Shown here: in pieces, positions 1 through 64,000 of the stretch
Layout of the letters: each line of letters begins with the position of its first letter
Position numbering within the stretch: the stretch's first letter is position 1
Source: Roseibaca sp. Y0-43
GTDB lineage: Bacteria; Pseudomonadota; Alphaproteobacteria; Rhodobacterales; Rhodobacteraceae
DNA length: 64,000 bases
Direction of reading: 5' to 3'
Assembly (NCBI RefSeq): GCF_020667835.1
Contig: NZ_JAFMPR010000004.1
Location: forward strand, 1-64,000
Notes under the pieces: generated by a model
The model's database searches: none
Seen by the model: only the letters and a program-made list of their open reading frames with translations
Told to the model about the DNA's origin: nothing
Translations under genes and position numbers: made by a program

Positions 1-402
1 TCAGGTGAATACGGCTTTGAGGTCTTCTTTCGATTCTGTTCCATAACGGGCAATCCTCCGAGAGTTTTGCCCTCCGGTAAACCCGGGGCGGTTCACTGTT
101 CGCAATTCTCCACATCCAGGCGAGCTACTCTCGCGATCATATGCGAACGTGCGCTGCGAGGCATGGTTTCCTAGTTGATGGCTGACTCGGGCGCGCCGCC
201 AATTGAGTGGAATGTCAGACCCTGCGTGGGCGAACTGCGACTTTGTAAACGCAACCGACTGCCACTGGTTGATCTTGGTCCCTGGAGCAGCAAGTTGCTT
301 GACGAAGCTGAAACGCGAAAGGCTACTATCAAGTCTTCGACGGGATGCTTTCGCCTGTGCAGCGAAAGTCCGCAATCCGCCCAGCTTTTCAGTATGTGAG
401 GT
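1..402. other. Region without a convincing gene at the left edge
   Basis: No reading frame here shows a recognisable family, a convincing ribosome-binding site or a signal peptide. Open frames exist on both strands, but they are arginine- and serine-rich translations without domain character. The region lies directly downstream of the HGGxSTG-tailed gene that ends at 403, so it may be the remainder of whatever DNA brought that tail in. This is inference. No transposase, inverted terminal repeat or attachment site could be seen. Confidence 0.4.
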
Positions 403-894
403 TTAATCATTGGTCTGTCTGTAGCGCTTCCACCGCAACCGTTGCGCAGCCGCAATCTTGCCTTTTCCGGCCTCTGTCTTTGGCCCAGTAGACAGCCCAC
501 CATGGAATTTGCATCTCGGCTTGACCCCGCGCTCGAACAGGGAAAGCGTGATTTCGACGTCGTCGTTATCCGTCGCATCTATCCCACGGCGCAAGCTCAG
601 CACGGCCCGACCGCCTTCGTGAAAGAAGGTCAGGCCATAGGTGTCCCACGGATAGCCGCCGGTGCCGAGTGTCATCGAAAAGGGAATTTCCTCGACCACA
701 GAGACCATCGGCCCTTCGGACAGCGCCGGATCAAGATACAGGGTCAGAACACCGCCGCCGGTTTCGGGATGGGCCGTGCGGCAAACCTTTATCTCTTCGG
801 CCTCTGCGGTCAAGCACAGCACGTCGGTTTGTAAAATGCCCTCATCGCAGAACGCCTGCGCCTGCGCGGCAAGGCCAAGCCTTGCCGCGATCAA
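403..894 (-). CDS. Small exported Cys-rich protein fused to an HGGxSTG tail
   Basis: The 163-residue product has two unlike parts. Residues 1 to about 125 begin with a short hydrophobic leader ending in an AQA-type cleavage site, then carry three cysteines spaced like those of the next upstream gene, so the two are paralogues. From about residue 128 the sequence becomes CKFHGGLSTGPKT, followed by a basic, Trp/Arg-rich end. This is the motif of the small HGGxSTG proteins that are common near phage and mobile DNA in alphaproteobacteria (family knowledge). The join falls at the cysteine where the paralogue has its fourth Cys, which suggests a recombination that replaced the native end. The start is a TTG 14 bases after the stop of the upstream gene, with GAGG about 12 bases before it and an in-frame stop just upstream. 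Function is unknown. Confidence 0.55.
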   Translation of the reverse strand: MIAARLGLAAQAQAFCDEGILQTDVLCLTAEAEEIKVCRTAHPETGGGVLTLYLDPALSEGPMVSVVEEIPFSMTLGTGGYPWDTYGLTFFHEGGRAVLSLRRGIDATDNDDVEITLSLFERGVKPRCKFHGGLSTGPKTEAGKGKIAAAQRLRWKRYRQTND

Positions 895-908
895 GACAGC
901 CTATTGCC

Positions 909-1382
909 TCACGGCGAAACCTGCGCGGCGTCGATCAGGCCGAAGAATTCGGTGAATTCGTGGCGCACCGATCCGGGGTCGCAGGACAGATTGGCGATTT
1001 GGTCGCCGTTCTGAAGCACGTTGATCCCGCCGTTGAGCTCTGTATCGCCCTGTTCGGCCCACCAGAAGACCTCGTATGCGTAGCCGCCACCCGCCTGAAA
1101 GCTTACGGACTCGCTCATCAGGCCGCCCATGCCGGTGCCTTCGTCATAGATCAGCGATGCCTTGTCGGTGGTAATCTCTTTCTCGATCTCGCCACCCCGC
1201 TGGAAAAAGCCGTAGGACGCCATGTCGCCATCCAGCCAATAGGCATCGCAGAGCTCGACGGCCTTGGTGCCGCCGTTGAAGGTGCAGTAGAACATCTCGG
1301 CACCATCGAGTTCGCAATACTCGCCAGCCGAAGCCGCCGAGGCGCCGATCATTGCAAAAGTCGCAAGCAAAATGCGTTTCAT
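909..1382 (-). CDS. Small secreted or periplasmic protein, four conserved-type cysteines
   Basis: This 157-residue protein starts with a clear Sec signal peptide (MKRILLATFAMIGASAASA, cleavage before GEYC). The mature part has Cys residues in the pattern C-x9-C-x11-C near the N terminus and one more near the end (NLSC), so disulfide bonds in the periplasm are likely. The ATG at 1382 is preferred over the longer frame because it begins the signal peptide and has AAAGGA upstream. The next gene downstream is a paralogue, so the pair probably forms a two-gene operon that arose by duplication. I do not recognise the family and assign no function. Confidence 0.7.
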   Translation of the reverse strand: MKRILLATFAMIGASAASAGEYCELDGAEMFYCTFNGGTKAVELCDAYWLDGDMASYGFFQRGGEIEKEITTDKASLIYDEGTGMGGLMSESVSFQAGGGYAYEVFWWAEQGDTELNGGINVLQNGDQIANLSCDPGSVRHEFTEFFGLIDAAQVSP

Positions 1383-1862
1383 GGGTTTGGTCCTTTCGGT
1401 AGGTATCAAGTCCAGTTGGTTTGTTCGGTTTTGGGCAGATCGGGCTTCGCGACACGCTCGCGGATCGACGGCAGCGCCATGAAGCCGACGCGCGTCGTTT
1501 CCGAATAATTCGACACTATGCCTTCCGGCAAAAAGGAGTGCGATTTGGTCAGTCGTTGGTGCGGCCAGGGCCAAGCGCGAACGTGACGGTCGTGGTGTTC
1601 TCAATCACTGAATAGAATTTGGCCGCTCACTGGCGGCTTCTGAAAAATTTGACCAAGTGATAAAAATATCAAGAAGAGAGGAAACGCAAGGAAATCATGC
1701 CCTTGTTTTGCAGAAAAATGAAACAGTTACCCAAGCCAAGGCGATACAGCTTGGGGGTGCCTGCGCTTGCAACAGGAAGCTGTCGGACACATTGTGCTTT
1801 GTTTGTGTTTGGTCGCACGGACGCGCGATCCAACATCGCGGTCTGTGTGCACTGAGGGGTCA
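1383..1862. other. Intergenic stretch, promoter side of the exported-protein pair
   Basis: About 480 bases lie between the exported-protein gene and the end of the GntR gene. The part from 1605 to 1700 is clearly more AT-rich than the surroundings and probably holds the promoter of the leftward pair. Short open frames on both strands have no recognisable features. I see no RNA gene or repeat here. Confidence 0.35.
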
Positions 1863-2546
1863 TCAGTCGGCGGAAGCATCCACCAGCAAATGGTTCGCTG
1901 TTTTGGCGTAATGCTCTTGGGTAAGTCGACACACCAGTTCGACATCTCGTGCCAGCGCGGCTTTTGCTAGCGCGCTGTGCTCTGTTAGCAGATCACGCTT
2001 CAGCCGCGCGTGGTATACCGACGCCCGGCGGTATCTTTCGCATTGGATCTGCAACATGTCCCGATGCCGCAGCAACCACCGGCTGCCGCAGGCGGAGACA
2101 AGTGTTGTATGGAATTTTGCGTTCAACACTTCCCATCGGTCGAAGTCTTGCAACGTGCCGTCGATAAGCTGCCTGTCAAGCTTTTCCAGTGAGTAGGCCG
2201 CCGCGACGACCTGCGCTTCCCAATCCTCGTCGCCTGCAACAACGGATAAACGCAGCGCCGCGCATTCGACGGCGATGCGCGCCGTGTTCAGGTCTTCGAA
2301 TTCGGTGGGGTTCAGCGGCGCTACCAAGAAGCCGCGATTGCTTGACGCGATCACGAAACCATCCGCCGCCAACCGTTGCAGCGCTTCGCGCAGTGGCGAT
2401 GCGCCGATCCCGTAAAGGCTGCGCAGTTTGTCGATGCGCAACCGTTCGCCCGGCGCGCGCGTGCCGTCGATTATGTCCTTCCGCAAGGCCGCGAAAGCCT
2501 GCTCGACCAAAGTCGGCTCGGAGTTGAACGAAGTCCCGTCTTCCAT
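1863..2546 (-). CDS. GntR-family (FCD subfamily) transcriptional regulator
   Basis: The 227-residue protein has an N-terminal winged helix-turn-helix (about residues 12-75, including SPLREALQRLAADGFV and the following beta-wing) and a C-terminal FCD ligand-binding domain. The three histidines expected to bind metal and effector are visible in FHTTL, EHSAL and QEHYAKT. The ATG at 2546 begins just before the winged-helix domain. A longer frame from 2597 is possible, but it would cover the probable operator. The gene is divergent from the FAH hydrolase and tripartite transporter genes, so it most likely represses that operon and its own gene, with an organic acid as ligand. The regulator call is secure; the target is inferred from position. 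Confidence 0.88.
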   Translation of the reverse strand: MEDGTSFNSEPTLVEQAFAALRKDIIDGTRAPGERLRIDKLRSLYGIGASPLREALQRLAADGFVIASSNRGFLVAPLNPTEFEDLNTARIAVECAALRLSVVAGDEDWEAQVVAAAYSLEKLDRQLIDGTLQDFDRWEVLNAKFHTTLVSACGSRWLLRHRDMLQIQCERYRRASVYHARLKRDLLTEHSALAKAALARDVELVCRLTQEHYAKTANHLLVDASAD

Positions 2547-2570
2547 GTTTGCCGAATTTACAGAAATACC

Positions 2571-2608
2571 TTGACAAGTCAATATCGACGAAAACATAAA
2601 TCATCGAC
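2571..2608 (+). promoter_or_regulatory. Divergent promoter/operator region for the GntR and FAH genes
   Basis: TTGACAAGTCAA at 2571-2582 is an inverted repeat (TTGAC-AA-GTCAA). Its first six bases also form a consensus -35 box, followed after 18 bases by CATAAA at 2595-2600 as a possible -10. Two copies of ATCGAC (2584 and 2603) are 19 bases apart, about two helical turns. A GntR dimer covering this region would block transcription of the rightward operon. This assignment comes from sequence pattern only. Confidence 0.5.
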
Positions 2609-2633
2609 AAAATATTAAATCAGCGAGGAAAAG

Positions 2634-3515
2634 ATGCGGATAGCAGCCTTCAAGGGCTCGGCGGGTGAAGGGCTTGGCCTTGTCGAAGCCGGGGAAGTTT
2701 CGGTTTTGCACGAAGGTCCGGTGGGCAGTGCAGGCGTGGCGCTTCTGAAGCTGATCGAGGGCGGTGCGGCTGCACTGCAAGAGGCGCAGGCAAAGGCCGC
2801 AGACGCCCGCAAGCTGCCGCTTGCCGAGGTGACGCTTTTGCCGCCGGCGGTCTCTCGCCGTGCCGCGGTGATTTGCGTGGGCAAGAATTATCACGCCCAT
2901 GCCCGCGAATTCTTTGGCAGCGGTTTCGATTCGACCGGCAAGGACGAGATCCCGCCCGAGCCTGTCATCTTCAGCAAAGCAGGGTCGAGCCTTATCGGGC
3001 ACGGTGCCGCGATCCACGGCTCTTTGGACCCGACGCAGACGGTCGATTACGAGGGGGAGCTGGCGCTCATCATCGGGAAGCCTGCTCACAAGGTCACGCG
3101 TGACAATGCCTTCGATGTGATTTTCGGATACACGATCTGCAACGATGTCACGTCGCGTGAATTGCAGAAGCGGCACAACCAGTGGCTTGTGGGCAAAAGC
3201 CTCGATACGTTCGGCCCGCTTGGGCCGTGGATCGTGACCGCCGACGAAATGGGCGACATCACCCGGCAAACGCTGACAACCACGGTCAATGGCGAAGAAC
3301 GTCAGCGCGCGCCGATCAGTGATCTGATTTTCGACATTCCCGGCCTGATCGAGACGCTGAGCGCGACGATGACCCTTCAGCCGGGCGACATCATTGCCAC
3401 GGGCACGCCTGCCGGCGTGGGCATTGGGCATACGCCCCCGAAATACCTTGTTCCGGGAGACAAGGTTGACGTGACGATCAGCGGGATCGGGACATTGTCC
3501 AACCCCGTTGTCTGA
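2634..3515 (+). CDS. Fumarylacetoacetate hydrolase (FAH) family protein
   Basis: The 293-residue protein has the FAH C-terminal fold from about residue 75. Divalent-metal ligands are visible as E140 and E142 in DYEGELAL and D171 in TICNDVTSRELQ, with the usual GKSLDTFGPLGPW and GDIIATGTPAGVG motifs. Members of this family hydrate, decarboxylate or hydrolyse 2-oxo acids, for example in the breakdown of aromatic compounds or sugar acids; the exact substrate cannot be read from the sequence. GAGGAA precedes the ATG by 7 bases. It is the first gene of a run with tctC and tctA-tctB, so the enzyme probably acts on a carboxylate imported by that transporter. Confidence 0.9.
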   Translation: MRIAAFKGSAGEGLGLVEAGEVSVLHEGPVGSAGVALLKLIEGGAAALQEAQAKAADARKLPLAEVTLLPPAVSRRAAVICVGKNYHAHAREFFGSGFDSTGKDEIPPEPVIFSKAGSSLIGHGAAIHGSLDPTQTVDYEGELALIIGKPAHKVTRDNAFDVIFGYTICNDVTSRELQKRHNQWLVGKSLDTFGPLGPWIVTADEMGDITRQTLTTTVNGEERQRAPISDLIFDIPGLIETLSATMTLQPGDIIATGTPAGVGIGHTPPKYLVPGDKVDVTISGIGTLSNPVV

Positions 3516-3543
3516 CAGCAAACCAAACTGGGAGGAGACCAAC

Positions 3544-4635
3544 ATGACACGTGAAAGCACCTATATCGCACCGGTCGCGGCCGCGCTTGCCGTCGCTGCA
3601 ACGCTGGGCGCCACACCGGCGGCTGCGCAACACAGTTTCGCGGGCCAGACCATCGAGGTTGTCGTGCCTTTCGCGCCCGGCGGCGCAACCGACGTTGCCG
3701 CGCGCTTCTTGGAGAAGTTTCTGGAGCGCCACCTCGAGGGAAATCCGAATATCGAAGTGACGAACCGCCCCGGCGGCGGGTCTATTCTGGGTGCCAACTG
3801 GTTCCAGCAGAATGCAGAACCGAACGGGCAGACCATCCTGTTCACCACATCTTCGACCGCGAACCCCTATGTCTTGGGGCAGCCGGAAGTCGAATACGAC
3901 CTGGCCGCAATGCGTATGGCTTACGGTCTGCCCTTCGGCAGCGTGACCTATGTGTCCAAAGGCACCGGAATTGAAACGCCTGCCGATTTCGTCAATGCCG
4001 AAGAGCCGTTGATCTATGGCGGGATTGCCGCCGCCGCCAGCGACCTTCCGACGCTCCTGTCGTTCGAGGTTCTTGGCGCCGATGTGCGTTCTGTGCTGGG
4101 CTTTACCGGGCGCGGTCCGATCCGTCTGGCCTTTGAGCGCGGCGAGACGAATGTCGATTTCCAGTTCACACCCGTCTACATGACCCAGGTCGCCGCAACC
4201 GTCGAAAGCGGCGATGCGGTTGCGCTCATGACGGGCGGGTCGATGGATGAGAATGGCCGCCTTGTCGCGCGCGATCCGGCGGTCCCGGACCTGCCCTCGG
4301 TCTACGAGGTCTATGTCGATGTCTTCGGCGAAGAACCCAGCGGCGTGGAATGGGACGCATATCAGGCCATGGGCGCGCTGACGCTTGCCTACGGTCTGAC
4401 GGCTTATCTGCATCCGGATACGTCCGACGAGATCGTTGCCGCCTTTGCCGATGCCGTTGGCCGCATCAATGCGGACCCCGAGTTCATCGAGGAAGGGCAG
4501 CAAGTGGTGGGTGGCTATGCCATGACCTCGCCTGCGGACGCCGAAGCGGCGCTGAAAGCCGCCTTGCAGCCGAGTGACGAAGTGCGCAGCTACCTTATCA
4601 ACCTGTTGGGCGAGAAATTCGGCGTCCAGTTCTGA
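3544..4635 (+). CDS. Tripartite tricarboxylate transporter substrate-binding protein (TctC/Bug family)
   Basis: The 363-residue product starts with a Sec signal peptide ending in ATPAAAQ. The mature N terminus reads IEVVVPFAPGGATDVAARF, the signature of periplasmic Bug/TctC carboxylate-binding proteins, followed by the typical NRPGGGSILG motif. It captures an organic acid in the periplasm and hands it to the TctA/TctB permease encoded next. The ATG at 3544 is chosen because GGAGGAG lies 6-12 bases before it and the signal peptide begins there. A hairpin follows the gene, which fits the usual excess of binding protein over permease. The ligand is unknown. Confidence 0.9.
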   Translation: MTRESTYIAPVAAALAVAATLGATPAAAQHSFAGQTIEVVVPFAPGGATDVAARFLEKFLERHLEGNPNIEVTNRPGGGSILGANWFQQNAEPNGQTILFTTSSTANPYVLGQPEVEYDLAAMRMAYGLPFGSVTYVSKGTGIETPADFVNAEEPLIYGGIAAAASDLPTLLSFEVLGADVRSVLGFTGRGPIRLAFERGETNVDFQFTPVYMTQVAATVESGDAVALMTGGSMDENGRLVARDPAVPDLPSVYEVYVDVFGEEPSGVEWDAYQAMGALTLAYGLTAYLHPDTSDEIVAAFADAVGRINADPEFIEEGQQVVGGYAMTSPADAEAALKAALQPSDEVRSYLINLLGEKFGVQF

Positions 4636-4655
4636 TAGAACACCACCAATAACCG

Positions 4656-4688
4656 GATCGGCGGCCTGGTCCCTCGCCGCCGATCTTT
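4656..4688 (+). terminator. Hairpin between tctC and tctA-tctB (attenuator)
   Basis: GATCGGCGG (4656-4664) and CCGCCGATC (4677-4685) form a perfect 9-bp stem with a 12-base loop, followed by TTT. Its place after the binding-protein gene suggests partial termination or 3'-end protection, giving more binding protein than permease. Confidence 0.6.
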
Positions 4689-4743
4689 CCATGTTATGCC
4701 CCTGACTCAATTCGCCTGACCCAAACTCCGGAGTTCGACGCAA

Positions 4744-6702
4744 ATGGATGTTGCCCTCGCAGCTCTCTCGGAACTATTCGAACCGCTGCGTCTGTTCGCC
4801 CTGTTGATGGGCGTCTTGGCGGGGATGGTGTTTGGAATGCTGCCCGGCCTTGGCGGCGTTGCCGCCGTGTCGATCATGTTGCCCTTCGTTTTCCTGTTCG
4901 ACAATTACGCGGGGCTGGCGCTTTTGCTGGGCGCAATCTCTGTCGTCTACACATCAGACACGATCACCTCGGTGTTGCTTGGCGCGCCGGGGTCGCCGGC
5001 CTCTGCGCCGACAGCGATCGAAGGGCACGCCATGGCCAAGCGAGGCGAGGCTGCGACAGCCTTAGGTCTTGGGTTCCTAGCCTCTATGGTTGGCGGACTG
5101 GTTGGGGCCATCACCTTGGCGCTGGCCATTCCCGTCGCCGGGCCGATTGTTCTGGCGCTGGGCACGCCCGAATTGCTGATGTTTGCCATGGTCGGGCTGT
5201 ATTTCGCGTCCAGCATGATCGGGCGCGACCTTGCGGTCGGGCTTGCGGCGGGCTGTCTTGGCCTTTTGATCGGCACGATCGGGCCGGCCCCCGCGGCAGC
5301 GAATTTCCGGTTCACCTTCGGGCAGGCCTATTTGCTGGACGGCCTGTCCTTGACCATCGTGGCGCTTGGCCTGTTCGCCGTGCCCGAAATCATCAGCATG
5401 TTGTCCGGGGGCGGCGGTATTTCCGCAAAGAAGCAGGTTGTCAGCAATTGGTCGGCGGGCTTCTCCGAGTTTTGGAAAAGCCGGTGGCTTATCCTGCGCT
5501 CGGCCTTGATCGGCACATTTGGCGGCTTCGTGCCTGCCGTCGGAGCGAATGCCTCGACTTGGGTTGCCTATGGCCATGCCATGCGGTCGACCAAGGATAA
5601 ATCCCGGTTCGGCAAAGGCGAGCCGCGCGGCGTGGCCGCCGCCGAGGGGGCCAATAATGCGACCGTGATCTCGGACCTTGTGCCGACATTGCTTTTCAGT
5701 GTGCCGGGTGGCCCTGCTGCCGCGATTTTCCTTGGCGCCTTGTTCAGCTTCGGCTTCTACCCCGGCCCGCGCATGGTCACGGAAGAGCCAGTCCTGCTGT
5801 ATCTGATCGTCTGGAGCGTGGCTCTTGCATCCATCGTCGGGGCGGCCATCTGCTTTGCGATCACACCGATGGTCGCGCAACTGACACGGATTCGCTTTGC
5901 ACTTATCGCCGCCCCTTTGATGCTGGTGATGATCGCAGGTGCCTATCAGGCCACGCAGTCGATGGGCGATATCGCGATGCTTTTGCTATTGGGCGTCATT
6001 GGCTGGATCATGAAACAAGCGGAATGGCCCCGTGCGCCCATCCTTGTCGGCTTCGTTCTGGCCAAGCCTGTCGAGCAGTATTTCTGGCTGACCACGCAGA
6101 TCCATGGCTGGACGTGGTTGGCGCGTCCGGGGGTTTTGCTGATCGCGTCCTTTATCGTCTTTCCCCTGCTGTGGCGTGGCTGGACCATCTGGCGCGAAAA
6201 ACGCGGGTCCGGCGAAACCGTAAAGAACGATGACATTGCGACCCCACCGGCGGTCGAGCCTGCTGGCACAAGTGCCGCACGGCTGGCCATGGCGGGGCTG
6301 GGCGTGCTGATCTTTGGGTATGCCTTGTTCGAAGTGACGGGCTTTCGGGCCAATGCAAGGTTGTTGCCGCTTCTGGCGATCGTTCCGGGTCTGGCCCTCG
6401 CGATCTTCGTTCTTGTCCGAGAGATGCGGCGGTTCCTGTCACATCGCGACCTGTTTCATGTCGAAGCGAAATCCGACTACCCGATCATCGCGCTTCTTCT
6501 TGGCTACGCATTTGGCATCGCTCTGGTCGGGTTCCAATTGGCCACCGCCGCCTTCCTTTTGCTGGTGTTGATCCGCTTTGCCGGAATGCGGTTGCTGGGC
6601 GCAACGCTTTATGCGGCAGTTCTGTTCCTTGGCATCAACGGGCTTTTCACGCTGATGCGCATCACGCCGCCCGAGGGCATTCTGATCGCGAGCCTGTTCT
6701 AG
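4744..6702 (+). CDS. Tripartite tricarboxylate transporter permease, TctA fused to a TctB-like domain
   Basis: At 652 residues this is about 150 longer than an ordinary TctA. Residues 1 to about 500 are the 12-helix TctA permease, with GMLPGLGG near residue 35, the matching GFVPAVGANAS repeat near 265, and the EGANNA...VPGGPAAA segment. After a short hydrophilic linker (about 485-505) come four more hydrophobic segments typical of the small subunit TctB. Fusing the two supplies both membrane components in one chain, and no separate tctB lies nearby. The transporter is a secondary, ion-driven symporter in the inner membrane that works with the binding protein at 3544. CGGAG precedes the ATG by 10 bases. 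Confidence 0.88.
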   Translation: MDVALAALSELFEPLRLFALLMGVLAGMVFGMLPGLGGVAAVSIMLPFVFLFDNYAGLALLLGAISVVYTSDTITSVLLGAPGSPASAPTAIEGHAMAKRGEAATALGLGFLASMVGGLVGAITLALAIPVAGPIVLALGTPELLMFAMVGLYFASSMIGRDLAVGLAAGCLGLLIGTIGPAPAAANFRFTFGQAYLLDGLSLTIVALGLFAVPEIISMLSGGGGISAKKQVVSNWSAGFSEFWKSRWLILRSALIGTFGGFVPAVGANASTWVAYGHAMRSTKDKSRFGKGEPRGVAAAEGANNATVISDLVPTLLFSVPGGPAAAIFLGALFSFGFYPGPRMVTEEPVLLYLIVWSVALASIVGAAICFAITPMVAQLTRIRFALIAAPLMLVMIAGAYQATQSMGDIAMLLLLGVIGWIMKQAEWPRAPILVGFVLAKPVEQYFWLTTQIHGWTWLARPGVLLIASFIVFPLLWRGWTIWREKRGSGETVKNDDIATPPAVEPAGTSAARLAMAGLGVLIFGYALFEVTGFRANARLLPLLAIVPGLALAIFVLVREMRRFLSHRDLFHVEAKSDYPIIALLLGYAFGIALVGFQLATAAFLLLVLIRFAGMRLLGATLYAAVLFLGINGLFTLMRITPPEGILIASLF

Positions 6703-6716
6703 GCTATCCGTGCAAC

Positions 6717-6754
6717 AGGGGGCTGCGCCGCATTGCGCGCAGACGCAGCCCCCT
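6717..6754. terminator. Hairpin terminator between convergent operons
   Basis: AGGGGGCTGCG (6717-6727) pairs with CGCAGCCCCCT (6744-6754) in an 11-bp GC-rich stem. It lies just after the tctA-tctB stop and before the end of the convergent thiamine operon, so it may serve both strands. There is no uridine run. Confidence 0.55.
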
Positions 6755-6833
6755 GAGAAAGCAAGGCGCGTTCGCACGGGGCCGGGGTGGCCCCGCGCTG
6801 ACAACCGGCATGAGTTGCAGGCCGTCTATCGTG

Positions 6834-7823
6834 TCATTCAATGCCGGACAGGAAGCGGTTGGTATACCAGCCTTCCACCTCTGGCGGGCTGGTCAGCAGG
6901 TTGCCGTCCGCGTCGCGCAAGATGCCCGCTTCGAACAGGAATTGCGTGATATTCGCCATCATGTCGGGGTCGATCAGGCCGACAGCTTCGCCGGGGTCTT
7001 GCAGGTAGCCGCCCGCGACCAGCGCCTGCATCGAGGCGCGTACAAGGTCCGGATTGCTCAGCATTCCGGCGGTTTCCGCGATCAGGATTTCAGCCGCTTC
7101 CTGCGGGTTCTGGGCCGCGAACGCATATCCGCGCTGCGCCGCCTGAATGAACGCCCGTGCCGTGTCGGCGTTCTGCTTTAGCCATGTGCCATTGGCCCCC
7201 AGAAAGGTCGTGTGCTGGTCGGGCACGCCGTAATCGGCATAGCGAAAGGCGCGCTGCGGCCGATCCAGCAGAACCGAATTGACCCCTTCCCAGGTGCTGA
7301 CCTCCAGCGTGAAATCGACGCTGCCATTGGCCAAAGCCTCGTAGGCAGAGGTGCTCAGCGTGACCGTGTCGAATTCGCCTGTGCCGCCATCATTGCGGAT
7401 GATCGTGGAAATCAGCGCATTCTCCCAAGCGCTGCCAAAGCCTGCATAGGTCATGCCATCCAGATCGGCAGGGCGCTGGATGTCGTCGCGATTACCGTTG
7501 AACACCAGCCGCCCGGTTTCGTGCTGCACCACGGCCATCACAACGGTCATGTCGGCGCCGGTTGCGCGCTGCGTATGAAACCCAACTGCGCTAAGGATGC
7601 CGAACTCGGCCACGCCGGTTGCGACCAGCGTGCCAGAAGATGTGTCGGTAAAGGGCAGGATGTCGACCTCTAGCCCCGCATCGGCAAACCAACCTTTGGC
7701 TTGGGCGACATAAAGGCCCACATGGTTGGTGTTGGGGGTCCAGTCCAGCGCCACGCTCAGGCTGGTCTGGGCCGCCGCGGGCAGGGCGCTGGCCAGAAGG
7801 GCTGCGGTCAGGATGTGTTTCAT
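6834..7823 (-). CDS. thiY: ABC transporter substrate-binding protein, NMT1/THI5-like (ThiY type)
   Basis: The 329-residue protein has a signal peptide (cleavage after LPAAA) and begins its mature part with LSVALDWTPNTNHVGLYVAQ, the hallmark of NMT1/THI5-like pyrimidine-binding proteins. Such proteins bind formylaminopyrimidine or hydroxymethylpyrimidine, precursors of thiamine. It is the last gene of a riboswitch-led operon (ykoF, permease, ATPase, binding protein), only 3 bases after the ATPase. The operon context supports thiamine-precursor salvage. The precise pyrimidine ligand is not proven. Confidence 0.88.
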   Translation of the reverse strand: MKHILTAALLASALPAAAQTSLSVALDWTPNTNHVGLYVAQAKGWFADAGLEVDILPFTDTSSGTLVATGVAEFGILSAVGFHTQRATGADMTVVMAVVQHETGRLVFNGNRDDIQRPADLDGMTYAGFGSAWENALISTIIRNDGGTGEFDTVTLSTSAYEALANGSVDFTLEVSTWEGVNSVLLDRPQRAFRYADYGVPDQHTTFLGANGTWLKQNADTARAFIQAAQRGYAFAAQNPQEAAEILIAETAGMLSNPDLVRASMQALVAGGYLQDPGEAVGLIDPDMMANITQFLFEAGILRDADGNLLTSPPEVEGWYTNRFLSGIE

Positions 7824-7826
7824 GGG

Positions 7827-8576
7827 TCACTCTCCGGTTTGGTGAAGCAGAATGTCTAGAATCTGCGCTTCCAGCGCGTGGGCCTTTGCACAGGGCGCGC
7901 GCGCGAGCCTTGGGCGCGGCAATGGCACAGGGATGTCGGCGATCACGCGCGCGGGGCGGCGCGACAGCACATAGATGCGATCCGACAGCGCCACGGCTTC
8001 GCGCACGTCATGGGTAATCAGCAAGGTGGTCCAGCGCGCGTCTTGCCAGCGCTGCTCGAACCAGCGCTGCATTTGCAACCGTGTCAGCGCATCGAGCGCG
8101 CCGAAGGGTTCGTCCAGCAGTTGGACCGCGCGCTCCTGCACCACCGTGCGCAACAGGGCCGCGCGCTGGCGCATCCCGCCAGATAATTCCGCCGGGTAAT
8201 GCCGCTCAAACCCGTCCAGCCCGAATTCCGCCAGATGCGGCATGACCCGCGCCCGCGCAGCTTTGCGCGTCATGCCCTGCACTTCCAGCCCCAGCGTCAG
8301 GTTGTCGATGACCCGCCGCCACGGCAAAAGCGCATCGCGTTGCGGCATGAATGCGAAGCGGTCATTCCGGCGCGCCAAGGGTTGGCCCGCGCAGGTGATC
8401 GTGCCGCTTTGCGCGGCCAGGCTGCCGGTCAGCACGCGCAGGATGGTGGATTTGCCCGCCCCTGACGGGCCAAGGACAGAGACGAATTCGCCCTTGTCCA
8501 GCGACATCGAAACCCGGTCCAGTATGGCCGTGTCGCCAAGGCTGAGGCTGACATCCTGCAACGACAGGTAGCTCAT
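7827..8576 (-). CDS. thiZ: ABC transporter ATP-binding protein of the thiamine-precursor system
   Basis: This 249-residue ATPase of the nitrate/taurine/ThiZ type has Walker A (GPSGAGKST) near residue 35, the signature LSGGMRQR near 130, Walker B (LLDEPFGALD) near 155 and the switch histidine in LITHD. The ATG at 8576 overlaps the stop of the permease gene by 4 bases (ATGA), a sign of translational coupling. A longer open frame running upstream is only a shadow of the permease gene. It powers import of the pyrimidine bound by the protein at 6834-7823. Confidence 0.9.
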   Translation of the reverse strand: MSYLSLQDVSLSLGDTAILDRVSMSLDKGEFVSVLGPSGAGKSTILRVLTGSLAAQSGTITCAGQPLARRNDRFAFMPQRDALLPWRRVIDNLTLGLEVQGMTRKAARARVMPHLAEFGLDGFERHYPAELSGGMRQRAALLRTVVQERAVQLLDEPFGALDALTRLQMQRWFEQRWQDARWTTLLITHDVREAVALSDRIYVLSRRPARVIADIPVPLPRPRLARAPCAKAHALEAQILDILLHQTGE

Positions 8577-9361
8577 GCCCGCCCCTCCGGGTTGCGCCAG
8601 CGCAGCACGATGCGCTGCAAAAGCGCGGCCGCCCCGAACAGCGCCAAGGTCAGAAGCGAGCTGATGACCACGGCGGCCAGCATCAGGTCGGGACGAAAGC
8701 TGTTCTTGGCGTTCAGGATCACGATGCCCAAGCCCGCCCGCGCGCCGACATATTCGGCGAAAATGGCCGCAACCACGGCATAGGTGATGGATATACGCAG
8801 GCCCGCGAAGAAATAGGGCATGGCGGATGGGAAGCGCGCGGCGCGAAACACCTGTCCGCGCGTGGCCCCCATCGAGCGCATCAGCGCCTCTATATCCGGG
8901 TCGGTTGATGCGTAGCCATCGACCAAGGCCACCAGCATTGGAAAGAAGGTGACAAGCGCGACCAGCAGCACCTTGGGCGTCAACTCGAACCCGAACCACA
9001 GCACGACCAAGGGTGCTATGGCCACAAGCGGCAAGGTCTGGCTGATGACGAAGATCGGGAACAGTGCCTTGCGCAGGCGCGGCAGGAAATCCAACACCAC
9101 CGAGAGCGTAAAGGCAACGCTCAGGGACAAGGCAAAGCCGGCAAAAGTCGCGTGTAGCGTGGGTAGCGTGTTGTCCCACAACAGCGCCCGGTTCTGCACG
9201 ATCTGGTCCAGCACCCGCGATGGCGGTGGCAAGACCAGCGCAGAGATACCGGACAGCCGGACATAGGCTTCCCAAAGGACAAAGGCGCTGGCCACGCTCA
9301 GCAGGGTGGGAATGCCGCGGGCCAGCCCCTTGCCGGAACGGCGGGGCAGGGGGTGTCGCAT
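8573..9361 (-). CDS. thiX: ABC transporter permease of the thiamine-precursor system
   Basis: The 262-residue protein is a BPD-type permease with about six membrane helices. The cytoplasmic EAA loop that contacts the ATPase is visible as DPDIEALMRSMGATRGQVFRAARFPSAMP (around residue 155-180). The gene lies 4 bases downstream of the YkoF-like gene and overlaps the ATPase gene by 4 bases. It forms the inner-membrane channel of the riboswitch-controlled importer. Confidence 0.9.
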   Translation of the reverse strand: MRHPLPRRSGKGLARGIPTLLSVASAFVLWEAYVRLSGISALVLPPPSRVLDQIVQNRALLWDNTLPTLHATFAGFALSLSVAFTLSVVLDFLPRLRKALFPIFVISQTLPLVAIAPLVVLWFGFELTPKVLLVALVTFFPMLVALVDGYASTDPDIEALMRSMGATRGQVFRAARFPSAMPYFFAGLRISITYAVVAAIFAEYVGARAGLGIVILNAKNSFRPDLMLAAVVISSLLTLALFGAAALLQRIVLRWRNPEGRA

Positions 9362-9365
9362 CGGA

Positions 9366-9974
9366 TCAGCGCTTGGAGGGGCTGTTGGCCGAAACGGTCA
9401 GATCAATCGTGACATGGCCATTGGGCGGGCCGAACTGGCAAAAGGCTTGTTGCAAGGTCGCAAAGACCGGCCCCGCATCCCCCGTCAGCCTTGTGCAGAA
9501 ATTCTTGGACCGGTCGAACGTGCCGCTGTCTTTCAGAAAAGCGATACAGCCCATGATCTCTGCCATGTGGTCGCCCGCGCCCATCACGTAAAGCGAGAAC
9601 TGCGCGTCGGCGGGCTGCCCAAGATGTGCGGCGGTGGCCACGCGCGCGAGCGCCCGCTCTTGCCGCGTCGCCAAGGGTTCGGCGGGGTTCGCAAGGGCTG
9701 AGCTTTGGCAAATCGGGTCATCAGGTTCGCCCGGACAGCCACGCGACAGGGTGCAGCGCAACACGACATGCACGCCCGTGGACGCCGCCTGCACATAGAG
9801 GTCGCGCAGCGCCGGGAACAACACCTCTGGTGGTCCTACGATCAACGTCGAAATATCGTCTGTCTCGATCCGCAACCGGTCGCGCCACGGGTCGAGCGCG
9901 CCGAGCGCGTCGATGATGACGCCGACGAACCCGTCGGTCATTGGGTATAGAGAGACTTGTGCGCCCGCGAACAT
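9366..9974 (-). CDS. ykoF: YkoF-family thiamine/HMP-binding protein
   Basis: The 202-residue protein has two repeated ferredoxin-like halves (VSLYPM...VGVIIDAL and FSLYVMGAGDHMAEIMGCI), as in Bacillus YkoF, a soluble protein that binds thiamine or its pyrimidine moiety. It is the first gene after the TPP riboswitch; the ribosome-binding site GAGGAGGA (9981-9988) directly follows the riboswitch 3' end, so translation should be switched by TPP. In Bacillus, YkoF goes with the YkoEDC transporter; here it goes with a ThiXYZ-type importer. It may act as an intracellular carrier or sensor of imported pyrimidine (inference). Confidence 0.82.
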   Translation of the reverse strand: MFAGAQVSLYPMTDGFVGVIIDALGALDPWRDRLRIETDDISTLIVGPPEVLFPALRDLYVQAASTGVHVVLRCTLSRGCPGEPDDPICQSSALANPAEPLATRQERALARVATAAHLGQPADAQFSLYVMGAGDHMAEIMGCIAFLKDSGTFDRSKNFCTRLTGDAGPVFATLQQAFCQFGPPNGHVTIDLTVSANSPSKR

Positions 9975-9984
9975 GATGTGTCCT

Positions 9985-10076
9985 CCTCGCTACGCTGGCA
10001 TGATCCAGATCAGCTATAAGGGTCCGAGGGCTTGCCACCCTGCATCTCAGCCGCGGCACTACGCGACTCCCCTGTG
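9985..10076 (-). promoter_or_regulatory. TPP riboswitch (THI element)
   Basis: Read on the minus strand, the element contains CTGAGA (10050-10045), ACCC after the first helix arm, and the strongly conserved CTGATCTGGATCATGCCAGC part of the thi box (10013-9994), followed by GTAG. These match the pyrimidine-sensing and pyrophosphate-sensing arms of the thiamine pyrophosphate aptamer. The 3' end touches the ribosome-binding site of the ykoF-like gene. Control is therefore most likely by hiding that site when TPP is bound, turning the import operon off when thiamine is plentiful. Confidence 0.93.
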
Positions 10077-10136
10077 GTGCGGGGAAGGTGGCACTTTCGG
10101 TGCCCGTGGGCAAGGGGGGCGGGAAAATAAATGCGG

Positions 10137-10898
10137 TCAGCTTGCCACGACGATCTGTGTGCCCCAAGCCGCGCAGCTTGCCGTCAGGTCGGCAGGCAGC
10201 GGCTGGTCGGTAAAGAGCGTGTCGATCGCTGAGAGGGACGCGATGCGCGCGGGCGCGCTGCGGCTGAGTTTTGTCTGGTCGGCCACCAGAAAGGTGCGTC
10301 GCGACTGGCGCAGGATGGTCTGGCTGACATCCACTTCCTGAATGTCGAAATCCAGCAGGTCGCCGTCCTTGTCCAGCGCAGAGCAGCCGATCACGGCAAG
10401 GTCGAATTTGAACTGGCGAATGGTCTCTGCGGCCAGATTGCCCACCAGCCCCCCATCGGCGCGCCGCAGCTGCCCGCCGGTAACGATGATCTGGCAGGCG
10501 CTGTTGGACGCGAGGATATTCGCCACGTTCATGTTATTCGTCACGACCAGAAGGTTCTCATGGTGCAGCAGTTCTTGGGCCACCGCCTCGGTCGAGGTGC
10601 CGATGTTCAGGAACAGTGAAATGCCGTTGGGGATGCGGGCGGCGCAGGCGCGGGCCATGGCCCGCTTGGCGGTGGATTTCAGCGCGCGGCGTTCCTCGTA
10701 GCCGATATTGGTCGTGCCAGAGGGCAGCACCGCCCCGCCATGCACGCGCTCCAGTCGGCCCGCTTCTGCCAGTTCGGTCAGGTCGCGGCGAATGGTCTGG
10801 AGGGTCACATCGAAATGGCGCGCCAGCCCCTCGACGGTGACTTTGCCATCCTTGCGCGCGATCTCCAGAATTTCAGGATGACGGAGTGTTTGCGACAT
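10137..10898 (-). CDS. glpR: DeoR-family repressor of glycerol-3-phosphate use (GlpR-like)
   Basis: The 253-residue protein has a DeoR helix-turn-helix in residues 5-58 (HFDVTLQTIRRDLTELAEAG) and a C-terminal sugar-phosphate isomerase-like sensor with NIGTSTEAVAQ, VTNNMNVA and the late VVADQTKLSRSAP motif. GlpR repressors release DNA when glycerol 3-phosphate binds. The ATG at 10898 is preferred because the DNA-binding domain starts there, although a longer frame is open. It is divergent from glpD, and repeated ACGAAC half-sites lie between the two genes, supporting the assignment. Confidence 0.88.
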   Translation of the reverse strand: MSQTLRHPEILEIARKDGKVTVEGLARHFDVTLQTIRRDLTELAEAGRLERVHGGAVLPSGTTNIGYEERRALKSTAKRAMARACAARIPNGISLFLNIGTSTEAVAQELLHHENLLVVTNNMNVANILASNSACQIIVTGGQLRRADGGLVGNLAAETIRQFKFDLAVIGCSALDKDGDLLDFDIQEVDVSQTILRQSRRTFLVADQTKLSRSAPARIASLSAIDTLFTDQPLPADLTASCAAWGTQIVVAS

Positions 10899-11054
10899 GA
10901 TCGCCCTTTGCCTGTTCCTGCCGACCGGCCCGAAGCCCGGCCCTGCACCGTCGCCGAGCATTCCGGGAAACGCCCGAAAAGGCAATTGGCAGTCTTTCGG
11001 TTTTGCCTGAATTCGTGTCGCTTCGGCGCGAAAAAGTCACATTTTGGCGCTAAT

Positions 11055-11126
11055 TTCGTAGAAAACGAATTAAAACGAACAGCATTCAATTGCGATTTTC
11101 CACCATATTTGGCATAGAACGAACAG
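11055..11126. promoter_or_regulatory. Probable GlpR operators upstream of glpD
   Basis: TTCGT-AGAAA-ACGAA (11055-11069) is an inverted repeat. ACGAACAG occurs twice (11075-11082 and 11119-11126), 44 bases apart, and the repeat arm ACGAA at 11065 lies one helical turn before the first copy. These resemble the TTCG/CGAA half-sites known for GlpR. The last copy lies just before the glpD ribosome-binding site, a good position for repression. Confidence 0.6.
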
Positions 11127-11149
11127 ATTCGCATCCATTGGAGAGAGCC

Positions 11150-12748
11150 TTGACCCACGCGGACGACACAGACATCACCGACCTGTTCATCATCGGCGGT
11201 GGCATCAATGGTTGCGGCATCGCGCGCGATGCGGCGGGGCGCGGGCTGTCCGTGACGCTGGCCGAGATGAACGACCTTGCGTCAGCGACCTCGTCCGCCT
11301 CTACCAAGCTGTTCCATGGCGGGCTGCGGTATCTGGAGTATTTCGAGTTTCGCTTGGTCAGAGAGGCGCTTCTGGAGCGTGAAACCTTGCTGCAAGCCAT
11401 GCCCCATATCAGCTGGCCCATGCGTTTCGTGCTGCCCTACCACCCGGATATGCGCTTCGACGCGGAAACGCCGACCTCGAAGCTGCTGGGGGCCTTCATG
11501 CCATGGATGAAGGGGCGCCGCCCCGCATGGCTGATCCGGCTGGGCTTGTTCCTGTATGACAATCTGGGCGGGCGCAAGATATTGCCGGGCACCGCAACGC
11601 TGGACTTGGCCGGCACTGCCGAAGGTGCGCCGCTGCAAAAGCGCTTCGCCAAAGCGTTCGAATATTCCGATTGCTGGGTCGAGGATTCGCGCCTTGTGGT
11701 GCTGAACGCGCGCGACGCGCAGGCGCGCGGGGCCAGGATCATGCCGCGCACCAAGGTCACAAGCGCGGTCAACGACGGCGGTGTGTGGCGGGTGGAAACG
11801 CAAGATACCGAAACAGGCCAAACGCGGGTGCACCGCGCGCGGATGCTTGTGAATGCGGCCGGCCCTTGGGTGGGCGACGTGATCCAGACGAAGGTGCGGC
11901 TGAACCTGCGCGAAGGGGTGCGGCTTGTGCGCGGCAGCCATATCGTGACCCGCAAACTGTTTGACCATGACAAGTGTTATTTCTTCCAAGGCACCGATGG
12001 GCGGATCATCTTTGCCATTCCCTATGAAACCGATTTCACCCTGATCGGCACGACTGACGCGGAACATGCCGACCCGTCGCAACCGCCGATCTGCACAGAG
12101 GCCGAGCAAGACTACCTGCTGGCCTTTGCGAACCAGTATTTCAAGCAACAGCTTGGCCGGGACGATGTTGTCTGGAGCTATTCGGGTGTCCGCCCGCTTT
12201 ATGATGACGGGGCAAGCAGCGCTACGGCAGCAACCCGCGATTACACGTTGAAAGTGGATCGCAGTCTGGGCGCGCCGGTGCTGAATGTCTTTGGCGGCAA
12301 GATCACCACCTATCGCCGCCTGGCGGAAAGCGCCTTGGACAAGATCGGTGCCTGCCTGCCCGTGGCGAAGGGGCAGTGGACGGCGGGCGTGCCCTTGCCC
12401 GGCGGTGACTTCCCGGTGGATGGCGTGGCGGCGCTGGAGCGCGACCTGAAAGCGCGCTTTGCCTTTCTGACAGATTTCTGGGCGCGCCGACTGGTGCGCG
12501 CTTATGGCACCGAAGCCGCGCAAATCCTGGGTCAGGCAGAAAGTGCCGCCGATCTGGGGCAGGATTTCGGGGCCACGCTGACCGAGGCAGAGGTCAACTG
12601 GCTGATGCGGCATGAATACGCGCGCCGGGCCGATGACATCGTCTGGCGGCGCAGCAAGCTTGGCCTGCGCCTGACGCCAGAGCAGGTCCAGAATTTGGAC
12701 GCGTGGATAGAACAACAGCGCAAACCCGGTTTGGCCGCCGCCGAATAA
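11150..12748 (+). CDS. glpD: Aerobic glycerol-3-phosphate dehydrogenase
   Basis: The 532-residue flavoprotein oxidises glycerol 3-phosphate to dihydroxyacetone phosphate at the inner membrane and passes electrons to quinone. The FAD-binding motif LFIIGGGINGCGIARDAAGRG lies near residues 12-32, and the family motif GGLRYLEYFEF follows near 60. The TTG at 11150 is chosen because GGAGAGAG sits at the right distance, whereas the ATG at 11090 would put a probable operator inside the gene. No glpF, glpK or ABC glycerol transporter is nearby. Confidence 0.93.
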   Translation: MTHADDTDITDLFIIGGGINGCGIARDAAGRGLSVTLAEMNDLASATSSASTKLFHGGLRYLEYFEFRLVREALLERETLLQAMPHISWPMRFVLPYHPDMRFDAETPTSKLLGAFMPWMKGRRPAWLIRLGLFLYDNLGGRKILPGTATLDLAGTAEGAPLQKRFAKAFEYSDCWVEDSRLVVLNARDAQARGARIMPRTKVTSAVNDGGVWRVETQDTETGQTRVHRARMLVNAAGPWVGDVIQTKVRLNLREGVRLVRGSHIVTRKLFDHDKCYFFQGTDGRIIFAIPYETDFTLIGTTDAEHADPSQPPICTEAEQDYLLAFANQYFKQQLGRDDVVWSYSGVRPLYDDGASSATAATRDYTLKVDRSLGAPVLNVFGGKITTYRRLAESALDKIGACLPVAKGQWTAGVPLPGGDFPVDGVAALERDLKARFAFLTDFWARRLVRAYGTEAAQILGQAESAADLGQDFGATLTEAEVNWLMRHEYARRADDIVWRRSKLGLRLTPEQVQNLDAWIEQQRKPGLAAAE

Positions 12749-12819
12749 GTGCTCACCGCTTGCCTTTCAGCTCGGCCACGGGCAGAAAACAAGGGTAACA
12801 GCACCGGGGGGGCAGGCAG

Positions 12820-13197
12820 GTGACAGATAATCCGTTGGACCAAGGGTATTTGCGTTCTCTGCTAGAGGAAGACGAGGTCGAGATGTCCGTCGTCTTCTCG
12901 GATCCGTCGCAGCCCGACAACCCGATGGTCTTTGTCAGCGACGAATTTCAGACCCAGACCGGCTATTCCCCCGCTGAAGCGCTGGGCCGAAATTGCCGTT
13001 TTCTGCAAGGGCCGGATACCAACCCGCACACGGTCGAGGCGATCCGCCAAGGCTTGCGGGCGCAGACGCGCTTCACCATCGACATTCTGAACTATCGCAA
13101 GGATGGCAGCGCCTTCGTGAACCGGCTGCGCATTCGTCCGATCTACGACGCCGATGGCCGGCTGATGTTCTTCGCGGGCGCGCAGAACCCGGTCTGA
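12820..13197 (+). CDS. Short LOV-domain blue-light photoreceptor
   Basis: Almost all of this 125-residue protein is a single LOV (PAS) domain. The flavin-binding core motif GRNCRFLQG (about residues 64-72) carries the cysteine that forms the light-induced FMN adduct, and the Asn and Gln residues that hold the isoalloxazine ring are present in NPHTV, NYRKDG and FFAGAQ. There is no kinase, HTH or other output domain, so it belongs with the short LOV proteins known from other marine Rhodobacterales. The start is a GTG preceded by a G-rich site. It lies between glpD and the end of the bufferin operon; its partner is unknown. Confidence 0.9.
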   Translation: MTDNPLDQGYLRSLLEEDEVEMSVVFSDPSQPDNPMVFVSDEFQTQTGYSPAEALGRNCRFLQGPDTNPHTVEAIRQGLRAQTRFTIDILNYRKDGSAFVNRLRIRPIYDADGRLMFFAGAQNPV

Positions 13198-13203
13198 GCG
13201 CGC

Positions 13204-13671
13204 CTAGCGGTCCAGCTTCAACGCATGGTCCAGCGACAGCCGCCCCGGCCCATGCGCGATGACGACCAGAAGGGCCGCCGCCCACAGGGCGTGGGTGATC
13301 CACGCCTCGGGGAAAACGAAAAGCTGGATCACGGCGGTCATCACCAACAACCCTAGTGCCGAGAGGCGCGACAACAGGCCCAGAACCAGCAACACCGGCA
13401 GAACATGCTCTGCGACGGTGGCCAGCACGGCGGCAATTGCTGGCGGGATGACGGGCAAGGCATAGACGTTTTCGAACAGGAAATAGGTCGAGTCCTTGAT
13501 CGTGATCCCGTCCACCTTGGTGCGCGCGGATTGCCAGAACACGGCGGCAGGCGCGATGCGCGCGACCAGAACGACGATGTCATGGGGCAGATGCTGGCCA
13601 AGCGCATTGGCTTTGCGAATCAGCGCGGCCTTGGGCGCGGGGCGTGCGGGGGCGTCGATGGACTGGGTCAT
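13204..13671 (-). CDS. DoxX-family membrane protein of the bufferin operon
   Basis: The 155-residue protein has four hydrophobic segments and DoxX-family features ([11 protein letters not shown] near residue 46, then [14 protein letters not shown]). DoxX proteins are small inner-membrane proteins often linked with thiol, sulfur or metal stress. The ATG at 13671 overlaps the end of the upstream bufC gene by 4 bases, so it is translationally coupled as the last gene of the bufA-bufB-bufC-doxX operon. It may support redox or quinone-linked steps of copper handling (inference from operon). Confidence 0.85.
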
Positions 13672-14405
13672 GCGGGGGTTCCTTTCCGGGCATCGGCAAT
13701 CAGGCCGTGGGTCAGCAACAGGGTCAGTGCAGCGGTGAGGTCGCCATGGCGCGCCGCCGCGCCAAGCGGCGCGCCGCCTTTCAGCGCTGTCAACACCGCG
13801 AAACTCGCCGGGTCCAGCGGCTCTACCACCAGTGCGAAATCGGGGCGGCGCGCGATCAGGGCGTGATCGGGGCCAGCCTTCAGCGCCATCTTGGGCGCGC
13901 CCGGTTGCTGGCCCTGCCATATCTGCACGGCCGGGTGCGGGCTTGCGAACAGATGCACGGACGGGTGCAGCGCAAGATGCAGGGCTTCCAGATCATCGAC
14001 GCCCAAGGCCGCTGGCGCGACCGGCGCGGCATCCGCCGCATGGCTGGCCCGCCCGCGCAAGTATTCCAGCCGCGCCACATCGGGCAAAAACGGCAGTTGG
14101 GCGACGGGTGCGAAGCCCTCCAGAAACGGCGCGAAGCTTTCACCCCAATGCAGAAGGACCGGGCCTTGCGGTGGGTCTGCGGCAAGATAGGCGCGTGCCA
14201 GTGCGGTGAAAAACTCGCCCCCCACAAGCCGCTCGACCACCGGAAAGCGTGCAGCCAGCGCCCGCGTCAGGCTGTGAAAGACGTTGTTGCGGTAGACCTT
14301 GAAGCGTTGGGCGATCTCTGCGGGGTTGGGCGCGGTCAGGCCATCGGGCGGGGCATCGGCCCAAAGCGCTGCGCGAAAGCCGTCTTGCAGCGCGGCGTGA
14401 TGCAT
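13668..14405 (-). CDS. bufC: MNIO partner protein (DUF2063/HvfC family), BufC
   Basis: The 245-residue protein belongs to the DUF2063 family, annotated elsewhere as a putative DNA-binding domain. Its N-terminal helical domain has the motif [24 protein letters not shown] (about 34-57), and the C-terminal half is a RiPP-recognition-like domain. Family work on MNIO systems shows it as the partner that presents the precursor peptide to the DUF692 enzyme. The ATG at 14405 lies one base after the BufB stop; another in-frame ATG at 14417 would overlap it. The 3' end overlaps the doxX start by 4 bases. Confidence 0.85.
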
Positions 14406-14406
14406 C

Positions 14407-15258
14407 TCAGGCGGCATCGGCTTGGCCCTTCGTTGCATGACCCAACAGGTCGGATGCGCGCGCGACCTCTGCCAGCAGCACGTCCAGCGCGGGCACATCA
14501 TTGTCCCATTCGATCAGCGTGGGCAGTGGCCCGGTGCGGTCCAGCACCTCGGCATAAAGCGCCCAGACCGGGTCAGCCACGGGCGCGCCGTGGCTGTCTA
14601 TCAGCAGCGGGCCAGAGGGCAATTCCTCGGTCTCATGCCCGGCCAGGTGAATCTCGCCCACGGCACCCAGCGGAAAGTCGGCCAGATAGGCGCGCGCGTC
14701 GAACCGGTGGTTGGTGGCCGACACGAACACGTTGTTCACGTCCAGAAGCAGGCCGCAGCCGGTGCGGCGCGTGATCTCTGTCAGGAAATCGGTTTCCGAC
14801 CAGCTAGAGGCCTGAAAGGTCACATAGGTGGCCGGATTTTCCAGCAGCATTCGCCGCCCCAGATGCGTCTGGACCTCGTCGATATGGGCGCAGACGGTGG
14901 CAAGGGTTTCATCGGTATAGGGCAGGGGCAAAAGGTCGTTCAGCCATTCCGCGCCATGGCTGGACCATGCCAGATGTTCGGAAAAGCTTTCGGGCTGGTA
15001 GCGGTCGATTAGCTTGCGCAGCCGGTCCAGATGGTCGCGGTTCAACCCCTGCGCGCCACCGATGGACAGGCCCACCCCGTGGATGGACAGCGCATGATCG
15101 GCGCGCAAAGCGGTCAGCATGGCATGGGGCGCGCCGCCATCGCCCATGTAATTCTCGGCATGGACCTCCAGAAAGCCAACCTGGCCCCGTCGCGCCATCA
15201 GGTCGTGGAAATGTTCCGGCTTAAAACCCAGCCCGGCGCGCTGTGGCAAATGTGGCAT
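14407..15258 (-). CDS. bufB: MNIO-family (DUF692) peptide-modifying iron enzyme, BufB
   Basis: The 283-residue TIM-barrel protein has the expected metal-ligand motifs: HGVG (H60), SEHLAW (E94-H95), LLEN (E140-N141), LDVNN (D173, N176), EIHLAGH (H204, H208) and EWDND (E250, D252). Multinuclear non-heme iron oxidative enzymes of this family convert cysteines of a precursor peptide into oxazolone- or thiooxazole-type groups. The precursor here is almost certainly the four-Cys BufA encoded upstream. The cytoplasmic enzyme would act before export of the peptide. A GC hairpin separates the gene from bufA. Confidence 0.92.
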
Positions 15259-15288
15259 GGAATCGGTCCTTTTGCTGTTCGGGAACGA

Positions 15289-15313
15289 GGGGGCGAGCGA
15301 TGCGCCCGCCCCC
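15289..15313 (-). terminator. Hairpin between bufA and bufB
   Basis: GGGGGCG (15289-15295) and CGCCCCC (15307-15313) form a 7-bp GC stem soon after the bufA stop. It probably lowers read-through so that the small substrate peptide is made in excess over its modifying enzymes. There is no uridine run. Confidence 0.5.
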
Positions 15314-15324
15314 GGATCGAGCGA

Positions 15325-15636
15325 TCAGGCGGGCGGCAGGTCGCGGTCCAGCGCTTCGAGCGAACCCATGCGCGCGGTGCCATCGGCCATGGCGGGCAGT
15401 TCGATATCCATGCAGGTGCCGGCTGCCACCAGTGTCCAGGCATTGCCTTGGTAATCCACGGTAGAGCTGCCCGCGCAGGACGTGCCGGGGCCAGCGGCGC
15501 AGTCATTGGCGCCTGCCAGCGACACGCCGAAGCATTTTTCCATATCAGCCGACTGGGCCTGTGCATGGCCTGCCGACAGGGTCAGCGCGGTGGCAAGCGA
15601 GGCAGCCAAGGGCAGGGCGAGGGTTTTCATGGTCAT
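15325..15636 (-). CDS. bufA: Bufferin precursor peptide (DUF2282, BufA1 type)
   Basis: The 103-residue precursor has a long Sec signal peptide (cleavage after HAQAQ, near residue 28) and a mature domain with exactly four cysteines, C35, C46, C54 and C75, in the conserved DUF2282 setting EKCFGV, NDCAAG, TSCAG and AGTC. In recent work on bufferins the central cysteines are modified by the DUF692 enzyme and the exported product binds copper (family knowledge). It is the first gene of the operon. CGGAG precedes the ATG at 15636, while the second ATG two codons later is too far from it. The promoter region with CGTTACG repeats lies just upstream. Confidence 0.92.
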
Positions 15637-15684
15637 CTGTCGAACTCCGATTTTGAAAGGGTGCGTGTTTGCAGTCCCACGAAG

Positions 15685-15734
15685 CGTTACGGGGCGGCGG
15701 TTCGGGTCGTTACGAAGCTCACGGTGACGTTACG
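15685..15734 (-). promoter_or_regulatory. Bufferin promoter with three CGTTACG repeats
   Basis: CGTTACG occurs at 15685, 15708 and 15728. Read leftward, the middle copy gives GTAACG, then 16 bases, then CGTAAC, the spacing of a SigF-type promoter, with transcription starting about 45 bases before bufA. The tandem arrangement at 23 and 20 bases may offer alternative -35 elements. It lies in the divergent region shared with the sigma-factor gene. Confidence 0.6.
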
Positions 15735-15781
15735 GCGTTGTGATCGCGCATTCACTTCTGGTCATCCTGCCGCATTCTTCT

Positions 15782-15809
15782 GTAACGTTTCGGCACCCCA
15801 GTCCGAATA
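15782..15809 (+). promoter_or_regulatory. SigF-type autoregulatory promoter of the sigma/anti-sigma genes
   Basis: GTAACG (15782-15787), 16 bases, then CGAATA (15804-15809) fits the GTAACC-N16-CGAA pattern described for the Caulobacter SigF regulon. It sits 10 bases before the sigma-factor ATG, so the sigma factor probably activates its own operon and makes a very short leader. Confidence 0.65.
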
Positions 15810-15818
15810 GAGGGCAAG

Positions 15819-16367
15819 ATGAGCGTGAACGACCTGGATGCCCTGGAGGATCTTATGCGCGCGGCCAATCGCGGCGATCAGGTTTCCTATCATCGCGTCC
15901 TGACCGCGATCACCCCGCTTTTGCGCAAGGTCGTGCACGCGCGGGGGTCCGCTTTGGGGCGCGAGGGTTGCGAAGACGTGTTGCAAGATGTGTTGCTTGC
16001 CATCCACCGCAAGCGCCACACATGGAACGAGGATCAGCCGTTGCGCCCTTGGCTTTATGCCATTGCGCGGCACAAGGTCGTTGATGCGTTCCGCGCGCGC
16101 GGAACGCGGATAGAGCTGCCGATCGACGCGTTCGCCGAAGGCCTGCCCGCCGCCGATGCGCCCGACCCGACCACGGGGCGCGACATGGAGAAAGTGCTGA
16201 ACGCGCTCGACCCGCGCGAGGCCGACATCGTCCGCGCCTTTGGCGTGAATGGCGAAACAACCGCCGAAACGGCGGCGCGGCTGAACATGAGCGAAGGCGC
16301 GGTGCGCGTGGCGCTGCACCGGGCGCTGAAATCCGTGGCGAAGCTGCGGGAAAGGATGATCGAATGA
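15819..16367 (+). CDS. sigF: ECF sigma factor, SigF-like
   Basis: The 182-residue protein has sigma region 2 (about 25-92, with GCEDVLQDVLLAIHRKRHTW and LYAIARHKVVDAFR) and region 4 (about 125-178, with GETTAETAARLNMSEGAVRVALHRALK). Its stop overlaps the start of the DUF1109 gene by 4 bases. Caulobacter SigF controls a bufferin operon and answers heavy-metal stress through the membrane protein NrsF. The same gene pair here faces a bufferin operon across a region holding matching promoter motifs, so the same circuit is likely. An RBS-like GAGGG lies 8 bases before the ATG. Confidence 0.88.
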   Translation: MSVNDLDALEDLMRAANRGDQVSYHRVLTAITPLLRKVVHARGSALGREGCEDVLQDVLLAIHRKRHTWNEDQPLRPWLYAIARHKVVDAFRARGTRIELPIDAFAEGLPAADAPDPTTGRDMEKVLNALDPREADIVRAFGVNGETTAETAARLNMSEGAVRVALHRALKSVAKLRERMIE

Positions 16368-16996
16368 AAACCGACGATCTGATCGCGGCGCTTGCCGCCG
16401 ATACCCTTCCGCAGCCCAAGGTCCGCGCGCAGGTGCTGCGTGCGCTGCCCGTGGGCTTGGCCGTGTCGCTGCTGGCTTTCGCACTGTTCTGGGGCGCGCG
16501 CCCCGATCTGGCGGCGGCGCTGTCGTCCTTGGCGGTGCTGAAAACCCTTGTGCCACTGGCAACGGTCGGCCTTGCTGCTGCGTTGGCGATGGCGCAGGTG
16601 CATCCTGCCACGCCGCGCAGGTTGCGCGGGGCGCTGTTGGTGGCGATGTTGGCGTTGGTGTTGCTCACGCTTGCCGTGTCGCTTGTGCAAGGCGGTGTGT
16701 CGGCGCTTGTCGCGGCCCTGTCCACGCCCTCGGCCGCCGTGTGCCTGCTGTCCATCCCGGTTCTGGCCGCGCCGCTGCTGGGAGCGTTGCTTTGGGCGCT
16801 GACCGCTGGCGCAGCCACCCAGCCACGCCTGACCGGCGCGGTTGCGGGGCTGATGGCGGGATGCTTAGCGGCGGCGATCTATTCGCTTTACTGCGACAAG
16901 GACATGGTGCTGTTCGTGATCCCCGCCTATTCAACCGCCATTGCGCTGGTTGTCGGGGCGGGCGCGGTCCTTGGGCCGCGTTGGCTGAAATGGTAG
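16364..16996 (+). CDS. nrsF: NrsF-type (DUF1109) membrane anti-sigma factor
   Basis: The 210-residue protein starts with a short cytoplasmic segment (residues 1-28) for sigma binding, followed by about six membrane helices. It has cysteines C127, C167 and C177. The pair C127/C177 is 50 residues apart, like the two functional cysteines I recall for Caulobacter NrsF, and could sense metal at the membrane. The gene is translationally coupled to the sigma gene. It should hold the sigma factor inactive until metal stress releases it. Confidence 0.85.
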   Translation: MKTDDLIAALAADTLPQPKVRAQVLRALPVGLAVSLLAFALFWGARPDLAAALSSLAVLKTLVPLATVGLAAALAMAQVHPATPRRLRGALLVAMLALVLLTLAVSLVQGGVSALVAALSTPSAAVCLLSIPVLAAPLLGALLWALTAGAATQPRLTGAVAGLMAGCLAAAIYSLYCDKDMVLFVIPAYSTAIALVVGAGAVLGPRWLKW

Positions 16997-17030
16997 CGAG
17001 ATCGACCGAAGGTCGGGGAACCGCTTTCGC

Positions 17031-17696
17031 CTAGAAATCCAGGTCGGCGTAATGCGGCGGGGGCTGGAAGCCGGGGATCTGGTCGGCCAGCAGCGTGCGA
17101 AAGGCCGGGCGCGATTTGATCTTGGCATACCACTCATGCACCATGGCAGAGCGTTTCCAGTCCACATCGTTGATGTAGTCGAGGCTGGACAGATGCGCTG
17201 CCGCCGTGAAATCCGCGAGCGTCATCTCGTTGCCGGCCAGCCAGCGGCGCTGGCCCAGTAGCCAATCCATGTAATCGAGGTGAAACTTGATCCGTGCCGA
17301 GCCCATCTTGATGCGCGCCGAATCCGGGTAGCCTTGCCCGCTGATCTTCTTGTTCACCCGCTCATAGACAAGGTTCGCCGTCACCTCGGAATGAAACTTG
17401 TCATCGAACCACGTGCAGATGCGGCGCATCTCATACCGGTCTTCCGGCGTCTTGGGCACAAGGGGCGGGTTCGGAATAACCTCGTCGAGGTATTCGCAGA
17501 TCGCCTGGCTTTCGGACATGTGCACGCCGTTATAGCGCAGGATCGGCACCTTGCCCGCCGGGTTGCGGCGCATGAAATCCTGGCTGGGGTCCCAGTAGCG
17601 TTCTTCGACCAGTTCGACCTCTATGCGCTTTTCGGCAAGCGTCAGCCGCACCTTGCGGCAGAAAGGGGACAGGGGAACGTGATACAAGCGGGCCAT
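17031..17696 (-). CDS. fzlA: Glutathione S-transferase-like protein, probably FzlA
   Basis: The 221-residue protein has a thioredoxin-like N-terminal domain (LYHVPLSPFCRKVRLTLAEK) and an all-alpha C-terminal domain (NEMTLADFTAAAHLSSLDYI). The N-terminal sequence is close to FzlA, the GST-fold protein that binds FtsZ and steers constriction in alphaproteobacteria. The neighbours mtgA and uppP, both peptidoglycan-related, fit that role. The ATG at 17696 begins the fold; upstream sequence in the same frame overlaps nothing recognisable. An ordinary GST cannot be excluded. Confidence 0.75.
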   Translation of the reverse strand: MARLYHVPLSPFCRKVRLTLAEKRIEVELVEERYWDPSQDFMRRNPAGKVPILRYNGVHMSESQAICEYLDEVIPNPPLVPKTPEDRYEMRRICTWFDDKFHSEVTANLVYERVNKKISGQGYPDSARIKMGSARIKFHLDYMDWLLGQRRWLAGNEMTLADFTAAAHLSSLDYINDVDWKRSAMVHEWYAKIKSRPAFRTLLADQIPGFQPPPHYADLDF

Positions 17697-17754
17697 GGGC
17701 GTGCGTGTGCCTTTTACTGAGATGTGCCTCTCTTGCCCTGCCAGCGGGACAAGT

Positions 17755-18504
17755 TCAACCGCCCAAGCAATCCGCGCGACCATCGCGCGCGATTGTCGCG
17801 GCCCCGTCCATGATCTGCGCGCTGCGCCGGGTCAGAAACTCTGTCGGGCGCGCCGCATCGCGCGACTTGGGGGCCGGCAGCACGGCGGCAAGGCGGGCGG
17901 CTTGCAGATCGCTCAGGCCTGCCGCAGATGTGCCGAAATAATGCTGCGCGGCGGCTTCAACCCCGAAGACGCCTTCGTCGAATTCGGCAATGTTCAGATA
18001 GACCTCTATGATCCGGCTTTTCGGCCAAGCGGTTTCCACGATCAGCGTGATCGCCGATTCCAGCGCCTTGCGGGTCCAGTCGCGGCCATGCCACAGGAAC
18101 ACGTTCTTCACCGTCTGCTGGCTGATGGTCGATGCGCCGCGCGTCTCGCCTTCCTCGATCACCTGACGGATCGCGGCCATGTCAAACCCCCAATGGCGGC
18201 AGAAATTCGCGTCTTCGGCGGCAACGGCGGATCGTGCCATCACGGGGGCGATCTGCTCTAGCGGCACCCAGTCATGGCTGATATCGCCCAAGCGGCGGTA
18301 TTCCTGCCACATGAACAGGCCACCCGGCGGCGCGACGAAGCGGTAGAGCAGCACCCAGGCCACCAGCAAGCCAAGCGCCAGAAGCATGGCCCGGAACACC
18401 CATGTCCGAAGCCGCCTGAACCCGTTGGCCACGGCCATGAAGGCGCGGTGCGGTGCGCCCGTGCGGTAGGGTTTCGGCTTGGGTTGTGGTTTCGCGCGGG
18501 GCAT
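17755..18504 (-). CDS. mtgA: Monofunctional biosynthetic peptidoglycan transglycosylase
   Basis: The 249-residue GT51 enzyme has a cytoplasmic tail, one membrane anchor (about 36-57) and a periplasmic catalytic domain. The catalytic Glu lies in AAEDANFCRHWGFD (E97), followed by GASTISQQTVKNVFLW and the second acidic motif in LNIAEFDEGVFGVE. It polymerises lipid II into glycan strands without a transpeptidase domain. It lies next to uppP, which recycles the lipid carrier released by the reaction. Confidence 0.93.
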   Translation of the reverse strand: MPRAKPQPKPKPYRTGAPHRAFMAVANGFRRLRTWVFRAMLLALGLLVAWVLLYRFVAPPGGLFMWQEYRRLGDISHDWVPLEQIAPVMARSAVAAEDANFCRHWGFDMAAIRQVIEEGETRGASTISQQTVKNVFLWHGRDWTRKALESAITLIVETAWPKSRIIEVYLNIAEFDEGVFGVEAAAQHYFGTSAAGLSDLQAARLAAVLPAPKSRDAARPTEFLTRRSAQIMDGAATIARDGRADCLGG

Positions 18505-18546
18505 GAGGGTTTAACACATGCCACGGCCCGCGCGGTCAAGAGGGTA

Positions 18547-19350
18547 TTAGCCGTAGGCGACGCCCAGTAGCACCAGCCCCAGCGCAATGCGGTAAATGAC
18601 GTATGGGGTAAAGCTGACCGACCGCAAAAGCCGCATCATCAGTGCCAGCGCCGCCAGCGCGGCGGTAAAAGCGATCAGCGCCGCAATCGCGGCATCGCGC
18701 AACAGCGCCCAATCGGCGTGCCCGATCACATCCAGCGACAAAAGCGCGCCAGAGGCAAGGATGGTCGGGATGGACATCAGCATCGACAGCTTTGCCGCGT
18801 CATGGCGCGCATAGCCCAAGGCCCGCGCGCCGGTGATGACAATGCCGGAGCGCGACGTGCCCGGAATAAGCGCCACAACTTGCCACAGGCCAAAGATGAT
18901 GGCGTGGCGCAAGGTCCAGCCGGGGGCGGTGCGGGTTTCCGGCCCGCGTTTGTCGGCAATATACAAGACCACGCCGAACAGGATCATCGCCCAGCCAATG
19001 ACGGCCACGCTGCGCATCAGGTCGATCCAGCCGGTCAGTTGCAGCACAAGGCCCACGGCCATGACCGGAATGGTGGCCACGATAAGGCAAAGCGCCAAAA
19101 AGGCCTCTGGGCTGGCAAGCTGCCCGCGCGCCAGTTGTGCCGCGCCGCGCAGCGCGCGCGCCACATCCTGCCGGAAATACAGGCAGACCGCGCCCAGAGT
19201 GCCGACGTGCACCGCAACATCAAGTGCCAACCCCTGATCTGGCGTGCCAAGCAGCTTGGGCAACAGGATCAGATGGCCCGAGGAGGAGACGGGCAGAAAC
19301 TCTGTCACGCCCTGCACGAGCGCCAGAATGGCGAGGTATAGCAATGTCAT
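18547..19350 (-). CDS. uppP: Undecaprenyl-diphosphatase
   Basis: The 267-residue polytopic membrane enzyme (BacA family) has the motif GVTEFLPVSSSGHL near residue 14 and PGTSRSGIVITGARALG near 175, the two inverted-repeat signatures of the active site. It removes one phosphate from undecaprenyl diphosphate so the carrier can be reused in peptidoglycan synthesis. High-level expression of this family gives bacitracin tolerance. The gene is divergent from gltD. Confidence 0.95.
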   Translation of the reverse strand: MTLLYLAILALVQGVTEFLPVSSSGHLILLPKLLGTPDQGLALDVAVHVGTLGAVCLYFRQDVARALRGAAQLARGQLASPEAFLALCLIVATIPVMAVGLVLQLTGWIDLMRSVAVIGWAMILFGVVLYIADKRGPETRTAPGWTLRHAIIFGLWQVVALIPGTSRSGIVITGARALGYARHDAAKLSMLMSIPTILASGALLSLDVIGHADWALLRDAAIAALIAFTAALAALALMMRLLRSVSFTPYVIYRIALGLVLLGVAYG

Positions 19351-19405
19351 GCTGCCGCTATACTCTTCTGCCTGAATGCTGCCAAGCCGTAACGAAACGC
19401 CCTAT

Positions 19406-19424
19406 ATGTCAGCATAACTGACAT
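19406..19424. promoter_or_regulatory. Operator-like palindrome, copy 1, upstream of gltD
   Basis: ATGTCAG-CATAA-CTGACAT is a perfect inverted repeat with 7-base arms and a 5-base spacer. Its core GTCAG-CATNN-CTGAC is repeated 76 bases further on. It lies between the divergent uppP and gltD genes. Confidence 0.6.
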
Positions 19425-19481
19425 AAAAGCGACAATCCGCACCCGAGTTTCTGCGCCCGCGAAGAAATTTTTCTGCAATTT

Positions 19482-19498
19482 AGTCAGCATTGCTGACT
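19482..19498. promoter_or_regulatory. Operator-like palindrome, copy 2, upstream of gltD
   Basis: AGTCAGC-ATT-GCTGACT is a perfect inverted repeat sharing the core GTCAG-CATNN-CTGAC with the first copy. It ends 55 bases before the gltD start. Two identical cores suggest cooperative binding of one dimeric regulator. The regulator is not known. Confidence 0.6.
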
Positions 19499-19553
19499 TT
19501 TCATTTCTGGAAAGCCTTTGTAAAAGGCCTTTCCGAACCTTGGAGGAATGACG

Positions 19554-20996
19554 ATGGCCAAGCAACCGATGCTGCGTTTTGTATCTGTTAGCAAGGAAAT
19601 GCCCGAGAAGCGCCCGCCCAACCTGCGGACCGAGGATTTCGGCGAGATTTACCGTGAATATGCGACAGAAAAGGCCGCCGAGCAGGCAGGACGGTGCAGC
19701 CAGTGCGGTGTGCCCTATTGCCAGTCGCATTGCCCGCTGCACAACAATATCCCCGATTGGTTGCGCCTGACTGCCGAAGGGCGCTTGCAGGAAGCCTATG
19801 AAATCAGCCAGGCAACCAACACGTTTCCCGAAATTTGCGGTCGCATCTGCCCGCAGGACCGCCTGTGCGAAGGCAATTGCGTGATCGAACAATCGGGCCA
19901 CGGCACCGTGACCATTGGCGCGGTCGAGAAATACATCACCGACACCGCTTGGGAAGAAGGCTGGGTGCAGGCCATCACCCCCGCCACCGAGCGCAGCGAA
20001 TCGGTTGCCATTATCGGCGCCGGCCCCGGTGGTCTGGCCGCCGCTGACGTGCTGCGCCGTGCGGGCGTTCAGGTCACGGTCTATGACCGCTATGACCGCG
20101 CGGGCGGCTTGCTGACCTATGGCATTCCGGGCTTCAAGCTGGAAAAGCCGGTTGTCATGCGCCGGATCGAACAGCTTGAAAAAGCGGGTGTCGAATTCGT
20201 GCTGAATTGCAACGTGGGCGAAGACATCAGCTTCGACGCCATTCGCGGCAAGCATGACGCGGTGCTGATCGCGACCGGCGTTTACAAGGCGCGCGACCTG
20301 AGCGTGCCGAATGCCAGCGCGCCGGGTGTGCTGCCCGCGCTCGATTTCCTCACGGCCAGCAACCGCAAGAGCTTTGGCGATGACGTGCCCGAATTCGACA
20401 ACGGCACGCTCGATGCCAAGGGCAAGCGCGTGGTGGTCATCGGCGGGGGCGACACGGCCATGGACTGCGTGCGCACGGCGGTGCGGCAGGGAGCGACGTC
20501 GGTCAAATGCCTGTATCGCCGGGACCGCGAAAACATGCCCGGCTCGCGCCGCGAAACCGCGAATGCCGAAGAAGAGGGCGTCGAATTCGTCTGGCTGACC
20601 GCGCCTTTGGGCTTCGTGACCGATGACGCCGGCGATTTGTCGGGCGTGCGCGTGCAAAAGATGCGCTTGGGCAAGCCCGATGCCAGCGGCCGTCGCGCGC
20701 CCGAGGTGATCGAAGGGGCCGACTACACCGAAGAGGCCGACATGGCGATCATGGCGCTGGGCTTCGAGCCCGAAGACATGCCCAAGCTGTTCGACCAGCC
20801 CGAATTGGCCGTCACCCGCTGGGGCACGATCAAGGCGAAGTTCAACACCCATGAAACCGAGATGCCGGGCGTCTGGGCCGTGGGGGACATCGTGCGCGGT
20901 GCGTCGCTGGTGGTCTGGGCCATCCGCGACGGGCGCGAAGCCGCCGACTCGATCCTGAATTATCTTTCGGCACCCGCAAAGGTCGCTGCCGAATAA
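19554..20996 (+). CDS. gltD: Glutamate synthase (NADPH) small subunit
   Basis: The 480-residue protein has an N-terminal double 4Fe-4S domain (CSQCGVPYCQSHCPLHNN near residue 48 and CGRICPQDRLCEGNC near 95), then an FAD-binding motif (VAIIGAGPGGLAAADVLRRAG near 150) and an NADPH-binding motif (VVVIGGGDTAMDCVRTAVRQG near 295). It feeds electrons from NADPH to the large subunit. GGAGG (19542-19546) is well placed for the ATG at 19554, while the ATG at 19548 is too close to it. gltB follows 29 bases downstream. Confidence 0.95.
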   Translation: MAKQPMLRFVSVSKEMPEKRPPNLRTEDFGEIYREYATEKAAEQAGRCSQCGVPYCQSHCPLHNNIPDWLRLTAEGRLQEAYEISQATNTFPEICGRICPQDRLCEGNCVIEQSGHGTVTIGAVEKYITDTAWEEGWVQAITPATERSESVAIIGAGPGGLAAADVLRRAGVQVTVYDRYDRAGGLLTYGIPGFKLEKPVVMRRIEQLEKAGVEFVLNCNVGEDISFDAIRGKHDAVLIATGVYKARDLSVPNASAPGVLPALDFLTASNRKSFGDDVPEFDNGTLDAKGKRVVVIGGGDTAMDCVRTAVRQGATSVKCLYRRDRENMPGSRRETANAEEEGVEFVWLTAPLGFVTDDAGDLSGVRVQKMRLGKPDASGRRAPEVIEGADYTEEADMAIMALGFEPEDMPKLFDQPELAVTRWGTIKAKFNTHETEMPGVWAVGDIVRGASLVVWAIRDGREAADSILNYLSAPAKVAAE

Positions 20997-21025
20997 CCGA
21001 ATTTCCTGCCTGAAAAGGAAAGCAC

Positions 21026-25564
<4,539 letters not shown>

Positions 25565-25587
25565 CGCCGGGATATGCCACCGAGATG

Positions 25588-25618
25588 AAAAAAGGCCCCG
25601 TGCAGACGGGGCCTTTTT
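25588..25618. terminator. Bidirectional rho-independent terminator
   Basis: AGGCCCCG (25593-25600) pairs with CGGGGCCT (25607-25614) around a 6-base loop, with an A run before and a T run after. It therefore works for gltB and for the convergent lipoprotein gene. Confidence 0.93.
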
Positions 25619-25642
25619 ATTTGGGTACCGCGGTGCGGTGGC

Positions 25643-25915
25643 TTACGGGCAAGCGGCTTCGTAATAGGTGCCGTCGCCGCGTGCATAGGCGCAGGTGCCG
25701 GTCGCGGTGTTGCGTGCCAGAAGCGTGCCGGCGGCAGCACCTGCGACGGTGCCGATGATCGCCCAGTTGGTGTTGGCGCCCAGCAGGTTGGCCACGGCCA
25801 AGCCGCCGGCCGCGCCCAGGACACCTCCGGCCACGGTGCGCTCGGTCGTCGTCATCTGGCACCCGGCCAGGGCAACCGCCCCCGCAAGGATTGCCGCGCT
25901 TGCAAATCTTTTCAT
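25643..25915 (-). CDS. Small glycine-zipper lipoprotein
   Basis: The 90-residue protein has a lipobox (VALAGC, Cys at about residue 19) followed by a Gly/Ala-rich membrane-active segment with G-x3-G spacing (VAGGVLGAAGGLAVANLLG and GTVAGAAAGTLLARN), and ends with two Cys residues in GTCAYARGDGTYYEAACP. Such glycine-zipper lipoproteins sit in the outer membrane or inner leaflet of the envelope; their role is not defined. GGAGAG lies just upstream of the ATG at 25915, which also begins the signal peptide. Confidence 0.85.
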   Translation of the reverse strand: MKRFASAAILAGAVALAGCQMTTTERTVAGGVLGAAGGLAVANLLGANTNWAIIGTVAGAAAGTLLARNTATGTCAYARGDGTYYEAACP

Positions 25916-26020
25916 CTGCTCTCCTTTCCGGGGAAATTCCCCACCTGTCAGATGTATGCAGCTTAGCAAGATTTCGCCCGCTGTCACGGTCTGTCGGCGG
26001 GTTTGCACGCAAACGCTACT

Positions 26021-26680
26021 TCAAGCGGCGGTAATCCGCAGATCAAGCCCATCCTCGGCGAGGCGCAGCTCCAGCGACATACCCTGTTCCGCGACGGCGC
26101 GCTGCAACACCGGAAATTGCACCCGCGCGGCCTGAAGATCATGCGGCCAGTCTGCCGCGCCGATGAGCGCGTCCCAATAGGCGGGGTCGATCTTTGGCTT
26201 GTCGCTGCGCGCGGTTATATGCAGCGCGGTTTCATCGCGGGTTACAACCACGCGCCCGCCATAGGGCAAAGCGGTTTCAATGCAGAGCAGGCTAAGCAGG
26301 GCCAGCCGCACGGTTGCCTTCGGTTTGCTGACCACGGGTGTCCAGGTCAGATCGAACCGGGCCGTCGCGGCGTAATCGCGCAACAGCCCGCCCAATTCGT
26401 CGGTCCCGATCATCTGGTCGGGCCGGAAAGACCCGAACGCGACCCGAAACAGCCGGATCCGGGCCTGTGCTTGCTGGACGCTTTCGCGAACCAGGTCTAT
26501 CTCTGGTCCAGCGGAAGGGGAGGGCGCCATTTGCAACAGTTCCACCCCGTTGCCGATGGCGCCGAGCGGGCTGATAAGGTCATGGCAAATCCGCGCGGCA
26601 ATCAGGGCGGGCAGATCAAGACCCTCTGCCCTGTCGGGATCGGTGGGTGAGAACGAAGGGGAAAAGCGGTGTCGCATCAT
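26021..26680 (-). CDS. chpT: Histidine phosphotransferase ChpT
   Basis: The 219-residue protein begins with a dimerisation helix carrying the phospho-accepting H33 in ALIAARICHDLISPLGAIGNG, followed by a degenerate HATPase-like domain without ATP-binding motifs. ChpT relays phosphate from CckA to CtrA and CpdR in the alphaproteobacterial cell-cycle pathway; in Rhodobacter relatives it controls motility and gene-transfer agents. The start is one of two adjacent ATGs (26680 or 26677), and both lie inside the 5' end of the opposite DUF3553 gene. No other plausible start exists before the phosphotransferase helix. Confidence 0.88.
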   Translation of the reverse strand: MMRHRFSPSFSPTDPDRAEGLDLPALIAARICHDLISPLGAIGNGVELLQMAPSPSAGPEIDLVRESVQQAQARIRLFRVAFGSFRPDQMIGTDELGGLLRDYAATARFDLTWTPVVSKPKATVRLALLSLLCIETALPYGGRVVVTRDETALHITARSDKPKIDPAYWDALIGAADWPHDLQAARVQFPVLQRAVAEQGMSLELRLAEDGLDLRITAA

Positions 26681-26857
26681 ATTCTGGAACCCGGCATGTT
26701 CGTCAAAAGCCCCGACAACCCCGATTGGGGGCTGGGACAGGTGCAATCCCGCGTGGGCGAAACCGTCACGGTCAATTTCGCTGAAACTGGCAAACAGGTG
26801 GTTAACGCCGCCATAATTCCCCTAGAGGTTGTCTGGGATCTCGATGCCGAGAGTTAA
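26669..26857 (+). CDS. DUF3553-family small protein
   Basis: The 62-residue protein begins with GTG at 26669 (MSHHILEPGMFVKSP), preceded by AAGGGGAAAAG. It matches the short beta-barrel DUF3553 family of alphaproteobacteria (PGMFVKSPDNPDWGLGQVQS, then VTVNFAETGKQ), which resembles UvrD-C-terminal or Tudor-like modules. The function is unknown. It is head to head with chpT, and the two coding regions overlap by about 12 bases. Confidence 0.8.
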   Translation: MSHHILEPGMFVKSPDNPDWGLGQVQSRVGETVTVNFAETGKQVVNAAIIPLEVVWDLDAES

Positions 26858-26906
26858 GCAACCTAAACGTGCAGGCAACGCTTAATCGGGAAACAAACTG
26901 TTTCAC

Positions 26907-27737
26907 TTGAACGCAAGTGCCCCTGTGCAGTATGCGCAACCGGCATTTTACCAACAGGACCGCCGCGCCGTGCCCTCATCGCCTCCGCCGCATCTTGGCT
27001 GCTTATCGACACGGCTTGCCGCCTCTGCCGAGGATCTGCGCGCCGCGCAGGCGCTGCGCTACCGGGTCTTTGTCGAAGAGCTGGGCGGCGATGGCCCCAT
27101 GGTGGACCATGATGCCCGGCTAGAGCAGGACGCGTTCGACCCGCTTTTCGATCATCTGCTGCTGCTCGACACCACCGGGGCCGAGCGCGTGGTGGGCGTG
27201 TATCGCCTGCTGCCCGGCGACCGCCTTGGGCCAGACGGGCGGTTTTACTGCGATGACGAATTTGACCTTTCGAGTTTGCGGCAGTCTGGCCGCCGGTTGC
27301 TGGAACTGGGCCGCTCTTGTGTGGACCCCGCCTATCGCGGCGGGGCGGCAATGCTGCTTATGTGGCAGGCCTTGGCAGAGTATGCCACGGCGCGACAGGT
27401 GGACATCCTGTTCGGCGCGGCCAGTTTTCCGGGCACCGATCTGGCGACGCTGGCCCAACCGCTCAGTTGGCTGCACCATAGGTATCTGGCCCCGCCAGAG
27501 CTTGCGGTTCGCGCCAAGCCAGCCCATCTGGGCCACATCTTGCCGCCCGAGCAGGTTGACGAGCGTGCGGCCCGCGCAGCCGTCCCGCCGCTGATCCGCA
27601 GCTATCTGCGCCTTGGCGCGCGCATTGGCGAAGGGGCGTTCGTGGATCATGCGTTCAACACCACCGATGTGTGTATCCTGCTGGATGCCGCGCGGCTGAG
27701 CCGTCATGCAAAATCGCTTGTGGCCCGCGCCGGATGA
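26907..27737 (+). CDS. olsB: L-ornithine N-alpha-acyltransferase
   Basis: This GNAT-like enzyme makes lyso-ornithine lipid from ornithine and 3-hydroxyacyl-ACP at the cytoplasmic face of the inner membrane. Family motifs include AAQALRYRVFVEELGG (about residue 45) and ELGRSCVDPAYRGGAAMLLMWQALA (about 130-158). The start is uncertain: TTG at 26907 gives 276 residues, but no good ribosome-binding site is visible and two in-frame GTG codons follow. The stop overlaps the olsA start by 4 bases, so the two ornithine-lipid steps are coupled. Confidence 0.88.
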   Translation: MNASAPVQYAQPAFYQQDRRAVPSSPPPHLGCLSTRLAASAEDLRAAQALRYRVFVEELGGDGPMVDHDARLEQDAFDPLFDHLLLLDTTGAERVVGVYRLLPGDRLGPDGRFYCDDEFDLSSLRQSGRRLLELGRSCVDPAYRGGAAMLLMWQALAEYATARQVDILFGAASFPGTDLATLAQPLSWLHHRYLAPPELAVRAKPAHLGHILPPEQVDERAARAAVPPLIRSYLRLGARIGEGAFVDHAFNTTDVCILLDAARLSRHAKSLVARAG

Positions 27738-28564
27738 GCACGTGGGATTCGGACGTTCCGCCGCCCCCAATGGCGCTGTCCCCGGCCGAGCGCCGCCGCG
27801 CGATCTGGCGGTTTGCGCTGTTGGCCTTGGGCCTGTTGGCGGGCATGGCCGCGCTTCTCTTGGCGCGCGGGGTTGAACACATCACCCATGCCGGGGCGCG
27901 GGCGCTTTCGCCCCATGTGGTGCGGGCCTATTGCCGCTTTTTCCTGCGCGTGATCGGGCTGCGCGTGCAGGCGCAGGGCACACCGATGCGCGGGCGCGGT
28001 GCCTTGGTCGCCAACCACGCGTCATGGCTGGACATCTTCGTGTTGAACGCGCTCACGCCCGCGATGTTCGTGGCCAAGGCAGAGGTTGCTGGCTGGCCCG
28101 GCATCGGCCCCTTGGCGCGACTGACGGGCACGGTGTTCATCCGCCGCGACAAGCGCGAAGCGCAGGCGCAAACGCATATCCTGGCGCAAGAGTTCCGGCG
28201 CGGGCACCGGCTGGTGTTTTTCCCCGAAGGCACAAGCACCGACAGCACGCTGGTGCTGCCCTTCAAGCCCACGCTGTTCCAGGCCTTTCTTGCGCCCGAC
28301 ATGCCCACGGGCATGGAAGTGCAACCCGTCAGCCTGCGCTATCACGCGCCCGAGGGCGCAGACCCACGCTTTTACGGTTGGTGGGGTGGCATGGAGTTTG
28401 CCACCCATTTCCTGCGGGTTCTGGGGCAAAGCCCTCAAGGGGGCGTGACAGTCACCTGCCACAGCCCCATTGCGTGCACGGCCACGACCACCCGCAAAGC
28501 CTTGGCCCAGCAGGCCGAGGCCGCCGTTCAGGCAGGCTTCGCCGACGCTCAGGCGCGTGCTTGA
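27734..28564 (+). CDS. olsA: Lyso-ornithine lipid O-acyltransferase
   Basis: The 276-residue PlsC-type acyltransferase has one N-terminal membrane helix (about 26-48), the catalytic HX4D motif in NHASWLD and the substrate motif FFPEGTSTD. It adds the second acyl chain to the OlsB product, giving the phosphorus-free ornithine lipid that many Rhodobacterales make constitutively or under phosphate limitation. The ATG at 27734 overlaps the olsB stop. The 3' end overlaps the convergent FMN reductase gene by 16 bases. Confidence 0.9.
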   Translation: MSTWDSDVPPPPMALSPAERRRAIWRFALLALGLLAGMAALLLARGVEHITHAGARALSPHVVRAYCRFFLRVIGLRVQAQGTPMRGRGALVANHASWLDIFVLNALTPAMFVAKAEVAGWPGIGPLARLTGTVFIRRDKREAQAQTHILAQEFRRGHRLVFFPEGTSTDSTLVLPFKPTLFQAFLAPDMPTGMEVQPVSLRYHAPEGADPRFYGWWGGMEFATHFLRVLGQSPQGGVTVTCHSPIACTATTTRKALAQQAEAAVQAGFADAQARA

Positions 28565-29091
28565 GCGGCTTCGCGCAGCGCGGTCATCAGTTCCGACAGA
28601 AGCTTCTGGTAGCTTTCGGTCACAAGCGCGCCGGTTTCATCGAAATGATCCTTGGGGCTGGCGACCAGCACTTCCGGCCCTTGCAAGATCAGCGGACGGA
28701 AGGGCACCATCATCAGCCGCAGCGCGAATTGCGTGCGCTCGCCACCTGCGCGGCCCGCGGCGGCAGAAACCAGCGCGACGGGCTTGTCGGTCCATGGCTG
28801 GCCGCCCCGGCTGATCCAGTCGAGCGCATTTTTCAGCACGCCCGGCGGAGCCTTGTTGTATTCCGGGCAGGCGATGACCACGGCATCGGCGGCTTTGACC
28901 TGCTCTTTCAGGCGCGTCACTTCGTCGGGAATGCCCTGCGCTTCAAGGTCTTCGTCAAACAGCGGCAGGCGCAGGTTTCCTTCGATGAATTCGGCAGGAT
29001 CGAAGCTTTTCGCCGCCGCCAGCATCAGTTTACGGTTAAAGCTTTCGGCACGCAGCGAGCCGCACAGGCCCAGCAAGGTCAAATCGCTCAT
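28549..29091 (-). CDS. NAD(P)H-dependent FMN reductase family protein
   Basis: The 180-residue flavodoxin-fold protein has the FMN phosphate-binding motif GSLRAESFNRKL near residue 11 and the flavin-ring loop CPEYNKAPPGVLKNALDWISR near 76. This family includes chromate, azo-dye and quinone reductases and the FMN reductases of sulfonate use; the substrate cannot be told from sequence. It is convergent with olsA. Confidence 0.88.
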   Translation of the reverse strand: MSDLTLLGLCGSLRAESFNRKLMLAAAKSFDPAEFIEGNLRLPLFDEDLEAQGIPDEVTRLKEQVKAADAVVIACPEYNKAPPGVLKNALDWISRGGQPWTDKPVALVSAAAGRAGGERTQFALRLMMVPFRPLILQGPEVLVASPKDHFDETGALVTESYQKLLSELMTALREAAQARA

Positions 29092-29203
29092 GGTTTTCCT
29101 TTCCTCGTTTTGCCTTAGCTAAGGGGCAGACGAATGAAAGCAACCCGGTTGTGCCTGCGCGACGATTGCCGCAGGCTTGAATGATGACAGACAGGAGAAT
29201 GAC

Positions 29204-30862
29204 ATGACCCTACGCCATGGCGGCAAAATCCTTGTGGACCAGTTGAAAGCGCAGGGCGTGCGGCGGGTATTCTCTGTTCCGGGCGAAAGCTTTCTGGCGG
29301 CCTTGGATGGTCTGCATGAATCGGGGATCGAAAACATCGTCTGCCGCCACGAAGGTGGCGCGGTCATGATGGCCGAAGCCCATGCCAAGCTGACCGGGCA
29401 GCCCGGTGTGGCCTTTGTCACGCGCGGGCCGGGGGCGACGAACGGGTCGGCGGGTATCCATGTGGCGCGTCAGGATTCGACGCCGCTTATCTTGTTCGTG
29501 GGTCAGATCGACAACCGCCACCGCGACCGAGAGGCGTTCCAAGAGGTGGATTACCGCGCTGTGTTCGGCCCCTTGGCCAAATGGGCGGCAGAGGTGGACC
29601 AGACAGAGCGTCTGCCGGAATATATCAGCCGCGCCTTTCACATGGCGCAATCGGGGCGGCCCGGTCCCGTGGTGCTAGCCCTGCCCGAGAACATGCTTTC
29701 GGCGCGGGCCGATGTGCCCGACATCCCCCCGGTCGCACCCATGCCGCCCTCGGTTTGTGGCGAGCAGATCGACGCGGTGCTGGAGAGGCTCTGCCGTGCC
29801 GAGCGCCCCATGGTCATCGCGGGCGGGTCGGTCTGGTCCACGCAGGCCGCGCAAGACCTTGCGCGATTTGCCGAAACCTTCGGCTTGCCTGTCTGCGCCA
29901 CGTTCCGCCGCATGGACCGCATCGACAACCGCCACCCGAATTATGCGGGTGATCTGTCTGTTGGCATGAATCCCAAGCTGGGCCAGCGGTTGCGCGATGC
30001 GGATTGTTTGCTGGTGATCGGCTCGCGCCTAGGGGACATCGTGACGGGCAGCTACACCCATGTGGACCCAGCGAACCCCCGCAAGACGATCATCCACATT
30101 CACCCCGACCCGGATGAATTGGGCCGCGTGTTCCGCCCCGATCTGGGGTTGGCCGCGCCTGCGGTCGATGTGTTGGCCCGTTTGGCCCGGCGCGATGCGC
30201 CCGCCCGGCCCGATTGGTCGGACTGGACCAAATCGGCGCGTGCCGATTATCTGGACTGGATCACGCCGCGTGAAACGCCGGGCGCGGTCAAGCTGGAGCA
30301 GATCCTCTGCGGCTTGTCAGACCTTTTGCCGGACGATGCCATCGTCACCAATGGCGCGGGCAATTTCGCGGCCTTCCTGCACCGCTATTTCCGCGCGCGC
30401 GCCTTTCCCGGCCATCTGGCGCCGACATCGGGGTCGATGGGCTACGGCTTTCCGGCGGCGATTGCGGCCAAGCTGGAACACCCTGACCGCGCGGTAGTGT
30501 GCGTGGCGGGCGACGGCGATTTCCAGATGACGTTGAACGAGCTGTCCACGGCGCGCCAATACGGGGCGAATGTGGTCGTGATCGTGTGCAACAACGGCCA
30601 GTATGGCACGATCCGGATGCATCAGGAAAAGACCTATCCCGGCCGCGTGAGCGGGACGCAACTGTTCAACCCGGATTATGCGGCGCTGGTGCGTGCCTAT
30701 GGCGGGCATGGCGACTGCGTGCGGGCAACCGACGAATTCGCGCCCGCCTTGGAGCGCGCGCTGAATGCAGGCGTGCCCGCGGTGATAGAGCTGGTGCTGG
30801 ACCCCGATGCGCTGTCGCCGGGATTGACCATTGAAGGGGCGCGGGCCTTGGCGAAAGGGTAG
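29204..30862 (+). CDS. Thiamine-diphosphate enzyme, acetolactate synthase-like
   Basis: The 552-residue protein has three ThDP-enzyme domains: the N-terminal PYR domain with the catalytic Glu in CRHEGGAVMMAEAHAKLTG (about residue 49), a middle domain, and a C-terminal PP domain with the cofactor motif GDGDFQMTLNELST...NN near residue 435. It resembles catabolic or unclassified acetolactate synthase large-subunit paralogues. No small regulatory subunit (ilvH) follows, so a role in branched-chain synthesis is unlikely. AGGAG lies 8 bases before the ATG at 29204. The true substrate is unknown. Confidence 0.85.
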   Translation: MTLRHGGKILVDQLKAQGVRRVFSVPGESFLAALDGLHESGIENIVCRHEGGAVMMAEAHAKLTGQPGVAFVTRGPGATNGSAGIHVARQDSTPLILFVGQIDNRHRDREAFQEVDYRAVFGPLAKWAAEVDQTERLPEYISRAFHMAQSGRPGPVVLALPENMLSARADVPDIPPVAPMPPSVCGEQIDAVLERLCRAERPMVIAGGSVWSTQAAQDLARFAETFGLPVCATFRRMDRIDNRHPNYAGDLSVGMNPKLGQRLRDADCLLVIGSRLGDIVTGSYTHVDPANPRKTIIHIHPDPDELGRVFRPDLGLAAPAVDVLARLARRDAPARPDWSDWTKSARADYLDWITPRETPGAVKLEQILCGLSDLLPDDAIVTNGAGNFAAFLHRYFRARAFPGHLAPTSGSMGYGFPAAIAAKLEHPDRAVVCVAGDGDFQMTLNELSTARQYGANVVVIVCNNGQYGTIRMHQEKTYPGRVSGTQLFNPDYAALVRAYGGHGDCVRATDEFAPALERALNAGVPAVIELVLDPDALSPGLTIEGARALAKG

Positions 30863-30982
30863 CGCTAGCGGCGGGCCGGGGACTGCCGATCCGCCCGATG
30901 TTCTGCGTCACTTTATGGTGACCATGTCCGTCCTGCGCCTGAGCTAAGCGCTTAAGGCAACCAATCGGCAGGCCGCGGGACG

Positions 30983-31004
30983 GCCCGCCGATGGCGCGGC
31001 GGGC
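30983..31004. terminator. Hairpin between convergent ThDP enzyme and GAPDH genes
   Basis: GCCCGCC (30983-30989) and GGCGGGC (30998-31004) can form a 7-bp stem with an 8-base loop. It lies between the ends of two convergent genes. There is no uridine run, so termination efficiency is uncertain. Confidence 0.4.
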
Positions 31005-31040
31005 TACGCCCTTGCTCCGCGCCGAAAGCAATTGATCGGA

Positions 31041-32045
31041 TCAGTGGATCAACCGACCCATCGCGGCGGCGACATCGGCCATGCGGCAGGAAAAGCCCCA
31101 TTCGTTGTCATACCATGCCAGCACGCGCACGGTGCGGCCGCCCACGACCTTGGTCTGGTCGGGTGCGAAGATCGACGAATGCGGGGTGTGGTTGAAGTCG
31201 ATGGAGACCTTCGGCTCCGGGTCATAGGCCAGCACTGCGCCCATCGACCCTTCGGCCGCCTTGCGCACGATCTCGTTCACCTCTGCCACCGTCACATCGC
31301 GGCCCGCCTGGAAGGTCAGGTCAACGGCGCTGACATTGGGGGTCGGCACACGCAACGCGGTGCCGTCCAGCTTGCCGGCCAGTTCCGGCAGCACTTCGCC
31401 CAGCGCTTTCGCGGCCCCGGTCGAGGTGGGTATCATCGCCATCGCGGCGGCGCGTGCGCGATACAGGTCCTTGTGGCGGCGGTCCAGCGTCGGCTGATCG
31501 CCCGTGTAGCTGTGCACCGTGGTCATGATGCCAGCCTCGATGCCGATGGCGTCGTTCAGCACTTTTGCCAAAGGCGCAAGGCAGTTCGTGGTGCATGACC
31601 CGTTCGAGACAACCAGCTGCTCGGGGCGCAAGCTGCGGTGGTTCACCCCGTACACGATGGTCGCATCCGCGTTCTTGGCAGGGGCAGACACCAGCACGCG
31701 GCTGGCCCCGCGGCCCAGGTGAACGGCGGCCTTGTCGCGCTCGTTGAACTTGCCGGTGCATTCCAGCACGACATCGACGCCTTCCCAGTCCAGTTCCTGC
31801 GGGTCATAGGTGGACATGACCTTGATCGGGCCACGGCCCAGATCGAGCGTGTCGCCTTCGACCCGGATGCTGCCGGGGAAGCGGCCATGCACGCTGTCGT
31901 ATTTCAGCAGATGGGCATTCGTTTCAATCGGGCCGGTCGCGTTGATCTTGACGACCTCGACATCGTTGCGCGCGCTTTCCGCGATATGGGCCAGCGTGCA
32001 ACGCCCGATCCGCCCGAAACCGTTGATACCGATGGTGATGGTCAT
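31041..32045 (-). CDS. gap: Type I glyceraldehyde-3-phosphate dehydrogenase
   Basis: The 334-residue enzyme has the Rossmann motif INGFGRIGR at residues 7-15 and the catalytic cysteine C151 in SNGSCTTNCLAP. At the end of beta strand 2, where NAD-specific enzymes have Asp, it reads INATG, which suggests altered coenzyme preference (possibly NADP or dual). Erythrose-4-phosphate dehydrogenase activity is an alternative. GGAGAG precedes the ATG at 32045, which begins the Rossmann fold. It stands alone rather than in a pgk or cbb operon. Confidence 0.9.
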   Translation of the reverse strand: MTITIGINGFGRIGRCTLAHIAESARNDVEVVKINATGPIETNAHLLKYDSVHGRFPGSIRVEGDTLDLGRGPIKVMSTYDPQELDWEGVDVVLECTGKFNERDKAAVHLGRGASRVLVSAPAKNADATIVYGVNHRSLRPEQLVVSNGSCTTNCLAPLAKVLNDAIGIEAGIMTTVHSYTGDQPTLDRRHKDLYRARAAAMAMIPTSTGAAKALGEVLPELAGKLDGTALRVPTPNVSAVDLTFQAGRDVTVAEVNEIVRKAAEGSMGAVLAYDPEPKVSIDFNHTPHSSIFAPDQTKVVGGRTVRVLAWYDNEWGFSCRMADVAAAMGRLIH

Positions 32046-32270
32046 GTCATCTCTCCGAACTCTGGTTGCTTGCGGTATAGCCACGGGCCAAGGGCGAAAA
32101 AAGGGCGAAAACCGTTTGTTAATCAGGCGTTAGCGCAATCTTGGCTTGATAGCGCAATCATCCGGGTGGCCCGTGCGACATATCTGGGCAGCCCTTCCCA
32201 TGCGGTGGCATTGCAAAAACGCCGCGCAGGGGATAACCGAATTCCACCCAAGTCACGAAAGTCCCGCGCG

Positions 32271-32798
32271 TTGTATCTGCTGGAAAACATATTCGAACTG
32301 ATCGACATGCGGTCTTTCTCGTCGGTCTGGTTCTGGATCGTTCTGGCGATTGCGTGGTCGTCCGCGTCGCAAACCGTGATGGGCGCGCCCTATGACCTGA
32401 TCGTCAAGGCCCGGCGCAAGGGCGGGCAGGCGTCTGAAGACCTGAACACCTTAGTGAGCATTTTCGTGCGCCGCCGCCTGACCGTGGTGCGCCGCGCGGG
32501 CCATTGGGTGCTGGGTTTTCAGGTCATGGTGCTGACGGCCGTGTGCATCATGGCCTTCGGCTACGGGCTGGAATTTGCCCAAGCGGTGTTTCTGCTGTTC
32601 CTGCCCTTGGCGATCACCCAGTTCCTCGCGGTGCGGCTGGCCTTTCGGATAGAGCATGACCACATGCGCGACGACCGCCTGCATCGCGCGCTTCTGCGCC
32701 ACAGGCTGTGGGTGCAGTTCATCGGGCTGATCGCGATTTTCGTGACCGCGATCTGGGGAATGCTACATGTCATGACCGCCTCGGTGCTGGGCGGTTAG
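32271..32798 (+). CDS. Multi-helix membrane protein (annotated in relatives as SufBCD-complex component)
   Basis: The product of about 175 residues has four to five hydrophobic segments (about 17-34, 79-97, 99-118, 150-172) and the conserved start LENIFELIDMRSFSSVWFW. Relatives in Rhodobacterales are often labelled 'component of SufBCD complex', but nothing in the sequence points to Fe-S assembly, so I do not adopt that role. The start is uncertain: TTG at 32271 keeps the conserved N terminus, while the ATG at 32307 would remove it. It is followed by mfd. Confidence 0.65.
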   Translation: MYLLENIFELIDMRSFSSVWFWIVLAIAWSSASQTVMGAPYDLIVKARRKGGQASEDLNTLVSIFVRRRLTVVRRAGHWVLGFQVMVLTAVCIMAFGYGLEFAQAVFLLFLPLAITQFLAVRLAFRIEHDHMRDDRLHRALLRHRLWVQFIGLIAIFVTAIWGMLHVMTASVLGG

Positions 32799-32855
32799 GG
32801 GGTTTCCCTTCGCCAAGCGCTTCGGTGCAGATCAACAAGGACAGATACCAGACCT

Positions 32856-35800
32856 ATGAGCACGCTTGCTTCCCGGATCATCATGGGCGGTGCGCCCGAG
32901 GGTTTTGACGCGGCACTTCTGAAGCGCGAGTTGGACCGCGCTGGCGGCGCGCTTGTGCATGTCGCGCGCGACGACAAGCGGTCAGAGGCGATGGCGCAGG
33001 CGCTGGCCTTTTTCGCGCCAGAGGTGACGGTGCTGCGCTTTCCGGCATGGGATTGCCTGCCCTTCGACCGGGTTTCGCCCAACCCCGACATTTCCGCCGC
33101 GCGCATGGCCACGCTTGCGGCGCTGGCGCATGGTGTGCCGGGGCAATTCGTGTTGCTGACGACCCTGTCGGCGGCCACGCAATATGTGCCCGCGCCCGAT
33201 GTGGTGGCCGAGGCGTCGTTTCAGGCCACGGTCGGCAAGCGGCTGGACGAAAACGCGCTGCGTGGGTGGCTGGTGCGGATGGGCTTTTCGCAGGCGCCCA
33301 CGGTGTCAGAGCCCGGCGACTATGCCATTCGTGGCGGGATTTTCGACATTTACCCGCCGGGCGAAACCGGCCCTGTGCGGCTGGATCTGTTCGGCGATGT
33401 GCTGGATGGCGCGCGCCGCTTCGACCCGGTGTCGCAGCGCAGCCTTGAAAAGCTGGACCGCGTGGAATTCGCGCCGGTCTCCGAGATCATCCTCGACCAA
33501 GCCGCGATCACCCGGTTTCGGCAGAATTACCGCGTGGAATTCGGCGCGGTTGGCAATGACGACCCGCTGTATGAGGCCGTCAGCGCGGGCCGCAAGCATC
33601 AGGGGATGGAGCATTGGCTGCCTTTCTTCCACGTCAAGATGGCGACGCTTTTCGACTATGTCCCCGACGCCGCGCTGGTGCTGGACGAACAATTCGATGC
33701 GCTGCGGACCTCGCGTTGGGAGAGCATCGCCGACCAGTATGACGCAAGGCGCGAGGCGATGGGCGCGAAGGGCCGCATGGACACGGTCTATAAACCGTGC
33801 CCGCCAGAGCTTTTGTATCTGGACGGCGCGGCATGGGACGCAGCCCTTGCGCCCCGCCGCGTGATCCGCCTGCAAGCCGCGCCGACCGCGCCGGGGCCGG
33901 GTGTGCTGGACGCGGGCGGGCGCATGGGCCGCAGCTTTGCACCGGAACGCCAATCGGGCGCGAATGTGTTCGATGCGCTTGCCGGCCATATCGCGGCTCG
34001 CGGCAAACAGGGTGCGGTGGTTCTGGCCAGCCATTCCGAGGGCGCGCGCGAACGCCTGCGCGGCTTGCTGGAAGATCACGGCGCGGGCGCGGCCAAGGAC
34101 ATCGCCAGCATCCGCGACATGGATGCCAAGGCCAAGGGTTTGTTCCTGACCATCTGGCCGCTGGAAGCGGGGTTTGAGACCCCCGACCTGACGGTGATTT
34201 CCGAGCAAGACGTGCTGGGCGACCGTCTTGTCAGCCGCAAATCCAAACGCAAGCGGCCCGAGAATTTCCTGACCGAAGCGCAGACCCTCAGCCCCGGCGA
34301 CCTGATCGTGCATGTCGAACATGGCGTGGGTCGCTACACGGGTCTGGAAACCATCACCGCCATGGGCGCGCCGCATGAGTGTATCGCGCTCGAATATGCC
34401 GGTGGCGACCGGCTGTTCCTGCCGGTTGAAAACATCGAGCTGCTCTCGCGCTACGGCCATGAGGAAGGCTTGCTGGACAAGCTGGGCGGCGGGGCGTGGC
34501 AGGCCAAGAAAGCCAAGCTGAAGCAACGCATCCGCGAGATTGCCGACAAGCTGATCCGCATCGCCGCCGAACGCCAGCTGCGCAAAGCGCCGGAATTTCA
34601 CGCGCCCGACGGGCTTTGGGACGAATTCCTCGCCCGCTTCCCCTATGCCGAAACAGATGACCAGTTGAACGCGATTGCCGACGTGGTGTCGGACTTTGAG
34701 AGCGGGCGCCCCATGGACCGGCTGGTGGTGGGTGACGTGGGTTTCGGCAAAACCGAAGTCGCCATGCGCGCGGCCTTTATCGCCGCCATGTCGGGCGTGC
34801 AGGTTGCCGTCATCGCGCCCACGACGCTTTTGGCGCGCCAGCATTACAAGACCTTTGCCGACCGGTTCCGGGGCTTCCCGATCAATGTGCGCCCCCTGTC
34901 GCGTTTCGTGTCCGCGAAAGAGGCCACCGCCACCCGAGAGGGGATCAACAAGGGCACGGTCGATATTGTCATCGGCACCCATGCGCTTTTGGCGAAATCG
35001 GTGAAATTCGCCAATCTGGGCCTGTTGGTCATTGATGAAGAACAGCATTTCGGCGTGGGCCACAAGGAACGCCTGAAAGAGCTGCGGTCCGATATTCACG
35101 TCCTGACGCTGACCGCCACGCCCATCCCGCGCACGCTGCAATTGTCGCTGACGGGCGTGCGCGACCTGTCCATCATCCAGACACCGCCTGTCGACCGTCT
35201 GGCAATCCGCACCTATGTGTCAGAATTCGACACGCTGACCCTGCGCGAAGCGATCCTGCGCGAGCATTACCGGGGCGGGCAAAGCTTCTTCGTCGTGCCG
35301 CGCATCTCTGACTTGCCGGAAATAGAGGAATTCCTGCGCACCCATGTCCCCGAGGTCAGTTTCGTCACCGCTAATGGCCAGATGGCCGCGGGCGATCTGG
35401 ATGAGCGGATGAACGCTTTCTACGATGGCAAGTATGACGTGCTTCTGGCCACCAGCATCGTCGAATCCGGCCTCGATATTCCGCGCGCGAATACCATGAT
35501 CGTGCACCGTGCCGACATGTTCGGGCTGGCGCAGCTTTACCAGATACGCGGTCGAGTGGGCCGATCGAAAACCCGTGCCTATTGCTTCCTGACAACTAAG
35601 CCGCGCCTGCCCCTGACCCCGCAGGCAGAGCGGCGGTTGAAGCTGCTTGCCTCGCTCGACAGCCTTGGCGCGGGCTTCAACCTGGCCAGCCATGACATGG
35701 ACCTGCGCGGCGCGGGCAACATCTTGGGCGAAGAACAGTCGGGCCATATCAAGGAGGTCGGCTACGAGCTGTATCAGCAGATGCTAGAGGAAACGATTTC

Positions 35801-36296
35801 CAAGATCCGCGCGGGCGAGATCGCTTCGGTCGATGATCTGGACGGACAATGGGCCCCGCAGATCAATCTGGGCGTGCCGGTGCTGATCCCGGAACCTTAT
35901 GTGCCCGATCTGGACGTGCGCCTTGGACTTTATCGTCGTTTGTCCGGCCTGACCAGCAAGGTCGAGCTGGAAGGCTTCGCTGCCGAACTGATCGACCGTT
36001 TCGGCAAGCTGCCGCGCGAGGTGAATACGCTTCTGGCGGTCATGCGCATCAAGGCCGAATGCAAACGCGGCTGCATTGCCAAGTTCGATTGCGGACCGAA
36101 GGGCGCGACGATCCAGTTCCACAATGACAAGTTTCCGAATCCCTCTGGCCTGGTCGAGTTCATCCAGGACCAGAAAGGGCTGGCCACGATCCGCGACAAC
36201 AAGATCGTGGTGAAGCGCGATTGGGCGACAGAGAAGGACCGCGTGCGCGGTGCCTTCGCCATCGCGCGCGATCTGGCCGCGAAGGCAGCGGGCTAG
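32856..36296 (+). CDS. mfd: Transcription-repair coupling factor
   Basis: The 1146-residue ATPase removes stalled RNA polymerase and recruits UvrA to damaged template strands. Order of domains: UvrB-homology region (1 to about 340), RNA-polymerase-interaction domain (about 475-545, with GDLIVHVEHGVGRYTGL), RecG-like translocase (about 570-950) with Walker A GDVGFGKTEVAMRA near 625 and DEEQH near 726, and the C-terminal TRCF domain (about 990-1090). Its length is normal for the family. Hairpins follow the stop. Confidence 0.96.
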   Translation: MSTLASRIIMGGAPEGFDAALLKRELDRAGGALVHVARDDKRSEAMAQALAFFAPEVTVLRFPAWDCLPFDRVSPNPDISAARMATLAALAHGVPGQFVLLTTLSAATQYVPAPDVVAEASFQATVGKRLDENALRGWLVRMGFSQAPTVSEPGDYAIRGGIFDIYPPGETGPVRLDLFGDVLDGARRFDPVSQRSLEKLDRVEFAPVSEIILDQAAITRFRQNYRVEFGAVGNDDPLYEAVSAGRKHQGMEHWLPFFHVKMATLFDYVPDAALVLDEQFDALRTSRWESIADQYDARREAMGAKGRMDTVYKPCPPELLYLDGAAWDAALAPRRVIRLQAAPTAPGPGVLDAGGRMGRSFAPERQSGANVFDALAGHIAARGKQGAVVLASHSEGARERLRGLLEDHGAGAAKDIASIRDMDAKAKGLFLTIWPLEAGFETPDLTVISEQDVLGDRLVSRKSKRKRPENFLTEAQTLSPGDLIVHVEHGVGRYTGLETITAMGAPHECIALEYAGGDRLFLPVENIELLSRYGHEEGLLDKLGGGAWQAKKAKLKQRIREIADKLIRIAAERQLRKAPEFHAPDGLWDEFLARFPYAETDDQLNAIADVVSDFESGRPMDRLVVGDVGFGKTEVAMRAAFIAAMSGVQVAVIAPTTLLARQHYKTFADRFRGFPINVRPLSRFVSAKEATATREGINKGTVDIVIGTHALLAKSVKFANLGLLVIDEEQHFGVGHKERLKELRSDIHVLTLTATPIPRTLQLSLTGVRDLSIIQTPPVDRLAIRTYVSEFDTLTLREAILREHYRGGQSFFVVPRISDLPEIEEFLRTHVPEVSFVTANGQMAAGDLDERMNAFYDGKYDVLLATSIVESGLDIPRANTMIVHRADMFGLAQLYQIRGRVGRSKTRAYCFLTTKPRLPLTPQAERRLKLLASLDSLGAGFNLASHDMDLRGAGNILGEEQSGHIKEVGYELYQQMLEETISKIRAGEIASVDDLDGQWAPQINLGVPVLIPEPYVPDLDVRLGLYRRLSGLTSKVELEGFAAELIDRFGKLPREVNTLLAVMRIKAECKRGCIAKFDCGPKGATIQFHNDKFPNPSGLVEFIQDQKGLATIRDNKIVVKRDWATEKDRVRGAFAIARDLAAKAAG

Positions 36297-36322
36297 GCCC
36301 TTTATTTATATGTAAATCATAT

Positions 36323-36376
36323 GGATAGCAGAATGCTATCCGATAACATCGCCCCGTCATGGCCTAGCGGGGCGAT
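36323..36376. terminator. Two hairpins after mfd
   Basis: GGATAGC-AGAAT-GCTATCC (36323-36341) and ATCGCCCCG...CGGGGCGAT (36348-36376, 11-base loop) are both perfect stems, placed between mfd and the curli-like genes. The second is the likely terminator, although no T run follows. The first could be a small operator. Confidence 0.6.
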
Positions 36377-36478
36377 GATATTGTGCGGCAAGCCTTGGCT
36401 CGGCCAGTTTGGTTTTGCGGATCACCGCTGTGCCCCGAAACGGGCGACCTGATCAACCAGACAACAAGGATATACGCC

Positions 36479-36913
36479 ATGACCATCACCAAACTGACCG
36501 CCACCGCCACCGCGATCGTGCTGACGCTGGGCCTGCTGCCCGCCCATGCCGGGTCCAACCGGGTCATCGTTCAACAATGGGGCCACGACAATGCGGGTGC
36601 CTTGGCGCAAAGCGGCCATCACCAGCGCGTCACCATCACCCAGCGCGGGCGCTCCAACCTGTCGCTGAGCACGCAGGACGGCGCACGCAACCGCGTGGTC
36701 GTGGGGCAGGACGGGCGTGGCAACGTGGCCGACACGGCGCAATCTGGGCGTCGCAATATTGCCGGTGTCGCCCAGTTCGGCCGCCATCATGACGCGACAG
36801 TGGTGCAATCGGGCCATCGCAACGCGGTGGGCGTGATCCAGACGGGCCACGGCAACACCGCGACCACCACGCAGCACGGCACCGGGAATGTGACCGTCAT
36901 CATTCAGGACTGA
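36479..36913 (+). CDS. csgA: Curlin-repeat amyloid subunit, CsgA-like, His/Arg-rich
   Basis: The 144-residue protein has a signal peptide (cleavage after PAHA, residue 24) and then only curlin repeats. The QxG core recurs exactly every 11 residues, with Q at 33, 44, 55, 66, 77, 88, 99, 110, 121 and 132, and a last Q at 143, usually as QxGxxN. In curli this pattern stacks into a beta-solenoid amyloid on the cell surface. The mature part has no Glu, only six Asp, but eight His and eleven Arg, so it is strongly basic, unlike E. coli CsgA. AAGGA precedes the ATG at 36479. It is followed by CsgH- and CsgB-like genes, without csgE, F or G nearby. Confidence 0.87.
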   Translation: MTITKLTATATAIVLTLGLLPAHAGSNRVIVQQWGHDNAGALAQSGHHQRVTITQRGRSNLSLSTQDGARNRVVVGQDGRGNVADTAQSGRRNIAGVAQFGRHHDATVVQSGHRNAVGVIQTGHGNTATTTQHGTGNVTVIIQD

Positions 36914-36978
36914 TGCCTGTGCCAGATGCCGGGGGCGCTGTGCCCCCGGTCGTTCCCCTTATACCCGGAGGACCGGAT

Positions 36979-37359
36979 ATGCCCGCACTTCCCTACACTG
37001 CCGCCGCGATCGTGATTGCCGGCGTGGCCAGCAGCGCCACCCTTGCGCTGTCCACCGATCGCGCCAGCCCAGCCGTTCTCGTCTGCGAGCTGCACCTCAG
37101 CCAGCTTGGCCAGCGGGTCACATTGCGTGCCGAAGCGGCCGCGCCCGTTGCGCTGAGCGGCACCTATACGCTGGACATCGCCCAGTACTCTGCGTCGGGC
37201 GTGGCAAATGTGCAGCAAAGCGGCGATTTCAGCCTGCAACCGGGGCAACGCGTCCGTTTGACCGAAGCGCAATTCCAGGGCCGCGCGCAAGACCTGAGCG
37301 CCAGGATGACGCTTTGGGCGGGTGGTCAAAGCCAGACATGCAGCACGCTGAGCCTGTGA
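36979..37359 (+). CDS. csgH: CsgH-like curli chaperone/inhibitor
   Basis: The 126-residue protein has an N-terminal export signal (residues 1 to about 27) and a small beta-sandwich domain with C36 and C121 placed to form a disulfide. The segment ALSGTYTLDIAQYSASGVANVQQSGDFSLQPGQ matches alphaproteobacterial CsgH, the functional counterpart of CsgC that stops premature amyloid formation in the periplasm. CGGAGGA lies 6 bases before the ATG at 36979; the earlier ATG at 36913 has no such site and would spoil the signal peptide. Its place between the two curlin genes supports the role. Confidence 0.82.
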   Translation: MPALPYTAAAIVIAGVASSATLALSTDRASPAVLVCELHLSQLGQRVTLRAEAAAPVALSGTYTLDIAQYSASGVANVQQSGDFSLQPGQRVRLTEAQFQGRAQDLSARMTLWAGGQSQTCSTLSL

Positions 37360-37385
37360 TCCCGGATTTGGAAAAGGAGATACCG

Positions 37386-37793
37386 ATGTTCAACCTTATC
37401 TCTGCCTTGCCCAGAAAGGTGGCTCTTGCGGCCTGTGTGGCGTCCCTGCCTTTGGCGGGTGCGCAGGCCGAAACCCTGTCTCTGTCGCTGAACGCGCGGA
37501 ATGCGCAGGAAGCGCGGGTTTTGAATGCCGCGATTGCGCTCTATGCCATTCACCGCGACATCCGCTCGGGTGCGGATATCCGCCAGATCGGGCGCAACCA
37601 TGCGGCCGGAGTGTATCAAAGCGGCGGAAACAACCGCGCAATCGTGCACCAAAGGGGCCGCAACCACCGTGCGACCCTGTCGCAAACCGGTGGCGGGAAC
37701 GGGCAAATCATCGTGCAGGTCGGCAATGGTGCCCATGCCGATATTGTCCAGCGCGGTGGCGAAGCGGGGGTTCTGGTGCAGATCAGCCGTTAG
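37386..37793 (+). CDS. csgB: Curlin-repeat protein, CsgB-like nucleator
   Basis: The 135-residue protein has a signal peptide (cleavage after AGAQA), a non-repeat helical stretch (about 30-62) and then curlin repeats with Q at 67, 78, 89, 100, 111 and 122, again exactly 11 apart, ending in VLVQISR. The non-repeat N-terminal part and different end suggest the minor nucleating subunit rather than the fibre subunit, as for CsgB. AAGGAG is 7 bases before the ATG. It is the third gene of the compact curli-like operon; an ABC exporter gene follows after 69 bases. Confidence 0.82.
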   Translation: MFNLISALPRKVALAACVASLPLAGAQAETLSLSLNARNAQEARVLNAAIALYAIHRDIRSGADIRQIGRNHAAGVYQSGGNNRAIVHQRGRNHRATLSQTGGGNGQIIVQVGNGAHADIVQRGGEAGVLVQISR

Positions 37794-37862
37794 AAGCGGG
37801 CTTGTCCCCGGGGGGGCATTGCCGATAAGGCTACGCCGATTGCAGCCAGAAGTGACCCGCCC

Positions 37863-39668
37863 GTGTCAGACACCCCCGTCCAAACCCGCAAGACCCAGTC
37901 GCGCAACGATCGTGTCGTTGCGCGCTGGCTGTGGGACGGGTTCATCCGCAAACGCCTGCATTTCATTGCGCTGGCCGTGCTGTTCATGGTCATAGAAGCG
38001 GCCATGATGGGCGCCTTCAGCTACCTTGTGCAGCCCATGTTCGACGATGTGCTGGTCGAGGGGGAACGCGCGCGGGTTGTGTTTGTGGCGCTTGCCATGG
38101 CGCTTGTCTTTTTCGGGCGCGCCTTGGCGCGGCTTGTGCACAAATCCATCATGGCATGGCAGGCCGAACGCGCCATGGCAGAGTTGCAAGGCGATTTGCT
38201 GGCGCATCTGTCGACCTTGGACCAAGCGTTTTTCAAGCTGCACGCGCCCGGTATCCTTATCGAGCGTGTGCGCGGCGACTCTATCGCCATGATCATGGTG
38301 TTCAACGGCCTGATTACCGGCGCGGGTCGCGACGGTGCGGCGGTGATCGTGCTGCTGGGTGTCGCGCTCTGGACCGATTGGCAATGGACCTTGGCCGCCA
38401 TCGCCGCGATCCCGGTCGTCGTCGTGCCGATCCTTGCGCTGCAACGCTTCATCCGCCGCCGCTCGCGCGAGGCGCGGCTGGCAGCGGCGGACAGCTCGAA
38501 CCGGCTGGACGAGGCGTTTCATGGCATCGCCACGATCCAGCTGACGGGCACCGAGCGCCAAGAGCTGGGCCGGTTTCGCCAGATCATGGAAACCTTTGCC
38601 CGCAAGGCCACCCGCGCTGCGGTCGGTCAGGCGTCGGTCAGCACGGTGATGGATTTCGCCGCGGCACTTGGCTTTGCGCTTGTGCTGATCGTGGGTGGCT
38701 TCCAGATCATTGAGGGCACGCGCACGGTCGGGCAGTTCATGTCCTTCTTCACCGCGCTGGGCCTGTTGTTCGACCCGATGCGCCGCCTCTCGGCACTGTC
38801 GGCGGAATGGCAGAATATCCTTGCTTCGCTGGAGCGCACGCATGGGCTGTTGCAGGTTGTGCCCAAGGTCGTCAGCCCGCCCATGCCAGCCGCAACGCCG
38901 CCCGCCCGCGATGCCGCGCGTGTCGAATTGCGCGATGTGTCCTTCGGCTATGATGACACGCCGGTGTTACGGGGGCTTTCGCTGGTGGCCGAAGCGGGCC
39001 AGACCACGGCCATCGTCGGGCCTTCCGGCGCGGGCAAAACCACCATCTTCACGCTGCTGACCCGTTTGGCCGATGTGCAGTCGGGGCAGGTGCTGATCGG
39101 CGATCAGGATGTGCGCGACTATGATCTGGCAGAGCTGCGCGCGCTGTTTTCCGTGGTCAGCCAGGACACGGCGCTGTTTGATGAGACCATCCGCGACAAC
39201 GTCACCCTTGGCGCGGGCGAGGTCAGCGAGGCCGCGCTGCAAGCCGCGCTGGACGATGCCCATGTGACCGATTTCCTGCCCAACCTGCCCGATGGGCTGG
39301 ACACGCTGGCAGGTCCGCGCGGATCATCCTTGTCGGGCGGGCAGCGTCAGCGCGTGGCGATTGCGCGGGCGCTGTTGCGCAACGCGCCGATCCTTCTGCT
39401 GGACGAGGCGACCAGCGCGCTCGACGCGAAATCCGAATTGCTAGTGCAAGATGCGCTGGACCGTCTGGCGCAGGGCCGCACCACGCTGGTAATCGCACAC
39501 AGGCTGTCGACGGTGAGGCGCGCCGACAAGATCGTGGTCATGGACCGGGGCCGCGTGGTCGAGCAGGGCACGCATGACGAATTGCTGGCGCAAGGCGGGG
39601 CTTATGCGCGGCTATATGCCATCCAGTTCGGCCAGGACGAACAGGAAGATCAGGCGAATTCGCCCTGA
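37863..39668 (+). CDS. ABC exporter (MsbA-like), fused permease and ATPase
   Basis: The 601-residue half-transporter has six membrane helices in residues 1 to about 320 and an ATPase domain with Walker A GPSGAGKTT near 385, signature LSGGQRQR near 490, Walker B LLLDEATSALD near 515 and IAHRLSTV. It resembles lipid A or multidrug exporters and acts as a homodimer in the inner membrane. The start is a GTG. No C39 peptidase or leader-binding domain is seen, so peptide export by this protein is not supported, even though it follows the curlin-like genes. Its 3' end overlaps imuB by 19 bases. Confidence 0.88.
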   Translation: MSDTPVQTRKTQSRNDRVVARWLWDGFIRKRLHFIALAVLFMVIEAAMMGAFSYLVQPMFDDVLVEGERARVVFVALAMALVFFGRALARLVHKSIMAWQAERAMAELQGDLLAHLSTLDQAFFKLHAPGILIERVRGDSIAMIMVFNGLITGAGRDGAAVIVLLGVALWTDWQWTLAAIAAIPVVVVPILALQRFIRRRSREARLAAADSSNRLDEAFHGIATIQLTGTERQELGRFRQIMETFARKATRAAVGQASVSTVMDFAAALGFALVLIVGGFQIIEGTRTVGQFMSFFTALGLLFDPMRRLSALSAEWQNILASLERTHGLLQVVPKVVSPPMPAATPPARDAARVELRDVSFGYDDTPVLRGLSLVAEAGQTTAIVGPSGAGKTTIFTLLTRLADVQSGQVLIGDQDVRDYDLAELRALFSVVSQDTALFDETIRDNVTLGAGEVSEAALQAALDDAHVTDFLPNLPDGLDTLAGPRGSSLSGGQRQRVAIARALLRNAPILLLDEATSALDAKSELLVQDALDRLAQGRTTLVIAHRLSTVRRADKIVVMDRGRVVEQGTHDELLAQGGAYARLYAIQFGQDEQEDQANSP

Positions 39669-41128
39669 ACACACCAGCCATCGCGCTGGGGCGTGTGAAA
39701 CAGCCACAGCCGTGCGCCCCGATCCGTCTGCACCCGCCAATAGTCGCGCATCCCCGAGCGCCAGTTCGGGTCATCCAGCCACCATTCGGGGGTCAGGCGC
39801 TCTGGCCCGCTGGCGGCCACCACCTGCCATGTCTGCCCCCGCCACTTGAACCGACGCGGCAATGCGCGCCCGCTGCCCGCGATGGGTTCGGGCGGGAACA
39901 TCACCAAGGGGCGCTGTGTGCGCGCGGGCGGCCAATCGGGGGCAGGGTCGCTATAGGCGGCGGCCGCAACGGTGAACGCCTTTTCCGGAATATGGCTATC
40001 GGCGGGCAACAGGCGCTGGACATGGTCAAACCCCAGCCGGTTGCCGAGCCGCGAGATCAGGTCGGCCAGATCGTCTTGCGCCTGTGCGCCGCCGGTCGTG
40101 ACCTGCTGCAAGGGCAGGGGGCTTGTGTCGGGCGCGCATAGCCGCATCGCGTCTATGCCAAAGCCCGCATCCACCCCATCCAGCGCGCGGTCGAATAGCG
40201 GTGCTATATCGCCCGCGTCGCGCATGGGCCGCGCCAGCCGGATTTCCAGCCGCACCGCTTGCCCATCGACACGCGACAGGTCCAGCACCAGCCGTCGCGC
40301 GCCCATTTCGGCCCGGTGCAAATGCTGGCACAGCCGCTCCAGCAAACGCGTAAGGGCCGCTTGCAGGTCGCCCAGCAGGCCGATCGGGTCAGGCAGCGAC
40401 AGGCGCACCGCCATCACGGGCGGCGCGGGCGGGGGGGCTACGGGTTCGGGCAGGTCGCCCATGGCCTGATCCAGCCGTTGCAGCAACGTGGCCCCGAAGC
40501 GCCGTGCCAAGGGCGCGCGCGGCATCTGCGCCAGGTCGCGCACCCGGCGCAGGCCCAGCCGTTCCAGTGCGGCCAGCATCTTCGCATCCAGCCGCAGCGC
40601 CGCCAAGGGCAGCGGGCCAAGGGCCGCGCGGGTGCTGCCCGGCGCGATAATCCCACCGCCCGCCACATGCGCCATGGCCCAGGCCGCGCCGCGCGTATCG
40701 GCCAGACCCGCGCGCGCGGTAAAGCCCATGCGCGCCAACCGCGCCAGCAGGTCGTCGCGCAGCGCCGCTTCCCCGCCCATCAGATGCGCGGCACCCGTGA
40801 TGTCCAGCGCCAGCCCGTCCGCGCCATCGCACGCGGCCCATGGGCAGTAGCGCAGCGCCCAGCGGCGTAAAGACTCCAGCGTCTGCGCGGTGCGGTGCGG
40901 GTCGGCGGGCCGGGTCAGCAGATCGGGGCAAATGGCGCGCGCATCCGCCAGCCCCATGCCCCGCGAAAGCCCCAACCCTTCGGCCTGCGCGTTCAGGCAG
41001 ACCAGCCGCTCCGCGCCGCGCTGCCGCTCGATCATGGCAAAGGGCGCGTCCAGCCCCAACCGGCGCAGGGCCAGTTCCGATTGCAGGCGGGGCAGCCAGA
41101 TCACGATGATACGGCGTTGGGCGGGCAT
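39650..41128 (-). CDS. imuB: ImuB, inactive Y-family polymerase homologue of SOS mutagenesis
   Basis: The 492-residue protein has a Y-family polymerase fold, but the catalytic acids are missing: the first motif reads [13 protein letters not shown] instead of the usual Asp-containing one, and the second reads [16 protein letters not shown]. This is typical of ImuB, which links the beta clamp to DnaE2 and ImuA in damage-induced mutagenesis. The C-terminal region carries the conserved RFKWRGQTW and DYWRVQ segments. A perfect LexA box lies 14 bases before the start. Neither imuA nor dnaE2 is adjacent, contrary to the usual operon. Confidence 0.9.
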
Positions 41129-41141
41129 GGCGATTCCAGAT

Positions 41142-41156
41142 GTTCCGCATTTGTTC
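41142..41156. promoter_or_regulatory. LexA (SOS) box of imuB
   Basis: GTTC-N7-GTTC is the operator recognised by alphaproteobacterial LexA. Here GTTC at 41142-41145 and 41153-41156 are separated by exactly 7 bases. The site is 14 bases from the imuB start and 92 from the accA start, so it most likely controls imuB. Confidence 0.82.
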
Positions 41157-41247
41157 TATCGCATTCCCGCGTTCCGGTCGAGCGTCAGGTGCATTGCAAA
41201 TCGCGCCCCGATGCCGCATATCCCAACAAACTGCGTTGGAGTGGGTG

Positions 41248-42207
41248 ATGAACTACCTCGAATTCGAAAAGCCCTTGGCCGAGATCGAAGGCAAGGCCGC
41301 AGAATTGCGCGCCATGGCCGAAGCCAACCCCGATGTGCAGATCGAGAAAGAGGCCGCCGCCCTTGATGCCAAGGCGCAGAAGATGCTGGTGGACATGTAT
41401 AAATCCCTGTCGCCCTGGCGCAAATGCCAGGTCGCGCGCCACCCGGACCGGCCCCATTGCAAGCGCTATATCGACACGCTGTTCGACGAATTCACGCCGC
41501 TGGCCGGCGACCGGGGCTTTGCCGAGGACGAGGCCATCATCGGCGGGCTGGCGCGGTTGAACGATCGCCCGGTCATGGTTATCGGGCAGGAAAAGGGGCA
41601 TGACACGCAAAGCCGCATCCGCCGCAATTTCGGCATGGCGCGCCCCGAAGGCTACCGCAAGGCGATCCGGCTGATGGACATGGCCGACCGCTTCGGCCTG
41701 CCCGTGGTGGCGCTGGTCGATACGCCCGGCGCTTACCCCGGCAAGGGCGCGGAAGAGCGCGGGCAAGCCGAGGCCATCGCGCGCTGCACCCAGAAATGCC
41801 TGTCGCTGGGCGTGCCGATGGTATCGGTCATCATCGGCGAAGGCGGATCGGGCGGTGCCGTGGCACTGGCCACCGCGAACCGTATCGCGATGCTGGAGCA
41901 TTCGGTTTACTCGGTCATCAGCCCCGAGGGCTGCGCGTCGATCCTGTGGAAAGACGCCGAGAAAATGCGCGAAGCCGCCGAGGCGCTGCGCCTGACCGCG
42001 CAAGACCTGCTGAAACTGGCCGTGATAGACAGGGTCATTCCCGAGCCGATGGGCGGCGCGCAGCGTGATCCCGACACAACCGTGCGCGCCGTGGGCAGCG
42101 CCATTGCGGCCATGCTGGCCGAGATGGATGGCAAAAGCCCCGACAAGCTGCGCCGCGACCGCCGCCGCAAGTTTCTGGATATGGGCAGCAAGGGGCTGGC
42201 GGCTTAA
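41248..42207 (+). CDS. accA: Acetyl-CoA carboxylase carboxyltransferase subunit alpha
   Basis: The 319-residue protein joins with AccD to transfer carboxyl from biotin to acetyl-CoA, the committed step of fatty-acid synthesis. Family motifs are [14 protein letters not shown] at the N terminus, [23 protein letters not shown] near 121 and [20 protein letters not shown] near 155, with the oxyanion-hole GEGGSGGA near 194. GGAG precedes the ATG at 41248. It overlaps the convergent rmuC by 4 bases. Confidence 0.95.
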
Positions 42208-43763
42208 CCGTCGCCCATTTCGCTGTCATCGGTATGGCCCAGCAGGTGTTCGGGCATCACCTTGCGGCTGCGCGCGCCCAACTGGCGCAATTCATCTGCC
42301 TGCCGCAACACATTGCCTGCCCCGGTAGACATGCGCTTCATCGCCTCTGCCTGACTGTCGCTTGCCCGTTGCAGATGCTTGCCGATATCGTCGATGCTTT
42401 CCACCACCGACACGAACTTGTCATGCAGCTTGCCCGCTCGGTCCACGATCACCTCGACATTCTTGTTGCGTGTGTCGATGGTCCAGAGGTGATCGACGAT
42501 CTTCAGGATCGGCATCAGCGTGCTGGGCGTCAGGATATGGATCCGCTTTTCGGCTGCTTCCAGCACCAGATCGGGCGCGCGTGACAGGGCGGCGGTCAAG
42601 GCGCCCTCGATCGGCAGGAACATCAGGACGGAATCGATATTGTCGAAGCCCAACTGGTCGTAAGACTTGCGCGAAAGCGTTGCCATATGCGCGCGCACGG
42701 CGGCGACATGGCGTTTGAGTGCCTCTTCCTCTGCGACCGGGTCATCGGCGGCCATCATCATGTCCTGATAGGCCACCAGCGTGACCTTGGAATCGATCAC
42801 CACGTCACGCGCGCCGGGCAGATGCACGACAATATCGGGCACAAGGCGCTGGCCATCCTCGTTGATCTTGGTGGCCTGCTTGGTGAAATGCGTGCCCTCG
42901 ACAAGGCCCGCGGATTCGAGCACACGCTCCAGGATCGTCTCGCCCCAATTGCCTTGGCGTTTGCGGTCGCCGCGCAGGGCCAGCGTCAGGCTGTGGGCCT
43001 CTTCCGACAATTCCTTGGCTTTCGCCTGCATCAGTTGAATCTGCTGCCCAAGGCTTTGGCGTTCGCGCTCGGCCTTTTCAGTCATGTCCTTCAGGCCGGA
43101 TTTCAGGAAACCCAATTCCTGCTTGAAGGGCGAAAGCAGCTTTTCCAGCTCGTCCTTCTGCGCCTGTGTCGTCGCCCGGCCTTGGTTTTGCAAAATCTCG
43201 GACGAGATGGCCTTGAACTGGTTGACGAATTGCGCGCGGTTCTGCTCGATCTCGGCGCTCAGCTCGGCATGTTTGCGGCGTTGGGTGTCCAGCGTTTCCT
43301 CCAGCACCCGCTTGTCGGTCGTCAGCGCCGCATTGGTATCGCGCAGGGCTGTGATCTGCTCTTGCGCGCGGGCAAGATCCGCTTCCAGCCGAGTGATCTG
43401 GTCCTTGAAGCTGCTCTCGGCGCGTTCCAGCGCCGTGGCGTGGCGGTGCTTCGCGGCTTCAAGCTGGTCGCTGATATTGTCGCATTGCGTGCCAAGCCGC
43501 GCGGTCGTGATCTGCTCTGCCGACAGTGCCGCGCGCAGGCTGTCGCGTTCCCCTGTCGCTTGCGCCAGCGCGCCTTGCAGATGCGTGACTTCGGTCTTGG
43601 CGCGGGCCAGATCGGCAGCCAGTTGCGGGTCGATCACGGGCTTGGGCGGCTTGCGAAAGACAAGGAACAAGATGGCCAGCACCGCCAAGGCCAGCAGGAT
43701 CAGGATCACCTGCTCGGAATTGGCGAGGATGTCTTGCCAAAGCTGTTCCAGACTGGCTTGCAC
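42204..43763 (-). CDS. rmuC: DNA recombination protein RmuC
   Basis: The 519-residue protein has one N-terminal membrane helix (about 18-37), a long coiled coil (about 45-235) and the RmuC nuclease-like domain (about 255-460) with [17 protein letters not shown] and [18 protein letters not shown]. RmuC limits rearrangements at inverted repeats and may cut DNA at recombination structures. It is convergent with accA and followed upstream by a tRNA on the opposite strand. Confidence 0.93.
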
Positions 43764-43888
43764 GCGTGCACCTTTCGGATTGGGCTGTCGCCCCGACCTC
43801 GCCCGTCCGGCGGGCGAAAGTCAAGGCGCAGGACGCACCAGAATCGTCTTGTGGCAGGGCGGCGAATAGTGTTATTCGGCAGCCCAGA

Positions 43889-43962
43889 GCGGGTATGGTG
43901 TAGTGGTAGCGCGCCGGCTTCCCAAGCCTGAAGTGCGGGTTCGATTCCCGCTACCCGCTCCA
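43889..43962 (+). tRNA. tRNA-Gly (anticodon CCC)
   Basis: The 7-bp acceptor stem GCGGGTA/TACCCGC, the D arm (GTGTAGTGGTAG), the anticodon loop TTCCCAA and the T arm GCGGG-TTCGATT-CCCGC are all present, and the terminal CCA is encoded. The anticodon stem CCGGC/GCCTG contains one C-T mismatch as read here. It decodes GGG codons. Confidence 0.95.
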
Positions 43963-44040
43963 GCAATTCCGAAAATCTTGTCTTTCTGTGGCCGGGCATT
44001 TGCGGCATCTTCACCTGTGCAGGCAATAGGTGAGCGTGAC

Positions 44041-45129
44041 GTGGCAAGGCTTTCACAGGCGGAACAGGGGTTTCTGGAGGACATCCTGTCCATGTCGCGC
44101 GCGCGCCCCGGACCGATGGGGCAGGGCAGTTTCGCACAAGGCTCTGTCCTGTTCCAAAGCGCGGATTTCGACGGCGGCACGACCCGCGACCGCACCGGCG
44201 GCGTTGGGGCGTTTCGGCGCGACGCGGGCCAATGGGTGCAAACCGCAGAGGCGCATAAACCCTTGCGAAACCTTGGAACCTTGCAGGCGCTGCAAACCAT
44301 GGGGGCGCAGGGCGTCGTGCATATGGACCTGCAAGACGCGCGCATTCTGGGCACGCCGCAGCGCCCCGTGCCCGCGCCGCTTCTGTGCTATTGCCGCCTG
44401 CCGCAGGCGCAGAATGTCGCGCTTTGGCCCTTGCCGCGCTACCACGACTTTGGCACCCAACGCTTCCTTGGCAAAACGCCGCCCGATCACATTGCGTTTG
44501 AGGACAAGCAGGATGCGGTTGTCTGGCGCGGTGCCTTGTCGGGGAAAACCCGGCCTACGGGCGGGGGCGGGAAGAACTGCATGGTCCTGATCTCCACGCT
44601 GGAAGCGGCCAAGAGCGCCGAGGAAGCGCCCCCGATCATCGCGGAGCTACGCCTGAACCCGCGTTTCGGGGTGGTGTTCGATCGCACCGGCCAGCCCGGT
44701 TTCGACCTGGGCCTGACCTGCGACGAGCGGTTGACCGCGATCCTGACCCGCCACGGCCTGGGCCATATCGCGGCCCCGTGGAAGCCCATGTCCTATCAGC
44801 GTCAGTTTCGCTACATCCTCAGCATACGCGGGAATGACACGGGGTCGAACTTCATCCCGGCGCTGGACAGCAATTCGGTGGTCCTGCGCGAAGAGGACGG
44901 GTGGGAGTTGTTCTATTCCGCCGCTATCCGCCCGTGGGAGCATTACATCCCGCTCGCACCCTTGCTAACGGATCTGGACGAAAAGCTGGATTGGGCGCGC
45001 GCTAACCCTGCCGAATGCAAGGCCATCGCCGCCCGCGCGAAAGCGCTTTGCGCTTTGCTGGGCGATGCGCGGTTGCGCGACCTGCATCTGCGCGCCGTCT
45101 ATGACGATTACCGCGCCTTGGCAGGGTAG
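44041..45129 (+). CDS. Family 90 glycosyltransferase (CAP10/LpsA-like)
   Basis: The protein of about 362 residues has the GT90 core in its C-terminal half: RYILSIRGNDTGSNFIPALDSNSVVLREEDGWELFYSAAIRPWEHYIPL in positions about 260-310. These enzymes transfer xylose or glucose; bacterial members often modify lipopolysaccharide or capsule. The GTG at 44041 has AGGTGA just upstream; a longer frame from 43903 would run through the tRNA and is rejected. It has no glycan-synthesis neighbours except the GT4 gene 6 kb away. The acceptor is unknown. Confidence 0.85.
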   Translation: MARLSQAEQGFLEDILSMSRARPGPMGQGSFAQGSVLFQSADFDGGTTRDRTGGVGAFRRDAGQWVQTAEAHKPLRNLGTLQALQTMGAQGVVHMDLQDARILGTPQRPVPAPLLCYCRLPQAQNVALWPLPRYHDFGTQRFLGKTPPDHIAFEDKQDAVVWRGALSGKTRPTGGGGKNCMVLISTLEAAKSAEEAPPIIAELRLNPRFGVVFDRTGQPGFDLGLTCDERLTAILTRHGLGHIAAPWKPMSYQRQFRYILSIRGNDTGSNFIPALDSNSVVLREEDGWELFYSAAIRPWEHYIPLAPLLTDLDEKLDWARANPAECKAIAARAKALCALLGDARLRDLHLRAVYDDYRALAG

Positions 45130-45136
45130 ATATATG

Positions 45137-45164
45137 GGGGCAGGGTAGCGACACGGGCTGCCCC
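45137..45164 (+). terminator. Hairpin after the GT90 gene
   Basis: GGGGCAG (45137-45143) and CTGCCCC (45158-45164) form a 7-bp GC stem 7 bases after the stop. No uridine run follows. Confidence 0.5.
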
Positions 45165-45338
45165 GCCGCCACAGAGATAGGCCGCTGACGCTGCGGAAAG
45201 AGGCTTTTGGTTGCAAAAGCGACAAACCCCCCTCGACTTGCGGCACCAGTGCTGGCAACCTGTGGCAATTCCGCGCGGCCTGTCGGGCCGTGCAGGGACC
45301 GAAAAAAAACGACCAATAAACGACATGGGAGATACGAC

Positions 45339-46940
45339 ATGACTGCCATTTCCTTCCGCGGAGGGCTTGCCGGCGCGTTGCGTTTGGCCTCTGTTTCGGC
45401 GCTTGCGCTGAGCTTGGGGGCCGCTGCTGTCAGCGCCGAAACCATCCGCTGGGCGCGCGTCGGCGACTCGCTGACGCTGGACCCGCACAGCCAGAACGAA
45501 GGCCCGACGCACACGCTGGCGCATCACATTTATGAAACGCTGGTGGGCCGCGCGACCGATGGCTCTCTGACGCCGCGTCTGGCGACCGAATGGGGCATTC
45601 ACCCCGATGACAACACGGTCTGGGTGTTCACCCTGCGCGACGGCGTGACCTTCCATGACGGCACGCCTCTGATCGCCGATGACGTGGTCTTTTCGCTGAA
45701 CCGCGCGCGGGGCGAGACGTCGGACATGAAAGGCCTGCATGCCGGTGTGGTCGAAGTGACCGCGCCCGATGCGATGACCGTGCATATCAAGATGGAAGGT
45801 CCGGCACCGCTTTATGTGCAGAACCTGACCAACACCTTCATCATGTCCAAGGCCTGGGCCGAAGCGAATGGCGCGGTCGAGGCGCAGGATTTCGCGGCGG
45901 GTGAGGAAAGCTATGCCGTGCGCAACGCCAATGGCACCGGCCCCTACATGCTGGTCGAGCGTGAGCCGGAAGTGCGTACCGTGCTGCAAGCGTTCGAGGG
46001 CCATTGGGACGAAGCGCCCCAAGTGACCGAGATCATCTACACCCCCATCGCCGAAGCCGCGACCCGTGTTGCCGCGCTCTTGTCGGGCGAAGTGGACATC
46101 GTGCAGGACGTGCCGGTGCAAGACATCCAGCGGCTGGAGCAGACGGACGGCATCAAGGTCGAATTCGGCCCGGAAAACCGCGTCATCTTCTTTGCCTATG
46201 ACATGGGGTCCGAAGACCTGCTGACCGCAAGCGTCGAGGGCAACCCCTTCGCCAACCCGCTGGTGCGCGAGGCGATGCATCTGGCCGTGGACCGCGACGC
46301 GATCCGTCAGGTCGTGATGCGCGGCCAGTCGCTGCCCACGGGCGTGGCCATGCCGCCCTTCGTGAACGGCTGGACCGAAGAGCTGGATGCCTATCCCGCG
46401 CCCGATCTGGAACGCGCGCAGGCGCTGATGGCCGAAGCGGGCTATGCCGATGGTTTCTCGGTCGATCTGCACACGCCGAATGACCGCTACCTGAACGACG
46501 AGGCGATCAGCCAGGCGCTGGTGGGTATGCTGGCCCGGATCGGGATCAACGCGAACCTTGTGTCGCAGACCCGCTCCATGCATTTCCCGCTGATCCAGAA
46601 CCGCGAGACGGATTTCTACCTGCTGGGTTGGGGCGTGCCGACCTTCGACAGCCAGTATGTGTTCGACTTCCTTGTGCACAGCACCGAAGACGCACGCGGC
46701 GGCTGGAACGGCTCGCGCTATTCCAACCCCGAGGTGGATGCGCTGGTCAAGGCCATGGCGACAGAAACCGATCTGGACGCGCGCGACGCGATGATCGCGC
46801 AGGTCTGGGAACAGGTGCAGGCGGATCGCGTCTTCCTGCCGATCCACAACCAGACGCTGGCCTATGCCATGCGCGAGGGGATCAACCTGCCGGTGCACCC
46901 GGAAAACCAGCCGTCCATGGCAGATGTCACCTTTGACTGA
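45339..46940 (+). CDS. ABC transporter substrate-binding protein, Dpp/Opp family
   Basis: The 533-residue family 5 binding protein has a signal peptide (cleavage after AAVSA) and the typical elements TLDPHSQNEGPTHTLAHHIYETLV, FTLRDGVTFHDGTPLIADDVVFSL and the later PLVREAMHLAVDRDAI. It captures a peptide or related nitrogen compound in the periplasm. GGGAG lies 8 bases before the ATG at 45339. It leads a full operon with two permeases and two ATPases, and a GC hairpin separates it from the first permease. Confidence 0.9.
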   Translation: MTAISFRGGLAGALRLASVSALALSLGAAAVSAETIRWARVGDSLTLDPHSQNEGPTHTLAHHIYETLVGRATDGSLTPRLATEWGIHPDDNTVWVFTLRDGVTFHDGTPLIADDVVFSLNRARGETSDMKGLHAGVVEVTAPDAMTVHIKMEGPAPLYVQNLTNTFIMSKAWAEANGAVEAQDFAAGEESYAVRNANGTGPYMLVEREPEVRTVLQAFEGHWDEAPQVTEIIYTPIAEAATRVAALLSGEVDIVQDVPVQDIQRLEQTDGIKVEFGPENRVIFFAYDMGSEDLLTASVEGNPFANPLVREAMHLAVDRDAIRQVVMRGQSLPTGVAMPPFVNGWTEELDAYPAPDLERAQALMAEAGYADGFSVDLHTPNDRYLNDEAISQALVGMLARIGINANLVSQTRSMHFPLIQNRETDFYLLGWGVPTFDSQYVFDFLVHSTEDARGGWNGSRYSNPEVDALVKAMATETDLDARDAMIAQVWEQVQADRVFLPIHNQTLAYAMREGINLPVHPENQPSMADVTFD

Positions 46941-46956
46941 TCGCTAGACGACACAG

Positions 46957-46990
46957 ACGCGCGCGAGGCCGTAACGCCCCGCGCGCGTTT
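46957..46990 (+). terminator. Attenuator hairpin between binding protein and permease
   Basis: ACGCGCGCG (46957-46965) pairs with CGCGCGCGT (46980-46988) in a 9-bp stem followed by TT. Its position fits partial termination or mRNA protection, giving more binding protein than membrane parts. Confidence 0.6.
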
Positions 46991-47016
46991 CCATTTTTCG
47001 GTGCAGGGAACACATC

Positions 47017-48003
47017 ATGCTGGCCTTTGTCCTTCGCAGGGTGGCGCAATCGCTGGTCGTCATGCTGGTCGTGGCGCTGGTGTCATTCGCGCTGTTTCGC
47101 TATGTGGGCGACCCGATTTCGACCATGATGGGGCAGGAAGCCACCATCGCCGACCGCGAAGCCTTGCGCGAACGGTTGGGCCTGAACGACCCGTTCGTGG
47201 TGCAGTTCTTCAACTTCGTCACCCGCGCCGCGCAGGGCGATTTCGGCATTTCCTACCGCCTGCAACAGCCGGTGATGGAGCTGATCCTGTCACGCTTGCC
47301 CGCCACGCTGGAGCTTGCGCTGGTGTCGGGCCTGCTGGCCTTTGTGTTTGGCGTGGGCTTTGGCGTCTATACCGCGCTGAACCGCCGGGGGTGGCTGTCG
47401 ACCACCATCATGAGCGTGTCGCTGATCGGTGTGTCATTGCCGACATTCCTGATCGGGGTGTTGCTGATCTGGCTGTTCGCGGTGGAACTGCAATGGCTGC
47501 CCAGTTTCGGGCGCGGCGATGTGGTGGCGCTGGGTGATTGGTGGACGACAGGCTTTCTGACGGATTCGGGTCGCGCGTCGCTTATCCTGCCCGCGATCAC
47601 GCTGGGTCTGTACCAGATGACGCTCATCATGCGACTTGTCCGGGCCGAGATGCTGGAAGTGCTACGCACCGATTACATCAAATTCGCCCGCGCGCGCGGG
47701 CTGTCGAACCGCGCCATCCATTTCGGCCACGCGCTGAAGAACACGATGGTGCCGGTGATTACCATCACCGGGCTTCAGCTTGGCGCGATCATCGCCTTCG
47801 CCATCATCACCGAAACCGTGTTTCAATGGCCGGGTGTGGGGGCGCTGTTCATCAACTCGGTCCGCTTTGTCGATGTGCCGGTCATGGCCGCTTACCTGAT
47901 GCTGATCGCCGTCATCTTCGTGGTGATCAACCTGATCGTGGACCTTTTGTATTACGCCGTTGACCCGCGCTTGCGCGTAGAGCGCGCGGGCGGCGGGCAT
48001 TGA
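47017..48003 (+). CDS. ABC transporter permease, DppB-like
   Basis: The 328-residue permease has six membrane helices, the first at the very N terminus (MLAFVLRRVAQSLVVMLVV), and the EAA loop in VRAEMLEVLRTDYIKFARARGLSNRAIHFGHALKN near 215-245. It pairs with the DppC-like permease encoded 7 bases downstream to form the inner-membrane channel. A G-rich site (CAGGGAAC) precedes the ATG. Confidence 0.92.
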   Translation: MLAFVLRRVAQSLVVMLVVALVSFALFRYVGDPISTMMGQEATIADREALRERLGLNDPFVVQFFNFVTRAAQGDFGISYRLQQPVMELILSRLPATLELALVSGLLAFVFGVGFGVYTALNRRGWLSTTIMSVSLIGVSLPTFLIGVLLIWLFAVELQWLPSFGRGDVVALGDWWTTGFLTDSGRASLILPAITLGLYQMTLIMRLVRAEMLEVLRTDYIKFARARGLSNRAIHFGHALKNTMVPVITITGLQLGAIIAFAIITETVFQWPGVGALFINSVRFVDVPVMAAYLMLIAVIFVVINLIVDLLYYAVDPRLRVERAGGGH

Positions 48004-48010
48004 GGGGGGC

Positions 48011-48946
48011 ATGGCCATGACAACCGACACGCAATCCCGCTTCGCCCGTGTCTGGGACAGCGATGTGATGTGGTCCTTCCGCCATAGCCCGGTGGCGATT
48101 GTCGCGGGGCTGGTTGTGTTGCTGATCGCGCTGGCGGCGATTTTCGCGCCGTGGATCGCACCCACCAACCCCTATGACCCGTCGCAACTGAACCTGATGG
48201 ACGGCTTCACCCCGCCGATGGAACCCAACGCCTTCACCGGCAACAGCTACATCCTTGGCACGGACAACCAAGGGCGCGATGTGCTGTCGACCATCCTTTA
48301 CGGCACGCGGATTTCGCTGTTCGTCGGCATCTCCGCGGTGCTGTTCGCCATGCTGTTGGGTATCACGGCGGGCCTGATCGCGGGCTATCGCGGCGGCTGG
48401 GTGGATGGGCTTTTGATGCGCATTGCCGATGTGCAGCTTTCCTTTCCGTCCATCCTGATCGCGCTTCTGATCTTCGGCGTCGCGCGTGGCCTGATCCCGC
48501 CCGCCTACCGCGAGACCATGGCCATCTGGGTGCTGATCGTGGCGATTGGCCTGTCCGACTGGGTTCAATTCGCCCGCGTGGTGCGCGGCGCGACGATGGT
48601 CGAGAAATCGAAGGAATACGTGCAAGCCGCCCGCGTGGTTGGCGCGCATCCGGCGAAGATCCTCATCAAGCATATCCTGCCCAATGTCATGGGGCCGGTG
48701 CTGGTGATTGCCACGATCGGGCTGGCGTTGGCGATCATCGCGGAAGCGACGCTCAGTTTCCTTGGCGTCGGTGTGCCGCCCACGCAGCCCTCGCTCGGGA
48801 CGCTCATCCGCATCGGTCAGCAATACCTGTTCTCTGGCGAATGGTGGATCTTGCTGTTCCCGTCTATCGCACTTCTGGCGCTGGCATTGTCGGTCAACCT
48901 GCTGGGCGACTGGTTGCGCGATGCGCTGAACCCGAGGCTGCGCTGA
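48011..48946 (+). CDS. ABC transporter permease, DppC-like
   Basis: The 311-residue permease has an N-terminal cytoplasmic tail, a first helix at about 34-58, the family motif HILGTDNQGRDVLSTILYGTRISL-like segment near 80-105 and the EAA loop around VRGATMVEKSKEYVQAARVVGAHPAKI near 195-220. GAGGGGGG precedes the ATG. The last base of its stop codon is shared with the ATG of the next gene. Confidence 0.92.
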   Translation: MAMTTDTQSRFARVWDSDVMWSFRHSPVAIVAGLVVLLIALAAIFAPWIAPTNPYDPSQLNLMDGFTPPMEPNAFTGNSYILGTDNQGRDVLSTILYGTRISLFVGISAVLFAMLLGITAGLIAGYRGGWVDGLLMRIADVQLSFPSILIALLIFGVARGLIPPAYRETMAIWVLIVAIGLSDWVQFARVVRGATMVEKSKEYVQAARVVGAHPAKILIKHILPNVMGPVLVIATIGLALAIIAEATLSFLGVGVPPTQPSLGTLIRIGQQYLFSGEWWILLFPSIALLALALSVNLLGDWLRDALNPRLR

Positions 48947-49938
48947 TGACCGGGGGAAAGATGCAAGAACCGCTACTCTCCGTCCGCGATCTGGTGGTCG
49001 AATTTCCGACCCGGCGCGGCACGCTGCGCGCGCTTGACCAAGTGTCTTTCGACATCGCTCCCGGCGAGGTCTTGGGCATGGTCGGCGAGTCTGGCGCGGG
49101 TAAATCGCTGACCGGGGCCGCGATCATCGGGCTGTTAGAGCCGCCGGGGCGCATTGCCGGCGGTGAAATCCGGCTGCGGGGCGAACGGATCGACACGCTC
49201 GCCCCTGAAGCGATGCGCCGCATCCGGGGCCGGCGCATCGGCATGGTGTTCCAAGACCCGCTGACCAGCCTGAACCCGCTTTACACCGTGGCGCGGCAGC
49301 TGATCCAAACCATCCGCACGCATATGGACGTGTCCGAGGCCGAGGCGCGCGCCCGCGCCGTGGCGCTTCTGGACCGCGTGGGAATTCCCGCTGCCGCGCG
49401 CCGGATAGACGACTACCCGCACCATTTCTCTGGCGGGATGCGGCAACGCGTGGTGATCGCGCTCGCCTTGGCGGCAGAGCCGGAACTCGTGATCGCGGAT
49501 GAGCCGACAACGGCGCTCGACGTGTCGGTGCAAGCCCAGATCATCGACGTTCTGAAAGAGATTTGTGCCGAGCGTGGTGCATCCGTCATGCTGATTACCC
49601 ATGATATGGGCGTGATCGCGGAAACCGCCGACCGGGTTGCCGTGCTTTATGCCGGGCGCATGGCCGAAATCGGCCCGGTGCGCGAGGTGATCCAGCACGC
49701 CCGCCACCCTTATACGCGCGGGCTGATGGGGGCGATCCCGACGCTGGAACAGACCAGCGACCGCTTGGTGCAAATCCCCGGTGCCATGCCGCGGCTGAAC
49801 GCCATTCCCGCAGGCTGCGCGTTCAACCCGCGTTGCGATCAGGTGTTTGACCGCTGCCGGGCCGAACGGCCGCATCTGCGCGCGGCGGCCCCAGATCATC
49901 AGGTGGCCTGCTGGCTGACAGAGGAGGGGGGCGCATGA
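48946..49938 (+). CDS. ABC transporter ATP-binding protein, DppD-like
   Basis: The 330-residue ATPase has Walker A (GESGAGKS) near residue 47, signature HFSGGMRQR near 163, Walker B (VIADEPTTALD) near 185, and the C-terminal oligopeptide/dipeptide extension with Cys residues (AGCAFNPRCDQVFDRCR) that binds an Fe-S cluster in some relatives. The ATG at 48946 overlaps the permease stop; an ATG five codons later has a better site (GGGGGAAAG) and is a real alternative start. It energises import together with the DppF-like ATPase. Confidence 0.92.
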   Translation: MTGGKMQEPLLSVRDLVVEFPTRRGTLRALDQVSFDIAPGEVLGMVGESGAGKSLTGAAIIGLLEPPGRIAGGEIRLRGERIDTLAPEAMRRIRGRRIGMVFQDPLTSLNPLYTVARQLIQTIRTHMDVSEAEARARAVALLDRVGIPAAARRIDDYPHHFSGGMRQRVVIALALAAEPELVIADEPTTALDVSVQAQIIDVLKEICAERGASVMLITHDMGVIAETADRVAVLYAGRMAEIGPVREVIQHARHPYTRGLMGAIPTLEQTSDRLVQIPGAMPRLNAIPAGCAFNPRCDQVFDRCRAERPHLRAAAPDHQVACWLTEEGGA

Positions 49939-50930
49939 CGCATCCGCTTGTTCAGGTCGAAGGGCTGACACGGCGCTTCGACATTTCGAAACCGTGGCTG
50001 AACCGGGTGCTGGAACGCGAAACCCGCCAATTCCTGACCGCCAATGCCGATGTGAATTTCAGCATTAACAAGGGCGAGACCTTTGCCCTTGTGGGCGAAT
50101 CCGGCTCTGGCAAATCGACCATCGCCAAGATGATCGTGGGGCTGCTGGCCCCATCCGAAGGGCGCATCCTGTTCGACGGGAAGCCGATGGATTTCGCCAG
50201 CGGTGCCGACATGCGCGCGCTGCGCCGCCGCTTCCAGATGATCTTTCAAGACCCGTTCGCCAGTCTGAACCCGCGCTGGCGGGTGCGTGACATCGTGGCT
50301 GAACCCATCGTGACCTTCGGGTTGATGCAGGGCGCCGATGTCGCGCGCGAGGTGGACCGCCTGCTGGAAGTGGTGGGCCTGTCCGCCGCCGATGCCGCGA
50401 AATTCCCGCATGAATTTTCCGGCGGTCAGCGCCAGCGCATCGCCATCGCGCGGGCACTGTCCTCGAAGCCCGAATTCATTGTCTGCGACGAGCCGACCTC
50501 GGCGCTGGACGTTTCGGTTCAGGCGCAGATCCTGAACCTGATGCGCGATTTGCAGGATGAGTTCGGCCTGACCTACCTGCTGATTAGTCATGACCTGTCG
50601 GTCGTTCGGCATATGGCGAACCGCATCGGGGTGCTCTACCTGGGCCGCCTTGTCGAAGTGGCCGATGCCAAGCGCCTGTTTCTGGAACCGCAGCACCCCT
50701 ATACGCGCATGTTGCTCGATGCCGTGCCGGACCTTGCCTTGTCGGGGCGGCGGCGCAAGCCTGTGCTGGGCGAGATCCCCAACCCCATCAACCCGCCATC
50801 GGGCTGCGCGTTTCACCCGCGCTGTCCGCTGGCCGCCGATATTTGCAAGGCTGACATCCCGAAACCGCGTGTCACCCCGACTGGACAGGCGGCATGTCAT
50901 TTCGCAGGCCAAGCCGAGAGTGTGGCCTAA
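49935..50930 (+). CDS. ABC transporter ATP-binding protein, DppF-like
   Basis: The 331-residue ATPase has Walker A (GESGSGKS) near residue 55, signature EFSGGQRQR near 157, Walker B (VCDEPTSALD) near 178 and the C-terminal Cys-rich extension SGCAFHPRCPLAADICKAD. Its ATG overlaps the stop of the DppD-like gene by 4 bases (ATGA). It completes the five-gene transporter. Confidence 0.93.
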   Translation: MTHPLVQVEGLTRRFDISKPWLNRVLERETRQFLTANADVNFSINKGETFALVGESGSGKSTIAKMIVGLLAPSEGRILFDGKPMDFASGADMRALRRRFQMIFQDPFASLNPRWRVRDIVAEPIVTFGLMQGADVAREVDRLLEVVGLSAADAAKFPHEFSGGQRQRIAIARALSSKPEFIVCDEPTSALDVSVQAQILNLMRDLQDEFGLTYLLISHDLSVVRHMANRIGVLYLGRLVEVADAKRLFLEPQHPYTRMLLDAVPDLALSGRRRKPVLGEIPNPINPPSGCAFHPRCPLAADICKADIPKPRVTPTGQAACHFAGQAESVA

Positions 50931-50992
50931 ACATGTATCCTAGCTACATTTTTTCTTGCCCAGAATCCCTTCTGCCCCTAGCTTCATCTACG

Positions 50993-51064
50993 CAGGCAGG
51001 AAGATAACCCTGTCTCGGAAGACTTACTCCTCGTTCCCTCCTTTCGGCGGGGTCTTCCTGTCTG
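50993..51064 (+). promoter_or_regulatory. Mutually exclusive hairpins before the NDUFS4-like gene
   Basis: CAGGCAGGAAGA (50993-51004) can pair with TCTTCCTGTCTG (51053-51064) in a 12-bp stem with one G-U pair. GGAAGAC (51017-51023) can pair with GTCTTCC (51052-51058), using the same 3' arm. Both cannot form at once. The loop holds pyrimidine-rich CTCCTCG and CCCTCC that could bind a ribosomal anti-type sequence. It may be a terminator, attenuator or small RNA; this is inferred from pairing only. Confidence 0.4.
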
Positions 51065-51137
51065 CACCTGTCGCGCGGGCTTGCAAAATCGGGTCCAAGG
51101 CGTGATAACAAGCCCAGCTTGAGATAGGGTTCACACC

Positions 51138-51449
51138 ATGCGTGCACGTATTTACCGCCCCGCCCGCAACGCCATGCAGTCGGGCACGGCCAAGACAAAG
51201 CAATGGGTTCTGTCCTTTGCGCCGTCGCAGGCCCGCAAGATCGACCCGCTGATGGGCTGGACCAGTTCGGGCGACATGGACAGCCAGGTGACGCTGCGCT
51301 TTGATGATCGCGACAGCGCCGAAGCCTATGCCAAGGCACATGGCATCGACTACACCGTGGTCGAACCCAAGACCCGCCGCCCGAATATTCGCCCCACGGG
51401 CTATGCCGAGAATTTCGCGACCAACCGTCGGCAGGTCTGGACGCACTGA
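51138..51449 (+). CDS. NADH-ubiquinone oxidoreductase accessory subunit (NDUFS4/ETC_C1 family)
   Basis: The 103-residue protein matches the ETC complex I subunit family of alphaproteobacteria and mitochondria, with [18 protein letters not shown] at the N terminus and [29 protein letters not shown] in the middle. It is a peripheral matrix-side (cytoplasmic) subunit stabilising the NADH-oxidising arm. As is usual in this group, it lies outside the nuo operon. The start is an ATG with only a weak upstream site. Confidence 0.92.
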
Positions 51450-51472
51450 CCCATCCATTGAGGGCATCGGCC

Positions 51473-52669
51473 ATGCGCATCGGGTATCTGATGAACACCT
51501 ACCCGGTGACAAGCGCCACCTTCATCCGCCGCGAGATCGCAGCGGTCGAAGCCTTGGGCGTCGAGGTGAAGCGTTTCGCGATAAGGCCTTGGCAAGAGCC
51601 GCTGATTGAAGCCGCCGACCGCGCAGAGGCCGCGAAAACCCATTACCTGCTGACCGCCGGTTCCCTGCGGCTTGTGGGCTACCTGCTGGCCGAGTTGCTG
51701 CGCAACCCGCGCGGTGTGCTGCACGCGCTTGGGGCGATGTGGGCCATGGCGCGCGCGGCGGGTCCGGGGGCATTTGTGCGGCATATGGCCTATCTTCTCG
51801 AAGCGGTGCATCTGAAACGCGCGGCCAAGGGCTGCGATCATATCCACGCGCATTTCACCACCAATACCGCCGCTGTTGCACTGCTGTGTCATCGTTTGGG
51901 CGGGCCGGGCTATTCCTTTACCGCGCATGGTCCCGATGAATTCGACGACCCCAAGGCATCTTCGCTGGCGCTGAAACTGGCAGAGGCGCGCTTTGCTGTC
52001 GCCATCACCCAATTCGCGCGCACGCGTCTGGCCTTGGCCGGGGGTGCGGCGATCTGGGACAAACTGCATGTCGTACATTGCGGGGTCGATGTCAGCGACC
52101 TGACGCCGACACCCCCGCCAGAGGGCGACGCGCCCTTTGTCTGCATAGGCCGTCTATGCCCGCAAAAGGCGCAGGTCTTGTTGGTGCAGGCCATGGCCGA
52201 TGTGCTGGAAACCCATCCGCAGGCGCGGCTGGTCCTGATCGGCGATGGCGAAACCCGGTCCGAGATAGAGGCGCTGATCGCGCGCCATGGCTTGGCGCAG
52301 GCGGTCGAGTTGCGCGGTTGGGCCGATGGCGACGCGGTGAAAGCGGCGCTGAAGGCGTCGCGCGCGATGGTCTTGCCCAGCTTTGCCGAGGGGCTGCCCA
52401 TCGTCATCATGGAAGCCTTCGCGCTGGGGCGGCCCGTGATCTCGACCTATATCGCGGGCATTCCCGAACTGGTGGACCGCGAAGCAGGATGGCTGGTGCC
52501 CGCGGGCGATGTGGCGGCCTTGGCAGACAGCTTGCGCAAATGTCTTGAAACGCCCATGCACCGGCTGGAAGCGATGGGCGAAAACGCCCGCGCCCGCGTG
52601 GAAGAGCGCCACGACCTGCGCGACAGCGCGCGCAGGCTGAAAGCATTGTTCAACGAGGCGACCAGCTAG
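51473..52669 (+). CDS. GT4-family glycosyltransferase
   Basis: The 398-residue GT-B fold enzyme starts with MRIGYLMNTYPVTSATFIRREI and has the donor-binding motif SFAEGLPIVIMEAFALGRPVI near residue 300, including the EGLP/EAFA acids that hold the nucleotide-sugar. Family members build exopolysaccharide or lipopolysaccharide. GAGGG lies before the ATG at 51473; the TTG at 51458 is a weaker alternative. It stands alone between the NDUFS4-like gene and dapD, so the product is not known. Confidence 0.88.
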   Translation: MRIGYLMNTYPVTSATFIRREIAAVEALGVEVKRFAIRPWQEPLIEAADRAEAAKTHYLLTAGSLRLVGYLLAELLRNPRGVLHALGAMWAMARAAGPGAFVRHMAYLLEAVHLKRAAKGCDHIHAHFTTNTAAVALLCHRLGGPGYSFTAHGPDEFDDPKASSLALKLAEARFAVAITQFARTRLALAGGAAIWDKLHVVHCGVDVSDLTPTPPPEGDAPFVCIGRLCPQKAQVLLVQAMADVLETHPQARLVLIGDGETRSEIEALIARHGLAQAVELRGWADGDAVKAALKASRAMVLPSFAEGLPIVIMEAFALGRPVISTYIAGIPELVDREAGWLVPAGDVAALADSLRKCLETPMHRLEAMGENARARVEERHDLRDSARRLKALFNEATS

Positions 52670-52689
52670 GCGCGCCCCGCCGAGGCTGC

Positions 52690-53520
52690 TTAGTCGCGCA
52701 GCAATTCGTTTATCCCGGTTTTCGACCGAGTCTGTGCATCCACCCGCTTCACGATCACCGCGCAATACAGGTTCACGCCGTTCTTCGACGGCATCGACCC
52801 GGCCACGACCACCGAATAGGGCGGCACTTCGCCATACATCACTTCGCCGGTTTCGCGGTCCACGATCTTGGTGGATTTGCCGATGAAGACGCCCATGCCC
52901 AAGACCGAGCCTTCGCGCACGATGCAGCCTTCGACCACTTCGGACCGCGCGCCGATGAAGCAATTGTCCTCGATGATGGTCGGACCTGCCTGCATCGGCT
53001 CCAGCACGCCGCCGATGCCCACGCCGCCCGACAGGTGCACATTCTTGCCGATCTGCGCGCAGCTTCCCACGGTTGCCCAAGTGTCGACCATGGTGCCGCT
53101 ATCGACATAGGCGCCAAGGTTCACGAAAGACGGCATCAGCACCACGCCGGGCGCGATATAGGCCGATTTGCGCACGATGCAGTTCGGCACGGCACGGAAG
53201 CCCGCGTCCTTCCAATCGGCCTTTTTCCAGTCGGCGAATTTGCTGTCGACCTTGTCCCACCAAGTGCCGCCCTGCGGGCCACCTTCGTGCTTTTCCATGT
53301 CTTTCAGCCGGAACCCCAACAGCACGGCCTTCTTGGCCCATTGGTTCACATGCCAGTCGCCATTCTCCTGACGCTCGGCCACGCGCAGCTTGCCGCTGTC
53401 CAAGGCGTCCAGCGTGGCCTCAATCGCGTCGCGGGCTTCGCCCTTGGTGTCGGGGGTAATCGTATCGCGGGCGTCCCACGCGGCTTCAATGGCGGACTCG
53501 AGGGCGGCGTTGTCGGTCAT
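52690..53520 (-). CDS. dapD: 2,3,4,5-tetrahydropyridine-2,6-dicarboxylate N-succinyltransferase
   Basis: The 276-residue enzyme has a left-handed beta-helix (hexapeptide repeats in about 105-235, with [21 protein letters not shown] and [16 protein letters not shown]). It uses succinyl-CoA in the succinylase branch of lysine and diaminopimelate synthesis. Its length is exactly normal for DapD. It is convergent with the GT4 gene and divergent from the LOG gene. Confidence 0.96.
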
Positions 53521-53615
53521 AGGGGCGCTCCATGGCTCTGGTCATCAGGGTGTGACGCATATAGCCTTAGTGCCAGACAACCGCAATTCCCGCATAACCC
53601 GCCCCGGAGGCCCAT

Positions 53616-54434
53616 TTGAAAGACCGCGACATGCGCCACCCGTTCCCCGATGCCCGTCAGGATATGGACCTGTGGGATGGTGTGCCCGACACCCCTCAGA
53701 CCCGGCACCCGGCCTATCGTCTGGCCTTTGCGGACCCTGATTTCCTTGTGCGCGACGAATTGCGGCCCGTGCGCTTGCAGCTGGAATTGCTCAAGCCCGA
53801 ATTGCTGATGGCGGAGCGCGGCATTCAGTCCACCATCGTCATGTTCGGCGGTGCGCGCATTCCCCGGCCAGAGGATGCGGCAAAAGCCCGCACGCCCGTT
53901 TTGGCGGACCTGTCGCGCTTCTACGAGGAAGCGCGCAAATTCGCCTATGAGATGACGCTGCGGTCCGTGCAGGCCTATGGGCGCGAGGATGTGATTATCA
54001 CCGGCGGTGGCCCGGGTGTGATGGAGGCGGGCAATCTGGGCGCAGAGCAGGCGGGCGGTGTCTCGATTGGTCTGAATATCGTGCTGCCGCATGAGCAGGC
54101 GCCAAATCCATATGTGACGCCCGACCTGACCTTCAACTTCCATTATTTCGCCATTCGCAAAATGCACTTCCTGATGCGCGCGAAGGCGATCACAGTGTTT
54201 CCGGGCGGCTTTGGCACGCTCGATGAAACCTTCGAGGCGCTGACGCTGATCCAGACCAAGCGCATGGCTAAGCTGCCCTTCATCCTGTTCGGGCGCGATT
54301 TCTGGTCCAAGGTCGTGAATTGGGACATGCTGGCAGAGGCCGGCACGATCAGCCCAGAGGATCTGAACCTGTTTCACATGGTCGATACCGCCGAAGAGGC
54401 GATTGCCGTGATCGACGGGTTTTCAGCGGATTAA
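53616..54434 (+). CDS. LOG-family protein (nucleoside-monophosphate phosphoribohydrolase)
   Basis: The 272-residue Rossmann-like protein carries the LOG signature PGGFGTLDE near residue 193, and GGGPGVMEAGNLGA near 130. Such enzymes cleave nucleoside 5'-monophosphates, releasing the base; the plant homologues activate cytokinins. The TTG at 53616 is chosen because CGGAGG lies 5 bases upstream, while the next ATG (53631) is too far. It overlaps the convergent Sua5/YrdC gene by 4 bases. Confidence 0.88.
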   Translation: MKDRDMRHPFPDARQDMDLWDGVPDTPQTRHPAYRLAFADPDFLVRDELRPVRLQLELLKPELLMAERGIQSTIVMFGGARIPRPEDAAKARTPVLADLSRFYEEARKFAYEMTLRSVQAYGREDVIITGGGPGVMEAGNLGAEQAGGVSIGLNIVLPHEQAPNPYVTPDLTFNFHYFAIRKMHFLMRAKAITVFPGGFGTLDETFEALTLIQTKRMAKLPFILFGRDFWSKVVNWDMLAEAGTISPEDLNLFHMVDTAEEAIAVIDGFSAD

Positions 54435-55381
54435 TCGCGTGGCGCGGCGGCGCGGCGCAAACGGTCGTTGATGGCCGCGCCTATGCCATGCTCTGGCACG
54501 GGCGCGATGGCGATGGGTTGGCCGGTTGCATCGGCATGGTGCAGCATCGCAAACAGGGCGCTAGCCGCTTCTTCCAGATCGCCCGTGGGCGAGAGCGACA
54601 GCGCAGCACCCGCGCAGTCCGGACCGAACCCGATCCAGATTTCATCGTCCTTCGGTTCGGTCACGTTCAACCGTACCCGCGCGGCGGGCGCGTAATGCGA
54701 CAGCATTTGCCCCGGCGCGGCGATCTTGGTGTCGCTTCGGGCGCTGGGGGGCGGGCCCAAAATGCCCGCGATCTGTTCCGCGCTTATCCCGCCTTCGCGC
54801 AGCAGCACGGCCTCTTCGCCCTCAAAGCCCAAAATGGTCGATTCCACACCGACAGGGCAGGGGCCGCCGTCCAGCACCGCCGCGATCCGCCCGGCCAAGC
54901 CCGCCATGACATGCGCCGCTGTTGTCGGGCTGATCCGGCCAGACGGATTGGCCGAAGGGGCCGCGACTGGCCCGCCAAATTCCGCCAGCAGTGCGCGGGC
55001 CAGCGGGTGCGCAGGCACCCGCAGCGCGACCGTTGGCAAGCCCGCCGTCACGGCATCTGCCAGCCCATGACCCTCGCGCAAGGGCGCGACCAGTGTCAGC
55101 GCACCGGGCCAAAACGCGTGCGCGAGTTTGCGCGCAGCGTCGGGCAGGTTGGCAAACTGCGTCGCCCTGCCCAGACTGTCCACATGCACGATCAGCGGGT
55201 TATGCGCGGGCCGCCCCTTTGCCGCGAAGATCGCCGCGACAGAATCAGGGTTCCGCGCATCGCCCGCCAACCCGTAGACCGTTTCCGTGGGCATGGCGAC
55301 AAGCTGCCCTGCACGCAGAAGTTGTGCTGCTCGCGCAACATCCGCGGGGCCAAGAAGCTCTGTTTGCGGCGATTTTTCCAT
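54431..55381 (-). CDS. tsaC: L-threonylcarbamoyladenylate synthase (Sua5/YrdC)
   Basis: The 316-residue enzyme has a YrdC domain (about 12-200, with MPTETVYGLAGDARNPDSVAAIFAAKGRP and PSANPSGRISPTTAAHV) followed by a C-terminal Sua5 domain. It makes threonylcarbamoyl-AMP for the t6A modification of ANN-decoding tRNAs, working with TsaB, D and E. The two-domain form is the Sua5 type rather than the short E. coli TsaC. Confidence 0.94.
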   Translation of the reverse strand: MEKSPQTELLGPADVARAAQLLRAGQLVAMPTETVYGLAGDARNPDSVAAIFAAKGRPAHNPLIVHVDSLGRATQFANLPDAARKLAHAFWPGALTLVAPLREGHGLADAVTAGLPTVALRVPAHPLARALLAEFGGPVAAPSANPSGRISPTTAAHVMAGLAGRIAAVLDGGPCPVGVESTILGFEGEEAVLLREGGISAEQIAGILGPPPSARSDTKIAAPGQMLSHYAPAARVRLNVTEPKDDEIWIGFGPDCAGAALSLSPTGDLEEAASALFAMLHHADATGQPIAIAPVPEHGIGAAINDRLRRAAAPRD

Positions 55382-55466
55382 AGCGTGACGTGGCGTTGGG
55401 GTTCTGCAAGGGCCAGCAACCCGCTATCAGTAGGGCAACATCCTGTCCAGCCTGACGGAGCGGCCC

Positions 55467-57155
55467 ATGCCCTACACGCCCCCTTTGCGCGATTTCGACT
55501 TCATCCTTGAGCAGATCGTGGCTTTCGATCAGGTCCGCGCGACCGATCGCTTTGTAGAAGCGACGCCGGACATGGTTCAAGCCATCCTCTCCGAAGGCGG
55601 GCGGCTGTGTTCCGAGGTCATCGCCCCTCTGCGCCGCCCCGGCGACGTGACCCCCACGCGGCTGGAAAATGGTGCCGTCGTCAGCCCGCCCGGCTATGCC
55701 GAGGGCTTTGCTGCGCTGGCCGAGGGGGGCTGGATCGGGATTTCCGCCGATCCGGAGTTTGGCGGGATGGGAATGCCGCAAACCGTCTCGACCGCGTTTT
55801 ATGAAATGATGTCGGCAGCTTGCCTGTCCTTGCAGATGAACCCGCTTCTGACCCAAGGCCAGATCGAGGCGCTGGAGCATCACGCATCCGACGACATAAA
55901 GGCGCTGTATCTGCCCAAGCTGATTTCCGGCGAATGGTCGGGCACGATGAACCTGACGGAACCGCAGGCGGGCACCGATCTGGCCGCGCTGCGGTCCAAG
56001 GCCGAACCGCAAGAGGACGGCACTTACCGCGTGTCGGGTCAGAAGATCTACATCTCTTGGGGCGATTGCGACTTTACGCAGAACATCTGCCACCTGGTGC
56101 TGGCGCGGCTGCCCGATGCGCCCGCCGGGTCCAAAGGGATCAGCCTGTTTCTGGTCCCAAAGATCATCCCGAACGCGGATGGCAGCCTTGGCGCGCCCAA
56201 CAGCCTGCGCGTGGTCAGCCTGGAGCATAAGCTGGGTATTCACGGCTCTCCGACCTGCGTGATGGAGTATGAGGGCGCGACAGGCTGGTTGGTCGGCGCG
56301 CCGCATAAGGGGCTCGCCGCGATGTTTACCATGATGAACAACGCGCGTGTGGGCGTGGGCGTGCAGGGCATTGGCGCGGCCGAGGGGGCGTATCAGCACG
56401 CGCTGGCCTATGCGCAGGACCGCAAGCAAGGGCCAACGCCCAAGGGCGCGACCGCGATCATCGACCACCCCGATATTCGCCGCCAACTGGCGATCATGCG
56501 CGCCGAGGTCTTCGCGGCCCGTGCCATCGCGCTCGCGAATTGCGTGGCCATCGACATGGCCACGGCCACCGGGGGCGCGGGTTGGGCCGCGCGCGCGGGC
56601 TGGCTGACACCGATCACCAAGGCCTATGGCACCGATACCGGGATCGCCGTGTCGGACATGGGCATCCAGATCCATGGCGGGATGGGCTTCATCGAGGAAA
56701 CGGGTGCGGCCCAATTCCTGCGCGATGTGCGCGTGACCGCGATTTACGAGGGCACGAACGCCATTCAGGCGCTGGACCTTGTGGGCCGCAAACTGGGCGA
56801 TGGCGGCACGGCGGCCTTTGCACTGCTGGATGACATGGCGGACACGGCGCGCGCGTCCGATATGGGCGCGCCTGTGGCGGAGGCCGTGCAGGCGCTGCGC
56901 GTGGCGACCGAGTGGATGCTGTCGCAAGACATGCTGGCGCGCGCGGGCGGTGCGACCGCCTATCTGCGCGCCTTTGCGCGTGTGTTGGGCGCGCATATGC
57001 ACCTGAAGGCGGCGCAGTCTGGCGAAGCGCCGCGGATTGCGTTGGCCCGCGTCTATCTGGACCACCTGCTGCCGGAACACAGCGCCCATCTGGCCGCGAT
57101 GCGCGCCGACCCCGCCACCTATCTGAGCCTTGCGCCAGAGGATCTGACCGCGTGA
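55467..57155 (+). CDS. Acyl-CoA dehydrogenase, DmdC-like long form
   Basis: At 562 residues this belongs to the long acyl-CoA dehydrogenases with a C-terminal helical extension. It starts with YTPPLRDFDFILEQIVAFD, has the FAD-contact segment MNLTEPQAGTDLAALRSKA near 155 and the catalytic-loop region AIYEGTNAIQALDLVGRK near 428. The closest named family is 3-(methylthio)propanoyl-CoA dehydrogenase (DmdC) of the DMSP pathway, but many paralogues use other acyl-CoAs, and no dmdB or dmdD is nearby. Its stop overlaps the GTG of the next gene. Confidence 0.88.
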   Translation: MPYTPPLRDFDFILEQIVAFDQVRATDRFVEATPDMVQAILSEGGRLCSEVIAPLRRPGDVTPTRLENGAVVSPPGYAEGFAALAEGGWIGISADPEFGGMGMPQTVSTAFYEMMSAACLSLQMNPLLTQGQIEALEHHASDDIKALYLPKLISGEWSGTMNLTEPQAGTDLAALRSKAEPQEDGTYRVSGQKIYISWGDCDFTQNICHLVLARLPDAPAGSKGISLFLVPKIIPNADGSLGAPNSLRVVSLEHKLGIHGSPTCVMEYEGATGWLVGAPHKGLAAMFTMMNNARVGVGVQGIGAAEGAYQHALAYAQDRKQGPTPKGATAIIDHPDIRRQLAIMRAEVFAARAIALANCVAIDMATATGGAGWAARAGWLTPITKAYGTDTGIAVSDMGIQIHGGMGFIEETGAAQFLRDVRVTAIYEGTNAIQALDLVGRKLGDGGTAAFALLDDMADTARASDMGAPVAEAVQALRVATEWMLSQDMLARAGGATAYLRAFARVLGAHMHLKAAQSGEAPRIALARVYLDHLLPEHSAHLAAMRADPATYLSLAPEDLTA

Positions 57156-58180
57156 CACGCACGATCCGTTACCCGTTCGATGCCCCGCCCGACGAGGGCA
57201 CGGCGCAAGAAATTGCGCCCGGCATCTTCTGGGCGCGGATGCCGCTGCCGATGGCGCTGGATCATGTCAATGTCTACGCGCTGGACGATGGCGATGGCTG
57301 GACCGTGTTCGACACGGGCTTCGACACCAAGCGCACGCGCGGTGCATGGGTCAAGCTTTTGGCCGGACCGCTGCGCGGCAAACCCGTAACGCGCGTGATC
57401 GTCAGCCACCACCACCCAGACCATATCGGGCTCGCTGGCTGGTTTCAGGCAGGGGGGGCCGAGCTTGCCACCTCGCGCACCGCATGGCTGTTCGCGCGGA
57501 TGCTGACGCTGGACGATCAAGACCGCCCGCCGCCGGAAACGCTGGCCTTTTGGCGGGGCGCGGGAATGGACCCGGATATTCTGGCCAAGCGCGCCGGTGA
57601 GCGCCCGTTCAACTTCGCCGATGTTGTCGCGCCGCTGCCCTTGGGCTTCAAGCGCCTGTCAGAGGGCGATGTGCTGCGCGCGGGCGGGCGCGACTGGGAC
57701 GTGCGGCTGGGCCAAGGCCACGCGCCCGACCAGATCACGCTTTGGAGTCGCGACTGCAACCTTGTGCTTGGGGCCGACCAGCTTTTGCCGTCGATCTCGC
57801 CCAATCTGGGGGTCTACGCGACCGAACCCATGGCCGACCCGGTGGCGGAATGGATGGACAGTTGCGCCCGGTTCCAGAGTGTCGCGCGACCGGACCATCT
57901 TGTGCTGCCCGGCCACAAGCTGCCCTTCACCGGGTTGCCCTTGCGGCTGCGCCAAAAAATCGACAACCACCATGGTGCGCTTGCCCGGCTGGAGGACTGC
58001 CTGTCGCAGCCCCGCCGCGCCAGCGAGTGCTTTGCACCGCTGTTCAAGCGTCAGATTACCGAAGGCACCTATGGGCTGGCCTTGGTCGAAGCGGTTGCGC
58101 ATCTGAACCATTTGGAGCGCCAAGGCCGCGCCCGGCGCGAGATGGGGCCAGATGGCGCGTGGCTGTGGCGCAGGGTCTAA
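57152..58180 (+). CDS. Metallo-beta-lactamase-fold hydrolase
   Basis: The 342-residue protein has the zinc-binding motif SHHHPDHIG near residue 87, further ligands in GQGHAPDQ (about 190) and GADQLLP (about 207), and the late HKLPFTG. The fold suits thioester or lactone hydrolysis. The GTG start overlaps the stop of the acyl-CoA dehydrogenase gene by 4 bases, so the two enzymes probably act in the same acyl-CoA or fatty-acid route, for example as a thioesterase (inference). Confidence 0.87.
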   Translation: MTRTIRYPFDAPPDEGTAQEIAPGIFWARMPLPMALDHVNVYALDDGDGWTVFDTGFDTKRTRGAWVKLLAGPLRGKPVTRVIVSHHHPDHIGLAGWFQAGGAELATSRTAWLFARMLTLDDQDRPPPETLAFWRGAGMDPDILAKRAGERPFNFADVVAPLPLGFKRLSEGDVLRAGGRDWDVRLGQGHAPDQITLWSRDCNLVLGADQLLPSISPNLGVYATEPMADPVAEWMDSCARFQSVARPDHLVLPGHKLPFTGLPLRLRQKIDNHHGALARLEDCLSQPRRASECFAPLFKRQITEGTYGLALVEAVAHLNHLERQGRARREMGPDGAWLWRRV

Positions 58181-58183
58181 CCG

Positions 58184-58429
58184 TCAGGCGCGGTGCCGGT
58201 TCGACAGACGTGCGTGCAAGGCGTGCACCATCCGGCTGGCGGTGGTTTCACACAACGCCGGGATTACAGCGTGCAGCAAGGCCGCACCGGCGGCCAATGC
58301 CAGCGTCCCGGAAAACCCCAGCGCGAAGCGCATATGCTGGAAATAGCTCTCGTCGACACTGGCCGGGTGGTCGGTGAAAAGCCGTGCAAAGGCAGAACTG
58401 GCGGGCGCTTGCGGGTCGGTGCTGGACAT
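58184..58429 (-). CDS. DUF6356-family small membrane protein
   Basis: The 81-residue protein has the conserved core LFTDHPASVDESYFQHMRFALGFSG followed by one membrane helix (about 35-58). This is the DUF6356 family of alphaproteobacteria, of unknown role, thought to be an inner-membrane capsule- or lipid-associated protein. It is convergent with the metallo-beta-lactamase gene and divergent from the Lrp-family gene. Confidence 0.8.
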   Translation of the reverse strand: MSSTDPQAPASSAFARLFTDHPASVDESYFQHMRFALGFSGTLALAAGAALLHAVIPALCETTASRMVHALHARLSNRHRA

Positions 58430-58481
58430 GGGAACTCCTATGGGTTGATGGCGACGACTTTATCGTGGCGCGACCAAAGCT

Positions 58482-58530
58482 GATCCCAAAGAGTGCTTTC
58501 TTTCGAGTAATTTTGGGATTACATCCCAAA
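58482..58530. promoter_or_regulatory. Lrp-type operator between DUF6356 and lrp-like genes
   Basis: TTTGGGAT-TAC-ATCCCAAA (58512-58530) is a perfect 8-base inverted repeat ending 2 bases before the regulator ATG. A half-site, ATCCCAAA at 58483-58490, lies 40 bases upstream in the same orientation as the second arm. A protein bound here would block translation or transcription of its own gene, as Lrp-family regulators often do. Confidence 0.65.
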
Positions 58531-58532
58531 CT

Positions 58533-58994
58533 ATGACAGATGCTCTGGATGAAATTGATCGCAGGCTGCTGCGTGCCCTGCAAGCCGATGCCACCTTGTC
58601 GATGGACGCGCTGGCGGAACTGGCGGGCCTGTCGCGCAATGCTTGCTGGCGGCGCGTCAAACACCTGGAGCAGACCGGCGTGATCCGCGCGCGCCCAGCC
58701 GTGCTGGACCCAGAGGCGCTGGGCTGCCCGTTGATGGCGGTCGTCCTGATCCGCACCAATGCGCACGACACCCAGTGGCGCGACCGGTTCGAGCGGGCGG
58801 TGAATGCCATGCCGCAGGTGGTCAGCGCCTACCGGATGACCGGCGATCTGGATTACATGCTGCGGGTGCGGGTGGCCGACATGGCTGCCTATGACCAATT
58901 CTACAAGGCGTTGACCGCGCGCGTGCCTGTCTCTGACATTTCCGCCAGCTTCGTGATGGAGTTTCTGAAGGAAACCACGGCCTTGCCGCTTTAG
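58533..58994 (+). CDS. Lrp/AsnC-family transcriptional regulator
   Basis: The 153-residue protein has an N-terminal helix-turn-helix (about 5-60, with DEIDRRLLRALQADATLSMDALAELAGLSRNACWRRVKHLEQTG) and a C-terminal RAM domain for amino-acid binding (about 68-150). The palindrome at its start codon suggests autoregulation. It is divergent from the DUF6356 gene and precedes the cytochrome-oxidase subunit gene. The effector is not known. Confidence 0.9.
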   Translation: MTDALDEIDRRLLRALQADATLSMDALAELAGLSRNACWRRVKHLEQTGVIRARPAVLDPEALGCPLMAVVLIRTNAHDTQWRDRFERAVNAMPQVVSAYRMTGDLDYMLRVRVADMAAYDQFYKALTARVPVSDISASFVMEFLKETTALPL

Positions 58995-59071
58995 GGCGTT
59001 GCAAAAGGGATGACAGCTTCGTGCTGATGGGGTAATCACCAAGAAACGCACGCGAACACGGAGAGTTTGAC

Positions 59072-59206
59072 ATGGCCGAACACGAGCATGGCAAAATGGA
59101 CATCACCACCCAGCAAAAGACCTTTGACGGGTTCATGCGCATGGTGACATGGGGTGCTGCGATCAGCATCGGCACCTTGATCTTCATCGCCCTCGTCAAC
59201 GGCTGA
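59072..59206 (+). CDS. aa3-type cytochrome c oxidase subunit IV
   Basis: A 44-residue protein encoded by an ATG-started frame with GGAGAG 8-13 bases upstream. It has a polar, His-containing N terminus (MAEHEHGKMDITTQQKTF) and one membrane helix (about 26-42), as in the small bacterial subunit IV of aa3 oxidase (CoxIV_2). This subunit wraps the outside of the oxidase core. The frame is too short for usual gene-length cutoffs and is easy to miss. Confidence 0.85.
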   Translation: MAEHEHGKMDITTQQKTFDGFMRMVTWGAAISIGTLIFIALVNG

Positions 59207-59235
59207 CGCGTCACGCCTTTCAAGCAGGATCGGTC

Positions 59236-59871
59236 ATGCAAGCAATGATTCCCCGGCAAAGCCTGCCGTGGCTGCGCGCCTTCGTGCTTATGGTGGTGGC
59301 CGCCTTCACGCTGGCGGCTTGTGCCGGCGAACGCGTCTGGGCGCCTGATGCGGCAGTTCAGGCGGCGCGTTACGTGCATGGCGGGCGGCCAGAGCTGACG
59401 GTCGTGACGATCATGAACTATCGCTCCAAGCGGGGGGACCATACGGCTTTGTTCATCAATGCCGATGAGCGCGTGCTGTTTGACCCCGCCGGTAGCTGGA
59501 AACTGCCCGAGGTGCCCGAGCGCAACGATCTGCATTACGGGATGACCCCACGCATTGGCGCGTCGTTCTACCTGAGCCACACGCGAGAGACCCATTACTC
59601 GGTCATCCAGCGTATTCCGGTGTCCATGGAAACGGCCCTGCGCGCCAAGGCACTGGCTGCCGCGGCGGGTCCGGTGCCGCCCGCGCAATGTGCCGTGTCG
59701 ACAATACGTATCTTGCGTGAATTGCCGGGGTTCGAGAACCTGCGCTCCAGCTATTACCCGCACAAGCTGATGGAACAGATCGCGCAGATGCCGGGTGTCA
59801 TCACGCATGAGCTGCATTACGACGCCCCCGACCTGCAACGGCAGGTTTACGGTGTGCAGGCACCGCTTTAG
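59236..59871 (+). CDS. Lipoprotein with a possible His...Cys hydrolase fold
   Basis: The 211-residue protein has a signal peptide ending in the lipobox LAAC (C29), so it is probably membrane-anchored. Its single conserved-looking His lies in RGDHTALFINADERVLFDPAG (H69), and a Cys in PPAQCAVSTIRILRELPG (C152), with aromatic residues around both. The order His-then-Cys is that of circularly permuted NlpC/P60 or LRAT-like hydrolases. That is an inference from pattern only; I know no family name. The ATG at 59236 begins the signal peptide; a second ATG three codons later is also possible. Confidence 0.7.
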   Translation: MQAMIPRQSLPWLRAFVLMVVAAFTLAACAGERVWAPDAAVQAARYVHGGRPELTVVTIMNYRSKRGDHTALFINADERVLFDPAGSWKLPEVPERNDLHYGMTPRIGASFYLSHTRETHYSVIQRIPVSMETALRAKALAAAAGPVPPAQCAVSTIRILRELPGFENLRSSYYPHKLMEQIAQMPGVITHELHYDAPDLQRQVYGVQAPL

Positions 59872-59903
59872 GGGCGGCACCTGCCTTTGCCAAAGCGCAC
59901 GCG

Positions 59904-61295
59904 TCAGGCCGCGACCATCATCCCTTCGCGGTGCAGATGTGCGAGTGTCTGGTCCAGCGTCTTGGTGGCGCGGGCGATCAGTTCGTCAATATCGGTCGGG
60001 CTAATTACCAAGGGCGGCGCGATAATCATGCGGTCGCCGACATGGCGCATGACCAGATTGTTGCCGAAAGAATATTCGCGGCAGATATAGCCCGCCGTCC
60101 CCGCGTCGGCCTTGAACGCCGCGCGGCGGGTCTTGTCTGGCGTCAGGGCAAGGCTTGCCATCATGCCGCGGCTGACGGCCTCGCCCACCAGAGGGTGATC
60201 GGCCAATCGCGCCCAGGCCTGCGCCAGATAGGGCGCAGTTTCATTGCGAACGCGGGTGATGATTGCTTCCTCGTCCAGAATGCGCAGGTTTTCAAGCGCT
60301 ACCGCCGCAGCAACCGGGTGGCCTGAATAGGTATAGCCGTGGTTGAATTCATCCTGTGCGATGGTGTTGGCCACTTCATCGCAGACGATCGACCCGCCGA
60401 TGGGCTGGTAGCCCGACGACAGCCCCTTGGCGATGGTCATCACATGCGGGCGGATGCCGTAGCTTTGCGACCCGAACCAATGGCCTAGGCGGCCAAAGCC
60501 GGTGATGACCTCATCCGCGATCAGAAGAATGCCGTATTGGTCGACGATCCGCTGCACTTCGGGCCAATAGCTGTCGGGAGGAATAATCACGCCGCCCGCG
60601 CCTTGCACTGGCTCTGCGATGAAGGCCGCGACGTTTTCCGGCCCCAGTTCAAGGATCTTTTTTTCCAGCAGACGCGCGCGGGTGATGCCGAATTCCTCCG
60701 GCGTCATCTCGCCACCTTCGCCCCACCAATAGGGCTGGTCGATATGCACGATGCCGGGAATGGGCAGCCCGCCCTGCGCGTGCATCGCCGCCATACCGCC
60801 AAGCGACCCGCCACCCATGGTGGACCCGTGATAGCCATTGCGCCGCGCGATGATGGTGGTGCGCTTTGGCTGGCCCTTCAGCGCCCAATATTGGCGCACA
60901 AGGCGAATATTGGTGTCGTTGGCCTCTGACCCGGAGCCTGCGAAGAATACATGGTTCAGATCGCCCGGCGCCAGTTCGGCCAGCCGCGCGGCCAAGGTCA
61001 GGGCCGGCACATGGCTGGTCTGGAAAAACGTGTTGTAGAAGGGCAATTCGCGCATCTGGCGCGCGGCGGCTTCGGCCAGTTCCTCGCGCCCGTAGCCGAT
61101 ATTGACGCACCACAGCCCTGCCATGCCGTCGATCAGTTCCTCGCCATTGCTGTCGGTCAGGCGCACGCCCTGCGCGCGGGTGATGATCCGCGCGCCCTTT
61201 TTGCCCAAGGCGCCATTGGCGGTAAACGGGTGCATGTGATGGGCCGCGTCCAGCGCCTGCAACTCGGCGGTGGGCAGCGTGTTTGTCAGCGACAT
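59904..61295 (-). CDS. Class III (omega-type) aminotransferase
   Basis: The 463-residue PLP enzyme has the glycine-rich phosphate loop FFAGSGSEANDTNIRLVRQYW near residue 115 and the PLP lysine in TIAKGLSSGYQPIGG (about 287), with the Asp in LIADEVITGFGRLG. It resembles putrescine/beta-alanine/taurine-pyruvate aminotransferases; the amine donor is uncertain. GGAGC lies 8 bases before the ATG at 61295, and two earlier in-frame ATGs lack such a site. Confidence 0.9.
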   Translation of the reverse strand: MSLTNTLPTAELQALDAAHHMHPFTANGALGKKGARIITRAQGVRLTDSNGEELIDGMAGLWCVNIGYGREELAEAAARQMRELPFYNTFFQTSHVPALTLAARLAELAPGDLNHVFFAGSGSEANDTNIRLVRQYWALKGQPKRTTIIARRNGYHGSTMGGGSLGGMAAMHAQGGLPIPGIVHIDQPYWWGEGGEMTPEEFGITRARLLEKKILELGPENVAAFIAEPVQGAGGVIIPPDSYWPEVQRIVDQYGILLIADEVITGFGRLGHWFGSQSYGIRPHVMTIAKGLSSGYQPIGGSIVCDEVANTIAQDEFNHGYTYSGHPVAAAVALENLRILDEEAIITRVRNETAPYLAQAWARLADHPLVGEAVSRGMMASLALTPDKTRRAAFKADAGTAGYICREYSFGNNLVMRHVGDRMIIAPPLVISPTDIDELIARATKTLDQTLAHLHREGMMVAA

Positions 61296-61437
61296 GTCGT
61301 GCTCCGTGAAATCAGTCTGGCGCAGCATAGAAGCGGCGTTTGCGGGGTCAAGCGATGGCGTGCTGCTTCGCCGTGACCCAAGCGCTTGCACCGCTGGGCC
61401 CATGCCCGGCGGTGCGCCATCTTGGCCCTTGGCCGCG

Positions 61438-62661
61438 TCAGAAAAACGCCTGAAGCCCGGTTTGCGCCCGGCCCAGGATCAGCGCGTGCACGTCATGCGT
61501 GCCTTCATATGTGTTGACCGTTTCAAGGTTCACCATGTGGCGCATGACTTGGTAGTCCTCGGAAATGCCGTTGCCGCCATGCATATCGCGGGCGTGGCGC
61601 GCGACGTCCAGCGCCTTGCCGCAGTTGTTGCGCTTGATGAGCGAGATCATCTCGGGCGCGGCATCGGCTGCGTCCATCAGGCGGCCCACTTGCAGCGCGG
61701 CTTGCAGGCCAAGCGCGATTTCCGTTTGCATATCGGCCAGTTTCTTCTGGAACAGTTGCGTGCCCGCGAGCGGCTTGTCGAATTGCTTGCGGTCCAGACC
61801 GTATTGGCGCGCGGCGTGCCAGCAGAATTCGGCAGCCCCCATCACGCCCCATGCAATGCCATAGCGCGCGCGGTTCAAACAGCCGAACGGGCCTTTCAAG
61901 CCCTCGACATATGGCAGAAGCGCGTCTTCGCCCACCTCGACCCCGTCCATCACGATCTCGCCGGTGGTCGAGGCGCGCAAGCTCAGCTTGCCCGCGATCT
62001 TGGGCGCGCTCAGCCCCTTCATACCTTTTTCCAGCACGAAACCGCGAATGCGCCCGCCATGCGCGTCGGACTTGGCCCAGATGACGAACACATCGGCAAA
62101 AGGCGCGTTCGAGATCCACATCTTGGACCCGGTCAGCTTGTAGCCGTTGGCGGTCTTCTCGGCGCGGGTTTTCATGCCGGCGGGGTCAGACCCGGCATCG
62201 GGTTCGGTCAGCCCGAAACACCCAATCAGCTTGCCCGAACACAGGCCCGGCAGGTATTTCTGGCGCTGCTCTTCGCTGCCATAGGCATAGATCGGATAGA
62301 TCACGAGCGAGGATTGCACCGACATCATGCTGCGATAGCCCGAATCGACGCGCTCGATTTCGCGCGCGATCAGCCCGTAGGTCACGTAATTCGCGCCCAA
62401 GCCGCCATATTCCTCGGGAAGGGTCGCGCCTAGCAGACCCGCGTCGCCCATCAGCGGGAACAGCTCTGGCGCGGCAGTCTCTTCGCGGTAGGCGTCGATC
62501 ACGCGTGGTTGCAGCGTGGATTGTGCGAATTCCTGCGCGGCATCGCGCAACATGCGCTCGTCCTCGGACAATTGGCGCTCCAGCCGCAAGGGGTCATCCC
62601 AGCTAAAGCTGCCAAGTTCGGCGGCGTCTTTGGCTTTCAGGGCGGGCTTGTCCAAGGGCAT
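61438..62661 (-). CDS. gcdH: Glutaryl-CoA dehydrogenase
   Basis: The 407-residue acyl-CoA dehydrogenase oxidises and decarboxylates glutaryl-CoA to crotonyl-CoA in lysine and tryptophan breakdown. Family signs are the N-terminal [17 protein letters not shown], the FAD motif [17 protein letters not shown] near 155 and the catalytic Glu in [17 protein letters not shown] near 390. GGAGG favours the second of two adjacent ATGs (62661). A divergent LysR gene with a symmetrical operator between them fits the usual gcdH control. Confidence 0.93.
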
Positions 62662-62742
62662 CATGTCCTCCAGTATCAGGCGATTTCCGCATGTCTTAGC
62701 TTGCATGGGCACAATGATAAAAGGATAATTCTGAAAACGCTC

Positions 62743-62757
62743 ATTCCAAAATGGAAT
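62743..62757. promoter_or_regulatory. LysR-type operator between gcdH and its regulator
   Basis: ATTCCA-AAA-TGGAAT is a perfect inverted repeat and contains the T-N11-A pattern typical of LysR regulators. It lies 5 bases before the regulator start and about 82 bases from the gcdH start, so it can serve for autoregulation and for control of gcdH. Confidence 0.7.
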
Positions 62758-62761
62758 ACAT

Positions 62762-63649
62762 ATGTCCCTGCCGCGTCGCGACCTGCCCAGCACCGCCAGC
62801 CTGCAAGCCTATGAGGCCGTGGCACGCCTTGGCAGCTTTACCGCCGCCGCGCAGGAATTGGCACTGACGCAATCGGCGGTGTCGCGCCAAGTGGCGGCGC
62901 TGGAGCGGCAGTTGGGCGTCACGCTGTTACAACGCGGCCCAAGAGAGGTCGTGCCGACCCCGGAAGGGGCCGAATACGCCACCGCCGCGCGCGCGGCATT
63001 GGGGCAGTTGCAGCGCGCGGGCTTGGCCTTGCAGGCCAGCCCGAACCAGTTGACGCTTGCCATTCTGCCCACTTTCGGCACCCGTTGGCTGATGCCGCGC
63101 CTACCGCGCTTCTTGCGCAACCACCCCGACATTACCGTGCATTTCACCACGCGCATCGGCCAGTTCGACCTGGCCGCCGAGGGGCTGGCCGCCGCCATCC
63201 ATGCCGGCCGCGCCGGTTGGCCGGGGACAAAAGCCACGCTCTTGTTCGAGGACCGGGTGCAGCCTTGCGCCGCGCCCGCACTCGCGCCGCTCAGCCTCTT
63301 GCAGATTGCTCGAAGCCCGCGCTTGTCACTGGCCAGCCGTCCGCGCGAATGGGCGGATTGGTGCGCGGCACAAGGCTTGCCCGACCCCGGCCCGGCGCAG
63401 ATGGTGTTCGAACATGTCTCGACCATGGCGCAGGCCTGTATCGCGGGGCTTGGCGTGGCGCTTCTGCCGGGGTTCCTGTTCCAGCCCGAACTCGCGCGCG
63501 GCGAAGTTGTGCCGCTTGGTGCGCCATGGGCCAATGGCGGCGGCTACTGGCTGATGACGCCGGACACCGCGCGCCCCAACCCCGCGACCGATGCCTTTCG
63601 CGACTGGCTGCTGACAGAGGTTGCGCGCGGTGACGGGGCTTTCGCCTGA
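62762..63649 (+). CDS. LysR-family transcriptional regulator, probably of gcdH
   Basis: The 295-residue protein has a winged helix (about 5-65, [27 protein letters not shown]) and a periplasmic-binding-like effector domain from about residue 92, with [19 protein letters not shown] near 225. Its divergent position beside gcdH suggests it is the glutarate/glutaryl-CoA regulator (GcdR type); related GcvA-like regulators exist, so this is inference from context. The ATG follows the palindrome directly. Confidence 0.88.
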
Positions 63650-63696
63650 CCCCTGGGCTTGGTAAGCTGGTGCATTCCCGTCCCAAGGTAGCCCAG

Positions 63697-64000
63697 ATGA
63701 CCGCGCCCTTGCTTCCCGCGTCAAAGGATCATGCGAAAACCCGCGTCACCCTTGTGGGCGCGCTGGTCAACGTGGTGCTGTCCGCAGCGAAAATCGCGGC
63801 CGGGCTTGTTCTGGCCAGCCCGGCGCTGGTGGCGGATGGGGTGCATTCGCTGTCGGACCTTGTGTCGGATGTGCTGGTCCTGTGGGCATTGCGGCATTCG
63901 CACCTTGCCCCGGACGAAGACCACCCCTACGGCCATGGCCGGTTTGAAACTCTGGCCACGCTGGCGCTGTCGGCGGTTCTGTTGCTGACGGGACTTGGCA
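63697..64000 (+). CDS. Cation diffusion facilitator family transporter (3' end outside window)
   Basis: The first 101 residues are present, then the window ends. Helices begin at about residue 18 (TLVGALVNVVLSAAKIAAGLVL), and the first metal-binding motif LVADGVHSLSDLVSD (H and D ligands) and the cytoplasmic HPYGHGRFETLATL are typical of CDF proton antiporters exporting zinc, iron or other divalent metals. The specificity cannot be read from this fragment. Confidence 0.9.
   Translation, partial: MTAPLLPASKDHAKTRVTLVGALVNVVLSAAKIAAGLVLASPALVADGVHSLSDLVSDVLVLWALRHSHLAPDEDHPYGHGRFETLATLALSAVLLLTGLG

Follow-up and report, generated by a model that had tools for sequence, protein, structure and literature searches.

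The window that was analysed is a 64,000-nucleotide stretch of contig DNA, and a locus of six genes lies between its positions 13204 and 16996, with each open reading frame at the coordinates that the first-pass annotation had given. The genes bufA, bufB, bufC and doxX are on the minus strand, and genes for an ECF sigma factor and an NrsF (DUF1109) protein diverge from them on the plus strand (Table 1). A Pfam search of the six products yielded matches that were all above the gathering cut-off, bearing out the identities already assigned to BufA, BufB, BufC, DoxX, the ECF sigma factor and the DUF1109 anti-sigma factor; the divergent layout, with bufA to doxX facing sigF-nrsF, likewise stands. 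Both operons look translationally coupled, since the reading frames of bufB and bufC overlap by 11 bp and those of bufC/doxX and of sigF/nrsF by 4 bp each. BufA, BufB and NrsF are each present in one copy in the 3.03 Mb genome. The same divergent arrangement of bufferin genes and sigF-nrsF was found in 65 of 80 relatives; it is ordinary and already known from Caulobacter, a point absent from the first-pass annotation.

Table 1. Genes, promoter elements and RNA hairpins of the bufferin locus (positions in the window)
Feature	Position	Strand	Evidence or remark
bufA, bufferin precursor, 103 aa	15325..15636	-	Pfam DUF2282, E 4.9e-24
bufB, MNIO (DUF692) iron enzyme, 283 aa	14407..15258	-	Pfam MbnB_TglH_ChrH, E 1e-107
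bufC, DUF2063 partner protein, 249 aa	13668..14417	-	Pfam DUF2063, E 2.4e-24
doxX-family membrane protein, 155 aa	13204..13671	-	Pfam DoxX, E 7e-16; hydrophobic segments
sigF, ECF sigma factor (SigF/ECF16-like), 182 aa	15819..16367	+	Pfam region 4, E 2e-11; region 2, E 4e-9; NCBIfam PRK12512
nrsF, NrsF-type (DUF1109) membrane anti-sigma factor, 210 aa	16364..16996	+	Pfam NrsF, E 5e-36
bufA promoter, -35 GTAACG, N16, -10 CGTA	15688..15713	-	paired-motif search
sigF promoter, -35 GTAACG, N16, -10 CGAA	15782..15807	+	paired-motif search
Operator-like palindrome TAACG-TCAC-CGTGA	15719..15732	-	5 bp upstream of bufA -35
bufA leader hairpin GGG-AC-UGC-AAACAC-GCA-CCC, bulged	15659..15678	-	about -6 kcal/mol; adjoins bufA transcription start
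bufA-bufB intercistronic hairpin, strong, GC-rich, without U run	15289..15313	-	window z -1.99

BufA has exactly four cysteines (35, 46, 54 and 75), as had been claimed for the DUF2282 precursor; each is retained in at least 96% of 78 relatives, and the N-terminus reads by eye as a Sec-type signal peptide (basic start, hydrophobic core, A-Q-A cleavage motif). BufB passed the NCBIfam MNIO_BufB equivalog (394 bits, cut-off 310), and its residues H60, H95, E140, H204, H208, D221, H223 and E250, which align to 3bww, are retained in at least 99% of the 81 compared. The locus thus has the make-up of a Buf1 cluster, i.e., a four-Cys DUF2282 precursor with a Sec signal peptide, a BufB-type MNIO, and a DUF2063 partner and DoxX protein in the same operon. 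Oxazolin/captophorin clusters (HvfABCX, fontiphorin) likewise combine an MNIO, a DUF2063 partner and a DoxX-type protein and produce thiooxazole copper peptides (PMC13097082); their precursors, however, carry EGKCG repeats, whereas the precursor here is a DUF2282 protein and its BufB falls below the HvfB equivalog cut-off (241 bits, cut-off 360), which sets the locus apart from the Hvf type. BufC and DoxX also scored under the NCBIfam HvfC and HvfX cut-offs, and NrsF, which passed Pfam NrsF, failed the NCBIfam AntiSigF_NrsF equivalog (71 bits, cut-off 300). Because these equivalog cut-offs were missed, NrsF, BufC and DoxX do not qualify as orthologues by the strict NCBI standard. The AntiSigF_NrsF cut-off is an NCBI threshold for naming single proteins and no defining feature of a SigF/NrsF system.

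The sigma factor scored 209 bits against PRK12512 (cut-off 198). In NrsF, C127 is retained in all 70 of 70 relatives and C177 in 69 of them, and the spacing of 50 residues between the two is that of C131/C181 in Caulobacter. The features of an ECF16 switch are present together: overlapping reading frames for an ECF sigma factor and a Pfam NrsF protein, the equivalent cysteine pair, and GTAACN-N16-CGAA before sigF.

Promoter motifs of the form GTAACG-N16 had been proposed on both sides of the intergenic region, and the paired-motif search located one ahead of each operon. The pattern GTAAC-N17-CGWA occurs twice in the window, with one copy on each strand and both inside the bufA-sigF gap, against a chance expectation of 0.19 (two copies were reached in 1 of 100 shuffles), and promoters on both sides were found in 56 of 66 gaps, where 0.005 would be expected. 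GTAACG by itself was not enriched (11 found, 10 expected). Three copies of it lie on the bufA side, and the sole -35 among them is 15708-15713; the copy at 15685-15690 was ruled out as it belongs to the -10 of the bufA promoter, and that at 15728-15733 as it makes up the degenerate arm of a distinct palindrome. A scan for sigma-70 promoters found none. Genome-wide there are eight copies of GTAAC-N17-CGWA; the other six, which are probably chance sites, stand before a GST-like protein, a CysQ-like protein or a transporter-like ORF, or are intragenic, and all lack the palindrome. With this and the single BufA, BufB and NrsF, the self-contained character ascribed to the locus in the first-pass annotation was upheld.

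The palindrome upstream of the bufA -35 follows a family consensus WCACG-N4-CGTGA (W = T/A), with one mismatch in the left arm here, an arm weaker than in relatives. It scored 7-9 of 9 at 57 of 70 bufA promoters, 4-6 bp upstream of the -35, and nearly all others scored at most 4 (the relatives behind the conservation counts are statistically non-independent). In a held-out arm test, the withheld half recurred at 5 of 5 independently found bufA promoters. The combined palindrome-promoter module also precedes CcdA/TlpA-like thiol-redox genes (L119/L130) and possibly a DsbD/ScsB-like gene (L099/L133). From its conservation we infer that a putative second regulator may bind this WCACG-N4-CGTGA site beside the bufA -35. 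That the palindrome is instead an extended recognition element of SigF/RNA polymerase at strong output promoters would fit its nearly constant distance to the -35 and the way in which, in the held-out scan, it accompanies SigF-type promoters of plausible target genes. However, it forms a dyad whose 4-bp centre is free, the sigF promoter lacks it, and it is cleanly missing (score at most 4) at 12 bufA promoters that retain good -35/-10 elements, so that we consider this reading unlikely, though not negligible. Dyads are typical of dimeric regulators. A search for such a regulator through other copies of the palindrome in the same genus identified none, the copies falling at a coding sequence's 3′ terminus (as codons for ...DVTAA-stop) or appearing chance-like, and the neighbourhoods of the non-bufferin module matches had no regulator in common. 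Weaker -35 elements tend to accompany an intact palindrome; GTAACG is the -35 in 36 of 58 bufA promoters with the palindrome vs 10 of 11 without it, numbers too small to claim compensation.

Two RNA hairpins flank bufA. Since a MAFFT alignment of the leaders failed to register the stems, folding was assessed by shuffle tests in place of column-wise pair counts. The results showed a mean z of -2.21 for 56 non-redundant leaders vs -0.04 in 168 control windows; the stem sequences of the leader hairpin vary among relatives, and the hairpin here is weaker than theirs. The bufA-bufB intercistronic hairpin had a mean z of -2.3 over 77 loci. When the intergenic and leader region was scanned against Rfam, only a sub-threshold chance match came up. 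The two hairpins may raise the precursor mRNA relative to that of the enzymes, and the bufferin precursor message seems to be separately stabilised or stoichiometrically tuned.

The closest known counterpart is the locus of Caulobacter crescentus/vibrioides (CCNA_03273, 03362-03366; CC3252-CC3257; nrsF, sigF, bufA1B1C1-doxX), which has the same six genes in the same divergent layout, a GTAAC-N17-CGAA promoter, a four-Cys DUF2282 precursor and an NrsF cysteine pair 50 residues apart. There, sigF-nrsF and CC3254-57 have the promoter GTAACC-N16-CGAA and NrsF C131/C181 control the regulon (PMC3511200), SigF is induced by Cu, Cr and Cd (PMC8224329, PMC3511200), the regulon is Cu-induced and a sigF mutant Cu-sensitive (PMC8224329), and the central cysteines of Buf1 become thiooxazoles that bind Cu while a disulphide joins the outer pair (PMC12452194). 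Caulobacter SigF also drives a further DUF692/DUF2063 operon as well as MsrPQ, whereas the genome here lacks MsrP and encodes a single BufB; the locus is a compact single-copy example of a SigF/NrsF-bufferin system, in a Rhodobacteraceae-type 3 Mb genome that has neither a second MNIO operon nor MsrP. The Sinorhizobium meliloti ECF16 locus rpoE7-ecfR7/SMb20527-SMb20530 has the divergent gene set seen here and the promoter GTAACA-N16-CGAA (PMC6180224). RpoE7 showed no response to H2O2, Cd or chromate (PMC6180224), and the inducing signal may therefore vary from one species to another. Cupriavidus metallidurans and Legionella pneumophila carry a homologous operon, GIG (gold-induced), which gold and copper induce (PMC5413113, PMC8224329); it occurs in a different class of bacteria, and Legionella data favour RpoS over SigF/NrsF.

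The genes, residues, promoters, single copy and conservation of the locus are direct observations. We are highly confident that bufA to doxX make up a complete bufferin operon of the Buf1 type, governed by its own SigF/NrsF switch, a divergent one of the ECF16 type, with the BufA modification, the metal and the signal carried over from orthologues. At rest, SigF would be held by membrane NrsF (C127/C177). Thiol-reactive metal stress, most likely copper and possibly Cd, chromate, Ag or Au, would act on the NrsF cysteines and release SigF, which would then transcribe bufA-bufB-bufC-doxX and sigF-nrsF from the GTAACG-N16-CGWA promoters. By homology with the published Caulobacter Buf1 system, BufB with BufC would convert Cys46 and Cys54 of BufA to 5-thiooxazoles, Cys35 and Cys75 would pair as a disulphide, and the exported peptide would bind excess periplasmic copper; the copper specificity here likewise leans on that homology. 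The copper role and the change at Cys46 and Cys54 put forward in the first-pass annotation agree with the Caulobacter system.

The same operon and switch could answer oxidative or reactive-chlorine damage of envelope thiols, with metals acting only by oxidising the NrsF cysteines and the bufferin being one among the outputs of a broad redox response of the envelope. The MsrPQ-type sulfoxide reductase in the Caulobacter SigF regulon (PMC3511200, PMC8224329) and the module before the thiol-redox genes named above speak for it, as do the ties of DoxX homologues to oxidative or sulphur stress. Yet an MsrP (YedY) under SigF control is not found in this genome, whose single Oxidored_molyb (PF00174) protein resembles SoxC and has no SigF promoter, and chromate/Cd induction in Caulobacter was described as independent of oxidative stress (PMC8224329); we regard a primarily oxidative signal as improbable, slightly more so than a polymerase element at the palindrome. 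Far less credible still is a decayed or unexpressed remnant: the left arm of the palindrome and the leader hairpin are indeed weaker than in relatives, but six intact reading frames with overlapping starts, the catalytic residues, the four BufA and two NrsF cysteines and both promoters are all retained.

Beyond the proposed metal-responsive switch, there is perhaps an even chance that bufferin output promoters of Alphaproteobacteria form a compound module, in which a putative dyad operator beside the SigF -35, its regulator perhaps copper- or redox-responsive, is joined to start-site and intercistronic hairpins that set precursor abundance, and that further envelope genes for metal or redox functions (CcdA/TlpA-like, YHS-like, stand-alone DoxX) have this module too. 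In that case the anti-sigma switch would make up just one half of the sensor at such promoters; conservation of the palindrome and hairpins suggests that bufferin expression may not be set by SigF alone. The palindrome and the two hairpins go beyond the first-pass annotation, and we found no description of them in the literature searched. As to sigF itself, translation may begin at the ATG at 15855 (GGAGG at 15845-15849) instead of at 15819, because a start codon is lacking at the equivalent of 15819 in the nearest relatives (L003, L004 and L009).

All six genes that the first-pass annotation had assigned to a bufferin locus facing a SigF/NrsF switch were found at 13204-16996, and each encoded protein scored above its Pfam cut-off. 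BufB, the MNIO/DUF692 iron enzyme, scored above the cut-off of the NCBIfam bufferin-maturase equivalog (394 against 310 bits), and its relatives of solved structure comprise MbnB (7dz9, 7tcr) and two DUF692 proteins, 3bww and 8hci. BufB residues H60, H95, E140, H204/H208, D221/H223 and E250 were preserved in the 3bww alignment and conserved at 99% or more among 81 relatives. The four cysteines of the BufA precursor (positions 35, 46, 54 and 75) were each conserved in at least 96% of 78 relatives. In NrsF, the DUF1109 anti-sigma factor, C127 and C177 were conserved in at least 99% of 70 relatives, and their spacing of 50 residues is identical to that of the regulatory C131/C181 of Caulobacter NrsF. 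The protein matched Pfam NrsF and scored below the cut-off of the NCBIfam NrsF equivalog (71 against 300). In the studied genome, BufA, BufB and NrsF occur once each, as the copies of this locus. Anatomy, residues, promoters, single copy and conservation are direct observations on the locus.

Coordinates of the genes and nucleic acid features of the bufferin locus
Feature	Position	Strand	Description
doxX	13204-13671	minus	
bufC	13668-14417	minus	
bufB	14407-15258	minus	
bufA-bufB intercistronic hairpin	15289-15313		strong, GC, without U run
bufA	15325-15636	minus	
bufA leader hairpin	15659-15678		short, bulged, about -6 kcal/mol
palindrome	15719-15732		TAACG-TCAC-CGTGA
ECF sigma factor gene (sigF)	15819-16367	plus	
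nrsF	16364-16996	plus	

The 64 kb window contains two matches to the pattern GTAAC-N17-CGWA, one per strand and both within the bufA-sigF gap, against 0.19 expected; the 3.03 Mb genome contains eight. GTAACG by itself was uninformative (11 found, 10 expected). Of 66 divergent gaps (the window and 65 relatives), 57 carried the pattern at bufA, 65 carried it at sigF and 56 had it on both sides, where dinucleotide shuffles gave 0.6 for one side and 0.005 for both; the earlier claim of promoter motifs on both sides holds. The distances between -35 and -10 equal those of the published SigF promoter of Caulobacter (GTAACC-N16-CGAA; PMC3511200) and RpoE7 promoter of S. meliloti (GTAACA-N16-CGAA; PMC6180224). 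An alternative sigF start, ATG 15855 preceded by GGAGG, was noted within 15819-15857 on the plus strand. A start at 15819 would leave a distance of just 11 bp to the sigF -10, and the close relatives L003, L004 and L009 have no start codon at the equivalent position, so that ATG 15855 is probably the true start.

When the gaps were compared, a dyad with the consensus (T/A)CACG-N4-CGTGA became apparent directly upstream of the bufA -35. Of 70 bufA promoters, 57 matched it at 7-9 of the 9 arm positions, with a distance of 4-6 bp to the -35 (exactly 5 bp in 42 of these), a score of 7 being reached by about 1% of shuffled sequence; one further promoter scored 6 and 12 scored 4 or less. The dyad was kept whether sigF was divergent, in tandem or non-adjacent (L025, L029, L040, L041, L048), and was absent from the sigF promoter. 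The degenerate left arm of the window copy accounts for a surplus GTAACG that lacks promoter spacing. The text of Kohler et al. (PMC3511200) makes no mention of palindromes, inverted repeats or hairpins. We infer that the palindrome is a binding site for a regulator acting as a dimer; its place upstream of the predicted start, at a distance of about 45 bp, makes an activator more likely. Other palindrome copies in same-genus genomes pointed to no regulator. Among these genomes (L162-L168), TCACGGCTGCGTGA recurs; in several it coincides with the last codons of a gene (...DVTAA-stop), so that coding constraint is the probable explanation and a role as operator is disfavoured. Two genomes of the genus share a further palindrome, TCACG-N3-GCGTGA (at about position 1500 of L138 and L158), which has no SigF-type promoter and separates the end of one gene from a following gene whose product begins like a signal peptide.

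To avoid circularity, 385 alphaproteobacterial genomes were scanned with the right arm and SigF promoter only, the left arm being left out of the pattern. Among 23 matches, the left arm (0-1 mismatch in CACG) was present at all five bufA genes found. Three further matches had it too: a CcdA-like gene with a TlpA-like gene behind it, a gene for a secreted YHS-domain-like protein and one other; the remaining 15 each carried at least two mismatches. Scanning again with both arms and no -10 gave 16 matches in two samples; bufA reappeared, together with the CcdA-like gene, a stand-alone DoxX gene and a DsbD/ScsB-like gene, the others probably being chance. Names of the non-bufferin matches were read off the sequences, not obtained by profile search. 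In an alphaproteobacterium with a genome of 8 Mb, the palindrome, a SigF-type promoter and a leader hairpin precede the CcdA-like/TlpA-like operon (L119/L097, and L130 around 5521), which lies beside a different ECF sigma gene. The same three elements precede the YHS-domain-like gene (L129, and L131 around 6409), whose genome carries the module at bufA too, and the palindrome and -35 precede the stand-alone DoxX-family gene (L106, and L132 around 6184).

Over its first 32 nt, the predicted bufA leader folds much more stably than expected by chance: the mean z was -2.21, with p < 0.05 in 54% of 56 non-redundant leaders, against a mean z of -0.04 and 5% in 168 control windows taken at these loci. 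The stems were diverse (GAGGACC/GGTCCTT, GAAGGGC/GCCCTTC, GGAAGGC/GCCTTCC, GTGCCAGCC/GGCTGGCAT and GGGAACCG/CGGTTCCC). Because their sequence varies widely and yet the hairpin keeps its place, about 14-15 nt into the leader, selection on RNA structure, and not on DNA sequence, is suggested. The intercistronic hairpin gave a mean z of -2.3 (77 loci). Hairpins bracketing a precursor message commonly stabilise it and lower downstream enzyme expression; on our reading, those at bufA may do the same.

Among 80 bacterial genome records from which BufB relatives were retrieved, sigF-nrsF was divergent from bufABCD-doxX in about four-fifths, counts over such relatives being non-independent trials through shared ancestry. 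The pair lay downstream in tandem in a few (L040, L041, L048, L054, L056); in the others it was absent within the retrieved stretch, or the stretch stopped at a contig edge. In Caulobacter the equivalent locus forms the centre of the SigF regulon and is induced by Cu, Cd and chromate, and a sigF mutant is Cu-sensitive (PMC3511200, PMC8224329). The Caulobacter Buf1 peptide carries copper-chelating thiooxazoles derived from the two central cysteines and a disulphide between the outer two (PMC12452194), and published Buf1 clusters include sigma and NrsF genes. Given this common layout and characterised counterpart, the window locus belongs to an already known kind of system. By analogy with the orthologues, from which modification chemistry, metal response and NrsF mechanism are taken, the NrsF cysteines would sense metal or thiol stress and release SigF, which would activate both promoters; BufBC would then modify BufA, and the exported product would buffer copper. 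To this we add, as inferred elements, the action of a second regulator and of the two RNA hairpins. The signal is the main uncertainty, because neither Cd nor chromate nor H2O2 elicited a response from RpoE7 of S. meliloti (PMC6180224).

The sole Oxidored_molyb protein of the studied genome (1144-2433 of its stretch L090) is SoxC-like (sulfur oxidation), not MsrP, and no SigF-type promoter was found at its gene. Given this, and the single BufA, BufB and NrsF, the SigF regulon probably comprises this locus alone. Convergent with doxX, at 12820-13197 on the plus strand, lies a gene whose 125-aa product is a short LOV photoreceptor for blue light with an NCRFLQ motif; it matches the solved blue-light photoreceptor 4kuk over its full length (E 2e-65).
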